Part shown: positions 1 to 64,000 of the stretch, one piece after another
Layout of the letters: every line of letters begins with the position of its first letter
How positions within the stretch are numbered: position 1 is the first letter of the stretch
NCBI GenBank assembly: GCA_945861245.1
Contig: CAMAUE010000004.1
Location: 1-64,000 of the forward strand
Reading direction: 5' to 3'
Origin: Singulisphaera sp. GP187
GTDB lineage: Bacteria > Planctomycetota > Planctomycetia > Gemmatales > Gemmataceae
DNA: 64,000 nucleotides
The notes under the pieces: model-generated
What the model saw: the letters and a program-made list of their open reading frames with translations, nothing else
Databases searched by the model: none
Told to the model about the DNA's origin: nothing
Position numbers and translations under genes: made by a program

Positions 1-920
1 CGGAAACCGACCCAGTCGGCTTCGGTCATCCACCAGATGCTTTGCGGCCTTTGCGGATCGCGCCTTAGCCAGGTCTTGTCCGAACCTCGCCGGGTCGCGC
101 TGCGGCACTTGTCCGCTCCGTCCAACCACGAGCCGCCGCGGACGCTGTCGGGGTAGCGGGTCGCCTGCGGCAGGCGGACGGGCAGGAGCGTGGCCTTGTC
201 GATCGGCAAGGTGGCGTAGAAGTCCTTCTGATAGGAATCCAGGCACCACTCCGCGACGTTGCCGTGCATGTCGTGTAAACCCCACGGGTTCGGCTGTTTC
301 TTGCCGACGGGGTGCGGCATCGACTCGGCGTTTTTGTCGTACCACGTGAAGTCGCCGATCTTGGCCGGGTCAAAGGAGTACGCGGTCTTCGTGCTGGAGC
401 GGCAAGCCCATTCCCACTCGGCTTCGGTGGGCAGGCGATAGAGTTTGCCGGTCTTTTTCGACAACCACGCACAATACTCCATGGCGGCATGATGCGTGAC
501 GGCGATGACCGGGAAGCCCTGGCGGCCGTAGCCGAAAGTTGGATCCTCGTAAGGCGGTGTGGGGCTGGTGATGGCGTCGGATAGCACGGGCTTTTTGCTG
601 ACATCGGGTCGTTGCGGCGGGCCTTTCGGGCGGTTCTCCCAGTAGATGTCGTACTGGTCCCACGCGGTTTCGAGTTTCGCCATCCAGAACGGCTTGACGG
701 TCACGGGATGCTGCGGGCCTTCATTGGTGTCGCGGCCTTTCTCGTCGGCGGGGCTGCCCATCGTGAACGTGCCGGCGGGGATCGGCAGCATGTCGAATGA
801 CACTTTGTCGCTAAGCTTCTCGGTGTACGCTTTGTGCATCGTCGGTTGCGACGGCGCGTTCGCAGGCAGCAGGAGCAGCGAAAACGGCAACAAGAATACG
901 GCCTGTGCGATGCGGTTCAT
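1..920 (-). CDS. Formylglycine-generating enzyme/sulfatase-modifying factor family protein (truncated by window start)
   Basis: Manual translation of the minus strand from ATG at 920 gives MNRIAQAVFLLPFSLLLLPANA...MLPIPAGTFTMGSP...RLPTEAEWEWACR...NPWGLHDMHGNVAEWCLD...SVRGGSWLDGADKCRSATR, the FGE-sulfatase signature. The frame stays open to base 1; the listed ORFs here are in other frames. Confidence 0.9.
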   Translation of the reverse strand, partial: MNRIAQAVFLLPFSLLLLPANAPSQPTMHKAYTEKLSDKVSFDMLPIPAGTFTMGSPADEKGRDTNEGPQHPVTVKPFWMAKLETAWDQYDIYWENRPKGPPQRPDVSKKPVLSDAITSPTPPYEDPTFGYGRQGFPVIAVTHHAAMEYCAWLSKKTGKLYRLPTEAEWEWACRSSTKTAYSFDPAKIGDFTWYDKNAESMPHPVGKKQPNPWGLHDMHGNVAEWCLDSYQKDFYATLPIDKATLLPVRLPQATRYPDSVRGGSWLDGADKCRSATRRGSDKTWLRRDPQRPQSIWWMTEADWVGF

Positions 921-1014
921 GTATGGTAAACTCCAACCGATGTGATTCCCGCTTGCGGCTTAGCGCTCACTGCACGCCGCGCGAACGTTAAACGAATTCA
1001 GGGATCGCCGAACA

Positions 1015-2031
1015 ATGCCGATCATCCGATACCTACCCTTCAGTTTATTGATCCCACTCCTCGGCGTGGCGCAATCGCCGGCCCTCGAACGCTACACGTT
1101 CACCGAGCCGCACATGGGCACGACAGCTCGCATCGTGCTGTATGCGCCGGATGAATCATCGGCGAGGAAGGCGGCGGCGAAGGCGTTTGCCCGGATTGCT
1201 GAGCTAAACCTCGTCATGAGCGACTATAATCCTAATAGCGAACTGATGCGACTCTGCGCCAAAGCCGGCGGCGAGCCGGTGCCGATCAGCGCCGATTTGT
1301 ACGATGTGCTCGAGAAGTCGCTGGCGTTCGTTAAGGTCACCGAGGGGGCGCTCGACATCACGATCTCGCCGGTGGTGCGACTCTGGCGCCGTGCGAAACG
1401 GACGCGCGAAATGCCGAGCGAAGCCGAGATCAAGCAGGCGTTGGCGCTCGTCGATTTTCGCAATATCAAGCTCGATTCGCAACGTCGAACCGCGCAACTG
1501 TTGGTGATGGGCATGCTGCTCGATCTCGGCGCAATCGGCAAGGGTTACGCTGCCGACGCAGCGCTCGCGGTATTGCGCAAGCATGGATTCCCGCGAGCCT
1601 TGGTGGCGCTGGGCGGCGACATCGCGGTGGGCGACGCGCCGCCGAACGCGAAGGGTTGGAGGATCGGCATCGCACCGCTGAAGAACCCGGGGGCCGACCC
1701 GACGCACTATCTGCTGGTGACGAATGCGGGCGTGTCAACTGCGGGCGATGCGGAGCAGGTTGCGGAAATCGGTGGTAATCGCTATTCGCACATCATCGAC
1801 CCGAAGACCGGCATCGGGCAGATCGGTCGCCGCAGCGTCACCGTGATCGCGCCGAATGCGATGATGTCCGACGCACTCGACACCGCCGTCTGCGTCATGG
1901 GCCTGGACCGTGGCCTCAAGCTGATCGAAAGCCTCGACAGCGTCGCGGCATTGTGCGTGTTCGAGACGAAAACCAAAATAGTCACTGCGCAATCCACGCG
2001 GTTCGCTAAATTGTTGGTCACCGACAGATGA
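1015..2031 (+). CDS. apbE: FAD:protein FMN transferase (ApbE family)
   Basis: Motifs MGTTARIVLYA, LDLGAIGKGYAADAA, ALVALGGDIAVG, YSHIIDPKTG, NAMMSDALDTAVCVMG. Confidence 0.9.
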   Translation: MPIIRYLPFSLLIPLLGVAQSPALERYTFTEPHMGTTARIVLYAPDESSARKAAAKAFARIAELNLVMSDYNPNSELMRLCAKAGGEPVPISADLYDVLEKSLAFVKVTEGALDITISPVVRLWRRAKRTREMPSEAEIKQALALVDFRNIKLDSQRRTAQLLVMGMLLDLGAIGKGYAADAALAVLRKHGFPRALVALGGDIAVGDAPPNAKGWRIGIAPLKNPGADPTHYLLVTNAGVSTAGDAEQVAEIGGNRYSHIIDPKTGIGQIGRRSVTVIAPNAMMSDALDTAVCVMGLDRGLKLIESLDSVAALCVFETKTKIVTAQSTRFAKLLVTDR

Positions 2032-2125
2032 TTTCAAATTGCAGATTTCAAATTGCAAATTGGAGAGCCAAGTTCGGCATTTTCAATTTGCAATTTGAAA
2101 TCTGCAATCTCAGCCAGGAGCGTGA

Positions 2126-3952
2126 ATGAGTCTCGAACTTAATAGCAAACCCTTGCTGCGAACCTTGGCTCCCGCCTTGAAGGAGTTGGAACGGCGGTTG
2201 CGCGCGTGGCTCGGCGCGAAGCGGCGCTATCCGCTGACGACGCTGCAGCGGGCGGCCCTGGAAGGCATCGCCGACGATCTTTTGCGCCAGGCCGACGCGC
2301 TGCAACTCGATCAACCACTGCTCACTGTCATGCTCATGGGCGGGACAGGCGTCGGCAAGTCGACGCTGCTCAACGCGCTCGCCGGTGGCGCCATCGCGCA
2401 AGCGTCGTTCGCTCGGCCCACGACGCGCGATCCGGTCGTCTATTACCACAGCTCGGTGCAAACGACTCGGCTCGATCCCGCTCTCCAGTTCTGTCGCTTG
2501 GCGGCACATGACCGCGCCGAACTTGAGCAAAAGATCATCGTTGACACGCCCGACCTCGACAGCAACGACCTCTCCAACCGCGACAAATTGTTGCGTCTGC
2601 TGCCCGTGGCGGACATCGTGCTCTATGTCGGTTCGCAGGAGAAATATCACGACAAGCTCGGCTGGGAGTTGTTCCTCGAACAGCGCAAACGGCGGGCGTT
2701 CGCGTTCGTGCTCAACAAATGGGACCGCTGCCAGCACGCCGGCGCGACGGGCATTCGGCCTGACGACGATTTGATTCGTGACCTCAACTCCGAAGGATTT
2801 CAGAATCCGCTGGTGTTTCGGACCTGTGCCCAACACTGGATCGATCAACCTTACAGCGGCAACGGCGACGCCCCGCCCGTCGAAGGCGAGCAGTTCGCCG
2901 AGCTGATGCGCTGGCTGGAACTCGGCCTGACGCGCGTCGAGATCGAAGCAATCAAGGCACGCGGCGTGGGGCAGTTGCTCAAACAGCTCGACGACACGAT
3001 GCGCGACATCTGCCCGCCCGACCTGACCGCAGCCGCCGAGCGCGTGCGCAGCGCCTGGTCGCGTCAACTGGGCGACGAAGCCAATGGTGCGACGACCGTG
3101 TTGCTCAACACGCTCGATCCGTTTCAGCGCGAGATCGAACATCATTTCTCGAACGAACGCCAAAAGCAATTCAGCGGCTTGATGGGCTTGTACCTTCTCG
3201 GCGTCAACAAGCTGCGCTACACCGGCAGCACACTGCGCGACCAGATTCCGTTCATGGGCCGCGGCATGTCCGGTATACAGACGCCGCAGGAATGGAGTCT
3301 CGCCCGCTTCACGGAAGCATGCAGCGCGGCGGCGGCGGAGCAGCATCTCTCCTCACGCTTGAAGGCGCTGACCAATCGCCTGCTGATCGAAGCCGACACG
3401 CTCGGCATCCCACTTGGCCTATTGCAAGACTCCACTGAATCGGCATCGCGGTTGGATTGGAAGGCTCGCTACGCCCAGGCGATGATCGACGTCATCAGCA
3501 CCGTTGAACGTGCTTGGTCGCATCCGACCGGCGCGCGGCGTTGGCTTCAGAAACTCATCATCGTGCTGGCCGACTGGCTGCCGAGCTTGACGCTATTGAT
3601 CGGGGTTGGCGTGGTGTTGTGGCGATTTTTTATGCAACCTTCTATTGACATGATTTGGTTCGGAGCCCCATTCGCCGCCGTCGGCCTGGTGCTCATCAGC
3701 TTGCATGTCGCGATCGCGATGTGCCTGCCAATGCGCTGGTCGACGATCCGCGCGCAGTTGCAAGAGCACCTGGAGCAGCGTTTGCGCAACGAACTCGAGC
3801 GGCCGTATCATCAGGTCTTGGCCGACGTCGTGAGCGACATCGAAAGCGAACGGCGCCAGAACGAAGCGTACGTCAAGGAGATCGAGGAGGTCGCCGGCTT
3901 CCTGTCCGAACGCGAGCAGGCGGCGAGCATCGTGGGTTTGTACGGGAAATGA
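2126..3952 (+). CDS. Membrane-associated GTPase (P-loop, dynamin/Era-like)
   Basis: Walker A GGTGVGKSTLLNALAG, DTPDLDS switch, NKWD G4 motif, C-terminal hydrophobic segments. Confidence 0.8.
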   Translation: MSLELNSKPLLRTLAPALKELERRLRAWLGAKRRYPLTTLQRAALEGIADDLLRQADALQLDQPLLTVMLMGGTGVGKSTLLNALAGGAIAQASFARPTTRDPVVYYHSSVQTTRLDPALQFCRLAAHDRAELEQKIIVDTPDLDSNDLSNRDKLLRLLPVADIVLYVGSQEKYHDKLGWELFLEQRKRRAFAFVLNKWDRCQHAGATGIRPDDDLIRDLNSEGFQNPLVFRTCAQHWIDQPYSGNGDAPPVEGEQFAELMRWLELGLTRVEIEAIKARGVGQLLKQLDDTMRDICPPDLTAAAERVRSAWSRQLGDEANGATTVLLNTLDPFQREIEHHFSNERQKQFSGLMGLYLLGVNKLRYTGSTLRDQIPFMGRGMSGIQTPQEWSLARFTEACSAAAAEQHLSSRLKALTNRLLIEADTLGIPLGLLQDSTESASRLDWKARYAQAMIDVISTVERAWSHPTGARRWLQKLIIVLADWLPSLTLLIGVGVVLWRFFMQPSIDMIWFGAPFAAVGLVLISLHVAIAMCLPMRWSTIRAQLQEHLEQRLRNELERPYHQVLADVVSDIESERRQNEAYVKEIEEVAGFLSEREQAASIVGLYGK

Positions 3953-3968
3953 CACGGGGATCGGCATC

Positions 3969-4196
3969 ATGCAATGGTTGCGTTCGCTGGCCGGCTGGCT
4001 GCTGATTCTGCCTGTGCGGTTCTATCAAATCCTGCTCGGGCCGATGCTTCCGAAGGTGTGCCGATATTATCCGAGTTGCAGCGAATACTTCATTGCAGCC
4101 GTGGAGAAGCACGGGCCATGCAAGGGATGCGCCAAGGGCGTCTGGCGCATCTGCCGGTGCGGGCCATGGACCAAGGGTGGCTACGATCCGCCGTGA
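3969..4196 (+). CDS. yidD: Membrane protein insertion efficiency factor YidD
   Basis: LPVRFYQILLGPMLPKVCRYYPSCSEYFIAAVEKHGPCKG...GYDPP is the classic YidD pattern. Confidence 0.93.
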   Translation: MQWLRSLAGWLLILPVRFYQILLGPMLPKVCRYYPSCSEYFIAAVEKHGPCKGCAKGVWRICRCGPWTKGGYDPP

Positions 4197-4208
4197 GGTT
4201 GGATTCGC

Positions 4209-5378
4209 TCAATACGGATAATGTGGCGTGCCGTCGAAGAGGTTGCGTGGGCGCAGCTCGAAGCCGGACCAGGCGATGGGTGTGGAACCGCGGAAGTCGT
4301 CTTTCACGAAACGGCCATCTTCCGAGCGCGGTTCGTGATGGCAGGCGGTGCTGAGCCAGAGCACGACATCGGCGTTCATGATCTTCTCGCCTTTGCGCAC
4401 ATACTCGTTTACCTTCGGATAGTAGAGTTGGTCCTTGCGATTCACCGTCACCCAGAAGTCGTGGTGTGTGCATTCTTCCTTTTCGCCGAAGTGGCGGGCG
4501 TTGCCCATGCGTGCCGTCACAACGTCGTACGACACCGGCATCTTGCGGATGTTCTTTCGCTTCTCCGCCGTCACGTTGACCATCGTAAACTTGTCGGCGT
4601 GAAAATCCTCAAAGCCTTCGACGCCCTTGTTGAATGGCCGGGCGATGGTCTTGGTCTTGCCTGGCTCGGCTTTGGTTTCGATATGGTCCATGGCCCAGAC
4701 GGAGTTTTTCGAGCCATCGAGATTGACATCGACGCGCCAAAGGCCGTTATGCATGTGGCCCTCGAACTCACGCGTGGAATAGTTGCGCCCGGTCGAGCCG
4801 ACGCGGAAGGTAATCACGCCGTCATCCTGAAAGCCGTACTCGATGACATAGCGGTAATTGGCAGCGTCGAGGCAGCCCCAGAGTTTCATGACCTGCCCGC
4901 GTTGCACGCCAGTCGCCGTGTCGATCCACATGATGCCGCGGTCGAGGACTTCCTTGGCGACGGTCGGCGTCTTGCCGAGCAGTTGCCCGTTCGGCCCCGC
5001 AGCTTCCTTGTTCAACGTGATGAGCGAGAAGTTGTACGACACATCCCAGAAACGCGGGCTGCCCGAATGATACGGCACGAACATCTCCGCCAGCCGGGCA
5101 TCGCCCAGCACTTGCATCCACGGCTCTTGCGGGCTGCGTTTGAACCAGGCATCCTGTATGGTCAATCCATAGCCGGAGGATGTGGCATAGCGCACCTTCC
5201 AGGCGGTTTTCATGGCGTCTACGCTGGGGAAGGCGTGAATGATTTCCGTGTCAGGTACAGGCGGCATCGGCGCGGGTTGCTCCGCTCGTGGCATCGCGGT
5301 CAAGCTCACGAGTACCAGCACAACGAACAATCCAGCAGCGCGAGTCCAGGTCATCGGAAATCTCCGAGGAAGTTTCAT
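4209..5378 (-). CDS. Truncated copper amine oxidase-like (catalytic-domain-only) secreted protein
   Basis: Signal peptide; GLTIQDAWFKR..LAEMFVPYHSGSP, ANYRYVIEYGFQDDGVITFRVGSTG, HMHNGLWRVDVNLDG and HHEPRSEDGRF...GFELRPRNLFDGTPHYP match the order of the amine oxidase C-terminal domain. Confidence 0.65.
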   Translation of the reverse strand: MKLPRRFPMTWTRAAGLFVVLVLVSLTAMPRAEQPAPMPPVPDTEIIHAFPSVDAMKTAWKVRYATSSGYGLTIQDAWFKRSPQEPWMQVLGDARLAEMFVPYHSGSPRFWDVSYNFSLITLNKEAAGPNGQLLGKTPTVAKEVLDRGIMWIDTATGVQRGQVMKLWGCLDAANYRYVIEYGFQDDGVITFRVGSTGRNYSTREFEGHMHNGLWRVDVNLDGSKNSVWAMDHIETKAEPGKTKTIARPFNKGVEGFEDFHADKFTMVNVTAEKRKNIRKMPVSYDVVTARMGNARHFGEKEECTHHDFWVTVNRKDQLYYPKVNEYVRKGEKIMNADVVLWLSTACHHEPRSEDGRFVKDDFRGSTPIAWSGFELRPRNLFDGTPHYPY

Positions 5379-5422
5379 TTTTTTCGCTTGCAGCGTAGCG
5401 TTCGGAATATCCTACGCGAGCG

Positions 5423-6241
5423 CTAAGCCGCAAGCGGAAAACAGAGCGGGATCGGTTGCATCACGGTTCGCACACGGCGGCTCTCCGCGACCTGCCCGGC
5501 GTAACCGAGCATCATGGGCAACATCGTCAGCGTCATAATTGCCCAAAGGACCACCGAAAGGCCGAGGGCGTGCATCGGCTGGAATCGCAGGATCAACCAC
5601 AGGCCGATGAACCAGCCGAGCAGATGGCAGAAATTGAATACGAGGTTCAGGATCAGCAGTCCGAGATGGAATCTTCGCGGGATGCCCGTCGGGCCTACGT
5701 CGAATTCGATCATCGACCAGCCGTCCTTGCTGACAAACGTGCGGTAACCGCTGGGATCGCCGCGAACGAGATCGAACCGCATTTTCGTGCCGTCGACGTT
5801 ATCGGTCTCGATGGCGAGGATGTCCTGCGGCTGCCAACGCCGTTTCGCAAGGTTCCGTTCCTCGTAGTAAAACCGGCCACGATCATCGTATTGGCTGACG
5901 TAGGCGAAACGCTCGCCGTCCTGAAATTCACCGGCTTTCTTTCGCTTGACCGCCCAGATATTCTTAATGGGACGATCAAACTTTTCCACAACAGGGCTGA
6001 AGCGGTGGAGGGTATTGATCGGCAAATTCGTCGTGCTGGCGTTCGCGGAGAAGGCGATCGAGAAACACCAAATCGAGAAACCGAACGAAAGCAACACGCC
6101 GGCAAGCGGGGCCTGCCAGGCGATCCCGGCTGAGGGTTCGGTATAGATGTAACCCTGAAAATAATACGTGCCCGCCCAGAGCACCGCAGTGATGCCGATG
6201 GTGGCGACGATCAGAATCATGATGAGTGCCAGCACCAACAA
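5423..6241 (-). CDS. Conserved hypothetical membrane protein
   Basis: 272 aa with several TM segments; the C-terminus CFPLAA* is encoded by a palindromic repeat arm. Confidence 0.6.
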   Translation of the reverse strand: MLVLALIMILIVATIGITAVLWAGTYYFQGYIYTEPSAGIAWQAPLAGVLLSFGFSIWCFSIAFSANASTTNLPINTLHRFSPVVEKFDRPIKNIWAVKRKKAGEFQDGERFAYVSQYDDRGRFYYEERNLAKRRWQPQDILAIETDNVDGTKMRFDLVRGDPSGYRTFVSKDGWSMIEFDVGPTGIPRRFHLGLLILNLVFNFCHLLGWFIGLWLILRFQPMHALGLSVVLWAIMTLTMLPMMLGYAGQVAESRRVRTVMQPIPLCFPLAA

Positions 6242-6546
6242 ACTCCGTCAAGCCCCAGGACGAGCGCAGCAATTCCTGGGGTTCAAACTTGGAAACAGGT
6301 GAATGGTAATATACGCGATGCGGCTGGATTTGCGAAGCGGGAAAGCCGGGCGGTGTCGTATCGCATTCGACAATCGTGTTCTGTTGCACAAATCTAAGGA
6401 GCCGGAAGCGTGAGCGACGGTTGAAATACACCGTCGCTCACGCTTCCGGCTCTGGGGTTTGTAGGGACACTCTTGGTCGAAGCAAGGTTCACTTCGCTCG
6501 TGAGTGGGCAGGTCGAATCGCTTTTGGCCGATACGATAACCCAACG

Positions 6547-8598
6547 ATGACCGGCCAACGAACACCTGCGATTCACCACTGCACCTCGGAGCCGTTCCGC
6601 TTCTTCGGACGCGAGGCGGAACTTGCGCTCCTGGACCGCGCTCTCGCCGGCGACGAGCCGAGCATCGCCGCGATGATCGGGCCGGGTGGGCAGGGTAAAA
6701 CCGCGATCGTGCAGCACTGGTTGCAGCGCCTCCTTTCACCGGCTCCATCGATCTCGTGCGACGGCGTCTTCCTCTGGAGTTTCTATCGAGGCAAAGACAG
6801 CGACCTGTGCCTGCGCGAAATCCTCGCCTATGCCGACGGACTCGATAAACCGCCCGATGTCTCCGCCAGCTTCTGCGTCGATCGGCTTTTGCAAACATTG
6901 CGGAAGGAACGCTGGGCGCTGGTACTCGATGGCACGGAAGTCGTGCAGCACGATCAAGGGGCTTGGTTTGGGCGCTTCGTGCATCCCGAGTTGGCTCGGC
7001 TGCTGGAAGAGCTGGCCTCGTCGCCGATTCCGGGCGTCGTCGTGCTGACGAGCCGATTTGCGATGCCAACACTTGAGCATCGCCGTTTCGCGCGAACGTT
7101 GTCGCTGAGCACGCTGGATGTACCGAGCGCAATCGGCCTGCTTGGCAGCCTTGGCGTGGTCGGGCCAAGCGACGTGCTGATCGAAGCGGCGAACGCCTGC
7201 GGGTTGCACGCCAAGGCCGTCGAGCTGCTCGGCACCTTCCTGGCGCGGTATCACCACGGCGACGCGGCGCGGCATCGCTTGCTGCCCGCGACGAACATCG
7301 ACGGTGCCAGCGACGAAGAACTGCGAGTCACCCGTGTTTTGCAGGCGTTGCAAAGCGCGATGGCGGTCGAACTGCAAGACATCGTCGCCCTGGCCACGTC
7401 GTTCCGCCAGCCGGCTACGGAGAATCGCTTATACGAATATCTTCGCAGTGTGTCGGTGCGCCACCTTCTTCATGATACGTGGGGCCGGTCCTATCAAGCG
7501 TTCCAGGAGCGATCCGAAGTTTGGTTGAAGGAGCAGGCGCAAACGCTGGTCGATCTGCGTTTGCTCGAGCGCGTGCCGTTGGGGCGGTCGGAAGGCGGGC
7601 GGGCCGACAGCATCGTGCTCGATGCGCACCCGCTGGTGCGGCGAGGATTCGAGCATCGGCTCGGCGTCGAAGGGCATGCGGCGCGAAGCCGGGCGGGATT
7701 CCTGCGCGGCCGGCCCGATCGCCGAGCGCCAGCGAGCCTCGAGGAAGCCCGCGAAGAGGTCGAGCTGTTCCACGCCTACGCCGACGCAGGATTGTGGAAC
7801 GAAGCGGATAGCACGTTTGTCGCGCTGGACAATCCGAAGCATCGCTTCCTCGCCCCGGCATTTGAGCGCGATCTGCTGCTGCGTTTTTTCCCCGCCAACG
7901 ATTGGCGTCAACCGCCGCTTTGGCCAGGCTTCGGACGATTCCGCAGTCTGGCGATCTGTCTGGAACTGCTTGGCCAATTCGCGGATGCCGTTGCCGTCTA
8001 TCGTCCCGCCGATGCTGCGTTGCGAGGCGATGCGTTGATAGCGCTCGGCGAGTTGCAGCCGTTCGTCGATCACCCGCAAGCGGCGCATCCCTGGCAGACG
8101 CTTTGGCAGGCGTATCGCGCCCATGCGTTGAGTCTGCTTGGAAGTCACGACGACGAAGCACTGCATGTCGCCCAGATGGTCGTGCCGACCGATGTCTATG
8201 AATGGGTGCATGTGTTCGAGTGTTTCCTGCGTATAGGCCGACTTGAAGCGCTCGATTTGCAAAGCCTGCTCTACCGCCCGCCGTTCGCGGATGAGCATCG
8301 CTGGAGTCAGCTGGCGCGCGAGCGGATGCGGCTCGATTATTTGCGCATTCACGGCGACGCCACACTTGGCCCTGCTTACCGGGCATTGCTCGACGCATAC
8401 GACCGCGGCGGCTTGCCGTTCGAGCGTGCGCTTACTCGCCTGGGATATACGCAGTTTCTCTTGTCGATCGGCGAGCGGGCGGAAGCGCGGGCGGTCAACG
8501 TCGTCACACTTGAGCTTACCCAGCGATTTCAGATGAAGCGCCTGGAACAGGACGCCATCGCCCTGGCCGAAGATCGGCGCGAAGCGAGTCGCCCGTGA
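6547..8598 (+). CDS. STAND/AAA-type NTPase
   Basis: In-frame ATG at 6547 after a palindrome; FFGREAELALLDRAL...MIGPGGQGKTAIVQHWLQRLL Walker A; helical C-terminal half. Confidence 0.7.
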   Translation: MTGQRTPAIHHCTSEPFRFFGREAELALLDRALAGDEPSIAAMIGPGGQGKTAIVQHWLQRLLSPAPSISCDGVFLWSFYRGKDSDLCLREILAYADGLDKPPDVSASFCVDRLLQTLRKERWALVLDGTEVVQHDQGAWFGRFVHPELARLLEELASSPIPGVVVLTSRFAMPTLEHRRFARTLSLSTLDVPSAIGLLGSLGVVGPSDVLIEAANACGLHAKAVELLGTFLARYHHGDAARHRLLPATNIDGASDEELRVTRVLQALQSAMAVELQDIVALATSFRQPATENRLYEYLRSVSVRHLLHDTWGRSYQAFQERSEVWLKEQAQTLVDLRLLERVPLGRSEGGRADSIVLDAHPLVRRGFEHRLGVEGHAARSRAGFLRGRPDRRAPASLEEAREEVELFHAYADAGLWNEADSTFVALDNPKHRFLAPAFERDLLLRFFPANDWRQPPLWPGFGRFRSLAICLELLGQFADAVAVYRPADAALRGDALIALGELQPFVDHPQAAHPWQTLWQAYRAHALSLLGSHDDEALHVAQMVVPTDVYEWVHVFECFLRIGRLEALDLQSLLYRPPFADEHRWSQLARERMRLDYLRIHGDATLGPAYRALLDAYDRGGLPFERALTRLGYTQFLLSIGERAEARAVNVVTLELTQRFQMKRLEQDAIALAEDRREASRP

Positions 8599-8634
8599 GC
8601 AACAAGCGGAAATCCCAGAAGTTGAAGGAGCACC

Positions 8635-9741
8635 ATGCCAACGACGCCGCTCGATTTCAGCAAGTTGAAGGTCTTCCCGCTTGCTCAGCGTGAGAGTCTG
8701 ACGCGTGCCGAGGATATTCTGATCGATCCCGCGCGTTCGCCGGCCGACTGCGGCGATCGGAACCTCGTAATCATTCGCGAATGTGCCGACCGGATCCGCG
8801 AAGCACGTCGCCGTGGCAAATCGGTCATGCTCATCTATGGCGCGCATCTGTTGCGCAACGGAGCAGCAAGCATCCTGGGCGAGATGATGCGGGCGGGCTG
8901 GCTAACGCATCTTGCGACCAATGGCGCCGGCACGATCCACGATTGGGAATACGCCTGGTTTGGCGCCTCGACGGAGAGCGTCGAGCGCAATGTCGCGACT
9001 GGCACTTTTGGCACGTGGGATGAGACCGCCGTCAATATCCACGGCGCGCTGTTGGCCGGCGCACTGGACGGGCTAGGTTACGGCGCGGCGCTCGGTCGCT
9101 ACATCGTCGAGGACGGCACGACGTTGCCAAGCGAAGCCGAGTTGAGCGCAGAGATCGCGCGCGAGCCGACCCATCCGTTGACAGCTGCCCGCGCGGATTT
9201 GTTGGGTACGATGCGCAATCAGCGTTGGCCTGGCGGGCGTTTTTCAATCGCGCATAACTGGAAGCATGCGTCGATCCTGGCTCAGGCCTGGCAGCAGGGC
9301 GTCGCGCTTACCGTGCATCCGGGCATCGGCTATGACATCATCGCGAATCATCCGATCTTCAACGGCGCCGCCATCGGCAGAGCCGCGGAGCTGGACTTCA
9401 AACTGTTCGGCGGCGCGGTCGAAGGGTTGGACGACGGCGTCGTGCTGTCGGTCGGCTCAGCGATCATGGGCCCGCAGGTGTTCGAGAAGAGTCTGAGCTG
9501 CGTCAACAACATCCGCCGAAGCGAGGGCCGCCCGATTGTGCAGGGCCATGCGATCTATGTTGTCGATCTGCAAGACGGTGGCGGCTGGGATTGGTCGCAA
9601 GGAGAACCGCCGAAAGCGAACCCAGCGTACTACCTACGCTTTTGCAAAAGCTACTCGCGAATGGGAGGCGCGATGCATTACCTCCAGTGCGACAACGCGG
9701 GATTCGTGCATCAACTGTTGCATGCACTTCGTGGCACGTAG
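8635..9741 (+). CDS. Conserved hypothetical, possibly deoxyhypusine-synthase-like fold
   Basis: Long ORF; ATNGAGTIHDWEYAWFGASTESVERNVATGTFGTWDET faintly resembles the COG1899 family. Confidence 0.45.
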   Translation: MPTTPLDFSKLKVFPLAQRESLTRAEDILIDPARSPADCGDRNLVIIRECADRIREARRRGKSVMLIYGAHLLRNGAASILGEMMRAGWLTHLATNGAGTIHDWEYAWFGASTESVERNVATGTFGTWDETAVNIHGALLAGALDGLGYGAALGRYIVEDGTTLPSEAELSAEIAREPTHPLTAARADLLGTMRNQRWPGGRFSIAHNWKHASILAQAWQQGVALTVHPGIGYDIIANHPIFNGAAIGRAAELDFKLFGGAVEGLDDGVVLSVGSAIMGPQVFEKSLSCVNNIRRSEGRPIVQGHAIYVVDLQDGGGWDWSQGEPPKANPAYYLRFCKSYSRMGGAMHYLQCDNAGFVHQLLHALRGT

Positions 9742-9767
9742 CGGAACTTTTTTGCCTGTCGCTTACA

Positions 9768-9928
9768 TATACCTTTCACGGGTGAGTTTGACGCATTTCC
9801 GAGCCGCGACGGTAAGGGAGCGGCCGACAGGATGCCGTACGGTTCAAGTCGGCCGCTCCCTTACGGTCGCGGCTCGGAAATGTTTTGATCAATTCGGAAA
9901 AGCGACAATTTCTACCGTGCGAAGTATA
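9768..9928. mobile_element. MITE-like repeat B, copy 1 (161 bp)
   Basis: TATACCTTTCACGGGTGAGTTTG...CCGAGCCGCGACGGTAAGGGAGCGGCCGAC...GTCGGCCGCTCCCTTACGGTCGCGGCTCGG...CTACCGTGCGAAGTATA; ends are imperfect inverted repeats; same length as the copy at 13616. Confidence 0.75.
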
Positions 9929-9995
9929 TAAAGAAAAAAGCGGAACCAATCGGTTGCTTTTGGGTTTATATTCCAGGCTCATAGCCTTCGGAGCG

Positions 9996-10373
9996 ATGCA
10001 AGCGATGTTGAGCCGCATTTCGACGAGCCTCAGTTTCTTCGCTCTTGGCCTGTGCGCTGCGCGCGCTGACGAGTATTCGGGTACGCTCGTTAAAGTCGCC
10101 GACGGCAAAGTCACGTTCACTCGAGGTACAGGCAAAAAGAAGAAGGAATTCTCCGTACCCATAGCTGAGAAATGCCGAGTATTCGTAGCCAAGTACAATT
10201 CCAAAACAAAAACCTTCGAGGCAGGCGCTGAATTTGAAGGCGGCGTCAGCAACCCGATCTTCAAGCATTTAGAAAAAGAATCCTTCGAGTCCTGGATTGT
10301 GACCGACGCCAAGAACGAAACGATTCGCGAGTTGAGGTTGTTTCAGTCAACGGTGAAAAAGAAAACGAAGTGA
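9996..10373 (+). CDS. Small secreted protein with Lys-rich C-terminus
   Basis: MQAMLSRISTSLSFFALGLCAARADEYSGTLVKVADGKVTF...STVKKKTK; signal peptide-like N-terminus; similar to 10440 and 60605. Confidence 0.6.
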   Translation: MQAMLSRISTSLSFFALGLCAARADEYSGTLVKVADGKVTFTRGTGKKKKEFSVPIAEKCRVFVAKYNSKTKTFEAGAEFEGGVSNPIFKHLEKESFESWIVTDAKNETIRELRLFQSTVKKKTK

Positions 10374-10439
10374 AGTCATTCCCCGATGATGGCCATCGGG
10401 ATTTGCATAATGACGGTCCCCTCTAACAGGAGTAGCTCC

Positions 10440-10769
10440 ATGTTGCGTCAAGGTCTGTTCGCGTTGGTGATGATGGTTCTGTGCTTCACGTTCGTGGCCG
10501 CCGAAACGATCAAAGGCAAGGCCTCGAAGGTCGATGAGAAGAGCATTACGGTTGCTGAAGAAGGCAAAGACGCCAAAGCGTACAACTTTGCCAAGGGCTG
10601 CAAATTCTGCAAGATGGTCAAGAAGCAAAAAGAAGAAATCAAGGACGGCGTGAAGGACGAAGCGTTCGCCAAGATCGGGAAAAAAGGTCTGACCGTCACG
10701 ATCGAAACAAACAAAGAAGGCGAAGTCACCGAAGTGATCGTCGGCGGCAAGAAGAAAAAGACGACCTAA
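10440..10769 (+). CDS. Small secreted protein, GGKKKK C-terminus
   Basis: MLRQGLFALVMMVLCFTFVAAETIKGKASKVDEKSITV...EVIVGGKKKKTT; AGGAG-like RBS upstream. Confidence 0.65.
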   Translation: MLRQGLFALVMMVLCFTFVAAETIKGKASKVDEKSITVAEEGKDAKAYNFAKGCKFCKMVKKQKEEIKDGVKDEAFAKIGKKGLTVTIETNKEGEVTEVIVGGKKKKTT

Positions 10770-10787
10770 GTTTCTGCGTTTAGCCGC

Positions 10788-10858
10788 TCGACTTTGGCGA
10801 GCGCGATCGGGTACCGCACAATATGCAGGTCGCGCTCGCCGAAAGCGAGCGGCTAAAC
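10788..10858. repeat. Palindrome family D copy (GTTTAGCCGCTCG...CGAGCGGCTAAAC)
   Basis: Long hairpin just after the small secreted gene; related copies at 15688, 42513, 44431. Confidence 0.8.
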
Positions 10859-10874
10859 AAAACCGGGCCAACCA

Positions 10875-12383
10875 TCAGCCCCAAACTTTGCGCTGTCTTG
10901 AGGAATGGATGCCGAGCGCTTTGCGATATTTCGTCACGGTTCGACGTGCGACGGGGTAGCCGACTTCGGAGAGTTTCGTTACCAAATCCTCATCGGAAAG
11001 CGGGTTCGACTTGTCCTCGGCACCGATGATGTCGAGCAGCCTCTGCTTGATCGTTTCCCACGCCACATCTTCGCCACTCGCCGTCTGCGTCCCGCCGCCG
11101 AAGAAGCGCTTGAGCGGAAAGACCCCGCGCGGCGTCTGGATCCATTTATCATCGACGGCTCGGCTTATCGTGGTCACGTGCACGCCGACGGTTTCAGCGA
11201 TTTGTTGCATTTTCAGCGGTTCGATGAAATCCGGCCCGCGCTCCAGAAACGCGCGTTGATGATCGATGATCGCCTTGGTCACCTTGGTCAGCGTCGCTCG
11301 GCGTTGCTCGATGGCGTCGATCAGCCATTTCGCCGACTGAATTTTACGCTGCAACCATTCGCGTGATTTGGCGTCGAGGTTCTTGTCCTTGAGCATCTCA
11401 AAATGCTTGCGGTTGATGTAGATGTTCGGCATCCAGTCGTCGGTCAGGCGGATGTCGAAATCGTTCTGGTCGTTCTTGTCGAGGATGATGTCCGGCGTGA
11501 TGTATTGCACATTCTTGGTCGCGAACTTGGCGCCGGGTTTCGGATTGAAACGCTTGAGAATTTCGATCGCCTCTTGAATCGTCCGCAGATCGTAGCCGGT
11601 CTTCTTTTGGATCAAGGGCATGCGATTGTGCTGAATGTCTTCAAGGTGATTGAGGATCAGCGCCTTGACGATATCGCGGTGCGGCGTGTTGAGCGCAACC
11701 TGCAGGTACAAGCACTCCTTGTAATCGCGTGCTCCGACGCCGGGCGGATCGAGGCGCTGAAGATCATCGAGCGTTTCCTCGATCTGCTCGATCGTCACGT
11801 CTTGGCCATAGGCGGCGCGAATATCCTCGAGCGGCGTGACCAAGTAGCCACGCTCGTCGAGATGCGAGATCGTGAACTGCAGCAGGTCGATGTTGATTTC
11901 AGACGCATCGAGATAAGGAATCTGTTCGTTGAGGTAATCTTGCAGCGACTGCTCGCGCTCCGCCATGTTGGCCATGGCGTCGTGCTTTTTGTCCATTTCC
12001 TCGGAGACTTTGTTGGTCGACGGCCGAGATTCTTCGTCGAAGTAGTCGGACCAGTCTTCGTTGAGGGCATCCATGCGTTCAAAGTCTTCTTCGCCGCTCT
12101 TGGCGTCGATGACGAGTTCCTGCTCCGGTGCATCGGGCGAGGACTCTGGCTCAGCTGGCCTATCCGCGTCGACGCCCTCGCCGAGTTCGGGCGTTTCCGG
12201 GTAGCCTTCTTCGGTTTGGCCTGGCTCGCGCACTTCGAGCACGGCGTTTTCCTGGAGTTCAAGCTCGATGCGTTCCTGCAGCGCCATCATCGGCAGCGTA
12301 AGGATCTCCATCGATTGGATCATCCGTGGCGAGATGATCTGCGAGAGTTCCGCGCGCATCTGTGTGCCGAGGTTCAGCTGCAT
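10875..12383 (-). CDS. rpoN: RNA polymerase sigma-54 factor RpoN
   Basis: QLNLGTQMRAELSQIISPRMIQSMEILTLP... and terminal RpoN box ARRTVTKYRKALGIHSSRQRK. Confidence 0.95.
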   Translation of the reverse strand: MQLNLGTQMRAELSQIISPRMIQSMEILTLPMMALQERIELELQENAVLEVREPGQTEEGYPETPELGEGVDADRPAEPESSPDAPEQELVIDAKSGEEDFERMDALNEDWSDYFDEESRPSTNKVSEEMDKKHDAMANMAEREQSLQDYLNEQIPYLDASEINIDLLQFTISHLDERGYLVTPLEDIRAAYGQDVTIEQIEETLDDLQRLDPPGVGARDYKECLYLQVALNTPHRDIVKALILNHLEDIQHNRMPLIQKKTGYDLRTIQEAIEILKRFNPKPGAKFATKNVQYITPDIILDKNDQNDFDIRLTDDWMPNIYINRKHFEMLKDKNLDAKSREWLQRKIQSAKWLIDAIEQRRATLTKVTKAIIDHQRAFLERGPDFIEPLKMQQIAETVGVHVTTISRAVDDKWIQTPRGVFPLKRFFGGGTQTASGEDVAWETIKQRLLDIIGAEDKSNPLSDEDLVTKLSEVGYPVARRTVTKYRKALGIHSSRQRKVWG

Positions 12384-12394
12384 GGGATCTCCTG

Positions 12395-12455
12395 TTTTCC
12401 GCTTGCGGCTTAGCGCTCGACAGGTGCCGCGCGAGCGCTAAGCCGCAAGCGGAAA
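12395..12455. repeat. Palindrome family C copy (TTTTCCGCTTGCGGCTTAGCGCTCG...GAGCGCTAAGCCGCAAGCGGAAA)
   Basis: Near-perfect inverted repeat between recR and rpoN. Confidence 0.85.
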
Positions 12456-12456
12456 T

Positions 12457-13056
12457 TCAAAACGCTCGGCGGCCTTCGAGGGCGTCGGCGAGCATCTGGG
12501 CGTTGGCGAATTCGAGGCCGGAACCCGACGGTAATCCGCGAGCAAGGCGGGTGATGTTCGCGCCTGTCCCCGCAAGCAAGTTCGAGACGTACAGCGCGGT
12601 GCCGTCGCCTTCGAGCGTTGGGTTGGTGGCCATGATGATTTCCTTGACGCTGTGCTGATTGACTCGCTGGAGCAGTGCGTCGATCGTCAGCTTGTCCGGG
12701 CCGACGCCATCGAGCGGTGCGAGTCGGCCATGCAGAACATGGTAGAGTCCGCGATAGGCCGACGCGCGTTCCAGCGAGGCGACATCGCGTGCCTGTTCAA
12801 CGACACAGATGATGTTCGGGTCACGCCTGGGATCGGAGCAGATGTCGCACAGCTCGCCCTCGGTCAGGTTGCAGCATTGCCGACAGCGGCGCACATTCTG
12901 CGCGACATCGCGCAAGGCGTCGGCGAGCGCGAGGACGTTCTTGACGTCGGTGTTGAGCAAGTAGTGGGTAATGCGCTCGGCGGACTTTGGACCGATGCCC
13001 GGCAACTTGCCGAGTTCTTCCATGAGCCTCGCAATGGAGCTGCCGGTGGGTTGCAC
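12457..13056 (-). CDS. recR: Recombination mediator RecR
   Basis: LGKLPGIGPKSAERITHYLL, CRQCCNLTEGELCDIC zinc finger, Toprim ICVVEQARDVASLE. Confidence 0.95.
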   Translation of the reverse strand: MQPTGSSIARLMEELGKLPGIGPKSAERITHYLLNTDVKNVLALADALRDVAQNVRRCRQCCNLTEGELCDICSDPRRDPNIICVVEQARDVASLERASAYRGLYHVLHGRLAPLDGVGPDKLTIDALLQRVNQHSVKEIIMATNPTLEGDGTALYVSNLLAGTGANITRLARGLPSGSGLEFANAQMLADALEGRRAF

Positions 13057-13079
13057 GTCGAATCTCGTTTCTCGATAGC

Positions 13080-13245
13080 TATACTTCGCACAGATGGAAT
13101 TGTAGTGTTAAGGGACGAATCGAATCTTTTCCGAGCCGCGACCGTCAGGGAGCGGCCGACAAGATGCCGTGCGCTCGTGGTCGGCCGCTCCCTGACGGTC
13201 GCGGCTCGGAATGGCGCCGAACCCGTCATGAATGGCGGGCTATAG
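13080..13245. mobile_element. MITE-like repeat B, copy 2 (diverged, about 166 bp)
   Basis: TATACTTCGCACAGATGGAATTGTAG...CCGAGCCGCGACCGTCAGGGAGCGGCCGAC...GCGGCTCGG...CTATAG. Confidence 0.65.
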
Positions 13246-13255
13246 AGGGGATCCG

Positions 13256-13591
13256 TCACCCCGGCAGCTGGAATCCCGCGGGGAGGCCGATGCCCAGGCC
13301 GCCGGCCATCTTGGACGTTTCCTCAGCGACGGCTTGCTTGGCCTTCTGGATCGCCTGCGTAACAGCGGCGCGGACCAAATCCTCGAGCAACTCTTTGTCC
13401 TTCATCCCTTCGTCGCTGATGACGCACGAGATGAGCTCCATGTGGCCATTGACTTTGGCCTTGACCATGCCGCCGCCGGCGTCGCCCTCGGTAACGATCT
13501 GGGTGATTCTGCCCTGGAGTTTGCCCATTTCCTCCTGCATCTTGGGGAGGTTCTTCATCAGGCTGGCGATCTGGCCGAGTTTCTCGAACAT
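13256..13591 (-). CDS. YbaB/EbfC family nucleoid-associated protein
   Basis: MFEKLGQIASLMKNLPKMQEEMGKLQGRITQIVTEGDAGGGMVKAKVNGHMELISCVISDE; the true start is ATG at 13591. The longer listed ORF includes repeat-derived sequence. Confidence 0.9.
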   Translation of the reverse strand: MFEKLGQIASLMKNLPKMQEEMGKLQGRITQIVTEGDAGGGMVKAKVNGHMELISCVISDEGMKDKELLEDLVRAAVTQAIQKAKQAVAEETSKMAGGLGIGLPAGFQLPG

Positions 13592-13615
13592 GGTGTAATG
13601 CTCCGCAGGCTCCGC

Positions 13616-13776
13616 TATACTTCGCACGGTAGAATTTGTCGCTTTTACGAGCCGAATTAAACATTTCCGAGCCGCGACCGTAAGGGAACGGCCGACATAA
13701 ACCTCCCGGCATCCTGTCGGCCGCTCCCTTACGGTCACGGCTCGGAAAAGCGGCAAACTCACCCGTCAAAGGTATA
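13616..13776. mobile_element. MITE-like repeat B, copy 3 (161 bp)
   Basis: TATACTTCGCACGGTAGAATTTGTCGCTTTTACGAG...central CCGAGCCGCGACCGTAAGGGA hairpin...AAACTCACCCGTCAAAGGTATA; inverted relative to copy 1. Confidence 0.75.
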
Positions 13777-13831
13777 CATGGTTTTCGTTCAGCGCTCGCA
13801 AAATGCATACCATCGACACATTAAGCGGCCG

Positions 13832-15610
13832 CTATTCTTCGGTTGTCGTTTCTGGAATTTCCCCCGGCTCTGTCTGCACCGGCGTGCCGAAACCTTCGTC
13901 GAACACGATGACCTGGGCACCGAGCACGTCGGCGGTTCGCTTCACCATCGGCAGCTTCATCATCTCGGCCCGCGCCTGGCGTTGCTGGCCCATGGCGGTC
14001 GCGGAAGAGGAGCGTGCCGGGGTGTTGGCATCGGTGCCATCGTCCGTCCATTCGACCTTGAGTGAACAGGCTGCACCGACCATACCGCTCAGCCGATCGG
14101 CGATCTTGCCGAGTCGGTTGGAGTCGATAAACAGGTTGCCGGGAGTATTATACCGTCGGGGCACGCGAAAAGCCAGTGCATTTGGCCCAGAAATTGCTAC
14201 ATTCGCGCGTCGAAGTTCGGATTGTTCCGCAAAGCTAAGATGAGTAACAGTTTGCTTCCATATGCCATCAAAAGTCTGCTCGTTCAGTTCAACGGTAGCA
14301 CCCGTGGACGAGCTTGAGCTATCCGTCGTCACGTTTTTTTTTTCCGGCGTGACCGGTGCCGACGCCCGCGCCATTCCGCCAGATGGAACCGACGCCTTGG
14401 TCGGCGCGGCGATCATCCCGCCTTCCTTCGCCAAGAGTTGGGCGATCTGAGCGATCGGCACGAGGTCGGCCAACATCGACATGCGCACCAACGCCATCTC
14501 GAAAAGCGCTCGCACATGACTGCTGCCACGCATGCGCGTCTTGGCGGCGGCGAAAATGTCCATCCCCGCCAAAATCGTGTCGAGGCTCACGCTCGTCGCA
14601 TGGCGCTGTAACACATCCCGCCGCGCACTCGAGACGCTCACACTCTGACCCGGCAAACCCGCCGCGTTGACCACCATCAAATCGCGCCAGTATTCAATCA
14701 GCTGATCGAGCAATTCGCCCAGCTGTTGGCCGGCGTTGACGATGTCGTTGACAATCTCCAGCGCTAGCTTCGCGTTCTTCGTCAGTACCGCTTCCGCGAT
14801 GGCAGTGACGCGATCCTCATGAGCCGTGCCAAGCATCTGATGCACGCGATCCACCGTCAAGCGGTCGCCGCTGAAGGCGAGCAGCTGATCGAGCAGCGAT
14901 TGGCCATCGCGCATCGATCCACCGGCTCGGCGGGCGATCGCTTCCAGAGCCTCGTCGTCGGCTTGCATGCCTTCGGATGCCACGATTTCACGCAGTCGAT
15001 CCATGATGCCCGTAATGCTTATGCCGCCGAAATCGAAACGCTGGCAGCGCGATAGGATCGTAATCGGAATCTTCTGCACTTCCGTCGTCGCGAAGATGAA
15101 CTTCACGTGTGGCGGCGGTTCTTCGAGCGTCTTGAGCAGGCCGTTGAACGCCTGCGTCGAGAGCATGTGGACTTCGTCGATGATGTAGATTTTGTTGCGC
15201 GATCGGCTCGGGCGAAACTGAACGTTTGAGCGCAGATCGCGAATGTTGTCGATGCCGTTGTTGCTGGCACCGTCGATTTCGATAACGTCGGTGTCTTCGC
15301 CGGTGGTGATGGCCTTGCAGATTTCGCATTCATCGCAGGGCGTCGGCGTCGGGCCTTTGACGCAGTTGATCGCCTTGGCAAGGATGCGTGCGGTGCTGGT
15401 TTTACCCACACCACGAGCGCCGGTGAAGAGGTAGGCATGGGCAACCCGTCCACTTTGCAGAGCGTTAATGAGCGCTTGCGCGACCGGTTCTTGGCCGACA
15501 AGGTCCGCAAACCCCTGCGGACGATATCGGCGAGCGAGCACGGTGTACTCGCCGGCGGGTGTCGGCGGTGTGGATTCGGGCACGGGGTCGGTGGATTGCT
15601 TCTTGGTCAT
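13832..15610 (-). CDS. dnaX: DNA polymerase III subunit gamma/tau
   Basis: YRPQGFADLVGQEPVAQALINAL...AYLFTGARGVGKTSTARILAKAINC...TPCDECEIC...DEVHMLSTQAFNGLLKTLEEPPPHVKFIFATTE. Confidence 0.96.
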   Translation of the reverse strand: MTKKQSTDPVPESTPPTPAGEYTVLARRYRPQGFADLVGQEPVAQALINALQSGRVAHAYLFTGARGVGKTSTARILAKAINCVKGPTPTPCDECEICKAITTGEDTDVIEIDGASNNGIDNIRDLRSNVQFRPSRSRNKIYIIDEVHMLSTQAFNGLLKTLEEPPPHVKFIFATTEVQKIPITILSRCQRFDFGGISITGIMDRLREIVASEGMQADDEALEAIARRAGGSMRDGQSLLDQLLAFSGDRLTVDRVHQMLGTAHEDRVTAIAEAVLTKNAKLALEIVNDIVNAGQQLGELLDQLIEYWRDLMVVNAAGLPGQSVSVSSARRDVLQRHATSVSLDTILAGMDIFAAAKTRMRGSSHVRALFEMALVRMSMLADLVPIAQIAQLLAKEGGMIAAPTKASVPSGGMARASAPVTPEKKNVTTDSSSSSTGATVELNEQTFDGIWKQTVTHLSFAEQSELRRANVAISGPNALAFRVPRRYNTPGNLFIDSNRLGKIADRLSGMVGAACSLKVEWTDDGTDANTPARSSSATAMGQQRQARAEMMKLPMVKRTADVLGAQVIVFDEGFGTPVQTEPGEIPETTTEE

Positions 15611-15687
15611 CCCGTTATTTTATGATCAACGGAGTGTCGGGAGGAAAAAAATGTCGTTCCGGTAATTAACAACGAAATATTGTGATT

Positions 15688-15720
15688 GTATAGCCGCTCG
15701 CCTTTAGCGAGCGGCTATAC
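15688..15720. repeat. Short palindrome family D copy
   Basis: GTATAGCCGCTCGCCTTTAGCGAGCGGCTATAC. Confidence 0.8.
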
Positions 15721-15730
15721 ATTTGGATTG

Positions 15731-16684
15731 TCACTTCCGCCGATTGTTCCACGGGAACGGGTCGACCACTTCGACGGGCAGTGTCGAGATGCGTTCGCCG
15801 AGGATGCCCTCGAATATCGAGGCATAGACGCGGTCGATCTTCGACATCGAATGGGCGGCCATCAGGACGTGCACTCGGCCTTGCGTGCCGAGCACCCAGC
15901 CTCGGCCGGCGCGGTCTTGCACCGCTTTTGCGCCGGCGGCGTTTTTGGCGTTTTCTTGCTGAGCGCGGAACGTAACGTCCGGGCCGTCGATCGGCGCGGG
16001 ACGCAGCACCGGAGCGAGCGGCTGACCCGTTGGATCGCGGTACGTCAGCGAATCGTTGGGGTCCTGCTTTTCGGGCGGATCGAACGTGATCGGCTCGACA
16101 ACCAGACCGTGCTCGCGCTTGAGCTTGTCGGCATGGGCGGTGCGCATGTAAATCTTGAATTTGCCGCCGTCACCTTTCGACTCGGCGACTGCCTTCTTTA
16201 CAGTTTCGACAGTCCACTGGGCCTCGCGCAGGAACTGATCGCTATTTACGGGGCCTGCGACGGCGTGCAACACGCGGCCATCAGGTGCACAGAAGTAGCA
16301 AGCGACGTTGCCGCCTTGTTTCTGCTTCCCGACGATGCGGAACGTGCCGACGCGCTGAAATGAGGCGACGAAATATTTCTCGACGAATTCGCCGACTTTC
16401 GGACTGGCCAATGCGTTCACACGGAGCGCTTCGGCGTTGTTTCAGGTATAGTCGGGTTCTTCAAAGTAGCCGGAGATGTGAATCACCAGCACGAGCTTCT
16501 CTTCTTTGGCGGCTTTCGTCGCCGCTTCTTTGGGATCCTTGGCGAATTTGACGCTTGTCCCATGATCGCCGCAAGTCGGCTCAATCGGGAGCGGCGAGGC
16601 GGGTTTTTTGCCTCCGGCCGATGCGGACAGGGTGAAACTCGCGGTCAGGGCAGCGACGGCGAGCAGACGCAGGAACCAACGCAC
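15731..16684 (-). CDS. Thioredoxin-like secreted protein, candidate selenoprotein (in-frame UGA at 16444-16442)
   Basis: GTG at 16684 preceded by GGAGG; VRWFLRLLAVAALTASFTLSASA...LVLVIHISGYFEEPDYT(UGA)NNAEALRVNALASPKVGEFVEKYFVASFQ...GGNVACYFCAPDGRVLHAVAGP. The two listed ORFs (16442..16726 and 15731..16420) are in the same frame across the TGA. Confidence 0.7.
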
Positions 16685-16823
16685 GTGGGGCCTCCTTTCG
16701 AGTAACGGATTTCGCACGGTGTACACAGATAAGACGAATGATGACGCGATTTCGTTTGCGCGACGACATCTGTGGTGCTTATCATATATGATATCCGCAT
16801 TATCATGCAGTTATTAAAGGAGC

Positions 16824-17909
16824 ATGCGCATGAGTTCCAATATGCGTCGGGAAGACAAGAAACGGCGGCGCGAAAAACGCCAATCCAAACGAGATCGCGA
16901 TGGCGACCGAGTGGACGACATGCTTAAAATGCTGGATCGGGCCGCGAACACGAAATTATCCGCGACATTCCCAGGCGCGTGCCATCCGTCCGTGAGCCGA
17001 CCGGATGCTCTGAAATTTGAGTTCGCACAGTGGGTTGCCAAAGGCCTCGGCAGCGATCGCATGCGACGGTTTGAGCGAAACATTGAGCAAGGTTTGCTCG
17101 CGGATTTTCCCAATCTTGATGATTGGGCGGCGGAGGAATTTTTCTGGCACGGCGCGCCCGGCGATCCGTGGCACCCAATCGATGCTTTCCTGGCGGCACA
17201 TGGCGACCGCTTTCCGCCTGCCGCTCAGGAGCAGATCAAACGCTGGAAGCAGGCCAAGTTTGGTTTCTACGAAGTCGGCGCCTGTGCGGACGATCTGATC
17301 TCGCTGCGTGAACGCGATCCGCTGACTATGCAACCCGTCGGCGATTGGATTCGGGCCATCGCGCTCAACATCGGCGGCGTGAACGATTACGCCAAGCAGA
17401 AAGGTTCAGTGGTAGTCACCTATGTTGCGCCGTGGGTGCCGGAGCAGAATATTTACTGCGCGATGGGCTACGGCATAGGGCTTTCCGAAGCCGGTTGTGC
17501 GCCTGTTGCGGTAGCGGTTATAGGCATGCGAAACATCAAAGCGGTAGCTATTCCTTTGCCGTGGCGGGGCGGGAAAGTCCCATTACAGAGATCCCTCGAA
17601 ACATGGCTCCAGCGCAATTGGTTCTTGTGGATGAAAGAGCGCGTTCGCTGTCCGTTCCCGGCGGTTGTGATGCCGCCGAACAGAGGCTCGCGAATTCTTA
17701 CAATCGATGACTGGGTTACGCAATCTGCCGAGGAGGCTGAGAAGATCGGCATCCACTTCTGCGCCAGTATCACGCCGGAAGAATTCGGCGTCTTCGGCGC
17801 GACGACGATCACGCCGCTCGATTTTGAAGGATCAACCGCATCGGCGCTGGCGGAGTACAAGGCGTTTCGTATGCTCACCGCCGAATTGATGCGCCGGAGT
17901 CGCCGGTGA
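16824..17909 (+). CDS. Hypothetical protein with Arg/Lys-rich N-terminus
   Basis: 361 aa ORF; MRREDKKRRREKRQSKRDRDGDRVDDM; its stop codon lies in a palindromic repeat. Confidence 0.5.
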   Translation: MRMSSNMRREDKKRRREKRQSKRDRDGDRVDDMLKMLDRAANTKLSATFPGACHPSVSRPDALKFEFAQWVAKGLGSDRMRRFERNIEQGLLADFPNLDDWAAEEFFWHGAPGDPWHPIDAFLAAHGDRFPPAAQEQIKRWKQAKFGFYEVGACADDLISLRERDPLTMQPVGDWIRAIALNIGGVNDYAKQKGSVVVTYVAPWVPEQNIYCAMGYGIGLSEAGCAPVAVAVIGMRNIKAVAIPLPWRGGKVPLQRSLETWLQRNWFLWMKERVRCPFPAVVMPPNRGSRILTIDDWVTQSAEEAEKIGIHFCASITPEEFGVFGATTITPLDFEGSTASALAEYKAFRMLTAELMRRSRR

Positions 17910-17957
17910 AGCGTAAGCGACGGATTTCCTCATCCGTCGCTTACGCTTCCGCCTCGT
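17902..17957. repeat. Palindrome family A copy (GAAGCGTAAGCGACGGAT...ATCCGTCGCTTACGCTTCC)
   Basis: Inverted repeat between convergent genes; includes TGA of the 16824..17909 ORF. Confidence 0.85.
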
Positions 17958-17967
17958 AACACAATCG

Positions 17968-20900
17968 TTACCGATCCACGACGCGGAGCTTGATCTCGTC
18001 GGAGTTGCCTTTCAGTTCCGGTGCGTACATGGCATATGCACGCGTCGGCAGGGCGCTGAATTGGCCGGGGATCTCGGCTCGCATGCGGTAGCTGATCGAG
18101 TGCTTGCCGCGGGCGAGGTTGCGGACGAAGAACGCGACCTTCTCATCACGCAGTTCCATGTAGGCGCCCATCGAGTTGGGCACATAGCCGCTGCGTAGAC
18201 TCACTGGCTCGAAGCCGGCGGCTTTCGGGTCCTCGAAGATCAGGTACTCGTAATCGTTCTTGCTGTCGATTTCGAGTTCCACTTCGACGAGGTCGCCACT
18301 CTTGAGCGTCGCCAGGTTCGCCAACTCCGACCGCGTGTATTTCTCGACGGCTTGACCGAGCGCCTGGCCTTTGCTGCCAGACACTTTGATCTTCTCATCC
18401 ACGCGGGTCAGCTTGTAATACTTGCGGTTGACCTTCACCTCCAGGCCGGCGCGGGTGATGAAATCTTCGAGCGTGAAGTTCGTGACATAGGCGTTGAAGT
18501 AGACCGGGCCGGAACCGCGACGCTTGATTTCGAGCGTGTGCTTGCCGGTGGTGACTTTATCGCCGACGAGTACGAGCTTGTTGTCGAAGCTGAAGAGGTT
18601 GTCCTTGTTGATGGCGACTTCCTTGTGCTTCTTGCCGTCCAGCCAAACTTCGACGGTCATGTCGGGCCGATCTTCGCCGGACATCTTGATGTAGTCCGCG
18701 AACGCCTCGACGCAGATGGCGGTATCGCGGGTGCTCTTCCAGTAGGTCGCATGTCGGCGGTTGTTGAGCAGGTACTTGACGAGTCGGCTGGCCTTCTCGT
18801 CTTTCGCGCCGGTGAGCGAGAGCAGCTTGAGGTAGTAGGCGTTCGCTTCGATCTCGTTGCCATGCCAGTTCCACCACTGGTTGCTTTCGGGCATGCGGAG
18901 ATACGCGGTCTGGTTCTCGTCATCGCTGACGAGGTACTGCGAGATGTTCTCCATAATCATCGCCAGCTTGTCTTTCTGGCCTTGCTTGTGCAGAGCCAGG
19001 CCGAACATCGCCTTGGCGTAGACGGCGAGATGCGTGCGGTCGCGATAAAGGAAGTCGCGCATCTCGGTGTTATCGACTTTGCCGTCCACGAGCGTCATGT
19101 AGACCATGGCGTCGATATTGTCGGCATATTCCTTGTAGGGCCGAGTCTTCGTGACGGCGTTGTTCAGCATGACGATTTGCTGGTTCTGGTAGCCCTTCAA
19201 CCACTCGGTGCCGCGTTCGAGCATGTTTTGCGGCAAGTTGACGTCGTTGGCCTTGGCGATCTGCAAACCGTGGACGACAACTGCGGTGGTGTGAGGATAG
19301 GAGCGTTCGCCGAAACCGGAGAACCAGCCCCAGCCGCCGTCGCCGAGTTGCATGCTCTGGAGAGCGATCACGCCCGCCTGGGCCATCTTGCGAACTTCGT
19401 CCTCGTTGAATACGGGATTTCGCTTATTGGTTCGGCCCCAATCTTTCAGGCGTTTGCGATCGTCGCCGATCTCCTGGCTGTTGAGGTTCGTGACATGTTT
19501 CTCGATCTCTTTCAGGTCGAGCTTCATGTTTTGCAGCACACGCTGGGTGATGACCGTCGGCAGGAAGCGGTTGAGCGTTTGCTCGGTGCATCCATAGGGA
19601 TAGTCAACGAGATACGGGATGGCATCGATCATGGCACCGGCGAGGGTCGGCGAGTAGCGAACTTCGAGCACGCTTTCGTTGACGCGGCGCTCGGCGGGGA
19701 CGCTGAACGTGACCGTGCCGAGGTTCTTGTCAGGGCGAATGACGCCGGTGAACGATTCCATCTTGAGCATGCCGTGCACGAACACAGGGAAGCGCATTTG
19801 CATGGCGTCGGCATCGCCATCGGTGACGGCTTTCATGCGGACGATCGCTTCGCCTTCGCTGATGACTTTGACGCGCCAATCGACGCGCTGCTCGCCCTTG
19901 GACGCGATGGTGATCTCGCGGACCATCGGATCGAGCGCGGTGAGCGTGCCGCCGTCGAACTCGAGAGAGACGCGGACTTTCTTTTCGGTTTTGAGATAGT
20001 TGTGTACATTCGCGGACAGCACGACTTCGTCTTTCTGCACGAAGAAGCGCGGTGCCTGCATGCGGACGATGAGGTCCTTCTTGGTGACGACCTCGGCTTC
20101 ACCCTGGCCGACTTTTGTGCCATGGCCGAGCGTCCAGACGCGGATCTTCCAGGCGGTGAGTTGATCGGGCGTATCGAAGGTGACCTGGGCGAGGCCGGCC
20201 TTATCGGACTTGATCGACGCGGACCAATAGGCGGTGTCGGCGAAGTTCTTGCGGATAGTCGGTTCGATGCCGGGCTGGCCGGCGACTTCTCGTTCCGTTT
20301 GGCCGTCGCCCTTGGCATCGCTTTCACGTCGGGCGAGGTAGGCGTTGCCGTTCTGCTGGCGCAACTGGTTCTCGCCGCGCCCGCCGCCCATTCCGCCGGG
20401 TGCCGCGGCACCCAGCATGGCGCGATTTTCCGAGCCGTCTTGCAGGCCAAGTTGCTTTTTCTCCTTGTCTTTTGCACCGAATTCTTCGACCACAGTCGCG
20501 CCGAAGACGCCGAGGTTGGACATGCCGACCTCGTTCTTCTTCATCAAGCCGCCCGAGTAGTAGAGCAGGCTCGATTCGGTCTGGGGTTGATGATGGCGGC
20601 GCCATTTCCAGAAGAATTCCTTGATCTCAGGCACGTTCGAGCCGCCGGAGATGTACTCGACGCTCTTGTCATACACGCTGACAACGGCGGAACCTTCAAA
20701 CGGCTTGCCCTGGTTGTCCGTCAGTTTGACGTTGACGATGGCCTTTTGGCCTGGCTTATACTCTTGCTGATTCGGCACGACCTCAACGTTGACAACGCGC
20801 TTTTCGGGCGGCACGATCAGTTCGCGCGTTTCCGTATGCACTCGGCCATCGGCGATGGTCATCGCTTCGAGGAAGAAGTTCGGCATGTCACGCTGAACGA

Positions 20901-23900
20901 CCTCGATTTCCTCTTCGATGCTCTTGCCCTTGAGCCGAATGATTTTTGGAGCGAGGTAAACGCCATTGGTCGGGCGAGCGAACAACAGCACCGTGCCGTT
21001 GTTCTTGTTGACGTTGATGTTCAGTTTGACCTTGTCGCCGGGGTTGTATTCCTTGCGGTCGGCGACGAGTTCGATGTCGTTGAAGCGGAAGCCGGTGGAG
21101 TCAAAGCCATCGCCCCGCACGAGGAAGACCTGCCCGCCTTCGATGGTGTTCTTTTTGGCGTCGGTCAACTTATAGGCCAGGCGGAACTGCCCGGGCTTGG
21201 CGGCCTTGATCTGCTGAATCGCGCTGCCTTCGACATTCGTATCGAGTTTCCAGGTTTGGACGGCCTTCTCGACCGGCTCCTGTTTGTCGTTGTAGGTGAT
21301 CTGGAACAGCGTCAATTCGCCCTTGCCCTCGACCGCTTTCTGGTCGAGCGTCTGGGCGCGGAAGGTGGCCTTGACGGTGTCATCGGTGCGATAATGGCCC
21401 TTGTCGAGCCAGGTGTAGACTTTGAAGGCTTTGCGCGAGACGAGCACGTTGCCCTGGCCGACGATCGTGCGGCGCGATTGATCGGTCACTTCCGCAGTGA
21501 TCGTGTACTTGTGGTCCTGGTTGCCGTGGAGCGCCTTGGCGGTTGCCGTGTCGATCAGAACTTCGATTTTACCATCGGGCCCGACGGGCATTTCGCTTTC
21601 GGAGACGATTTCGGGTTGTTCAAAGTTACGCCCCCCCCACCAGCTTGGTATCGGGCGTCGGCAGCCCCATTCTTCAAAGCCAGGGTACCATTCGTAGTCG
21701 TTCGCAAACCACCAGTAGCCGTTGCCGTACATCCAATCCCAGCGGGCGGTCGGGAACCATCGGCTGGAGTGGCTGACGCGAGTGACTTTGTATTTGACGA
21801 TGGCGTTGGTGACGGGAGCGCCGAAGTAGTAGCGTGTGTCGATGTTGGCGGTGATCTTATCGCCGAGCTTGATCGGTTCGGTCGGGGCGATGACCTTCAC
21901 TTCGAATTCGGGCTTCTTGTATTCTTCGACGCGGAAGCTGCTGCCGCCGCGCTGGGCGCCGAGCGGGCCGGCATCCTTGATTTGGATGCCGTAAACGCCA
22001 AGCGTGGCGGAACGGGGTAGGGGATACTCGCCGGAGATGCCGCCGAACTCGTCAGCGGTGTAGTTCTGCTCGAAAATCTTCTCGCCTTTGGGATCGTGCA
22101 GGCGGACTGTGAAATTGCGGCCCGCGAACGACGAGACATCGGGCTGATCGTACTTGGAGTGTTGCACCCACATCTTCCACTGGACGACATTTTCTGGACG
22201 ATAGACCGGGCGGTCGGTGATGACGAAGGTGCGATCCTGGTTGTACTCGGGATCGTGCCGACGGTTGTACCAGACGTTGGTGAAGCCGAGGTAAGCGTGG
22301 CGCATTAACCCCGCAGGCTTGCGTTGCTCGTCTGCGGGCTTGGCCGTGGCGACGATGAGCCATTGGTTGTTCGGCGGCAGATTGTCCTGGCCGAGGATGA
22401 GTTTGCCCTCGGCGTCGGCCTTACCGGTGAACGTCGTCGTGATAACGTTGAACTGATTGACGTTCGGTTTCACTTGCTCGGTGCGCCAGCCGAAGAATTC
22501 GACATTGGCGTTCGGCAGCGGTTCGCCCGTGCTGGCGTCGGCGATGAAGTAGAGCGACTGGTTGTCGAGCATCTTCTTGACGATGACCGTGTCGTTGACC
22601 CACAGCAGGATTCGCGCGGTGTTACCGCCGGCGATTTGACCGGTGACGAGATAGGCGCCAGGCTGCAGCTTCGGCGTCTTGACGGTGACGCGTTCATCGA
22701 CGTGCTGCGGCTTTGGCTTTAGATCGAGCTTCCAGTCGGCGACTTTGCCCATGACGTATTGCGTTTGATTGTCATAGACGAGCCGATGGCCGAGGTTCTG
22801 GATGTTGGTCTGATTCCAATCGATGCGGTTGCCTGGATTGGTTTTGAGGTAAGCTTTGACATCGGCGAGCAGCTTGGGGATATTGACGGCATGGGCTTCA
22901 AAGGCGACTTTGGTGCCGTTGCGGAAGCGGTAATCGAGGATCGATTCCTTGCCGGCAGTCTGGACCTGGACGTTGTCAAATCGGCCCCAGTTGCCGACGA
23001 TCTGGTCGAGCCGTTGCTGGCGCCAGGCGTTTTGGCCGGCGCCGTATTCTTTGATGGCCCGCTTCCAGATATCGGCGGCGCGGGGATACATCCGGCGATC
23101 TTCAAACTCCTGCGCGAGGTTGCCAAGGGCCTGCTCGCCCCACACGGTGCGAGCGCGATCGGCGACGCGGTTGTAAATCTTGATCCAGTTGTATTCGTCG
23201 GGAATGGTGAAGCGCTTCAGGCCGATGGCGAGCCGGGCGATCGATTCGCTGTCTTTGAGCGTGTGCAGGGCGAACGTGCCGGTCTTCTTTTCGTCGGTAT
23301 CGTCGGTGTCGTCGATTCCGCCGAAGCGCCAGCCGTAGTGGGCCATGGTCTGCACACCGAGTTGGCCACGCATGAAGTTGGCGAAGATCATATCGACTTC
23401 GTTGGTTCGACCCGCATCGAGTTCGATTGTCTGCAGGAGCAGCCAGCGCCAGCGTTCGCCATCGGATTTGGCGTCGGCGTAGCTCTTGGGCGTCTTGTGC
23501 AGAACGGGGCTGCCCTTGTCGTCCACGGGAGCGCCGTTGTGATTGCGATTGCGATGGAAGTAGTAGCCTTCCTCGTAGTCGGGGAGTTTGCTCAGATCGG
23601 TGAGGTACTGCAACCGCCAGGCGTCGGCGTACCCGGCCCCGGTGAGGATCATGTTGGCGAAATCGAGGTGCAGCGTCGCCGCTGCGGGACGGTCCGGCTC
23701 GGCCTGGGAGTTGTCCATCGCCTGCTGCATGAGCTGCAAGGCGCGAGCGCGATCGCGTTGCAGGCTATTCATGATCTGCCCGCCGCCACGATGTCCGCCG
23801 CGTTTGAATTCGCCAGCGATCAGAAAGCCGTAGTGATCGCCATAGGCGTAGGTGCGGGCGGCAGTGGCCAGGAGACGCCAGTTCTTTTCGTGAACCTTGA

Positions 23901-24183
23901 TGACGGCTTCGCGAAACGCATCGACTTCCTCGACGCGCCCGAGCCGATTGAGAGCGTTGATGGCGAGATCGAGATCGGGGCCAACGAGCCGAACGTTGGC
24001 GTTGGGATCGAGTGCGAGCCGGCGCAGGCCTTCGTAGGCGACTTTGAAGTTGCCGTCGTTGTAGGCTTTGGTCAGTTTGCCTCGCTGTTCCTCGGGCGTT
24101 CCGGTGCCCGCGAGCACACGGAAGACGAGGAGCAAACAGGCCAACAGGCCGACGAATCCGCCGATATTTTTCAGATGTCGCAT
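17968..24183 (-). CDS. Bacterial alpha-2-macroglobulin family protein (MG2/A2M domains)
   Basis: 2071 aa; FVITDRPVYRPENVVQWKMWV, LYFIADASTGEPLPNANVEF, FADTAYWSASIKSDKAGLAQVTFDTPDQLTAWKIRVW, thioester motif YPYGCTEQTLNRFLP. Confidence 0.93.
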   Translation of the reverse strand: MRHLKNIGGFVGLLACLLLVFRVLAGTGTPEEQRGKLTKAYNDGNFKVAYEGLRRLALDPNANVRLVGPDLDLAINALNRLGRVEEVDAFREAVIKVHEKNWRLLATAARTYAYGDHYGFLIAGEFKRGGHRGGGQIMNSLQRDRARALQLMQQAMDNSQAEPDRPAAATLHLDFANMILTGAGYADAWRLQYLTDLSKLPDYEEGYYFHRNRNHNGAPVDDKGSPVLHKTPKSYADAKSDGERWRWLLLQTIELDAGRTNEVDMIFANFMRGQLGVQTMAHYGWRFGGIDDTDDTDEKKTGTFALHTLKDSESIARLAIGLKRFTIPDEYNWIKIYNRVADRARTVWGEQALGNLAQEFEDRRMYPRAADIWKRAIKEYGAGQNAWRQQRLDQIVGNWGRFDNVQVQTAGKESILDYRFRNGTKVAFEAHAVNIPKLLADVKAYLKTNPGNRIDWNQTNIQNLGHRLVYDNQTQYVMGKVADWKLDLKPKPQHVDERVTVKTPKLQPGAYLVTGQIAGGNTARILLWVNDTVIVKKMLDNQSLYFIADASTGEPLPNANVEFFGWRTEQVKPNVNQFNVITTTFTGKADAEGKLILGQDNLPPNNQWLIVATAKPADEQRKPAGLMRHAYLGFTNVWYNRRHDPEYNQDRTFVITDRPVYRPENVVQWKMWVQHSKYDQPDVSSFAGRNFTVRLHDPKGEKIFEQNYTADEFGGISGEYPLPRSATLGVYGIQIKDAGPLGAQRGGSSFRVEEYKKPEFEVKVIAPTEPIKLGDKITANIDTRYYFGAPVTNAIVKYKVTRVSHSSRWFPTARWDWMYGNGYWWFANDYEWYPGFEEWGCRRPIPSWWGGRNFEQPEIVSESEMPVGPDGKIEVLIDTATAKALHGNQDHKYTITAEVTDQSRRTIVGQGNVLVSRKAFKVYTWLDKGHYRTDDTVKATFRAQTLDQKAVEGKGELTLFQITYNDKQEPVEKAVQTWKLDTNVEGSAIQQIKAAKPGQFRLAYKLTDAKKNTIEGGQVFLVRGDGFDSTGFRFNDIELVADRKEYNPGDKVKLNINVNKNNGTVLLFARPTNGVYLAPKIIRLKGKSIEEEIEVVQRDMPNFFLEAMTIADGRVHTETRELIVPPEKRVVNVEVVPNQQEYKPGQKAIVNVKLTDNQGKPFEGSAVVSVYDKSVEYISGGSNVPEIKEFFWKWRRHHQPQTESSLLYYSGGLMKKNEVGMSNLGVFGATVVEEFGAKDKEKKQLGLQDGSENRAMLGAAAPGGMGGGRGENQLRQQNGNAYLARRESDAKGDGQTEREVAGQPGIEPTIRKNFADTAYWSASIKSDKAGLAQVTFDTPDQLTAWKIRVWTLGHGTKVGQGEAEVVTKKDLIVRMQAPRFFVQKDEVVLSANVHNYLKTEKKVRVSLEFDGGTLTALDPMVREITIASKGEQRVDWRVKVISEGEAIVRMKAVTDGDADAMQMRFPVFVHGMLKMESFTGVIRPDKNLGTVTFSVPAERRVNESVLEVRYSPTLAGAMIDAIPYLVDYPYGCTEQTLNRFLPTVITQRVLQNMKLDLKEIEKHVTNLNSQEIGDDRKRLKDWGRTNKRNPVFNEDEVRKMAQAGVIALQSMQLGDGGWGWFSGFGERSYPHTTAVVVHGLQIAKANDVNLPQNMLERGTEWLKGYQNQQIVMLNNAVTKTRPYKEYADNIDAMVYMTLVDGKVDNTEMRDFLYRDRTHLAVYAKAMFGLALHKQGQKDKLAMIMENISQYLVSDDENQTAYLRMPESNQWWNWHGNEIEANAYYLKLLSLTGAKDEKASRLVKYLLNNRRHATYWKSTRDTAICVEAFADYIKMSGEDRPDMTVEVWLDGKKHKEVAINKDNLFSFDNKLVLVGDKVTTGKHTLEIKRRGSGPVYFNAYVTNFTLEDFITRAGLEVKVNRKYYKLTRVDEKIKVSGSKGQALGQAVEKYTRSELANLATLKSGDLVEVELEIDSKNDYEYLIFEDPKAAGFEPVSLRSGYVPNSMGAYMELRDEKVAFFVRNLARGKHSISYRMRAEIPGQFSALPTRAYAMYAPELKGNSDEIKLRVVDR

Positions 24184-24295
24184 GATATTTCCTCGCCAGA
24201 ACTAGGTGTTTCGCGATAGTATGATCGAAAGTAAGACGACAAACCAGAGCAGTTCGCTTGGATATTTCGGTTCTCTGTCAGAATAGGGAAAGAAG

Positions 24296-24389
24296 CTCAC
24301 GCAAAGGCGCGAAGTCGCAATGAGGGAGTCGCGGCAGGTTCATATGTCTCAACCTTTTTGTTTCCTTTACTTTGCGTCTTTGCGTGAGG
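24296..24389. repeat. Inverted repeat CTCACGCAAAGGCGCGAAG...CTTTGCGTCTTTGCGTGAG (family I)
   Basis: Arms complementary; second copy at 24841, half copy near 29243. Confidence 0.7.
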
Positions 24390-24426
24390 TCGATTTTCCA
24401 CTACTCTCGGAGAACCGTTATTTTAT

Positions 24427-24801
24427 ATGAGTGAAGGAAATTGGCCTATGTTGCAGCGCACTGCGGATGAATTGACAACGCAAGAATTCGACTGGGGCAC
24501 GCTGCGCTGGCTGTGCAACGCTGAGCTGCTTCCGGGCACGACGCAGACCGTCGGCGTCTGCCAGATGTTCGCACGCCAATCGAACCCGACGCATTACCAC
24601 CCCAATTGCGACGAGATTCTCTACGTCCAGCAAGGTCACGGCAAGCACCGCCTCGGCGACGACTGGATTTCAGTCTCGCCGGGCAGCGTCATTCGGATTC
24701 CGCGAGGCATGGTGCATCAACTCGTCAACGAAAGTGACGAGACGATGGTGACGATAATATGTTTCGATTCCGCTGATCGACAGACCGTGTTTTTGCCTTA
24801 G
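24427..24801 (+). CDS. Cupin domain-containing protein
   Basis: HYHPNCDEILYVQQGHGKHRLGDDWISVSPGSVIRIPRGMVHQLVN. Confidence 0.85.
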   Translation: MSEGNWPMLQRTADELTTQEFDWGTLRWLCNAELLPGTTQTVGVCQMFARQSNPTHYHPNCDEILYVQQGHGKHRLGDDWISVSPGSVIRIPRGMVHQLVNESDETMVTIICFDSADRQTVFLP

Positions 24802-24840
24802 AAAAAGGGCTCTGTGCCATTTGTTGTGGGAAAAAAGAGT

Positions 24841-24934
24841 CTCACGCAAAGACGCAAAGAAAGAAATCCAATCGGTTGAGACGGGTTTGCAGCCACTTCT
24901 TTGCGCCTTCGCGCCTTCGCGCCTTTGCGTGAGG
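24841..24934. repeat. Inverted repeat family I, copy 2
   Basis: CTCACGCAAAGACGCAAAG...CGCGCCTTTGCGTGAG. Confidence 0.7.
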
Positions 24935-25189
24935 TTTTTTTGAGAATTTGGCGAAGACCCGATTTCTTTTGCGAAACGGCCCCGACCGAGGAGCTGGGCC
25001 TCGATTGCCCAGGAAGGGCAGTGTATTCAATGGGTGTCTTTTCCCGTGTTCATTCCGTGTGCGTCCGTGGCTGAATTCTTCGCAGGCTACGCAGAATTAG
25101 CTCGAATAGTAGTACAAAGGCACGGAGAAAAACATCAGGAAAATGCGTGTCTGCTCTCTACGAATGGATTACTGTGGTGAATGGTCTGG

Positions 25190-26596
25190 TTAGCCCGGCC
25201 AATGTTGGATCGTCGCGATGGCGATGGCCATGACGAGCGCCATGATGAAACCACCGGCGTGGACAAACAGCAACGCGGTCGAAGCCAGTGCACCCGGCGG
25301 TTCCGCGTTGAACGACTCGAAGACGGTAGCAATGTGTTGGGCCATCGCCTTGGCCGGCGTTTGCGGCGGAAAAATGGTATGCAGTTCCGCCAGGATTTGC
25401 AATGCGGCCTCGCGCGGAATTGAATCGCCGTCGTCCGAGCGAGTTACCAATCCCTCTTGGCCGAGCCGCTGGGCGATGCTCGCCATGCGATAGGCGAACG
25501 GCGCAGCGAGCAACATCAGGACACCGACTGCGACGATACACCAGGCGTCCGCGAAGTACGCCACGCCAATCAGGCATAGGCCGGCGATGACGCGGGAAAC
25601 GATATCGAGAACCGGATGCCGTGCAAACAAGACCGCATGAAGGACCCAGCCGCCGTCCAACGGCACGAACGGCAGGAGGTTAAAGCCATTGAGTATGACC
25701 ATGAGCATCGCCACGTTGATGACCGTCGGCTCGTTTGCGATCAGCCCGACCACGCCGAGGATGGATCCCGCCACGATTCCTGGTATCGGTCCCGCCAGCG
25801 CGACGACGGCTTTTTTCCAACCCGCGACGTTGTAATGCTTCCCCGATACCGCTGCCCCGAAGAACGGAATGAAAAAGATGCGCAAATTGCGGTACCCGAA
25901 ACAGCGCATCGCCAGATAATGGCCGGCCTCGTGAAAGGCGAGCACTGGAATGATGATGAGGAGCTGATCCCAGATATCCTGTATCCGGGCTGCCGCCATG
26001 TATAACAGGAGCGAGACCACCAACCAAGCAATCGACGCTCCCCACCCGGCCTTCTGTGTATCGAGTCGTTCGAGTTCGTCGAGCACGGCCTGGTCGTGCG
26101 GTGCGATGCCTCCCTCTTCAACCACCAGCTCGACGGGCTTGGTCCCGTCCCTCGTTGTGGGCCAATCGTTTGCTTCCTCGGCATCGACACTTCGCACCCT
26201 CGGCGGCAGAGAGTATTTTCCCCACATTCTGCTAAACTCGAATTCCATCTCGCAATAGTCGTCCCTCGGCACGTCCACCTCGTGCGAGGCCGGCCCAATT
26301 GCCACCGTGTGTTTGCCGGCCGGCATTCGGACGACAACGTCGAACCCCTTCTTCACCGAGCCTTCGCCGACCTGAAGCCCGTCCACGAGAATCGGCAGTG
26401 TAATCATGTCAACCAGAATCAAGCGGCCCTGTCCTGTCAATCGCACGACGATGTCGCTTCGTCGCGGCGTTTGCCACGGAAAACTCGGCACGCGGAGTTT
26501 GGCATCGCAATCCGGACAGGTCAACAGACGGCCTGCCCAGTCGTCGTCAACAATGAGCTGGGACCGACACGTCGAGCACTTGATTTCGATCATCAA
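25190..26596 (-). CDS. M50 (site-2-protease-like) metalloprotease with N-terminal zinc ribbon
   Basis: CSTCRSQLIVDDDWAGRLLTCPDCDAKL; FHEAGHYLAMRCFGYRN; NGFNLLPFVPLDGGWVLHAVL. Confidence 0.85.
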   Translation of the reverse strand: MMIEIKCSTCRSQLIVDDDWAGRLLTCPDCDAKLRVPSFPWQTPRRSDIVVRLTGQGRLILVDMITLPILVDGLQVGEGSVKKGFDVVVRMPAGKHTVAIGPASHEVDVPRDDYCEMEFEFSRMWGKYSLPPRVRSVDAEEANDWPTTRDGTKPVELVVEEGGIAPHDQAVLDELERLDTQKAGWGASIAWLVVSLLLYMAAARIQDIWDQLLIIIPVLAFHEAGHYLAMRCFGYRNLRIFFIPFFGAAVSGKHYNVAGWKKAVVALAGPIPGIVAGSILGVVGLIANEPTVINVAMLMVILNGFNLLPFVPLDGGWVLHAVLFARHPVLDIVSRVIAGLCLIGVAYFADAWCIVAVGVLMLLAAPFAYRMASIAQRLGQEGLVTRSDDGDSIPREAALQILAELHTIFPPQTPAKAMAQHIATVFESFNAEPPGALASTALLFVHAGGFIMALVMAIAIATIQHWPG

Positions 26597-26959
26597 TAAA
26601 ACTCGTGAACCATTAAATCTGAATTGGGATGTGGGAAATGGTATCGCATTCTGACGATGCGATCAAGCAAATCTCCCCCGCATCCTGGAATCAAGAAATG
26701 CTAGCGACGGACGACACACGTAAGGCGCCAAAAGTGACGGGCCCGCCAAACGTACGACCAGTCGATATCTCGGGAGGTTGGGTATGAACGAAACTCTTCA
26801 ACCAAAATGAAGGCTTTTGGTTGGTGATAGGCAAGTGACGGACGCGAACTTGGCCGAATCGCACGCGCCCAAAATAGCCATCGAAAAAAACTTCGCCCAA
26901 TCCGTACGACCTCGTAAGAATTTGCGAACACCAACACCGATTGCGAATAGCCTATCTTC

Positions 26960-27781
26960 ATGGAACACCTTGCAACGACGCTCGCGCGTTACGCTCGCCT
27001 GTGGCTGTCGCTGGCCAAGTTCAGCCTCCTCGGCGAACTCGCGTTTCGCACTAACTTCCTCGTCAAAGTCTTCGTCGAATTGCTTTGGCTGGCGATCTTG
27101 CTCGTGTTCAACTTCACGATCTTTCGGCAAACGACGACCATCGCCGACTGGAGTGAATTCGACTACCTCTTTTTCATCGGCTGTTACTTCGCGATGGGCG
27201 GGTTGATCGAGACGCTGTTCCTGGAAAATTGCAACGAGTTCGCCGACTTGGTGCGCTCGGGCGACCTCGACTTCTTTCTGCTCAAGCCGATCGACGAACA
27301 GTTCCTGATCAGTTGCCGAAAGATCGACTGGGCTTGTGCGCCGAATGTCGTGCTTGGGTTTATCGTCATGGCCGGCGCGCTATGGCTCGGCGAACGCCCG
27401 GTCACGTTACCAGCGGTGGCGTTGTTCCTGCTGATGTTCGCCTGCGGCGCCGCTTTGGCGTATGGCATGCTCGTGGCCTTGATGTCGGCATCGATTTGGA
27501 CGATGCGCAACCAAAGTTTGTTTGAAATGTGGTGGCTGTTCACGACGCTGATGCGGCATCCGCGCAGCATCTTTGAGGGGCGCTTGGCGTCGCCCGCGGG
27601 ACTTTTCTTTTCGTTCGTTGTGCCGATCATGCTGGTGACGAATGTGCCAGCGGAAGTGATGGTTCGGGGAATCGACTGGCGGATCGTGTGCTTCACGTTG
27701 TCGGCAAGCGTGATCGCGGTGACGGTGAGCCGATGGATATTCCGATCGGCGATGAAGCGCTACCGCAGCGCGAGCAGCTGA
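26960..27781 (+). CDS. ABC-2 type transporter permease (DUF990-like)
   Basis: Multi-TM protein; LIETLFLENCNEFADLVRSGDLDFFLLKPIDEQFLIS is typical of this family. Confidence 0.75.
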   Translation: MEHLATTLARYARLWLSLAKFSLLGELAFRTNFLVKVFVELLWLAILLVFNFTIFRQTTTIADWSEFDYLFFIGCYFAMGGLIETLFLENCNEFADLVRSGDLDFFLLKPIDEQFLISCRKIDWACAPNVVLGFIVMAGALWLGERPVTLPAVALFLLMFACGAALAYGMLVALMSASIWTMRNQSLFEMWWLFTTLMRHPRSIFEGRLASPAGLFFSFVVPIMLVTNVPAEVMVRGIDWRIVCFTLSASVIAVTVSRWIFRSAMKRYRSASS

Positions 27782-27786
27782 GGCGA

Positions 27787-27836
27787 TTCCGCTTGCCGTT
27801 TAGCGCTCGCGCGACGTGCAGCGAGCGCTAAACGAG
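27787..27836. repeat. Palindrome family C copy
   Basis: TTCCGCTTGCCGTTTAGCGCTCGC...GCGAGCGCTAAACG between convergent genes. Confidence 0.75.
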
Positions 27837-27844
27837 AGAAATGA

Positions 27845-29155
27845 TTACTTCGTCGCGAATCCATAGAGATTCGATTTCGTGCGAATGTACAGTGTGCCAT
27901 TCGCGACGGCGGGCGTCGTCATGATCTGTTCGCCGAGGATGTTTCGCGCCAATAGCTTGTATGCGGTCGGCTCGGCAGCGATGACGTAGATGTCGCCTTG
28001 GTCACTGGCGGCGTAGATGTTGCCGTTAATGAGCAGCGGCGAGGCGTAGAACTTGGCGTCGGGAATGCGTTCCTGCCAGACCTTCTTGCCGGTCTTCAGC
28101 ACATAGCATCCCGCGTAGCCGCCGTCGTTGACGAAATAGACATGCTCACCGCGCGTCAACGGGCAGGTGACGTAGGGAAAGTCTTTTTCATTTTTCCAGA
28201 GCTGGTCGGGCCGAGCTTCCTTGCCGAAACCATTGAGAGCGACGGCGGCCATATGGCGATCGCCAGAGCCGTCACCGCTGCATGCGATGAGGATGCCGTT
28301 GGCGAACGTCGAGGACGCCACGGTGCGGAGCGGCATCTTGGGGAACGACCACTTCCAGGTCCAGTTGACGCCGCCGTTGTCGGGGTCGTAGCTGGTGATG
28401 GCGGTCGTGCTGGTGACGATCATTTCGGTCGCCTTGCCTTTGCCTTCGAGGAAGAACGGCGCGGAGTAGCAAGCGCGAAATGGTTCGCGTTTAATTTCCC
28501 AGGCGGTTTGCCCGGTCTTCTTGTCGAACGCGTACAGCGTCGAGGGATTCGCAACGGGCCTTTGCAGCGTCTTGATGTCGTAATGCGAATCCTTGTCGTT
28601 GGCGACAATCAGCTTGTCCTTGTAGATGACGGGCGATGCCCCGGCACCGTGTTGGCTGATGAATTCACCAAGATTTCGGCTCCAAAGCTCTTCGCCCTTC
28701 TTGAAGCCATAAGCGGTGACGATGTTGTCTTTACCGTTCCAATAGGAGACGTAAACCGCTTCGCCATCGGTGGTCGGCGTGGAAGAGGCGTGCGAGCTGT
28801 CGAAGCGAAATTTGACGCTCTTACCGGGGATGGTCTTCTTCCAGACCTCTTTGCCGTTCGTGGTGTCGTAGCAGGTCAACCAGCGGAGCATGGCGTCGTC
28901 GGAGGCACCATGAAGGAACAGGCGATCGCCCCAGACGATTGGCCCGGAGTTGCCCGTACCGGTGAGCGGGATACTGAGGCGCACATTCTCTTTTGTGCTG
29001 AACTTGGTCGGGATGTTCTTGTCGTCGGATACGCCGCTGCCGTTCGGGCCGCGAAAGCGCTCCCAGTTGTCCGCGCGCGCGTTATTTTGAGGGGGAATCA
29101 GGGCGATGCCAAACAGCATGGCCAGAGCGAAGCGAAAAGTGGAGACGGCCGGCAT
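27845..29155 (-). CDS. PQQ-binding-like beta-propeller repeat protein, secreted
   Basis: NWERFRGPNGSGVSDDKNIPTKF...DTTNGKEVWKKTIPG...DKKTGQTAWEIKRE; start at MPAVSTFR (29155). Confidence 0.88.
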   Translation of the reverse strand: MPAVSTFRFALAMLFGIALIPPQNNARADNWERFRGPNGSGVSDDKNIPTKFSTKENVRLSIPLTGTGNSGPIVWGDRLFLHGASDDAMLRWLTCYDTTNGKEVWKKTIPGKSVKFRFDSSHASSTPTTDGEAVYVSYWNGKDNIVTAYGFKKGEELWSRNLGEFISQHGAGASPVIYKDKLIVANDKDSHYDIKTLQRPVANPSTLYAFDKKTGQTAWEIKREPFRACYSAPFFLEGKGKATEMIVTSTTAITSYDPDNGGVNWTWKWSFPKMPLRTVASSTFANGILIACSGDGSGDRHMAAVALNGFGKEARPDQLWKNEKDFPYVTCPLTRGEHVYFVNDGGYAGCYVLKTGKKVWQERIPDAKFYASPLLINGNIYAASDQGDIYVIAAEPTAYKLLARNILGEQIMTTPAVANGTLYIRTKSNLYGFATK

Positions 29156-29343
29156 GTCAAATCCTCGGGAAAGGCAAGATGGTAGGGGTGATGGAGAAAT
29201 TATCGCGGTTCCCGGCCCACGGTCAAGCGATTTTAAGAAAAGCTCACGCAAAGGCGCAAAGGGGAGAAGTCAGCGAGGCCGACGCCTGTAGCCGAATTCG
29301 TGAGAATTCGGATTCGTCGCGCAATCGTGAGGTTGCGTAGTTC

Positions 29344-29781
29344 TCAATAGGCAACGCCGGGGATGCGCCAGCCCAGGCCATCGCAGAGCGGACAGACGAA
29401 CCACTGATTGGGAATCCCCACCAAAGCCGTCCCCTGGCAGAAGATACAAGTGACTGCCGTCGGTGGCCGCTTTGGCAAGAGCGATCTGAGTAAGGGGCAA
29501 TCGAAACCATTCGCTCCAATTGCGATCATATACCAAGCCTTCTTCGCGTCGGCGACCTCATAGTTTGGGTCGCCGGACCAGTCCGTTTCATCACAAATCA
29601 CCCGCCCATCGAACGCAAGATGATACGCCGGTCCCATGCCATAATAAAGATCGACAACATCCTCGCCCTCGATACCGGGTTCCCGCAAGCGTTGCTTCGC
29701 TTGCAGTTCACGAAGGATCGGGATCACTTCGGGCGGGATCAACAGTCGGATCGCATTTCGATCTCGGCGAATAGGAGTCAT
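29344..29781 (-). CDS. Hypothetical protein with C-terminal CxxC...CxxC motif
   Basis: MTPIRRDRNAIRLLIPPEV...CIFCQGTALVGIPNQWFVCPLCDGLGW. Confidence 0.55.
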   Translation of the reverse strand: MTPIRRDRNAIRLLIPPEVIPILRELQAKQRLREPGIEGEDVVDLYYGMGPAYHLAFDGRVICDETDWSGDPNYEVADAKKAWYMIAIGANGFDCPLLRSLLPKRPPTAVTCIFCQGTALVGIPNQWFVCPLCDGLGWRIPGVAY

Positions 29782-29820
29782 GTGCGTGTCTCCCGTGCTG
29801 ACGGTAGACTTCGTAGAATA

Positions 29821-29938
29821 TCCAGGGCAGTTTGATTGTTCAGCCTTGCCGCCGCCATACGAAGGATGGGAAATTGCCTTTCCCAAGCCCTGAACCTTCT
29901 CGGCGTGCCGCAGGCTGAATAATCAAACTGCCCTGGGA
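29821..29938. repeat. Palindrome family G (CCAGGGCAGTTTGATTGTTCAGCCT...AGGCTGAATAATCAAACTGCCCTGG)
   Basis: About 25-bp complementary arms between divergent genes. Confidence 0.8.
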
Positions 29939-30047
29939 CACTTGGTTGCATTCCATCCTCGGCCTTGACCTGCCGGCGTTTATTCGTTATCAACCGCCAC
30001 CTCCGCGCTTGGAATTGTTGCGCGGATTCGGGCTGGCCGAGGATACG

Positions 30048-31172
30048 ATGACCCGGACGATTGCAGGCGTTATTCTGTTCACTGTCGCGCAACTGGCTAT
30101 CTTGCCGGGGTGTAGGCATTTTCCGCATTCGCAGCAACCCGCCAGCAATCCGAAGAAGATTTACGATGCCGCCAGCGAAATCCAAGGCCCAGCAGAGCGC
30201 ATGCCACGGGCGAAAGCCCTAGAGATCACGCCGCCCAGCATCAGCTCCGATAACTCACGTGAGATCAAGATCGAAACCAAACTGCCGCTCGGCCCGCGGT
30301 TGCCAGACTCCGTGATCGGTAGGCCGACGGCCCTGTTCAAGCTGGAGAACAAGGGCAAGCCCGATGAACCAGCGAAACCGGTGATCATCGGCGCTACGGC
30401 TCTCACTTCTATCGAACACGAACCACCCGTAAAGCAGGCCAGCGAACCGCAATCACCTATCATGCCCGTGCAGGCGACCGATGGCAAGCGCGATCACGTT
30501 GCCCTGCTGCGCGCACTCGAATTGATGATCACCGATCGGCCTCGCGAAGCCATTAAGTACCTGCAGATCTACGACAAGGACACCCAGGAGATTTTCTTGC
30601 GATTGCTGCCGCCGTTGACGTTATTCGTCAAGAAATCGCTCGACGAAATGTCGCCGCAGGAAATCGCCATCATCGATCAGCAATTGCAAGGTTTCTTGCA
30701 AAAGATCAGGCCGCGCAGTGAGCTGCAAATAGCGCGGATGTGCTATTGCAAGCGCATCCGCGCGTTCGGTGCATACGATGCATTGCCGAATAATCATACG
30801 TTCCTCACGGGCGTGGAAAATCGTCCGGGGGAGCTGGTGCAGCTTTACGTCGAGTTGAAGAACTTCGTCAGCGAACCGACGAAGGACGACGACTATGTGA
30901 CGAAGCTTTCCTGCACCATCGAGCTGCACGACAACAACAACCGCAAAGTCTGGTCGCACAGCTTTGATCGCCAGGAAACGACCCATCGTCGAGCGACTCG
31001 GCTCACTGATTTTTACAGCAATTACAGTTTCTACGTACCGAATCTTCCGGCGGGCACTTATCAACTGACGGTGCAGATTGTGGACGAGACGTTGCCGGAG
31101 TTTCGTCGCATCGCACGTCGATCGCTCGATTTCCGCGCATCGCCGATTGCCGGGCAACCGGGCCTGCGGTAG
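30048..31172 (+). CDS. Hypothetical secreted protein or lipoprotein
   Basis: MTRTIAGVILFTVAQLAILPGCRHFPH lipobox-like start; beta-rich C-terminal domain. Confidence 0.6.
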   Translation: MTRTIAGVILFTVAQLAILPGCRHFPHSQQPASNPKKIYDAASEIQGPAERMPRAKALEITPPSISSDNSREIKIETKLPLGPRLPDSVIGRPTALFKLENKGKPDEPAKPVIIGATALTSIEHEPPVKQASEPQSPIMPVQATDGKRDHVALLRALELMITDRPREAIKYLQIYDKDTQEIFLRLLPPLTLFVKKSLDEMSPQEIAIIDQQLQGFLQKIRPRSELQIARMCYCKRIRAFGAYDALPNNHTFLTGVENRPGELVQLYVELKNFVSEPTKDDDYVTKLSCTIELHDNNNRKVWSHSFDRQETTHRRATRLTDFYSNYSFYVPNLPAGTYQLTVQIVDETLPEFRRIARRSLDFRASPIAGQPGLR

Positions 31173-31219
31173 TCATCCGACATTTCGCATGTCATTCGTA
31201 GCGACCGTTCGGCTCTCGT

Positions 31220-31288
31220 AAGCCCAGAGGTGAGGTACTCCGAACCTCTGGGATCCCAACGGTTCGGGGTACTTCACCCTTGGGCTTT
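31220..31288. repeat. Palindrome family E copy (AGCCCAGAGGTGAGGTACTCCGAACC...GGTTCGGGGTACTTCACCCTTGGGCTT)
   Basis: Inverted repeat; copies at 37110, 39836-40108, 62812. Confidence 0.85.
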
Positions 31289-31341
31289 CATTTTCATTTC
31301 CAAAACCTTGTAGGCGAGCCTCGATCTGGTTTACAATTACA

Positions 31342-32286
31342 TTGGGGCTGATCCGCTCGCCTGGAGAACCGATTGGGGGGACCAATGTCATGAAGGAAGC
31401 AGCCACACTCGTCGAATACGGCGTGGAAATTGACGCACGGACGATGATTGAGCCGCCGGACCCGACGAAATTGGAGTTGGAACCGGGCCATCCGGGCGAG
31501 CTTGACGTCGCGTATGTTCAGCGGCGCAAGGCGTTGTTCGAGCAATGTCGGCAGCAGCGGTTGGCCGGGCATGAACCGCCGTTGCTCGCCTACAACGCCG
31601 AGGAGACGCGCATCTGGCAGGATGTTAGCAGCAAGCTCCATGCGCTGCACGATCTGCATGCCTGCGCGATCTATCTGCAGGGCAAGGGGGCACTCGGCAT
31701 CAGCGAGAACGAGATTCCGCAATTGCAAACGATCAGCAGACAACTCAAAACCGCCAACAACATGCACCTGGTTCCCGCCGAAGGGCCGATCGCGTATCGC
31801 ACTTTTTACTCGTACATTGCCAAGCGAGGCTTCCCGGTAACGCAGTTCATTCGGCACGGTTCGCACCCTGAGTTCACGCCGGAACCGGACATGATCCACG
31901 ATTGTCTCGGCCACGTGCCGGCGCTCATGAATCCGGACTACGCGGAGGTGCTGACATTGATCGCCCGCGCGGCCAATGCCACGCCCGACCCTCGCCAGGT
32001 GCTGGCGCTGAAGCGGTTCAGTTGGTTCAGCATCGAGTTCGGCCTGATCGAAGAAGCGGATAGCGTCAAGGTTTTCGGGGCCGGTATTCTCTCGTCCACG
32101 GGCGAGATTCCCTTCGCACTCTATTCGAGCAAAGTTATCCGCAGGCCGTTCGTGACCGATGAAGTGATCGCGACCGACTACGACCCCTCGCGCATGCAAG
32201 ACCACCTGTTCGTGATCCCGTCGCTGCCATTTTTACGTAGCGAGATCGAGAGCCTGGTGCGGCGATTTGGGATAAGTATGGTATAA
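31342..32286 (+). CDS. Aromatic amino acid (phenylalanine-4-) hydroxylase
   Basis: GPIAYRTFYSYIAKRGFPVTQFIRHGSHPEFTPEPDMIHDCLGHVPALMNPDYAEVL...KRFSWFSIEFGLIEE. Confidence 0.9.
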   Translation: MGLIRSPGEPIGGTNVMKEAATLVEYGVEIDARTMIEPPDPTKLELEPGHPGELDVAYVQRRKALFEQCRQQRLAGHEPPLLAYNAEETRIWQDVSSKLHALHDLHACAIYLQGKGALGISENEIPQLQTISRQLKTANNMHLVPAEGPIAYRTFYSYIAKRGFPVTQFIRHGSHPEFTPEPDMIHDCLGHVPALMNPDYAEVLTLIARAANATPDPRQVLALKRFSWFSIEFGLIEEADSVKVFGAGILSSTGEIPFALYSSKVIRRPFVTDEVIATDYDPSRMQDHLFVIPSLPFLRSEIESLVRRFGISMV

Positions 32287-32307
32287 TCCGATCAAAGGAG
32301 AAATCAT

Positions 32308-32490
32308 ATGGCGATGATGTATAGCGCCGTAGTCCAGCAGCACGGCGAATGGTGGATTGGCTGGATTGAGGAAGTTCCTGGCGTCAACTCTCAGGGGCAT
32401 ACTCGTGACGAGTTGCTCGAAAATCTGCGCGATGCCCTGGAGGAAGCGCTGGAAATGAATCGCGACACCTTCGGGTATGTCATGATATAA
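32308..32490 (+). CDS. HicB-like antitoxin/UPF0150 family protein
   Basis: MYSAVVQQHGEWWIGWIEEVPGVNSQGHTRDELLENLRDALEEALE. Confidence 0.85.
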   Translation: MAMMYSAVVQQHGEWWIGWIEEVPGVNSQGHTRDELLENLRDALEEALEMNRDTFGYVMI

Positions 32491-32525
32491 TATCTATCGT
32501 CACGCAATCGGTGGAGTACGCATCC

Positions 32526-32753
32526 ATGCAAATGATAAAAATCCAAATCCCGGACAAGCAAGAAAGCGCGAAGGCACTCATGAAGATGAGCGGTCGCGGA
32601 CGAATTCTGTGTTTCGCGGACGAAGTCTATATCGTTCCCGAACCAGCATTGGCACTCTTGAATGATATGGGCATCACCTACCTGGAACTCGGTCGCGGAG
32701 GTCTCGGTTATGCAGAGAAGGCGTTACGAGATGCTACTGCCGCTAAAGTATAA
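32526..32753 (+). CDS. Small hypothetical protein
   Basis: MQMIKIQIPDKQESAKALMKMSGRGRILCFADEVYIVPEPALALLNDMGITYLELGRGG; overlaps the next ORF. Confidence 0.55.
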   Translation: MQMIKIQIPDKQESAKALMKMSGRGRILCFADEVYIVPEPALALLNDMGITYLELGRGGLGYAEKALRDATAAKV

Positions 32754-33024
32754 CGACGGTCGCTTCATCGAAGACGAAAAGTTCCATCAAACGCGCGAAG
32801 AACTGATCGAACGGTTCGATGCCGTTTCGATTGCCTCGGGTGCCGTTCATGGAATTTGGATCCACGATGGAACGCGATATGAGGACGAAACGCGTCGGAT
32901 CGTGGTTGATGTTGAGGACACGCCCGAAAATCGTGAGTTCTTTCTGATTTTCAAATCGTCGTTGTGTGAACGATTTGACCAAATCGAAATCTACGTCGCA
33001 TCATTTCCGCTGGACATTCTGTAA
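32710..33024 (+). CDS. Small conserved hypothetical protein
   Basis: MLLPLKYNDGRFIEDEKFHQTREELIERFDAVS...GTRYEDETRRIVVDVEDTPENREFFLIFKSSLCERFDQIEIYV; overlaps the upstream gene by 44 bp. Confidence 0.65.
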   Translation: MQRRRYEMLLPLKYNDGRFIEDEKFHQTREELIERFDAVSIASGAVHGIWIHDGTRYEDETRRIVVDVEDTPENREFFLIFKSSLCERFDQIEIYVASFPLDIL

Positions 33025-33070
33025 TCCCCAAGAATCGCTCCGCTCATCTTGGGGCTTGAGATGATACAAC

Positions 33071-34180
33071 ATGACCACCAAAGACACCCTCCCGCTTCGC
33101 CGAATCGACCACGTTCGCCTCTTCGTGGGTAACGCTCGGCAGTCGGCGTATTTCTATCGCAACGCCTTCGGGTTCGACGTCGTCGCCTATGCCGGCCTGG
33201 AGACGCGGCAGAAGCACGAATCGGGCTACGTCCTTCGCCAGGGGCATATCACCTTCGTACTCGTCTCCGCACTTTCCTGGCGGCATCCCGATTCGCAACG
33301 CCTCATCCAGCACGGCGACGGCGTGCAAGACATCGCGCTCGATGTCGAAGATGTCGCCTACTCCTTCAACGAAGCCGTTCGTCGTGGCGCCGAGGCCGTC
33401 TCGCCGCCGCAGGCGCTCGAAGACGAGTTCGGCGTCTACGAGTACGCCACCATCCGCACCTATGGCGATACGACGCACACCTTCGTCAATCGCGATCGCT
33501 ACAAGGGCGTCTTCTCGCCGGGCTTCAAACCGATCGACCCGGAACGCTATCAGTCATCCACTTTTCATCCAGTCGGCTTGAAGGCGATCGATCATATCGT
33601 CGGCAATGTCGAAGAAGGCAAGATGAACGACTGGGTCAAGTTCTACCAGGACGTGCTCGGCTTCCATCAGCTTGTTCATTTCGATGACAAGGACATCGCC
33701 ACCGAATACTCCGCTCTGATGTCGAAGGTCGTCGAGAACGGCACGGGGCGCATCAAGTTCCCGATCAACGAACCCGCGAAGGCCAAACGCCGATCGCAGA
33801 TTGACGAGTTTCTCCAGTTCTACGGCGGCCCGGGCGTGCAACATATCGCGATGGCGACCGACAACATCATCGACACCGTTGTCGCCATGCGAAAGAACGA
33901 CGTATCGTTTCTGCGTGTTCCAAAGAGCTATTATGACATGCTGCCATCGCGGGTCGGAGCGATCAAGGAGGATATGAACACGCTGGCGGAACTCGGCATC
34001 CTGGTGGACCGCGATGACGAAGGGTACATGCTGCAAATCTTCACGAAGCCCGTCGCCGATCGCCCGACCCTGTTCTTCGAGGTGATCCAACGCCGTGGTG
34101 CGCGAAGCTTCGGTAAAGGAAACTTCAAGGCGCTCTTCGAGGCCATCGAACGCGAGCAAGAAGCACGCGGCACACTGTAG
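33071..34180 (+). CDS. hppD: 4-hydroxyphenylpyruvate dioxygenase
   Basis: RIDHVRLFVGNARQSAYFYRNAFGFDVVAY...GLKAIDHIVGNVE...GPGVQHIAMATDNIIDTV...EGYMLQIFTKPVADRPTLFFEVIQRRGARSFGKGNFKALFEAIEREQ. Confidence 0.96.
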   Translation: MTTKDTLPLRRIDHVRLFVGNARQSAYFYRNAFGFDVVAYAGLETRQKHESGYVLRQGHITFVLVSALSWRHPDSQRLIQHGDGVQDIALDVEDVAYSFNEAVRRGAEAVSPPQALEDEFGVYEYATIRTYGDTTHTFVNRDRYKGVFSPGFKPIDPERYQSSTFHPVGLKAIDHIVGNVEEGKMNDWVKFYQDVLGFHQLVHFDDKDIATEYSALMSKVVENGTGRIKFPINEPAKAKRRSQIDEFLQFYGGPGVQHIAMATDNIIDTVVAMRKNDVSFLRVPKSYYDMLPSRVGAIKEDMNTLAELGILVDRDDEGYMLQIFTKPVADRPTLFFEVIQRRGARSFGKGNFKALFEAIEREQEARGTL

Positions 34181-34264
34181 GCTATTTGCTGGACCTCATA
34201 AACTAACGGCAGTCGTTGCTTCCGAATCCCTTATTCCTAAATTTTTGTGAAAGGTTAGTGAATC

Positions 34265-34843
34265 GTGCAAAATAAACTGATGTTCGCCCTCGCGCTTACC
34301 CTCGGTATCCCGGTCATGACGCAAGCACAAACCGCAAAATCGACCGAAAAGCCTAACGTTTACCAGTTCAAGGTCAGCAACATCGACGGGAAGACACTGG
34401 ACCTTGCCAAGTACAAGGGCAAGGTTCTGTTGCTCGTCAATGTCGCCAGCGAGTGCGGTTACACAGGGCAGTATCGGCCGCTACAGGACTTGTACAAGAA
34501 ACATGGCAAAGACGGGCTGGCAATTCTTGCGTTTCCGTGCAACGATTTCGGCGCTCAAGAACCCGCCAACGAGGCCGCCATCAAGAAATTCGCCCAGAAA
34601 CAATATGGCGTTGAGTTCGACTTATTCGCCAAGGTGAAGATCGACGGCAAGAACGCAGCTCCGCTGTTTCAGTTCTTGACGTCGAAGGAGACCAACCCGA
34701 AACACGCCGGTCCGATCCGCTGGAATTTCGAGAAGTTCCTGATCGGCCGCAACGGTGAAATTCTCGCCCGTTTCGCCGCCGACGTGGAACCGGACAGTGC
34801 TGATTTTCAGGACGCCATCCGCAAGGCGCTTGAGGCGAAGTGA
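34265..34843 (+). CDS. Glutathione peroxidase family protein, secreted
   Basis: LLLVNVASECGYTGQYRPLQDLYKKHGKDGLAILAFPCNDFGAQEPA...RWNFEKFLIGRNGEILARF. Confidence 0.92.
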   Translation: MQNKLMFALALTLGIPVMTQAQTAKSTEKPNVYQFKVSNIDGKTLDLAKYKGKVLLLVNVASECGYTGQYRPLQDLYKKHGKDGLAILAFPCNDFGAQEPANEAAIKKFAQKQYGVEFDLFAKVKIDGKNAAPLFQFLTSKETNPKHAGPIRWNFEKFLIGRNGEILARFAADVEPDSADFQDAIRKALEAK

Positions 34844-35009
34844 ACAGGCGTGTTGCGTGACTAGTCATATAGCCCGCCATTAACGGCGGGCTATATGCAA
34901 AAAAGAAAAACGAAGCCTCAAGCGGAAAACGCAGATATTTCCATCTCCTGGCATTTTGCGAGCTACACTTGCGGTAGAGAATAATCCACATGCGCCTGCA
35001 AGGTGGACC

Positions 35010-35797
35010 ATGAAGATTCAACCACGCTCGCCTGGGACGACGCTTTTCCGCTTCACACTCGTTGCGATTCTCGCGATCGTCGTCCTCATCGGTACTACGC
35101 TCGTCATCGCCAGTCTCGTCGCCTGGATGCACGACGCTCGATGGGATGGGCCTGGTTACCTCTCGATCGGCTTGGTGTGTGGGTTGATCGTTTGGCTTTT
35201 CGTCGCCGTCTTCCATCTTCGCCAGGAAACGCAATCGGTGGTTTTTTCGCAACGTGAACAGTTTGTCATCAAAGCCAAGACCGCGCTCGTAGAAATGGGC
35301 TACGCCTTGACCGGGCAACAAATGAATACCTTCTCATTCCGGCCGCGCTTTCATTCGTACCTCTTTGGGGCGGTATCACGCTGGTGATCGACCAGCAGGA
35401 AGCGACTATCACGGGGCTGAAGGTGTCGCTCGAAATTTTCCGCCGCTGTTTCCGCCTGATGAATCACGTGCATCGCGTGCAGCAGTACTTGAAGGAACAT
35501 CGAAAAATCACCAACAACCTGGTCAAGCGAGCCGAATTGCAGCTGAGACTCAAACCCGAGCAATTTGACGCCGTGCGGAGGAATGTTATTGACGTTCTCG
35601 CGAACGACGGCGACGTTGTCTGCGAGCTTAGAATCCTCGTACAGAGCGAACAGGGAATCCGTGAGGAGACGCTCGAATTCCAAATCCGCAAATGGCTCGA
35701 GGAGCAACGCATCGAATGCGACATCCACAAGGACCACGTCCAGTTCGTCGAAACCGCCCATCACGAAGTCGAGGACGACTCCGCCGTTGCGGTGTAG
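35010..35797 (+). pseudogene. Hypothetical membrane protein split by an apparent frameshift near 35366
   Basis: ORF 35010..35387 (MKIQPRSPGTTLFRFTLVAIL...RFHSYLFGAVSRW*) continues in another frame as GGITLVIDQQEATITGLKVSLEIFRRC... (to 35797); one extra G in the GGGG run would join them. Confidence 0.55.
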
Positions 35798-35811
35798 TGA
35801 ATTCCAGAGAT

Positions 35812-35875
35812 GATCCGAGCCTGAGCGCCAGCGAAGGGCGCCGCTTGGCCCTTCGCTGGCGCTCAGGCTCGGATC
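35812..35875. repeat. Palindrome family F copy (GATCCGAGCCTGAGCGCCAGCGAAGGGC...GCCCTTCGCTGGCGCTCAGGCTCGGATC)
   Basis: About 28-bp perfect arms; related copy at 46747..46803. Confidence 0.9.
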
Positions 35876-35939
35876 AGGCAAACTCGACCGCGTGCAGAAT
35901 AGCTCGATTTTCTAAGTCGCCAACGACTATAATCGCCTC

Positions 35940-37103
35940 ATGTCGATTCACACCCAACAACGTCCGCCGTGGCTTGAGCCTCGGGCGGCGTATATCCACG
36001 TTCCGTTTTGCGCCCATCATTGCGGCTATTGCGATTTCGCCGTCGCGGTTGGCAAAGACGACCGGATGGATGCGTACCTCGATGCCCTCAAGAGCGAACT
36101 CCAATCGCTGGGCACGCCACGCCCCGTGGACACACTGTTCTTCGGCGGCGGGACACCGACCTATCTGCCGATCCGTATTCTCGAACGCTTGTTGCAATTA
36201 GTGCGAACCTGGCTGCCGTTGAACGCCGGCCATGAGTTTGCGGTCGAGGCGAATCCGAGTAGACTGGACCGCGCGAAGGTCCAGCTGCTCGCTGATTTCG
36301 GCGTCAATCGGCTCAGTCTCGGTGCCCAATCGTTCCAACCGGGGCTGTTGCGCATTCTCGAACGCGATCACGCTCCGGACGATGTCGCCCGAGTCGTGGA
36401 GTTTGTGCAGCCGATCATTCCCAACTACTCGATCGACCTGATCTTCGGCGTGCCAACGCAGACGCTCGACCAATGGCAGGACGACATGCGTCAAGCGATC
36501 GCCCTGGCGCCAATGCACTTCGCGACCTACGGCCTGACCTACGAAAAAGGCACGCGGCTCTGGAAGCAACGCGAGAAAGGCGATGTCCGTGCGCTTGATG
36601 AAGAGACCGAATATTACTTCTATACGGCAGCGATGGACACGCTCGCAGCGAATGGGTTCGAGCACTACGAAATCTCGAATTTCGCTCGGTTCGGTTTCCA
36701 ATGCCGACATAATCACACCTACTGGGCGAATCATGCTCATTACGGTTTCGGCGTCGGGGCGGCGCGATATGTCGATGGCGTGCGTGAGTTGAACACGCGC
36801 GATTTTCATGCGTACATCCAACGCTTGCAAGCCGGGGAGTCGCCGACGTTTCAATCCGAACGCCTGGAACCACGCGATCGGGCGTTTGAGACAATTGCCG
36901 TGCAACTTCGCCGTGCGATCGGCATCGAGCGACAGCAGTATTTCGAGCAGACCGGATTCGCGCTGGATAGTTTGGTCGGCGGCACGATCCACGATTTATG
37001 CGGTCACAATCTGTTGGCGGATGACGGGCAAAACGTGCACCTGACGCGCTCAGGCAAATGCGTCGCCGATGCAGTGATGGAGCGGTTGCTGCGCGCGAAT
37101 TGA
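35940..37103 (+). CDS. hemW: Radical SAM family heme chaperone HemW/oxygen-independent coproporphyrinogen III oxidase-like
   Basis: AYIHVPFCAHHCGYCDFAVAVG...DTLFFGGGTPTYLP...VEANPSRLD...NRLSLGAQSFQPGLLRILERDH. Confidence 0.92.
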   Translation: MSIHTQQRPPWLEPRAAYIHVPFCAHHCGYCDFAVAVGKDDRMDAYLDALKSELQSLGTPRPVDTLFFGGGTPTYLPIRILERLLQLVRTWLPLNAGHEFAVEANPSRLDRAKVQLLADFGVNRLSLGAQSFQPGLLRILERDHAPDDVARVVEFVQPIIPNYSIDLIFGVPTQTLDQWQDDMRQAIALAPMHFATYGLTYEKGTRLWKQREKGDVRALDEETEYYFYTAAMDTLAANGFEHYEISNFARFGFQCRHNHTYWANHAHYGFGVGAARYVDGVRELNTRDFHAYIQRLQAGESPTFQSERLEPRDRAFETIAVQLRRAIGIERQQYFEQTGFALDSLVGGTIHDLCGHNLLADDGQNVHLTRSGKCVADAVMERLLRAN

Positions 37104-37109
37104 GGACAT

Positions 37110-37190
37110 AAGCCCAAGGGTGAGGTACTCCGAACCTCTGGGATCACCCGGCGTATCCCAAGGGTTCGGAGTACCTCACCCTTGAGCTTG
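37110..37190. repeat. Palindrome family E copy
   Basis: AGCCCAAGGGTGAGGTACTCCGAACC...GGTTCGGAGTACCTCACCCTTGAGCTT. Confidence 0.85.
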
Positions 37191-37199
37191 CATCCATGC

Positions 37200-37865
37200 T
37201 CACACGCACAGCGGGCGACGGATGTTCAGCGAGCGCATTGCGTGCATTTTCTTCTCGTGGGTTTTCTGCATCCAATTCGCTTGCTGCTCCGGCGATTCGG
37301 GCAGTGCGGACAACTCGTCGTCGTACATCTCCTCGCCGAAGGGCGGCCAAAACCGCTGCTCGAATTCGTGCGGGCTGTGATTCGCGAGGAATTCGTCCTC
37401 CTGCGGCGCGAGAAAAAACGCCTGGAAGACGCGAGCGCCGGCTTCGTCGCCTTCGACTTTATCAAATTGCGAATCGAGCTTGAGCGTGCGCGTCACGAAC
37501 AGTGCCGTGCGATTGTGCCGACGTGCGAAGGCGGGACTCATGCCGGCGAAGCCGATCGCGAAACGGGAATCGAGCAGAACATTGTGTTGCAGAATCGTGA
37601 ACAACGCATGCACAAAAATCCGCTGAACTTCGGCATCGGCCAGGTCCACGCAGAGGATGATTTCGCCGATCACGTCGCTGTCATGACGCGCCAACAAATC
37701 CGCAAGCCCGAGTGACGCATAGACCCGAAAGCCAGGCAGGCCCCAGTCGTACGTCGCAACCTTCAACGCATAATTGTCCGTCGAGTGGAAGGTCTGTACG
37801 TCGAATGGCTTCTGAAAAAAGCGTTGGAAATGGTTCTGAAAGGTCGGCGTCCAATAAGCAGACAT
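37200..37865 (-). CDS. Hypothetical protein, possibly suppressor-of-fused-like domain
   Basis: MSAYWTPTFQNHFQRFFQKPFDVQTF...VYASLGLADLLARHDSDVIGEIILCVDLADAEVQRIF; weak SUFU-like layout. Confidence 0.4.
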   Translation of the reverse strand: MSAYWTPTFQNHFQRFFQKPFDVQTFHSTDNYALKVATYDWGLPGFRVYASLGLADLLARHDSDVIGEIILCVDLADAEVQRIFVHALFTILQHNVLLDSRFAIGFAGMSPAFARRHNRTALFVTRTLKLDSQFDKVEGDEAGARVFQAFFLAPQEDEFLANHSPHEFEQRFWPPFGEEMYDDELSALPESPEQQANWMQKTHEKKMHAMRSLNIRRPLCV

Positions 37866-37984
37866 CGTTGGATTCTCCCGGCGTTCGATCCTATCGTGGA
37901 CATCACGCTCCCAGGGCGTGATGTCCACGGCAAACGCGGACTTTTGTCGGTCGCGTCATGGGTGACGCCACCGACAAAAATACA

Positions 37985-38041
37985 AGCCGGAAGCGTAAGC
38001 GACGGATTTCTCCAGTCCGTCGCTTACGCTTCCGGCTCGTA
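37985..38041. repeat. Palindrome family A copy
   Basis: AGCCGGAAGCGTAAGCGACGGATTT...CCGTCGCTTACGCTTCCGGCTCGT. Confidence 0.9.
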
Positions 38042-38119
38042 AAGCGACTTTTGTCGGCGGCGTCAATACTGATGCTACCGACAAGAGCACATTTCGGAAG
38101 GGGAACGGACGATTATTCG

Positions 38120-39817
38120 CTATGGGGCGTGGATGCGAATCTCTTCCTCGACGGTGATCGTGTCGCGGAATTTGGGGTCGGGGATTAGGCAGGGGTGTTT
38201 GTACTGCTCGGCGGCGCCGCCGTTTCTGGCGAGGCGCTGGCGGTCCCATTGCTGCCAGGCGTGGGTCGGGATGACGAAGAGCCGCATCGGGCCAAGGCGT
38301 TGGCTATCACGTTTGCTGGCGTACTCGATGTTGACACGCGCGAGGGCATGCTCGAGAGCTTGCGTGAGCTTGGCGCCGTCGTCGCGCGAGGCGATGTCGC
38401 CGCGTTCGACGAATAGGCCGTAGTAGGGCATCTCATCGTCCCAGCACGGGGCGACGCTGTAGGAGGTGAGGTTCAAGTTGAGGTTGCGCAGCACTTCGGT
38501 CATCGCGCCGGTGATCTGGTATTCCGAAACCTTCTCGCCGGTGATGTTCGCGAAATGGGCGCCTTTGCTCAGAAACTCAAGAAGCGGCGTCTTGTTGAAG
38601 AAGCCGGTGCAGCGGACGACGTCGAAAATGTTGTAACGGTAGAGGCCGTAGTCGGTCGTGAGCAGGATGTAATAGGTTCGGCCTTCTTGCAGTTCGTGGG
38701 CGGCGAGGACGGTCGGGTTGGGGCTTGAGCCTTCTTCTTCGGGGATGAACTCGAAGACGTGCGAAGTGATGTCGAGAACGCCGCTGGGCGTGCCATCGCC
38801 GACGGGGATGGTCATGCGACCTTCGCTGGCGATGAGGCCGACGTCGCGGACGGGCGTGGAGCCGTAGTATTTGGGATAATGGCGGAGGTAAGCGCCGACG
38901 CTGCCGCCCATCCAGTTGCCGATCAAACAGTCCGTCGGCCAATAGTCTTTTGGATAAAGCGTGCCGGTTTGGCGCACGATCTCTTCGAGTTGGCGGGCGC
39001 GGTCAGGGTTGGCCTTGGCGATCCGACTCTGGACGGCGGCGCGGATTTCGGGTGCGATGTCGAACTTTGTCGAGAGCGTACCGTCGTGGATGTCGCGGAT
39101 CAGCGTTTCCTTTTCCTGATCGCCGCCGCGGGCCATGTTGACGAGTGTGCTCGGGTTGGCGGCGATAATCATGCCGACTTTTCGTGGCACGCTCAGGCGC
39201 AGTGCGAGGTAGTTCTTCGCCGCTGCGTCTTTGATCGTGCCGACGATCGCGGGAACGCAATAGATTCGGCGGATGATCCACATTTGCATCTGGGCAGTGA
39301 GCCCAGTGACGGCGCCGCACGGGACGCCGGCATCGGTGTGAAATTCCTGCCAATCGCCGGAGAGTTGCACGATCGGCCTCAGGCGGACTTCGGGGTGATC
39401 GCGATAGACCTTGAGGCCCCAGATGTTCCAACCACGCTTGTAGTCGGCGAGGTACTGGTCGGTGACGGGGATGAACTTGCGTGTCGCCGTCGTGCCGCTG
39501 GTCATGGCGAACATGTGGATTTTCGCGTCGGCGAGGAGGGCGTTGGTCTCGCCCTGGATGACGCGTTTCATGTACGGTTCGACATAGTCATACCCGCGCA
39601 CGGGGATGGTATTGCGAAAATCGTCGAGAGTGAGCATCGAGGAGAAGCGATGGTCCTTGCCGAAGGCTGTACCAGCGTGATGGCGAAGGATGCGTTGGAG
39701 CAGGGCTGCCTGCGTAGCGACGGGATCATGCGTGGCGGCCTCGAAGGCGGCGAGGCGGCGGCGGATGGGTATCGCAGCGATTTTGACAATCAGATTTCGA
39801 AGGAGCCAATTGAGCAT
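38120..39817 (-). CDS. GH3 auxin-responsive promoter family-like protein (acyl-acid-amido synthetase fold)
   Basis: FGKDHRFSSMLTLDDFRNTIPVRGYDYVEPYMKRVIQGETNAL...MFAMTSGTTATRKFIPVTDQYL...YYILLTTDYGLYRYNIFDVVRCTGF. Confidence 0.88.
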   Translation of the reverse strand: MLNWLLRNLIVKIAAIPIRRRLAAFEAATHDPVATQAALLQRILRHHAGTAFGKDHRFSSMLTLDDFRNTIPVRGYDYVEPYMKRVIQGETNALLADAKIHMFAMTSGTTATRKFIPVTDQYLADYKRGWNIWGLKVYRDHPEVRLRPIVQLSGDWQEFHTDAGVPCGAVTGLTAQMQMWIIRRIYCVPAIVGTIKDAAAKNYLALRLSVPRKVGMIIAANPSTLVNMARGGDQEKETLIRDIHDGTLSTKFDIAPEIRAAVQSRIAKANPDRARQLEEIVRQTGTLYPKDYWPTDCLIGNWMGGSVGAYLRHYPKYYGSTPVRDVGLIASEGRMTIPVGDGTPSGVLDITSHVFEFIPEEEGSSPNPTVLAAHELQEGRTYYILLTTDYGLYRYNIFDVVRCTGFFNKTPLLEFLSKGAHFANITGEKVSEYQITGAMTEVLRNLNLNLTSYSVAPCWDDEMPYYGLFVERGDIASRDDGAKLTQALEHALARVNIEYASKRDSQRLGPMRLFVIPTHAWQQWDRQRLARNGGAAEQYKHPCLIPDPKFRDTITVEEEIRIHAP

Positions 39818-39835
39818 GAATGGTGATCCTGCAAC

Positions 39836-40108
39836 CAAGCCCAGGGGTGAGGTACTCCAAACCCCATAGGCACCAACTTAAGGAATCAGTGTCAGAAAAA
39901 CGCAGACTAACCACAGAGGCACAGAGGACACAGAGAAAATGCGCGGAATAATGACTTGGAATTCTTACGATTCTGCGTGCCTTCTTCTTCTCCCATTCTT
40001 CGTATTTTCTAAGTGTCCTCTGTGCCTCTGTGGTTCAAATTTGATTGCCTGGCCTGAGTTCCCTAAGTTGATGCCTATGGGGTTTGGAGTACCTCATCCC
40101 TGGGCTTG
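39836..40108. repeat. Large nested palindrome: family E outer arms enclosing an ACCACAGAGGCACAGAGGACACAGAG inner palindrome
   Basis: Outer CAAGCCCAGGGGTGAGGTACTCCAAACCCCATAGGCACCAACTTAAGGAATCAG pairs with the right arm ending at 40108; inner CTAACCACAGAGGCACAGAGGACACAGAG pairs with TAAGTGTCCTCTGTGCCTCTGTGGTT. Confidence 0.85.
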
Positions 40109-40144
40109 CCGAACCCATTCCACAATAGTACGGAGCCGGTGATC

Positions 40145-41107
40145 CTAAACGGCGCCTGTCAGATGTTTATCAAAAAACTCAAGCACCCGGCGTTTGTATT
40201 CATCGGCGGCGAGATGAATCGCCTGGTTGTGTTTGGCCTTTTCGACGAGCCAAAATTCCTTTGGGTCTTTCGCCAAGGCAAAGAGCTTTTTGGCCATATC
40301 GGGTTTGATATAGTTGTCGCCGCCGCCGTGAATCATTAACAGCGGCCTTGGGCAAAGCTTCCGCATAAACGGTTCCAGGTTTACGTACTTACACCCGCGT
40401 TCGCGTTCGACTCGCCGAATTACCAGCCGCAGCACGTGTCGAAGGTACCAGGTTGGAATATATCGGATGGCAAACGGAATCTTGGTGTAGATCATCACGA
40501 ACTGATACATGTAGGGCACGACGGTAGTGTCGACAGCGAAGACGCCATCGACGACACAGCAGCGAATGAACTCATCGCCCGCCGCAGCTATGAGTCCGGC
40601 GCTGCCGCCTTTGCTCAGGCCGAACAGCCCTACACCAGGCTCGCCTTTATCCGGCCTCGTTTTTAGATACGCCAAAGCGGTCTGATAGTCGGTGATTTCA
40701 AACTCAGTGACCCATTGCAACGGTTGGTAGCCGTCCTTGGCGACACTTGAACCTTGGCCACGCGGCTCGAAGGTGAAGATGTCATAGCCCGCCTCGAGCA
40801 GAAACTCCGTGTACGGCCCACACGACCATTTCGTTGAGCCGAACTCTAGCCCGAACATTATCACACCCTTGCGTGGTTGCTTGGTGTGCAGGTAACAGGC
40901 GTTGAGTTTCAAACCATCTGGCGTGGTCAGCGTGATCTCCTCGGCGTCCGGAATCGGCTTGCCGAATGGGACCATGAAGAGAGGCTTCTCCTGAAAGATA
41001 CGCATCACGACGCTGAGGTAATTTCGCCGCACGTGCATGTGGAAAGTTAGCAGCGCAATTACAGGAATCGCTGATAGGACGGCCAAACTGATCCAAAGCC
41101 ATTCCAC
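40145..41107 (-). CDS. Alpha/beta hydrolase
   Basis: YDIFTFEPRGQGSS...VGLFGLSKGGSAGLIAA...PLLMIHGGGDNYIKPDMAKKLF...KHNQAIHLA. Confidence 0.8.
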   Translation of the reverse strand: MEWLWISLAVLSAIPVIALLTFHMHVRRNYLSVVMRIFQEKPLFMVPFGKPIPDAEEITLTTPDGLKLNACYLHTKQPRKGVIMFGLEFGSTKWSCGPYTEFLLEAGYDIFTFEPRGQGSSVAKDGYQPLQWVTEFEITDYQTALAYLKTRPDKGEPGVGLFGLSKGGSAGLIAAAGDEFIRCCVVDGVFAVDTTVVPYMYQFVMIYTKIPFAIRYIPTWYLRHVLRLVIRRVERERGCKYVNLEPFMRKLCPRPLLMIHGGGDNYIKPDMAKKLFALAKDPKEFWLVEKAKHNQAIHLAADEYKRRVLEFFDKHLTGAV

Positions 41108-41200
41108 GCGTTATTCCCTGGACTTCGCCGTCCGTATCGATATCTCACGGCGTAAGATTTCAATCTTGATGCCTTCGATAATGACCGTTTGTAGTGATGT

Positions 41201-42493
41201 CTATTCGATGAATCGACTGACCACGAGCGAAACGTTCTGGCCACCGAACCCGAAGCTATTGCTGAGCACGTGATCGACTTTTTTCTCGCGGGCCACGTTG
41301 GGCACATAATCGAGATCGCATTCGGGATCGGGCGTTTCGTAGTTGATCGTCGGCACTAACACGCCGCGCAATATCGTCATTACCGACGTAATTAACTCGA
41401 CCGCGCCAGCCGCGGCGATCAGGTGGCCAAGCATGCTCTTGCTGCTGCTTACGGGAACCTTGTACGCCTGTGGTCCGAATACCGTCTTGATGCCGAGAGT
41501 TTCGACGCGATCATTGACCTGCGTACTCGTGCCATGCGCGTTGATGTAGCCGATGGCTTCCGGCGTCAGTCGCGCGTCATCCAGCGATCCTTGAATGCAG
41601 GCGATGGCGCCGCGTCCGTTGGGATGGCTGTCAGTCAAACGGAAGGCGTCGCAGGTTGAACCGTAACCCGACATCTCGGCGTAGATACGCGCACCGCGTT
41701 TTTTGGCGTGTTCGAGTTCTTCGAGGATAACTATGCCGGCGCCTTCGCCGATGACGAAACCGGATCGATTCAAATCGAACGGTTTCGACGCTTTCCGCGG
41801 ATGTCGGTTTTCCGTGCAAAGCGCAGTAAGCAGGTTGAATCCGGTGATACCGAAAGGATGGATCATGCTATGCGATCCGCCCGAAACCATGATGTCGGCC
41901 TCGCCGTGACGGATCATCTCGGTCGCTTCGCCGATCGCCTGACTGCTGGCGGCGCAGGCGGTGAGGCAGTTGTAGTTCGGCCCTTCGAGATCGAAATAAT
42001 CGGCCAAATGGCCGGGCGTCGTGTGCATCTCTTGTTCGTATTCGTGGGCGGCGGTGAAACGGTTGATGCCGCGGCGGATGAACTCGCTCGGATCGACCGT
42101 CATCGTTTCAGGGACATAGGCAGCGGACATCAACTCGGTCATGATCGACCAATCCTGGATGCCTTCGCCGGAACCGAGATATACGCCGAAACGCGTGCGA
42201 TCGACTTTCATGTTGTCGAGTAAGCCAGCGTCCGAAATCGCTTGTTGAGTGGCCGCAGCTGCGAAGCGTGCATTTGGTCCAGCGTTCTGCCAGCGACTGG
42301 GATCCTTCACAAACGCTCCCAGGTCGAATCCTTTCAACTCCGAGGCAAACTTCGTCGGAAACGTGCCGGCGTCGAAGTGTTTGATGAAATCCACTCCGCT
42401 CTGGCCCGCGACCTGGTTCTCGTAGAGTTCCTTGACGCTATAGCCCAACGGCGTCACAGCACCCATTCCAGTTATCACGACGCGTTTTCTCAT
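41201..42493 (-). CDS. fabF: Beta-ketoacyl-ACP synthase II-like (catalytically intact)
   Basis: MRKRVVITGMGAVTPLG; GPNYNCLTACAASSQAIG (Cys), NAHGTSTQVND (His), SKSMLGHLIAAAG (His). Confidence 0.9.
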   Translation of the reverse strand: MRKRVVITGMGAVTPLGYSVKELYENQVAGQSGVDFIKHFDAGTFPTKFASELKGFDLGAFVKDPSRWQNAGPNARFAAAATQQAISDAGLLDNMKVDRTRFGVYLGSGEGIQDWSIMTELMSAAYVPETMTVDPSEFIRRGINRFTAAHEYEQEMHTTPGHLADYFDLEGPNYNCLTACAASSQAIGEATEMIRHGEADIMVSGGSHSMIHPFGITGFNLLTALCTENRHPRKASKPFDLNRSGFVIGEGAGIVILEELEHAKKRGARIYAEMSGYGSTCDAFRLTDSHPNGRGAIACIQGSLDDARLTPEAIGYINAHGTSTQVNDRVETLGIKTVFGPQAYKVPVSSSKSMLGHLIAAAGAVELITSVMTILRGVLVPTINYETPDPECDLDYVPNVAREKKVDHVLSNSFGFGGQNVSLVVSRFIE

Positions 42494-42512
42494 GATCTCA
42501 TGCACCTCGACC

Positions 42513-42548
42513 GTTTAGATCGCGCTCGCCAAAGGCGATCGGCTAAAC
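42513..42548. repeat. Palindrome family D copy
   Basis: GTTTAGATCGCGCTCGCCAAAGGCGATCGGCTAAAC. Confidence 0.75.
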
Positions 42549-42557
42549 AAATTAGGA

Positions 42558-43829
42558 TCACCACTTTCGGCAAACGACGGCGGCGCATTGGCCCATGTCG
42601 GTGAAGCCGATCTTGATGAAATACGGTTTCGCAATTGGCCTCGCCTCGGACGTAACATTCACCGGGCAGGCGGGGTCGGGCTCAGCGAAGTTGAGCGTGC
42701 CGGGCAGCACCCCATGTTTCATCGCGAGCAGGCTGCCTGCCAACTCGGCGACGCCGGAACCGGCGCTGAGATGACCGAAGTTCGGTTTGATCGACCAGAC
42801 GGTCGTGCCCATGCCGAAGATTTCGTTGATGGCGAGGGCCTCGAAAGCGTCAAGTTTGATCGAGCCAAGGCCATGGGCATTGACATGATCGATGTCCGCC
42901 GGCGAGACCTTCGCCTGGGCCAGGGCGATGCGCATTGCGCGAGCCAGTCCCTTGCCGGTCAGCCCGCGATCGAATGCCGAGCCAAACCCCATGACTTCGG
43001 CGTAAATATGGGCGCCGCGGCGTTGGGCGTGTTCGAGTTCCTCGACGACGACGACACCGCTGCCTTCGGCGAGGGCCAGACCATTGCGTCGGCGATCAAA
43101 CGGTTTCACTGCCGTGCCGGGAGAGTCATTGTCGCGTGACAGCTGTCCGAACAGGGTCTGACGAACCATGCTCATAGGCGTGATCTTGCTATCGGCGCCG
43201 CCGGCGAGCATGAAGTCGGCCTGGTTGCGTTCGATAATGCGCACCGATTCGCCCAGCGCGAGCAGACTGGCGACTTCGCTTTCGGTGATTGAATTGTTCG
43301 GGCCTTGCGCGTTGTGCAGAATCGCGACATGGCACGCCAACATGTTCGGCAAATACTTGAGCATCCAGAGCGGGGGAATGCTGCCGATGCCTTTTTCGCC
43401 CCAGACGCGCGGGTCGGTCGGGTGGGCGTTCGCCTCGGTGCTGATGTGCGACGCCGGGCCGAGTTCGTCGAGTTCCGACGGGATAAGCCCAGCGCCATAC
43501 TCGACGCCGAACCGCGTGGGATCCAGTTTTTGCTTGTCGACTTTAGATTCGGCGATTGCGATATTAGCTGCGGCGACAGCGAACTGAATCGTGCGTGACA
43601 TGACACGAATCTGTTTGCGCTCTTCCTTACCGACGAGGTATTTTTTGACGTCGAAATTGAGAACTTCGCCGGCAAAATGCGTAGACAGGGGTGATGGGTC
43701 AAATGCCTGAATTCGTCGGATCCCGGTCTGCCCTTCGGACAAGGCGGTCCAGAACGAAGCGGCGTCGAGTCCAATTGGAGACACGACGCCAATACCGGTC
43801 AGCACAACGCGACGGTTCGCAACAGACAT
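42558..43829 (-). CDS. Beta-ketoacyl synthase homologue lacking the active-site Cys (chain-length-factor-like)
   Basis: RRVVLTGIGVVSPIG; AQGPNNSITESEVASLLALGESVRII where Cys is expected; NAHGLGSIKLD and KPNFGHLSAGSG retained. Confidence 0.8.
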   Translation of the reverse strand: MSVANRRVVLTGIGVVSPIGLDAASFWTALSEGQTGIRRIQAFDPSPLSTHFAGEVLNFDVKKYLVGKEERKQIRVMSRTIQFAVAAANIAIAESKVDKQKLDPTRFGVEYGAGLIPSELDELGPASHISTEANAHPTDPRVWGEKGIGSIPPLWMLKYLPNMLACHVAILHNAQGPNNSITESEVASLLALGESVRIIERNQADFMLAGGADSKITPMSMVRQTLFGQLSRDNDSPGTAVKPFDRRRNGLALAEGSGVVVVEELEHAQRRGAHIYAEVMGFGSAFDRGLTGKGLARAMRIALAQAKVSPADIDHVNAHGLGSIKLDAFEALAINEIFGMGTTVWSIKPNFGHLSAGSGVAELAGSLLAMKHGVLPGTLNFAEPDPACPVNVTSEARPIAKPYFIKIGFTDMGQCAAVVCRKW

Positions 43830-43893
43830 GGCACACCCAAACAACAGATTCCGAGCCGTCGGCTCTTCGGTGAGGATCGATCGCTCGATCCAT

Positions 43894-44415
43894 TTAGGTT
43901 GCGCTGTCCGTGCGCTGGGCCGCTACCTTGGCCAGGCCCAACAGATGTTTCAGTTCGCCACTGAACACGAAGTTGAGGTCGCCGAACAACTGCTGGGATC
44001 GCGACTTATCCAGATGAGCGAAAAATATCTCTGCTTCCGCCATTGGCGGATTCGCCGGCTCGCCGATACTTTGGCCCGGCGCCAGCGTGTACACTTTACC
44101 GACGATCGATGCGCCTTCAGGCCGAAGCGTCACGATCTCGGTGTCGTAGAGCAGCGTCTCGCCGGCCAACGCCTCGCGATGAAACTTCGCGGAGGTGATC
44201 TTGGCGAGGACGACTTTTTCCTTGAAGTCGTTAGCCTCACCGACGAGAATTCCGCCGGTTTGGGCGAGCCCTTCAAGGATAAAGCAGGCCGGCATGATCG
44301 GATAGCCGGGCAGGTGCTGCTGAAAGTAATCCTCAGCCAGGCTTAGTTTCTTGACTGCGCGTGCCGATTTGCCTCGCTCGAACTTGACAAATCGGTCGAT
44401 CCAAATCCAACGCAT
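43894..44415 (-). CDS. 3-hydroxyacyl-ACP dehydratase (FabZ/FabA-like hotdog)
   Basis: QQHLPGYPIMPACFILEGLAQTGGILV. Confidence 0.85.
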   Translation of the reverse strand: MRWIWIDRFVKFERGKSARAVKKLSLAEDYFQQHLPGYPIMPACFILEGLAQTGGILVGEANDFKEKVVLAKITSAKFHREALAGETLLYDTEIVTLRPEGASIVGKVYTLAPGQSIGEPANPPMAEAEIFFAHLDKSRSQQLFGDLNFVFSGELKHLLGLAKVAAQRTDSAT

Positions 44416-44430
44416 GACAGCCTCTTCCCG

Positions 44431-44511
44431 GTTTAGCCGCTCGCCTTTGGCGAGCGCGGGCAGGTCGTGAATGACACCCAGATCGCGCTCGCCAAAGGCG
44501 AGCGGCTAAAC
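44431..44511. repeat. Palindrome family D copy
   Basis: GTTTAGCCGCTCGCCTTTGGCGAGCGC...GCGCTCGCCAAAGGCGAGCGGCTAAAC. Confidence 0.88.
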
Positions 44512-44518
44512 AGGACGA

Positions 44519-44914
44519 TTACGCCTTCGAGCCAAGTTTGCCTTCGATGTACTTCGCAATCATATCGACCGTGAAGAGGTCGCTAATCGCCGTCATATCG
44601 GGGTTCCGCTCGAACTTGCCGATGTCGGCGAACGGCATTTTTTCACGCAGCTCTTTCAAGCCCTTCTCCGTCACTTTGCCATTCAGGACGAACTCCGGGT
44701 CGCCCTGGAAGATCGATTCGGGGAACAGCTCGTTGCGGGGAATCTTGATGCCGAATTCGCGCTCGAGGCGGAAGACGATGTCGAGGAAATCGATCGATTC
44801 CGCGCCGAGGTCGCCCTGCAACGTCGAGGTGGGTTGAATTTCATCATGATCCACGTTCAATGCTTCAACGAGCGTGGCAGATACTTTCTTGAAAATCTCG
44901 GCTTGAGTCGGCAT
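44519..44914 (-). CDS. Acyl carrier protein
   Basis: GDLGAESIDFLDIVFRLEREFGIKI with phosphopantetheine Ser. Confidence 0.88.
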   Translation of the reverse strand: MPTQAEIFKKVSATLVEALNVDHDEIQPTSTLQGDLGAESIDFLDIVFRLEREFGIKIPRNELFPESIFQGDPEFVLNGKVTEKGLKELREKMPFADIGKFERNPDMTAISDLFTVDMIAKYIEGKLGSKA

Positions 44915-44996
44915 GATTAAAACCTCCTAAAATAGAAAGACAGCACCTACGTTATTGTTTCGCACCCGCCTACCAAGACGAGCGCGTTTCTTACCT

Positions 44997-45755
44997 TTAC
45001 ATCGCCACGGCACCGAGGCTCAGCCCGCCATCGACTTTGATGATCTGGCCGGTAATATATCCCGAATCCGCGCTGGCGAGAAAGACGGCGACTTTTGCAA
45101 TGTCCTCGGCCTGACCGAGCCGTTTCATCGGGATCATTTTCTTGATCAGGTCGCCCGCTTTATTGCGAATATTTTCCGTCATGTCGGTTTCAATGAATCC
45201 CGGCGCAATTGCGTTGACGGTCACGCCGCGACCAGCCAACTCAACCGCCAAGGCACGCGTGAACGAATTCACGGCTCCCTTGCTGGCTGCGTAGTTCGTT
45301 TGACCCGGATTCGAGTTATCGGCGGCGACGCTCGAAATATTGATGATCCGGCCCTTGCGTTGCCTGGCCAACTTCATCGCCACGGCGTGACAGAAGTTGA
45401 ACACGCCGCCCAAATTCGTTTGGATGACGGTGTTCCATTCTTCCAGCTTCATGCCAACGAACAGCCCGTCGCGGATCACGCCGGCATTATTCAGCAGGAT
45501 GTTGACCAGCCCGAGATCCTTTTCAATCGCTTCGACGACTTTTTCCGCATCGTCGAAATTCGTGACATCACACTGAAACGCTTTGGCGATTCCGCCCGCC
45601 TGCGCAACCTCCGCAACCAGGCTGTCCGCAGCGGCCTGATTGCCTTTGTAAATGAACGCAACTTTAGCGCCCTCAGCTGCGAAGGCTTTGACGATGCCCC
45701 GCCCGATGCCTCGGCTCCCGCCGGTCACGATTGCAACTTGATCCTTCAATCGCAT
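44997..45755 (-). CDS. fabG: 3-oxoacyl-ACP reductase FabG-like
   Basis: MRLKDQVAIVTGGSRGIGRGIVKAFA...INISSVAADNSNPGQTNYAASKGAVNSFTRALAVELAGRGVTVNAIAPGFIETDMT. Confidence 0.92.
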   Translation of the reverse strand: MRLKDQVAIVTGGSRGIGRGIVKAFAAEGAKVAFIYKGNQAAADSLVAEVAQAGGIAKAFQCDVTNFDDAEKVVEAIEKDLGLVNILLNNAGVIRDGLFVGMKLEEWNTVIQTNLGGVFNFCHAVAMKLARQRKGRIINISSVAADNSNPGQTNYAASKGAVNSFTRALAVELAGRGVTVNAIAPGFIETDMTENIRNKAGDLIKKMIPMKRLGQAEDIAKVAVFLASADSGYITGQIIKVDGGLSLGAVAM

Positions 45756-45777
45756 GTTCGTTCGTCCCTTATGAGTT

Positions 45778-46272
45778 TCACGATTGTCCGAAATCCAATT
45801 CGCCTCGCAACACACGATAGTGGCTGCGCAGATCGGCGATTATCTTGTCATCCACACTTTGCAGCGTGGGATTGCGATCTCTGAGGTTGTAGCGCCCTAC
45901 CGTGAACTTTGCCGACACGGTGGAACTCCCGTCCATCTCGGCTTTGCCTTTGAAGACGGCGAGCGGGTTTTCCGGGCTATAGTCAGCGACCTCGACAGTG
46001 ATCGTCATGCTGTTGCCCGGCTGCATGAAGTTGCCATACTTCACGTTGCGAGCGTCACGTAACACGATCACGCTGTACTTGAAGTCTTCCAACGCCCGAA
46101 GCAACCAGGCGGAACCTTCGACCAGCGTTTGCAACATCAACACGCCCGGCATCACCGGGAAAGTTGGAAAGTGGTCCGCGAGGTACTCTTCCGCCAGGGT
46201 GAGGTTCTTCACCATGCGAATCCGTTTGCCTGGCTCCAAGTCCAGGATGCGATCAATAAGATGGAAACGCAT
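45778..46272 (-). CDS. FabZ-like hotdog dehydratase
   Basis: DHFPTFPVMPGVLMLQTLVEGSAWLL. Confidence 0.82.
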   Translation of the reverse strand: MRFHLIDRILDLEPGKRIRMVKNLTLAEEYLADHFPTFPVMPGVLMLQTLVEGSAWLLRALEDFKYSVIVLRDARNVKYGNFMQPGNSMTITVEVADYSPENPLAVFKGKAEMDGSSTVSAKFTVGRYNLRDRNPTLQSVDDKIIADLRSHYRVLRGELDFGQS

Positions 46273-46746
46273 AGCACCCGAATCCGAACCCTAAAGCATG
46301 AATGTCCAACGACTTTCGCTGAAACTTCGACAGAAGGAAAAGTATAGCGGGCCGACAACCCGTCGGCAACCCCGAAACGCTCTTCACCACAGTCCCGCGT
46401 CGAAACGCACCATCGTTTATTCTTCGTTGATCGGTTGAATCGGTGCGACACATCAATATTTCCCGATTAGCTACCTTTTCGCAAATCGGAATAGGCGAAA
46501 AAACGAGAATAGCTGTCAGAATCATTACAATTTTCCACGATGTGCCAATTGTTCGGGGGATTCCCTCAAGTTCATGCGAAAGGCGTCATGGATTACCCAA
46601 TATCGCCAAGATGCTCTTGACGGATTGAACGCGACCGACAAAAGTCGCCATCAATTACCGTAGGCGCCACGCCCCCCAGGCTGTGATTTTTGACTTTCGG
46701 AAAAAGCTGGAAAGGATACTTCGGGCGATTGAGATTGTCGCATTTT

Positions 46747-46803
46747 CGGAGCCCGAGCGCCAGCGAAGGGCACGCAACGGCCATTCGCTGGCGCTCGGGC
46801 TCT
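46747..46803. repeat. Palindrome family F copy
   Basis: CGGAGCCCGAGCGCCAGCGAAGGGCACG...CCATTCGCTGGCGCTCGGGCTCTG. Confidence 0.8.
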
Positions 46804-46959
46804 GACCGGACAAATTCATCCGCTCGAAGGACAACTACCCTTCCTCAGTTCGACAAAATCGACCCTGAGCGAGCCTGTCCGGATATTTTTCGACGCCGTC
46901 GCTCAGATTTCCCAAACGGTCAATTAGGATCTATTGATTTTCCCAAAGCGCAAGTGTTT

Positions 46960-47094
46960 CACGTTCCCAAACTCCTGCCTGGGAACGTGCATTACAGAAA
47001 GCTCTGTTTCGCCTCTCGAATCTCGTATACTTGCAGACTTCGCGAAACAGAGATTCGGAGAAGTGGGTTCCCAAAACAGAGCTTGGGAACCAGA
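46960..47094. repeat. GTTCCCAA-type repeat cluster
   Basis: GTTCCCAAACTCCTGCCTGGGAACG hairpin and GGTTCCCAAAACAGAGCTTGGGAACC hairpin, plus an internal CTGTTTCG/CGAAACAG inverted pair. Confidence 0.65.
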
Positions 47095-47258
47095 TGGCGG
47101 GCTGAGAAATCCTGCGGAGCATGATGGGCACGGCAACAATTTACTCTTTTCTCGCCAAAGCCCGTATTGACTGCGTTGGCCCAGATTGTATCATGAAAGC
47201 TTATCGAATTCGCACACCCAAACGAACGACTGTTCGATTCTAGCTGAGAGAAATATCT

Positions 47259-47345
47259 ATGGGAAGCAGACGTCGTGGCGCCGGGCGCCGGAAGGTTGGA
47301 CGCAAGAAACGCCGTATGCGGGCGAAAATCCGCCATCGCAAGTAG
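47259..47345 (+). CDS. 28-aa highly basic peptide, possibly a small ribosomal-type protein
   Basis: Manual translation: MGSRRRGAGRRKVGRKKRRMRAKIRHRK*; purine-rich GAGAGAAA upstream. Confidence 0.55.
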   Translation: MGSRRRGAGRRKVGRKKRRMRAKIRHRK

Positions 47346-47403
47346 AATCGGCCGTCGGTGGCGTTCGCGTGACAGTGCGCGAACGCTCAACGCAACCGTT
47401 GGT

Positions 47404-48144
47404 TCACATCGTCCGCCCGCCATCCACTACCATGATCTGCCCCGTCATCAAATTCGTTCCCAGCGCCAAATAGATCACCGCATCCGCGATATCCTCGGGT
47501 ACAGCTGCACGGCCCATCGGCGTGATCGACAGCGATCTCGCCACCTGGTCCATGTGGTCCGCCAGCCAACGCGTTAACACCGGACCCGGGGCAACGGCAT
47601 TCACCCGCACACTCGGTCCAAAGGCCCGCGCCAGCGACTTCGTCATGCAGTTCACCGCCGCCTTGCTTGCCGCGTACGGGATCGAACTGCCATGACCCTG
47701 CAAGCCCGCAACCGATGTCACATTGACAATCGATCCACCTGTCTTTTGAAGATGTGGCAGCGCCGCTCGGCAGCAGTAGAATGTACCTTTGAGATTTACG
47801 CCCAGAATGTCGTCCCAAACCTTGTCCGTGACGCCGTCAAGATTGGCATGATCGATGAAATGCGTCGTCCCCGCGTTGTTCACGAGCACGTCCAGCTGGC
47901 CTAGTTCGCCCACGCACCGTTCGATCATCGGTTTCACGGCCGACTCATCTGCGACGTCCGCTTTGCACAATATCCCCGGTACGCCGAACTTTCGCACCTC
48001 GGCTAGCGTTTCCTCGGCTTCCTTCTCCGATCGCGAATAATTGACCGCGACGGCCAGCCCGGCTTTCGCAAACCGCACCGCCACCGCGCGCCCGATGCCC
48101 GTCGCGGACCCGGTGACCAGGGCGACTTTTCGTGGATTGCTCAT
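47404..48144 (-). CDS. SDR family oxidoreductase
   Basis: MSNPRKVALVTGSATGIGRAVAVRFAKAG...NVTSVAGLQGHGSSIPYAASKAAVNCMTKSLARAF. Confidence 0.9.
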   Translation of the reverse strand: MSNPRKVALVTGSATGIGRAVAVRFAKAGLAVAVNYSRSEKEAEETLAEVRKFGVPGILCKADVADESAVKPMIERCVGELGQLDVLVNNAGTTHFIDHANLDGVTDKVWDDILGVNLKGTFYCCRAALPHLQKTGGSIVNVTSVAGLQGHGSSIPYAASKAAVNCMTKSLARAFGPSVRVNAVAPGPVLTRWLADHMDQVARSLSITPMGRAAVPEDIADAVIYLALGTNLMTGQIMVVDGGRTM

Positions 48145-48173
48145 ACGTGTTGCTCCAAAGATTACATGCAGTT

Positions 48174-48257
48174 GTACGCTTTTCCGAGCCACCACCGTCA
48201 CAGGATCGCCTTGATCCGTTCGGAGATGCGACATCGCCCACCGTGCGAAGTATATCG
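48174..48257. repeat. Degenerate relic of MITE-like repeat B
   Basis: CGCTTTTCCGAGCCACCACCGTCACAGG ... CACCGTGCGAAGTATA matches both ends of family B with a shortened centre. Confidence 0.5.
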
Positions 48258-48428
48258 GCGGACTATCGTACCGACCAACCACGCCGAGTATTCCGCGCGA
48301 AACCAGCATCTCGACCTTTCAAATTTCGTTTTGCGCAATTTCTTCATTGCCGAAGCTCTACAATGGAGGTACGCGGCTACATTTCCGATAACGAGATTAC
48401 GGCTCGTCATTCTCACGGTGGGATTGCC

Positions 48429-49181
48429 ATGAAGATTCCGATGGTAACGGTTGGCACAATGTTGCTTCTCCTGCCAGCATCGGTTGTCGCACAGACGACG
48501 ACGCAGGCCGACCTCGACCAAATTGCCGGCATCCTCAAGCCGCTTGTCGTCAAAGCAGTGCCTAATGTCTTGCATGAAAAAAAGGACAACTGGGACCACC
48601 AGGCAATGGTCCCCGTCGGCCTAAAATGGCGCGGCATCCGAGCGGAGGTGCAAAAGTCGCCCCGGAACCACGGCGATTGGTCGAAACTGCTCATCACGGC
48701 TCAGGACATTGACCGTACGCTTGATCTGCGCATCAGCAACCTGAAAAACATCGACGCCGATCGGCAATCGTTCAGGACGTTTTTGACTTTTCAAATGGGC
48801 GTGCAATACGAACATCAAACATGGCAGAACGGCGTGCGCGTGTGGAACGGCTACGTACGGGCCCGTGCCCAGGTCAAATGTGAAATGAACTGCGAAAGCA
48901 CCATCAAGGCAGACTTCTCAAACGAACTGCTGCCCGATTTCACAGTCCGCATTCGCGTGACTGATGCCAGGGTCGGGTACGACAAGCTCGTCCTCGAGAA
49001 CATCAACGGCATCGGCGGATCGGCCGCGAAAGTGACTGGCGACGCCGCCCACAAAGCGATGAAACAATGGCAGCCCTCCATCGAGCGTGATCTCCTGGCC
49101 ACGGCCGCCAACGCCATCGTCAAAACCGCTGACACTCGCGAAATGCGTTTGAGCCTTAGCACGCTGCTGAAGGTAAAATGA
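48429..49181 (+). CDS. Hypothetical secreted protein
   Basis: MKIPMVTVGTMLLLLPASVVAQTTTQADLDQIAG; signal peptide. Confidence 0.6.
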   Translation: MKIPMVTVGTMLLLLPASVVAQTTTQADLDQIAGILKPLVVKAVPNVLHEKKDNWDHQAMVPVGLKWRGIRAEVQKSPRNHGDWSKLLITAQDIDRTLDLRISNLKNIDADRQSFRTFLTFQMGVQYEHQTWQNGVRVWNGYVRARAQVKCEMNCESTIKADFSNELLPDFTVRIRVTDARVGYDKLVLENINGIGGSAAKVTGDAAHKAMKQWQPSIERDLLATAANAIVKTADTREMRLSLSTLLKVK

Positions 49182-49196
49182 GGATTCCATATAGCC

Positions 49197-50588
49197 GTGC
49201 CTCTCACGACCGCCAAACTACCGAATCTGGGCGATACGATCATCGCGCTCTCCAGCACACCAGGGCCGGGCGGGCGGGCGATCGTGCGTCTAAGCGGCCG
49301 ACAAGCGCGGGCGATCGTAGCAGCACTATGCTCCGACCCGGAGTTTGAGCGTACACCCGATCGCGCGTTCGTTACAACGTCGCTGCAGCTTCCCGGTTTG
49401 CATACGGCGATGCCGGCCGACGCCTACATGTTCCGCGGGCCTCGATCCTATACGGGCCAGGACGTCGTCGAAGTGCATCTGCTGTCGACGCCGCCGATCG
49501 TCGAAGCGCTGATCGCACAATGCCTGAATGCCGGGGCGAGGTCGGCGGAACCGGGCGAGTTCACGCTGCGTGCATTCTTGGCCGGCAAACTCGACCTCAC
49601 ACGCGCCGAGGCGGTGCTCGGCGTCATCGATGCCGGCTCGCGCGATGAACTTCAGCATGCACTCAAGCAACTTGCCGGCGGCGTCGCCCAACCTCTGCAT
49701 CTCGTGCGTGATGACCTCCTCAACCTGCTTGCCGATGTCGAAGCCGGCCTGGATTTCACCGAGGAAGACATTCATTTCATCTCCGAAACGGAACTGCTCA
49801 AACGCATTGGCCACGCATTGGCGCATCTGTTGACGCTGGGAAAACAGCTCGATGGTCGCGCCCTCAGCCAAGGCCCGTTGCGCGTCGTCTTGGCAGGCAA
49901 ACCCAACGCCGGCAAGAGCAGCCTGTTCAACGCCCTCGTCGGCAAACAAGCCGCACTCGTCAGCCCCGAACCCGGCACGACGCGCGACTATCTCGAAGCA
50001 ATCGTGGCCATCGGCGACATGCGCATCCGCCTCATCGATACGGCAGGTTTGCGAGATACAACGAGCGAAATGGAGTCCGCGTCGCAATTGTTGGGCAAGG
50101 AACAAGCAATCGATGCCGACCTGATTCTGTGGTGTCAGGCGTGCGACGATCCCGCTTCCTTGGCGATCCCCGCGACGGCGATCCGTGTCTGGACGAAGGC
50201 GGACATCGTGTCTGCGCCCGGCAATGGCAGGGGTCAGGAATCAGGGGGCGCGGTTGCTGCTGATGCCCGACTCCTGACTCGCCATGGATTTGCAACCAGC
50301 GTCCAAACCGGCGCAGGCTTGGCCGAGCTACGCGATCGGATTGCTGAGCGAGCACGCCAAAAACGCCACACCGGGCTAGCACCGAGTCTGAGCCGATGTC
50401 GGCATCACGTCGATGCGTGCGTGGCCTTTCTGCGCGCCGCCCATGCTCACGTAATCGAGAAGGATATGCCAGAGTTCTTGGCGATGGAGTTGCGACTCGC
50501 GCTTGACGAGTTGGGCGCAATGGTCGGCGCGGTTTACACGGATGACCTGCTAGGGCGTATTTTTAGCCGCTTCTGTATCGGGAAGTGA
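49197..50588 (+). CDS. mnmE: tRNA uridine-5-carboxymethylaminomethyl modification GTPase MnmE
   Basis: DTIIALSSTPGPGGRAIVRLSG...RAFLAGKLDLTRAEAVLGVIDA...VVLAGKPNAGKSSLFNALVG...PGTTRDYLEA...C-terminal FSRFCIGK. Confidence 0.95.
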   Translation: MPLTTAKLPNLGDTIIALSSTPGPGGRAIVRLSGRQARAIVAALCSDPEFERTPDRAFVTTSLQLPGLHTAMPADAYMFRGPRSYTGQDVVEVHLLSTPPIVEALIAQCLNAGARSAEPGEFTLRAFLAGKLDLTRAEAVLGVIDAGSRDELQHALKQLAGGVAQPLHLVRDDLLNLLADVEAGLDFTEEDIHFISETELLKRIGHALAHLLTLGKQLDGRALSQGPLRVVLAGKPNAGKSSLFNALVGKQAALVSPEPGTTRDYLEAIVAIGDMRIRLIDTAGLRDTTSEMESASQLLGKEQAIDADLILWCQACDDPASLAIPATAIRVWTKADIVSAPGNGRGQESGGAVAADARLLTRHGFATSVQTGAGLAELRDRIAERARQKRHTGLAPSLSRCRHHVDACVAFLRAAHAHVIEKDMPEFLAMELRLALDELGAMVGAVYTDDLLGRIFSRFCIGK

Positions 50589-50601
50589 CGCACCGCATTT
50601 G

Positions 50602-50685
50602 CGTCAGAGCCGCGCACGCAGTAAGCAGTTTGAATCTGCCAGAATGAAAAATTCAAACCGCTTATTGCGTGCGCGGCTCTGACAC
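50602..50685. repeat. Palindrome family K (CGTCAGAGCCGCGCACGCAGTAAGCAGTTTGAAT...ATTCAAACCGCTTATTGCGTGCGCGGCTCTGACACG)
   Basis: About 34-bp near-perfect arms between convergent genes. Confidence 0.9.
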
Positions 50686-50691
50686 GCCGCC

Positions 50692-51804
50692 CTATTTCTT
50701 CCCCGCCGCGGCGATCGCAAGCGAATGATGCTGCGTGCCGATGTATTGGGCACCGTTCACCAGCAACTCGCGGCACTCCTGGGCACGCTCAGCGTTATTG
50801 GTCTGTTCGAAAGTCTTCCACAGGAAGTACAGAGCCTTGGCCCGTTGATTCTTGTCGTCGTTGAACACCGCATCCACCCACAGGAACTCCCACAGGGCTT
50901 CGTTGTATTGGCCCGCGTTGAACAGACATTCGCCCAGCGTGTTGTGGGCCATCGCCTTGATCGTGCGATCGGTATTTTCCTGGACGACTTTGCGCAGCAG
51001 CGGGACGGCTTGATCCATCTTCTTCTGCCCGACGAGGATTTCCGCGCGGGTCATCTTGACGCGCGAGAGAAAGGCCGGGTTGTTCTTCGCCTTCTCTTCC
51101 AAAGCATCGAGCTTCTTGGAGGCGACGTCCGCCTTGCCCGCTTTCAGGTTCACCTGGATGACTTGCAGCTCAGCTTCGCGACGCACCTCGATCGGCAGCG
51201 ACTCCAGATCGGCGATCTCGCGGAACGTCTCCTCGGCGCTCTTGAAGTCTTTGGCCAACATCTGCAGCTCGGCGATTTTCGGCATGACATGATTCATCTG
51301 CCAGCTGGTCGGGAATCGTTTCTTGTAGCTTTGCAAGCTGTCCAAGGCCTTGTCGCTGGACGTGCCGTCGGCAGCGGCCTGATGCAGTTGAAGGTAGGCG
51401 ATTCGGTACTCGATCATGCGCGTCGCGTATTTGTGAGCGTTCATCTTTTTCAGCGTGTTGTTGTAACTGAAAATCGCATTCGTCGTCGCCGTTCGGCGTT
51501 TCACCGGATCGTTCGATTCCATGGCGAGCTTATCCTGGTCCTTGGCAATTCGATAGGACCCGCCGGCCAAACGCACCTCCGGCGGCGCCAGGTCGTCGTA
51601 ATGGATGTCAAGAATATCCTCGGCGGCGATCACCTCGTCGGTTTTCTTTTTGCCCGATGGCGTAATCGTGACGCCTTTGCCGTCTTCGGTCTTGACGGTG
51701 CCGAGAATCGGTTTCTCGCGCCCTTTGACGAAAACCGAATCGGCCCGGGCGGGCAGTGAAACCAACGTGACGGCAAAAAACGCGAACAAGATACGATGGA
51801 GCAT
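50692..51804 (-). CDS. Secreted TPR-like repeat protein
   Basis: MLHRILFAFFAVTLVSLPARADSVFVKGREKPILGTVK; helical repeats. Confidence 0.65.
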   Translation of the reverse strand: MLHRILFAFFAVTLVSLPARADSVFVKGREKPILGTVKTEDGKGVTITPSGKKKTDEVIAAEDILDIHYDDLAPPEVRLAGGSYRIAKDQDKLAMESNDPVKRRTATTNAIFSYNNTLKKMNAHKYATRMIEYRIAYLQLHQAAADGTSSDKALDSLQSYKKRFPTSWQMNHVMPKIAELQMLAKDFKSAEETFREIADLESLPIEVRREAELQVIQVNLKAGKADVASKKLDALEEKAKNNPAFLSRVKMTRAEILVGQKKMDQAVPLLRKVVQENTDRTIKAMAHNTLGECLFNAGQYNEALWEFLWVDAVFNDDKNQRAKALYFLWKTFEQTNNAERAQECRELLVNGAQYIGTQHHSLAIAAAGKK

Positions 51805-51858
51805 GGACAAACCTTTCGATATGGGCAACGTCATGTCGTGTGGATTCGGACTAGTTCT

Positions 51859-51922
51859 GTTTACGTTTAGCGATCGCCTGATCATGCGGTAGCGCGGCAT
51901 CCCGCCAGCGCTAAACGTAAAC
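51859..51922. repeat. Palindrome related to family C (GTTTACGTTTAGCG...CGCTAAACGTAAAC)
   Basis: Inverted repeat overlapping the 3' end of the large TPR-like ORF. Confidence 0.7.
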
Positions 51923-54900
51923 AAGGGGATATTGTCGGGCGCAATAATATTCACGCACTACCCGCGACCTCGGCAACGCTGCGGGTGCGATCCTCGCGCC
52001 GCCGGCGATACGGATGTCGGTGCGCGGCATCAGCGAACTGGCCTTTTTCTGTTTGAGCAGTTCATACGCTTTTTTCAGCTTGCCCGAATCGGGTTCCTTT
52101 AACAAATCCTGGAACATCGGTTCAACGATCTTCCAGCCGTCCTTGGAGCCTGTTTCAAGTTTAATAAACTGCAGCGCGGCAGCCTCAATGAGCTTATCGG
52201 GGGCTTTGATTGCCGCGTCGTAGAGAGCGATCTTATAGAGCGTTTTGGCCGAATGGAAATAGGCGCGGAAGAAAATCTTCTGCACTTCGGGATCGTTGAG
52301 GCGATTCGTGATTGACGGGTTCTTCAATATTTTGCCCCACTCGCCATAGGCTTCGCGGTATTTCTGTTGCTCTTCAAACATGAAGTTGCGTTCCATCGAC
52401 GCTTGGAGTTGGAACTTGCCGTTGGGATGCGTCAATACCTTGGCCATGACGGCCTCGGCGGTTTTGTTGGATTCCTTATCTTTGCAAGCGCGCAGCGCCC
52501 GAATGTATTCGATCTGCAGACCCCAGTAGCGGGTGATTTCCTCTTCCCATTCTTGGCGTTTTTTTTGTTCCTCTTCGGTTTCCTTCGGCTTTTTCTTGAT
52601 GCCTTTGTCGAGGTCCGCCGGCGGTTTGATTTTCGCGAACAGGCCGGCCGCCTTGCAGGGAAATTCCAAGCTGAGGAAGGCATGCCCGAGCATGTTGGCC
52701 GAGGCGTTGTCGTAGCCGCGGGCGTCGTATTCCTTGGCGATTTCGTCGAGGAAGCCGGAGTAGTGCTTCTTGGTTTGCTGAAGTTGCGTGTCCTGTTTGT
52801 TTTGTTTCATGGTGCGAATCTGAGCGGCAATGTCATTGAGCAAGGTCGTGACGATCTTGTTGCCCTGGCTATTGCCTTCGGGATCGGTGAGCCGTTTGAG
52901 CACTTCGAGAATCGCCTTGCCCTGGTTGACGTCGCCCTTTTGCACGTTCGCGCGTAGGGCCAGGCCAAGGATGTCGGCGATGACGCGGTAATCCTTCTTC
53001 TTCAACGGCTCATCGGCCTTCTTGGCCTTGGCCTCAGCAAGGATCTGATCGACAACGTTCTTCGTGGACGCAATGACTTTGTCGAACCGTTCGAGGGAGA
53101 TGCCGTTCATGTTGATGTTGGCGATGCCGAGGTCGGAATACCGCAACATAACCTGGATGGAAAACTGAATCTGCTCATGCGTGTCATCGGTAACGCGGCC
53201 GTTGGGCACAGGCTCTTCCTTGGCACGTTCCTTGGGAAACGGTAGCACCGATTCAAATTCCGTTTGCAAGTCGCGGGCAGCTTTCGCCATCTCGGTGCAC
53301 TTCTGGATGGCCTTCAGGTCTTGGCTGGCGTTCATCATTTCCATCGCCTCGGCGTAGAGGAACTTAGGCATCTCCAGCTTGGCGAAAAAGTACATCGCAA
53401 TGACGTGCGACGATTCGTTTTTCGGATTGAGTTTCGGCATTCGGCCAACCGCTTTTTTGGCGACATCGATGTAGATATGCTGTTTCTTTTTGTCCTCGCC
53501 GACACGTTCACGGGCGCTCTGGGCCAGGAATACGACTTGGCCTTGGGTGTAGATGTAGTCGGTGAAATCCGGCGCGAGTTTTTCGAGATAGGCAATCGCT
53601 TCATCGATCTTGTTGTCGCGTTTGGCGGCCATGGCGAGGTGATAATTCGCGACCGAAGCGACCGATTCGTTGGCCCAGGCCTTGTTCTCCGGTGAGAGCA
53701 CGAACTGAGCCATGTCTTGCAGGCGCTTGCGTATCACGAGGTCGTCAGGTTGTTGATTTTGCAGTGCGGCATAGGTTGCCAGAGCCGTGGCGGCGCCTTC
53801 GGAGGAACGCCGCGTCGGCGGACGTACGCGGCCTAGCGACTCCGCGACAATCGCTGCCCGGTAGGGATCTCCGTAGGCAATGTATGCGCCGCACAGGTAG
53901 AATCGCGCGTCATCGACCTTTTGCACGGGCGTCTTCGATGTCGCCAAAGCCAGCGCTTTGTTGATCGAATTGATGACGTCCTTCAGGTGCTTCTTTCGCT
54001 CGTCCTTGAGCTTGCCGACATCGGCCTGTTTCGCGCTGTCGATTTTTTGTGCTGTGTCGATGACTGCTTTGCGATCGAGCATCGCCTTCATCATGTATTC
54101 GTCGAACGATTTCAGCTCGACCGTCGTGTCGAGCCGTTTGAATTTGATCGACATCGCAATCTGCCGGGCGCGCTCGGCGAGATCGCTGTCCATATCGGCG
54201 AGTTGATCGAAGTATTTGACGGCTTTGTCAAAGAGCGGTCCGGTGATTTTTGGATCTTTCTCGCTAAATGCGTGACTCGTGTAGGCGTAGGCGAGTTCAA
54301 AGAGTACGCCCTGGCCTTCGTAGGAATTGAGATGCCCTGGGTAGGCCTTGATCCAGGCTTCGCCTTCGATTTCGACGGCTTTGAGCCGCTCGACTGGTTT
54401 GAATTTCGCGTACTTGGGATTGCGTCCGATCGCCTCGGTGTCCTCGCGAGAGGGCGTCAGGTCTTGCATGCCGAAATAGCGCACGAGCCGGACGGCGGGC
54501 AGAATCGCGGGTAGGTTTGCCTTATCTTCCTTGCGTTTGAGGATGTAGTTGTGGTACTTGTTGACGTCATCGGGAGAATCGATTTCCATGTAGCATTTCA
54601 TTAGCCAGGCGTTCGCCAGCCAACCGACATCGTCCGATTCGTCCTTGGTAAGCTCGGCGAACGCGTCCTTGGCCCTGGCGATGGCGGCGGATCGCTGCGC
54701 GTTGACGGCGTCTTTGCTCTTATCGAGGTAGGTCTTGGCCTGCTCGAAAATATTGATGGCCATGTCGAATCGCGTTTGCTTCTGATCGCGTATCAGCTCG
54801 GCTTTGAGCTTCGCATCGGTCTCGATGGCGACGGCGGCGTCGAGCAGCTTCAGGGCGGCCTCGAGATCGGTCCCAGCCTGCTGGAACATCGTCTCGGCAG

Positions 54901-55333
54901 GGCGGGCGCGTTCGTGGCGGGCCCGGGCGTCGTCCTCGCGCATCGCCTTGGAAAGGATCGCCTGGGCGTGATAAGTTGACAGCCGGGCGAGTTCGACCGC
55001 CGCTTGCGCCGCCTCGGGTTTGCCTTTATTCTTGTTGACAAAATCCTGAAGCTGCGTGCGTGCCAATGTAAAGAGCGCAAAGCGTTGCTCCGGATCTTTT
55101 TGCCGGGCGATACTGATATTGATCTTGGCGAGTTCCAACGGCAAAGCTGCCGTGTAGAGCGGAATGTTCTGCTTGAGGAGTTCGTCGATCTTTGTCTTGG
55201 CAAGGTCATGCCAGCCCTTGGCACGCAGCTTGCGCACGAGCTCCAGCTCCAATTCCGGCGATTCCTGCGCGAGGACTTTGTTCGCGTTGCATGCCAGGAG
55301 AAAAATCGACGCGAAGACAAGTTGTCGTTTCAT
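51911..55333 (-). CDS. Large secreted TPR-like repeat protein
   Basis: 1140 aa ORF with signal peptide MKRQLVFASIFLLACNANKVLAQ and alpha-helical repeats. Confidence 0.7.
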   Translation of the reverse strand: MKRQLVFASIFLLACNANKVLAQESPELELELVRKLRAKGWHDLAKTKIDELLKQNIPLYTAALPLELAKINISIARQKDPEQRFALFTLARTQLQDFVNKNKGKPEAAQAAVELARLSTYHAQAILSKAMREDDARARHERARPAETMFQQAGTDLEAALKLLDAAVAIETDAKLKAELIRDQKQTRFDMAINIFEQAKTYLDKSKDAVNAQRSAAIARAKDAFAELTKDESDDVGWLANAWLMKCYMEIDSPDDVNKYHNYILKRKEDKANLPAILPAVRLVRYFGMQDLTPSREDTEAIGRNPKYAKFKPVERLKAVEIEGEAWIKAYPGHLNSYEGQGVLFELAYAYTSHAFSEKDPKITGPLFDKAVKYFDQLADMDSDLAERARQIAMSIKFKRLDTTVELKSFDEYMMKAMLDRKAVIDTAQKIDSAKQADVGKLKDERKKHLKDVINSINKALALATSKTPVQKVDDARFYLCGAYIAYGDPYRAAIVAESLGRVRPPTRRSSEGAATALATYAALQNQQPDDLVIRKRLQDMAQFVLSPENKAWANESVASVANYHLAMAAKRDNKIDEAIAYLEKLAPDFTDYIYTQGQVVFLAQSARERVGEDKKKQHIYIDVAKKAVGRMPKLNPKNESSHVIAMYFFAKLEMPKFLYAEAMEMMNASQDLKAIQKCTEMAKAARDLQTEFESVLPFPKERAKEEPVPNGRVTDDTHEQIQFSIQVMLRYSDLGIANINMNGISLERFDKVIASTKNVVDQILAEAKAKKADEPLKKKDYRVIADILGLALRANVQKGDVNQGKAILEVLKRLTDPEGNSQGNKIVTTLLNDIAAQIRTMKQNKQDTQLQQTKKHYSGFLDEIAKEYDARGYDNASANMLGHAFLSLEFPCKAAGLFAKIKPPADLDKGIKKKPKETEEEQKKRQEWEEEITRYWGLQIEYIRALRACKDKESNKTAEAVMAKVLTHPNGKFQLQASMERNFMFEEQQKYREAYGEWGKILKNPSITNRLNDPEVQKIFFRAYFHSAKTLYKIALYDAAIKAPDKLIEAAALQFIKLETGSKDGWKIVEPMFQDLLKEPDSGKLKKAYELLKQKKASSLMPRTDIRIAGGARIAPAALPRSRVVREYYCARQYPLVYV

Positions 55334-55576
55334 AGGGTTGGAAATCCTGCGACTCGATGATGCACCAAGTGCGAGATGCGAAAGGTCACGCGAAAGCGTT
55401 TATCTAATAAACAGTATAAAAAGGGCGCGCGGGTCTGGTCAAGCAATTTTGCGAAAAGACGTTTGACGTAACGCATATTTCCATTGGCGAAATTATTTGG
55501 GCGCGATGCTGCGAGCGCTCAGCCGCAAGCGAAGAATAGTGCGAGCCTTTGAGCTTTCCGAGGTGATTGCTATGAT

Positions 55577-56096
<520 letters not shown>

Positions 56097-56367
56097 GATC
56101 CCTGCCCTATTTTCCGCTCGCATCGTCGCGCTCGCATCGTCGCGCCCGAACGCACCGCCACATACTACGGAAACGTACCGGTAAAGATTTCTTTGAAATT
56201 CCGCCCGGATATCCAGCTTTTTTTCTTGACATTACTCCATGCCTTCATTACACTTAAAAAACCCAACCCATGAGTCAATCTGCTTGCCGATTTCGTGTAT
56301 CGGCATCATCATGCTGATCGCATCGGGGACTTTGTTGGTGTTGTTCTACTTCAAGGGAGTTCGGATC

Positions 56368-56733
56368 GTGACCAAAAAAGAAATCGTAAAGCAAATATCG
56401 GACGAAACGGGCCTGACGCAACTCAAGACCAAGGACATCGTGCAGAAAACCTTCGACGCCATTGTTGAGACCTTATTGTCCGAAGGCCGAATTGAGTTGC
56501 GTAACTTTGGTGTCTTTGAAGTCAAACGACGCAAGCCACGCAAAGCGCGTAACCCCCGAACCGGTGATCGAGTCGATGTGCCCCCGAAGAGCGTCGTCAC
56601 GTTCAAGCCTGGCAAAGAGATGGAAGAAAAGATTCGCGACCTTGACCACAGCGTGCCGATGTTCGCGACATCAGGGAACGGCAAACCGACCAAACGCGAA
56701 TCGAAACTCGACCCAGTGGCATCGGCGAATTAA
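56368..56733 (+). CDS. HU/IHF family DNA-binding protein
   Basis: [88 protein letters not shown] start preceded by AAGGGAG. Confidence 0.92.
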
Positions 56734-56970
56734 CCTTCCCAGCCAGCTGCGCCTAACGTCATCAGTCCCGTCAGCCGTGTGCCAGCGGGATTTTTCGTTC
56801 CCACTCCATGCGAAAGGCGAAGTGATCGCCTCACGGCACGGGCATGCCGCGAAAGAAATGGCGCAATCCTTGGTTTTTTTTGTGTATCGCACTTGCCGGT
56901 TGCGTTCGCTGCATTAGAATGAAGGGTTCCTGACTAGGTTCAGGGTTATTCCAAGCCGTTGAGGTTTGAC

Positions 56971-57084
56971 ATGAAAGTTCGATCGAGCGTAAAGCGGATT
57001 TGCGAAAATTGTAAGCTTGTGAAGCGACAGGGGCGGGTGTTCGTGATCTGCACCAATCCGCGCCATAAGCAGCGCCAGGGTTAA
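56971..57084 (+). CDS. rpmJ: 50S ribosomal protein bL36
   Basis: Manual translation [37 protein letters not shown]. Confidence 0.97.
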
Positions 57085-57095
57085 GGAGACTCGCC

Positions 57096-57479
57096 ATGCC
57101 GCGTATTTTGGGTGTTGACCTTCCAAACGATAAGCCAACGCATATTTCATTGCGTTATATTAAAGGCATTGGCCCGACGACCTCGCTGGAGGTCTGCGAA
57201 AAAGCGCGCGTGAATCCGCAGCGCAAGGCCAGGGAGCTTAACGAGGAAGAGGTCGCTCGCATTGCGACGATTCTCGACCGCGAATATGTCGTGGAAGGCC
57301 AACTGCGCCGGCAAGAGCAGCAAAACATCGCGAGGCTGCGCGAAATTGGCTGCTATCGCGGATTTCGGCATCGCCGAAGTCTGCCCGCTCGCGGCCAGCG
57401 AACTCGCACGAACGCCCGTACCCGTAAGGGGCCTCGCAAGACGGTTGCCGGCAAGAAGGGCGTGAAGGATCAGAAGTAG
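57096..57479 (+). CDS. rpsM: 30S ribosomal protein uS13
   Basis: [37 protein letters not shown]...[23 protein letters not shown]. Confidence 0.98.
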
Positions 57480-57660
57480 TAATACGGCCTCGCAGAGGCG
57501 AAAGCGAAAGTGTCGGTTTGCATCTACCGTCACTGAAAATCGCCTTGCCAATTCGCCTGCGTTCACTATCGTAAAACGGGTACCACCACGAAGGGTGAAA
57601 CTGGCAGGCCCGGCCTCATGCGAGGTTGGGCGATGTCGTTTTCCTTGAGGGTTATTGGAC

Positions 57661-58041
57661 GTGGCGAAGAGCAAAAAAAAGAAATCCCGACGTAATGTGA
57701 GCCGCGGAATCGCACACATTAAATCGACGTTCAATAACACGATCGTCACCATCACCGACACCAACGGTGATGCGTTGTGCGCGGCCTCGGCTGGAACCGT
57801 AGGCTTCAAGGGTAGCCGCAAGAGTACGCCGTTCGCGGCTCAGCGTGCTGCCGAAGTGGCCGCAGAACGCGCGACAAAATTCGGCCTTAAGGAAGTGGAC
57901 GTCCGCGTCAAAGGTCCAGGTTCGGGTCGCGAGTCGGCCATTACCGCATTGCAGGCAGCTGGCCTGACGATCAAAGTAATCGAAGACGTAACGCCGCTTC
58001 CGCACAACGGTTGCCGCGCGCCAAAGAAACGCCGCGTCTAG
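57661..58041 (+). CDS. rpsK: 30S ribosomal protein uS11
   Basis: [47 protein letters not shown]...[18 protein letters not shown] start chosen. Confidence 0.97.
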
Positions 58042-58204
58042 TCGAGCGTGCCGGATGGTTGGCTCTTCGTCGATAGTGATGTGGGATTCTTGTTTAGGGC
58101 AAAACGGCTTGCTGTCCTCGCTGGACGCGGTGGAGCGTTCGGGGCTGCCTGTCGTGAAGAAACACGTGGTTTTGTCCTGGCACCAGAAGGGTTCGTAAAG
58201 AACG

Positions 58205-58846
58205 ATGGCTCGTCATATTGATTCTGTTTGTCGATTGTGTCGCCGTGAAGGCGTTAAGCTTTATCTCAAAGGCAGTCGCTGCGAGAGCCCCAAGTGCGCA
58301 ATCGAACGTCGCAACCAGCCGCCCGGCATGCACGTTCGCCGCGGCAAGCTTACGGAGTACGGCGAGCGGCTTCGTGAAAAACAGAAGCTCAAGAGGTTTT
58401 ACGGGCTTCTTGACCGCCAATTCAGCCGCTATTTCCAGCAGGCAGCTCGTTCTAAGGATAACACTGGTGAAGCGCTGCTAAGCCTGCTCGAGCGCCGACT
58501 CGACAACGTCGTGCATCGGCTCGGCTTCGCCCCGTCCCGCGCTGGCGCACGCCAGTTGGTCGCCCACGGGCATATCCAGCTCAATGGCAAGAACTGCGAC
58601 ATCCCCAGCCTTAACGTCAAAGCCGGTGATGTCGTCACTGTCAACAGTCGGCCACGCAGCACGGCACAGGTTAAGCTAAACCAGCAGGCCCATATCGAGC
58701 CGATCCCCGATTTCCTTGAGATCACCGGTTCAGAACCGCCGCAAGGCCGAATGACACGCCTGCCCGGTCGTGGCGATGTCGATCCACGCCTGAATAAAGA
58801 AAAAGTACTCAACGAGCAACTCATCATCGAATTCTGCTCGCGATAA
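58205..58846 (+). CDS. rpsD: 30S ribosomal protein uS4
   Basis: CRLCRREGVKLYLKGSRCESPKCAIERRNQPPGMH...LERRLDNVVHRLGFAPSRAGARQLVAHGHIQLNGKN. Confidence 0.97.
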   Translation: MARHIDSVCRLCRREGVKLYLKGSRCESPKCAIERRNQPPGMHVRRGKLTEYGERLREKQKLKRFYGLLDRQFSRYFQQAARSKDNTGEALLSLLERRLDNVVHRLGFAPSRAGARQLVAHGHIQLNGKNCDIPSLNVKAGDVVTVNSRPRSTAQVKLNQQAHIEPIPDFLEITGSEPPQGRMTRLPGRGDVDPRLNKEKVLNEQLIIEFCSR

Positions 58847-58947
58847 CCATTCAACCCAACGAAGCCCTGGGGGCACCGAAGCGTTCCCCAGGGATGGAAT
58901 GATTCGCTTCATTGGCCCTTCGGCACTATGCCACTGGAGGCTCCCTT

Positions 58948-59943
58948 ATGCGTATTAAATGGCGCGGCTTGGAGTTGCCGAACCGATTGACGTCCGAACG
59001 TGAGACACTCACCGATACGTACGGAAAATTCTATGCTGAGCCGTTTGAGCGAGGCTTCGGCGTAACGATTGGCAATAGTCTGCGTCGCGTGCTGCTGTCC
59101 AGCCTCGAAGGCAGCGCGATTACCCGTATCAAGATCCAAGGCGTGCAGCACGAGATCACCACGATACCCGGTATCGCGGATGACGTGACCGACATCGTCC
59201 TGAACATTAAGAGTTTGGTCGTCAAGAACCTGACCGATCAGACCAAGACGATTCGTATCGAGCGACGTCAAGGTGGCATCGTGCGTGGGTCCGACATCAT
59301 CGCCGATGAGACAGTTCAAATCATCAACCCGGAACACGTCATTGCGACGATGACCGACGATGTTCCTTTCATCGTTGAGTTGACCGTAGAGAATGGTCGT
59401 GGCTATCGCACCGCGGAGGAAAACGCGGGCAAGGAACGCGAAATCGGCGTGATCCCGGTCGATTCGAGTTTCTCGCCGGTCGTTCGTGTGAAGTACGAAA
59501 TTGAAGAAACACGCGTTGGGCAAAAGACGAACTTCGACAAGCTCATAATGGAAATCTGGACAAACGGCACCATCACGCCGCATATGTCGCTGGTCGAAGG
59601 CTCAAAGATTCTGCGCAAGCACCTGAATCCGTTCATCCAATATATTGAGCCAGGCCCGGAAATGGCGCTCGACGATCGCGCCGACACGGTGAATTCGGCG
59701 GATTCGGTCGATCACGAACTGGAACGCAAACTTAACATGAGCTTGGCAGAGTTGGAACTTTCTGTCCGTGCAACGAACTGCCTTGAATCGGAAGGCATCA
59801 CGACGGTGCGCGATCTGGTTATTCGCTCGGATGAAGAACTGCTCGAAGTCCGCAACTTCGGTGAAACGACATTGCGGGAAGTAAAGCAGAAACTAACTGA
59901 GCGGGGCCTGGCCTTGGGCATGCGCATGCCCGCCCGCCGATAA
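58948..59943 (+). CDS. rpoA: DNA-directed RNA polymerase subunit alpha
   Basis: [42 protein letters not shown]...[48 protein letters not shown]. Confidence 0.98.
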
Positions 59944-59989
59944 TTGTAGTCGAAATTGATTCCTCGCCCTACTGATACGGACGATTCCC

Positions 59990-60520
59990 ATGAGACACCG
60001 TAAAGCTGGCCGAAAATTAGGCCGAAATCAAACTCATCGTATCGCGCTTTTCCGCAACTTGACGGCGGCGCTGATACAGCACGAGCGCATTATCACCACG
60101 CTTCCCAAAGCGAAGGCTGTGCGTCCGTTCATCGAAAAACTGATCACGCTGGCACGTGAGAACACGCTACACGCCCGACGATTGGTAATATCCCGGCTTG
60201 GTCCGGCAAGCAACACCCTCGTAAAACCGCACGAGGATGACGACGGCCCGGCGGACACTCGAACGGTCGTCCAAAAGCTATTCAGCGATCTCGCGCCGCG
60301 ATTTGCCGATCGGCCAGGTGGTTATACACGGATCATGAAGCGTCATCAGGTACGCGTGGGTGATGCCGGCGCTACGGCATTCCTGGAACTGCTGAAGGCG
60401 GGTGAAGTTCGTTCACGGTCGCGTACGCCATATGTTCCGGCACCGGCACCTGTCGTGGCGCCCCAACCGGCACCTGAGGTGTCCGCTGCGGAACCCGTCG
60501 CCGCTCCTTCGGCACAATAG
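59990..60520 (+). CDS. rplQ: 50S ribosomal protein bL17 with Pro/Ala-rich C-terminal extension
   Basis: MRHRKAGRKLGRNQTHRIALFRNLTAALIQHERIITTLPKAKAVRPFIEKLITLA...GGYTRIMK. Confidence 0.96.
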   Translation: MRHRKAGRKLGRNQTHRIALFRNLTAALIQHERIITTLPKAKAVRPFIEKLITLARENTLHARRLVISRLGPASNTLVKPHEDDDGPADTRTVVQKLFSDLAPRFADRPGGYTRIMKRHQVRVGDAGATAFLELLKAGEVRSRSRTPYVPAPAPVVAPQPAPEVSAAEPVAAPSAQ

Positions 60521-60544
60521 CCTAGCCAATGGACGCAAGCATAC

Positions 60545-60579
60545 AAAAAAAGCCGATCCTTTCCGGATCGGCTTTTTTC
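60545..60579 (+). terminator. Rho-independent terminator
   Basis: AAAAAAAGCCGATCCTTTCCGGATCGGCTTTTTT after rplQ. Confidence 0.9.
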
Positions 60580-60604
60580 GTGCGAATCGACGCAAGCAAT
60601 TTAT

Positions 60605-60994
60605 TTACTTAGCGTCTTTCTTTTTCTTGCCGCCGACTACGACGAGAATCTGAGTCGCAGCCTTGCTGGTGTCGTCGGTGGTGATGAGGACGCCTACGCC
60701 CTTTTCGCCAATCTTGGTGAAGATTTCATTCTTCAAGCCGTCGGCGAGCGCCTCGCCGGCTTCGAGCTTCTTGTCGGCGAGCTTGGCTTTGGCAATTTTC
60801 GCATCCTTGGCGACGGTGATGACGATGGGATCGCCATCCTTCTCGCCCTTCTTGCCTTTCTCGCCCTTCTTGAATTTCTGTACGGTTACCTTGTCGCCGT
60901 CAACTTTCGTAACTACGCCACGAATCTCTTCGGCGGCGAGAAGGCCGAGGCTGACAGTCATCACGAACACGGCGCAAACGAGCTTACGAAACAT
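60605..60994 (-). CDS. Small secreted protein, GGKKKK C-terminus (similar to 10440..10769)
   Basis: MFRKLVCAVFVMTVSLGLLAAEEIRGVVTKVDGDKVTVQ...EIFTKIGEKGVGVLITTDD...ILVVVGGKKKKDAK. Confidence 0.7.
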   Translation of the reverse strand: MFRKLVCAVFVMTVSLGLLAAEEIRGVVTKVDGDKVTVQKFKKGEKGKKGEKDGDPIVITVAKDAKIAKAKLADKKLEAGEALADGLKNEIFTKIGEKGVGVLITTDDTSKAATQILVVVGGKKKKDAK

Positions 60995-61219
60995 TGCACA
61001 TACTCCAAACAAATGTATTATTCGCGTTCGCCCAATGCGACCGCGCTTACACGATGGTATAGGCGTTATAGGTCAGACATCAAGTTAATTGTTTATGAGA
61101 GAGGCACCAATATCGAGCCGCGTTGAATCGGCGTGCCATGGTGCGGTGTGGATGGAGGCCACTGAGCGACCCGGCGGGACAACCGTCGCTGACGCTCTAA
61201 CTCGAAGGGATTGTCACGA

Positions 61220-61543
61220 TCATGGTGTTGGTGCCGGTGGCGGCAGCGGTGGCGGAAAGGGAACCGGGCCGGGGCCGACGGGAGGCGAAAGTTGAAACAC
61301 ACCCGGTTGTTGCCGGCTGCCGGGCAGAGGCAGCGGCGGAGGCACAGCGCCAGGCCCCATCGGCGTGCCCAATCCCACCATCGGCGGCGGGCTCAGTTGG
61401 CCTTGCATTGTCACGCCGCCGTAGGGCTGAACCGTCGTCGGGCCGAGCTTGCCCGGACGGATCGCATCGGAAAGATCCGCACACAGATGCGTGCTGCACC
61501 CGGCGAGAACCGACAACAACAAGCTGACCACAGGTTTGTTCAT
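61220..61543 (-). CDS. Proline-rich putative lipoprotein
   Basis: MNKPVVSLLLSVLAGCSTHLCADLSDAI lipobox; Pro/Gly-rich C-terminal half. Confidence 0.5.
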   Translation of the reverse strand: MNKPVVSLLLSVLAGCSTHLCADLSDAIRPGKLGPTTVQPYGGVTMQGQLSPPPMVGLGTPMGPGAVPPPLPLPGSRQQPGVFQLSPPVGPGPVPFPPPLPPPAPTP

Positions 61544-61619
61544 GAGTGAGCAAATTCAAAAATGCGAATCACGAATGCACGACAGTACGAAAAGCACGAA
61601 GGAGTAACACAAATAGTTG

Positions 61620-61657
61620 TTTCGTACTTTCGTACTTTCGTACTTTCGTACTTTCGT
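61620..61657 (+). repeat. Short tandem repeat (TTCGTACT)n
   Basis: TTCGTACTTTCGTACTTTCGTACTTTCGTACTTTCGTG. Confidence 0.85.
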
Positions 61658-61714
61658 GATTATGGTTTTGTTGGCGATCGACTGCACCGTGTTCTCTGTA
61701 GTGAAATCTTCGGG

Positions 61715-62779
61715 TTAAACGGAAAAGCCCTCATAACGCAACGGCACTGCTGTTTTCGGATCGAGCAACGGCACGAAGGCGTCCGCGAGGCCTTCGAGAA
61801 CGAGGCTTATTTGAACATATCGGCCTAGATGCCACTCGGTCTCCAAACAGCGTTCGAGCATTGCCAAGATTTTGTCCGGCTGAACGCGTTGTGCCAGTGA
61901 TGCCAATAAGGGCAGTTCGGCCGCTTCCGCCGACCGCGCGGAACCTCCCGATTGCAACCGCAGCGCATCCGACAGCGACGCGATCAACAGCGTCAACGTC
62001 TGGTTGGCCCGGCGGCGCTGTGTCACCGACTCTTTGCCAGCGTCTTCAACAAACGCCACCAGCGATTTGCCCAATGCCACGCTATCGAAACGCGGCTGCG
62101 TCATCATCTGGATCATATCGCGGCGGAACTTCCACAGCGATTCGTCGGCCAGGTCGAGAGCCGTACCGGGACTGCCAGCTGCCAAGCGAGTGAGGCGGTC
62201 GAGCATTACCGGGTCGGATACGTCTTGCTGTTGCAGCAGCGTGCGAACATGTTCATCGGCAAGCGGTGCGAAGCGTACGATTTGGCAGCGCGACTTGATC
62301 GTCTCCATCTGCAGATCGAGGCTCGTGCCGATGAGGATCAGAAGTGACCCGGGCGGCGGTTCTTCGAGTGTTTTGAGGAAGCAGTTGGCGGATTCCTCGT
62401 TGAAGTCGTCGGCGTCGTCGATGATGCCGACCTTGCCATGCCCGCGTGCGCTTTTGAAGCCGAAGTTTCGGCATAAGTCACGCATGACTTCGATCGGGAA
62501 CTCGTTCTTCTCTTCCGGCATCGCCGCGAAAAAGAGATCGGGATGCGTGGCGGCGTCGACAAGCTTGCAGCCATCGCACTTGTCGCAAGCGGCAAGCGGC
62601 CGATCGCCAGGCGTGCCGGTCTCACAGAGCAGCGCTTTGGCCAACTCACAAGCGAACCGCCGTTTGCCAACGCCCGGCGGCCCAATGAACAAATACGCAT
62701 GCGCAAGCCGGCCCCGCGCGACGATATCGCGAAAGGAGTCAATCTGGCGTTCATGGCCGAGGATTTTGGACCAGGACAT
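61715..62779 (-). CDS. holB: DNA polymerase III subunit delta'-like
   Basis: MSWSKILGHERQIDSFRDIVARGRLAHAYLFIGPPGVGKRRFACELAKALLC...CDKCDGC...NCFLKTLEEPPPGSLLILIGTS. Confidence 0.88.
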   Translation of the reverse strand: MSWSKILGHERQIDSFRDIVARGRLAHAYLFIGPPGVGKRRFACELAKALLCETGTPGDRPLAACDKCDGCKLVDAATHPDLFFAAMPEEKNEFPIEVMRDLCRNFGFKSARGHGKVGIIDDADDFNEESANCFLKTLEEPPPGSLLILIGTSLDLQMETIKSRCQIVRFAPLADEHVRTLLQQQDVSDPVMLDRLTRLAAGSPGTALDLADESLWKFRRDMIQMMTQPRFDSVALGKSLVAFVEDAGKESVTQRRRANQTLTLLIASLSDALRLQSGGSARSAEAAELPLLASLAQRVQPDKILAMLERCLETEWHLGRYVQISLVLEGLADAFVPLLDPKTAVPLRYEGFSV

Positions 62780-62811
62780 TGGCAGCCAATTCACCTCAAT
62801 GAAAACGCAAT

Positions 62812-62887
62812 CCCAAGGGTGAGATCTTCCGAACTCTTGGGATTGATGCGGCGGATCTCAGAGGTTCGGAGTATCTCACCTCTGGGC
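62812..62887. repeat. Palindrome family E copy
   Basis: CCCAAGGGTGAGATCTTCCGAACTCTTGGGAT...ATCTCAGAGGTTCGGAGTATCTCACCTCTGGG between tmk and holB. Confidence 0.8.
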
Positions 62888-62892
62888 TTACT

Positions 62893-63504
62893 TCAAACTA
62901 AATGCAGGATCGCCTCACACAATTTCTTCTGCACGCTCTCCGCATCGCCGCTGGCGTCGATGACTCGACAACGGTCGGGTCGCCGGGCCGCCTCTGCCAA
63001 GAAACCCGCGCGGACCTTGGCGAAGTAGGCATCGCTGCGGCTTTCCATGCGATCAGCTGCTGGCTTGCGGCGGGTCGCGGCGATGTCGAGCGGCAGGTCG
63101 AAAATCAGCGTTAGGTCTGGCTCCAGGCCGCCCGTGCAAAAGTTGCCGACCTGCCACAAGTCGCTCGGATTCAGTCCGCCGGCGTGACCTTGATACACGA
63201 CATTGGCGAGCAGGAACCGATCAGCCAGCACGATCTGGCCGCGCTCCAGAGCCGGGCGGATGACCTCGCACACGAGCTGGGCCCGGCTCGCCATGAACAG
63301 CAGCGCCTCGCATTCGAGCGCGATCTCGCCGCGATGATGCAGGACGATCTCGCGCAGACTCTGTCCTACCTCCGTGCCGCCGGGATCATGGCAAAGCACG
63401 ACGTCACGGCCTTGAGCTCGCAGCCAATCGGCAAGTTGCACGCACTGCGTCGATTTGCCTGCGCCATCCATGCCGTCCAGCGATAGAAAGAAACCGCGTT
63501 GCAT
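62893..63504 (-). CDS. tmk: Thymidylate kinase
   Basis: MQRGFFLSLDGMDGAGKSTQCVQLADWLRAQGRDVVLCHDPGGTEVGQSLREIVL...VLADRFLLANVVYQG. Confidence 0.94.
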   Translation of the reverse strand: MQRGFFLSLDGMDGAGKSTQCVQLADWLRAQGRDVVLCHDPGGTEVGQSLREIVLHHRGEIALECEALLFMASRAQLVCEVIRPALERGQIVLADRFLLANVVYQGHAGGLNPSDLWQVGNFCTGGLEPDLTLIFDLPLDIAATRRKPAADRMESRSDAYFAKVRAGFLAEAARRPDRCRVIDASGDAESVQKKLCEAILHLV

Positions 63505-63610
63505 GAAGTGATTGTATGGACCCGCGTTTTCGTTTAACTGGCGACGTTTGGCAAGCACGCGGGATATTCACCACACCTGGTAGGAATCCACCACGGATAG
63601 CCCTGCCCAA

Positions 63611-63670
63611 GTTGGATGTCGCTCATGTTGCTCATGCCAAAAGGGGTGAGCGAGATGAGCGACATCCAAC
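63611..63670. repeat. Palindrome GTTGGATGTCGCTCAT...ATGAGCGACATCCAAC
   Basis: Perfect arms; directly followed by a family A palindrome. Confidence 0.85.
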
Positions 63671-63679
63671 TTTGATCAC

Positions 63680-63743
63680 GAGCCGGAAGCGTAAGCGACG
63701 GATTGAGAAAACAAATCCAATCCGTCGCTTACGCTTCTGGCTC
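63680..63743. repeat. Palindrome family A copy
   Basis: GAGCCGGAAGCGTAAGCGACGGATTG...CAATCCGTCGCTTACGCTTCTGGCTC. Confidence 0.9.
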
Positions 63744-63894
63744 GTAAGACGATCTTGGCCACCTTGCATTGCCTTCCCAATCGTTTTGAACGCTGGACTT
63801 TTTTCGTTTCAGCCGTTTTCCCTTGCCTCTTTTTTCATTTTGCGCGACAATACCTCTACTCCCGTGCGAATCCTGACCCACCGAGGCGAACCTC

Positions 63895-64000
63895 ATGCAC
63901 CTTACTCGTCGCGCATTGCTGGAAATCGGCGGCCTCGGTTTGCTCGGCTCCCAGCTGGCCCCGTTCGCGGATGCGCAGCCCACTCCCCAGGGCCGACGCC
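63895..64000 (+). CDS. Secreted protein N-terminus, possibly DUF1501 family (truncated by window end)
   Basis: MHLTRRALLEIGGLGLLGSQLAPFADAQPTPQGRR; Tat-like start typical of planctomycete DUF1501 proteins. Confidence 0.5.
   Translation, partial: MHLTRRALLEIGGLGLLGSQLAPFADAQPTPQGRR

Follow-up and report, generated by a model that had tools for sequence, protein, structure and literature searches.

The selenoproteins closest to the protein described here have selenocysteine (Sec, U) in a thioredoxin fold. In the AhpC/TSA-like UxxS and GPX-like UxxT proteins, as in the present one, Sec is the sole nucleophile of the motif and no motif cysteine is present (PMC13188914, Table 1), but these are different families and no NCBIfam sequence match to them was found. 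The Trx7/PDZ selenoprotein (NF041199) is likewise a Thioredoxin_7-like selenoprotein, with a CxxU motif in which Sec takes the second position (PMC13188914); membership of this family is rejected at 15 bits against a cut-off of 300. The VPGUxxT type 2 family (NF041383) also carries Sec in a thioredoxin fold and has weak similarity over about 60 residues with some members of two subfamilies described below (UTNA and USAG). However, the new proteins have xxA or xxG after Sec rather than xxT, the best NF041383 score is 20.6 bits against a cut-off of 275, and the protein of the present locus gives no match at all. A weak NF041383 match with one in-frame TGA, the third in its own genome, lies elsewhere in the same assembly (L155; G000 contig 182, 10474-10695).

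Gene layout and reading frame

The window analysed, 64,000 nucleotides long, is a stretch of contig 4 in a draft planctomycete genome of 6.04 Mb, and the features of the locus are collected in Table 1. Two reverse-strand open reading frames, 16442-16726 and 15731-16420, lie in the same frame with the TGA at 16444-16442 as their sole break, an arrangement reported by the first-pass annotation and borne out by the strand sequence and its translation. The two frames are a single gene with the UGA inside it. The start is likely the GTG at 16684, which is preceded by GGAGG and begins a signal peptide (MRWFLRLLAVAALTASFTLSASA); both had been recognized earlier and are present in the sequence. The GTG at 16726, which opens the upstream frame, is not the start of the gene. 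A copy, 99% identical, occurs in a Gemmataceae MAG from Lake Baikal (L012).

Table 1. Coordinates of the predicted selenoprotein gene and its associated features
Feature	Position	Strand	Description and basis
Selenoprotein gene (predicted)	15731..16684	-	Begins at GTG and ends at TGA; 317 codons, one of them an in-frame TGA; product secreted, with a thioredoxin fold; translation with TGA as U, 37-row alignment, orthologues
In-frame UGA, predicted selenocysteine	16442..16444	-	Residue 81 of the 317-aa protein; aligned rows have U in 82/82, Cys in 11/11 of the sister group and the first Cys of CxxC in the outgroup (n=3)
SECIS hairpin	16407..16435	-	Loop CGUGU, G second, loop start 18 nt past the UGA; fold, conserved loop and stem variants, constraints of the PMC13188914 model
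N-terminal signal peptide	16616..16684	-	Cleavage near SASA; predicted by eye from the sequence
Ribosome-binding site region	16689..16697	-	Contains GGAGG, upstream of GTG 16684; sequence
Stem-loop, terminator-like	15687..15721	not assigned	15 pairs, just 3' of the gene

The neighbouring genes in the window (dnaX, recR, alpha-2-macroglobulin and an unknown ORF) give no functional hint, and comparison of gene neighbourhoods shows that conservation ends at close relatives. An ORF of 361 codons at 16824-17909 on the forward strand, transcribed away from the selenoprotein gene, is 77% identical in two close relatives and has no Pfam match.

Conservation of the UGA in Gemmataceae and the wider phylum

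A six-frame search finds an orthologue in 47 of 98 Gemmataceae genomes, representing 24 of 40 genera, and the remainder are without the gene. The TGA is in frame at the same codon in each full-length orthologue, and its context is always T-U-NNAEALRV in the 32 orthologues inspected. Paralogues with an N-terminal membrane anchor in place of the signal peptide also carry the TGA. Alignment A1 comprises 37 rows; it is ungapped at the UGA, and the UGA, the TUNNA motif, an A and an R are invariant, while the seven codons after the UGA (NNAEALR) form the most conserved stretch of the protein. Across 40 codons upstream and 100 codons downstream of the UGA, dN is well below dS, so both flanks belong to a single coding sequence under selection.

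A single stop within an otherwise open frame is what would be expected if a recent nonsense mutation or a sequencing error had broken a normal gene, and the first-pass annotation held nonsense mutation to be the main alternative. However, the identical TGA is found in all full-length orthologues and, in genomes assembled independently, in distant subfamilies, TAA or TAG is never found at this position, and dN/dS is low downstream of the TGA. With the same codon recurring in dozens of species, and purifying selection acting on either side of it, this explanation is excluded. The frames can also be listed as two proteins, one a short secreted peptide terminated by the UGA and the other an ORF reinitiated at the GTG at 16420. 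This is extremely unlikely, since the UGA falls inside the thioredoxin domain, the NNAEALR codons are the protein's most conserved, and the Cys homologues are uninterrupted.

Two degenerate Gemmataceae paralogues, with Ala (and a Cys just before it) or Ser replacing Sec (L052 in G044 and L053 in G035), speak against the selenoprotein reading; they are decayed copies in which the Sec codon has been lost naturally. In another genome (G010), an UNNA-type paralogue is divided into halves about 41 kb apart (L054 and L055; contig 1, 4082589-4082876 and 4123365-4123586). Its 5' half continues into a serine-recombinase-like ORF, which suggests the insertion of a mobile element.

Searching 399 genomes of the phylum with the A1 profile gives 24 carriers, all with the TGA. 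Further subfamilies can be distinguished by the residues that follow Sec, namely UTNARLAR (UTNA), USAGHSLR (USAG) and USAAHAMR (USAA), and the Sec column contains U in all 82 rows examined from the UNNA, UTNA, USAG and USAA types. The domain profile A2 matches 161 of the 399 genomes at E 1e-4, the weakest matches including ordinary thioredoxins, and 60 of the 98 genomes of the window's own family at 1e-8. A sister group without the stop (CANS rows), encoded as a continuous protein, has Cys exactly at the Sec column in 11 of 11 rows (LS-C-ANSRFFRTVLY), and three ordinary CxxC thioredoxins among the stop-free matches align their first Cys with Sec. In the tree one well-supported branch (96/100) parts all the Sec rows from the Cys and CxxC rows; long branches leave the fine placement uncertain.

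The genome of the window encodes a second member of the family, of the UTNA type (EKFC-UGA-TNARLARAVLF), which has its own hairpin (L145/L157; G000 contig 56, 3639-4052, reverse strand). Next to this paralogue is a sequence similar to an intergenic repeat of the window, where two copies (13129-13211 and 13664-13748), 536 bases apart, are built of near-perfect inverted arms of 32-34 nt flanking a spacer of 17-19 nt.

Selenocysteine machinery and the SECIS hairpin

The same genome encodes SelA (477.6 bits, 4e-143), SelB (362.8 bits, cut-off 242, 3e-108), SelD (286.4 bits, cut-off 125, 5e-85) and a tRNA-Sec (selC) with anticodon UCA (69.8 bits, cut-off 47). Across the phylum, SelA is over the cut-off in 51 of 57 UGA carriers vs 248 of 399 genomes overall (Fisher p ~9e-7), where carriers are defined by a match containing the TGA with E of 1e-25 or better and the counts were read by hand; related genomes are not independent in this test. 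Six carriers are counted as lacking SelA: four have no match and one a partial match, all five genomes being incomplete; the sixth, for which no bit score was shown, was excluded conservatively. The co-occurrence test relied on SelA and not on tRNA-Sec: in the 98 genomes ordinary tRNAs gave matches as well, and scoring covered only 38 candidates per genome. SelB is over its cut-off in 13 of 16 genomes, a set made up of some with weak results for tRNA or SelA and a few more.

The model of bacterial SECIS elements has a loop of 3-9 nt, a G within the first two loop positions, a distance of 16-37 nt from the UGA and an MFE of -7.5 or lower (PMC13188914). The window hairpin passes all four constraints, with a 5-nt loop, G second followed by U, 18 nt and -11.4 kcal/mol. 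Its stem pairs GCCGAAGCG with CGCAUUGGC, interrupted by one A-A mismatch and then extended by U-A and C-G pairs to close the loop CGUGU, so that it folds as originally proposed, with the second-position G and the spacing of about 18 nt. The energy itself is not unusual, either for the window hairpin against dinucleotide shuffles (z = -0.77) or for UNNA-type hairpins against synonymous shuffles (n=51, mean z = -0.1). Since energy is uninformative vs synonymous shuffles, the loop codons and the covariation of the stem were used instead.

For the Arg codon at Sec+7, which lies in the loop, 45 of 51 UNNA rows use CGT against a background of 8%, and all 31 UTNA, USAG and USAA rows use AGA or AGG against 11-21%. 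The six-pair stem is intact in every UTNA (10/10), USAG (15/15) and USAA (6/6) row, compared with means of 3.2, 2.9 and 4.2 pairs after synonymous shuffling; the 3' arm of USAA is shifted by 2 nt with complementarity still perfect. In the upper stem of UNNA, 0 of 1000 column shuffles pair equally well, and one stem position shows G-C, A-U, U-A, C-G and G-U pairs. The shuffles ignore relatedness and hence do not give strict probabilities. The rare synonyms fixed in the loop, the intact and complementary stems and the UNNA covariation together show that the hairpin RNA is under selection. The apical loop CCGUG is common to most UNNA members and to the UTNA and USAG members.

UGA readthrough exists in some lineages, and on this general ground the codon could be decoded as an ordinary amino acid, such as Trp or Cys, by a suppressor tRNA. 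This is very unlikely in view of the dedicated tRNA-Sec (UCA), SelA, SelB and SelD of the genome, the co-occurrence with SelA, the SECIS-type hairpin with its conserved loop G, and Cys as the aligned residue. The window protein is thus very probably a selenoprotein with a thioredoxin fold, its Sec being inferred without protein or 75Se data. The decoding proposed by the first-pass annotation is supported by the invariant TGA, the Cys sister group, the Sec machinery and the fit to the SECIS model; the checks that it named have found UGA or Cys at this position in the homologues, selA, selB, selC and selD in the genome, and a hairpin that conforms to the published bacterial model.

Active site and relation to known families

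The AlphaFold model of the window protein has a mean pLDDT of 83.9, and its thioredoxin domain spans the UGA. Foldseek matches it to DsbH, DsbD-gamma, a putative disulfide isomerase, AGR3 and ERp18 with probability near 1.00, the best E being 2.8e-3 and none falling below 0.001. The first active-site helix begins with Sec. The column of the second CxxC Cys is A or G in 82 of 82 Sec rows, and the cis-proline column before strand beta-4 is V, I or T in the same 82, vs Pro in all three CxxC rows; the Cys sister group has S in the former column and S or C in the latter. The downstream CYFC motif noted at first is conserved in its second Cys and not in its first. A second Cys, C132, never varies within UNNA or UTNA and is absent from USAG and USAA.

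In the proposed mechanism, inferred from sequence, SelB and tRNA-Sec would read the UGA at 16444-16442 as Sec under the guidance of the downstream hairpin. Sec takes the site of the first, nucleophilic Cys of the thioredoxin CxxC. The selenol may then attack a peroxide or an oxidised thiol, and an external thiol or a Cys outside the motif may reset it. A Sec-only site is suggested by the absence of the CxxC second Cys as well as the cis-proline. Most likely the protein acts outside the cytoplasm as a Sec-only redox enzyme, with the functional step inferred and our confidence in it about evenly balanced; a peroxidase or thiol reductase activity remains an inference and the substrate is unknown.

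Alternatively, the protein may be a selenoprotein whose Sec binds a metal or is paired with another Cys in a selenenylsulfide, metal binding being a live alternative to peroxidase or thiol reductase activity. The cis-proline of thioredoxins disfavours metal binding, and here it is replaced by V, I or T; the invariance of C132 in UNNA and UTNA would also fit. However, USAG and USAA do without C132, which by homology (an inference, with no distance measured) is at the far end of strand beta-4. We regard this alternative as rather unlikely and continue to prefer the Sec-only redox enzyme. More tentatively, with doubt slightly outweighing belief, the proteins may form a phylum-wide, undescribed exported superfamily lacking the resolving Cys and the cis-proline, with a Sec-only chemistry (peroxidase, deiodinase-like or metal-handling) unseen in other thioredoxin-fold selenoproteins.

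With standard annotation ending these genes at the UGA, a whole class of exported redox proteins goes unrecorded in planctomycete genomes or is recorded in truncated form, and the family may rank among the main reasons that planctomycetes keep selenocysteine. It provides a well-conserved set of bacterial SECIS elements and a natural series, with Sec in four subfamilies, Cys in the sister clade and Ser or Ala in decayed copies, in which to ask what selenium contributes to the thioredoxin fold.

The window protein has no Pfam match, and nothing specific is found in Pfam or NCBIfam with either this protein or A1. Against the sequences of solved structures, A1 has no match and A2 weak thioredoxin matches only, and the subfamilies match PF13899 and PF03190 at E 2e-4 at best. 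In the inventory of 119 families (May 2026), no UxxA entry has a thioredoxin fold (Table 1, PMC13188914). The family is not listed in a 2022 review, deep-Sep or other searchable papers, none of which ties such a protein to Planctomycetes. The families of Haft and Tolstoy (2025) are reportedly included in the 2026 table, and Deng et al. (2026) are said to have screened groundwater MAGs and may include some members among unvalidated candidates. A 2016 paper describes Sec machinery in Gemmata obscuriglobus, and the passages of it that were available contain no protein of the family (PMC4807772).

A canonical CxxC thioredoxin is rejected as a classification: the fold agrees, but neither the CxxC second Cys nor the cis-proline is present. 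We therefore call this a new selenoprotein family of a known type whose active site is unusual; Pfam, NCBIfam and the 2026 inventory do not include it. It is alike in fold to Thioredoxin_7, DsbH, DsbD-gamma and AGR2/AGR3, whose first active-site Cys aligns with Sec, and differs from all of them in having Sec for this Cys, no second Cys and no cis-proline.
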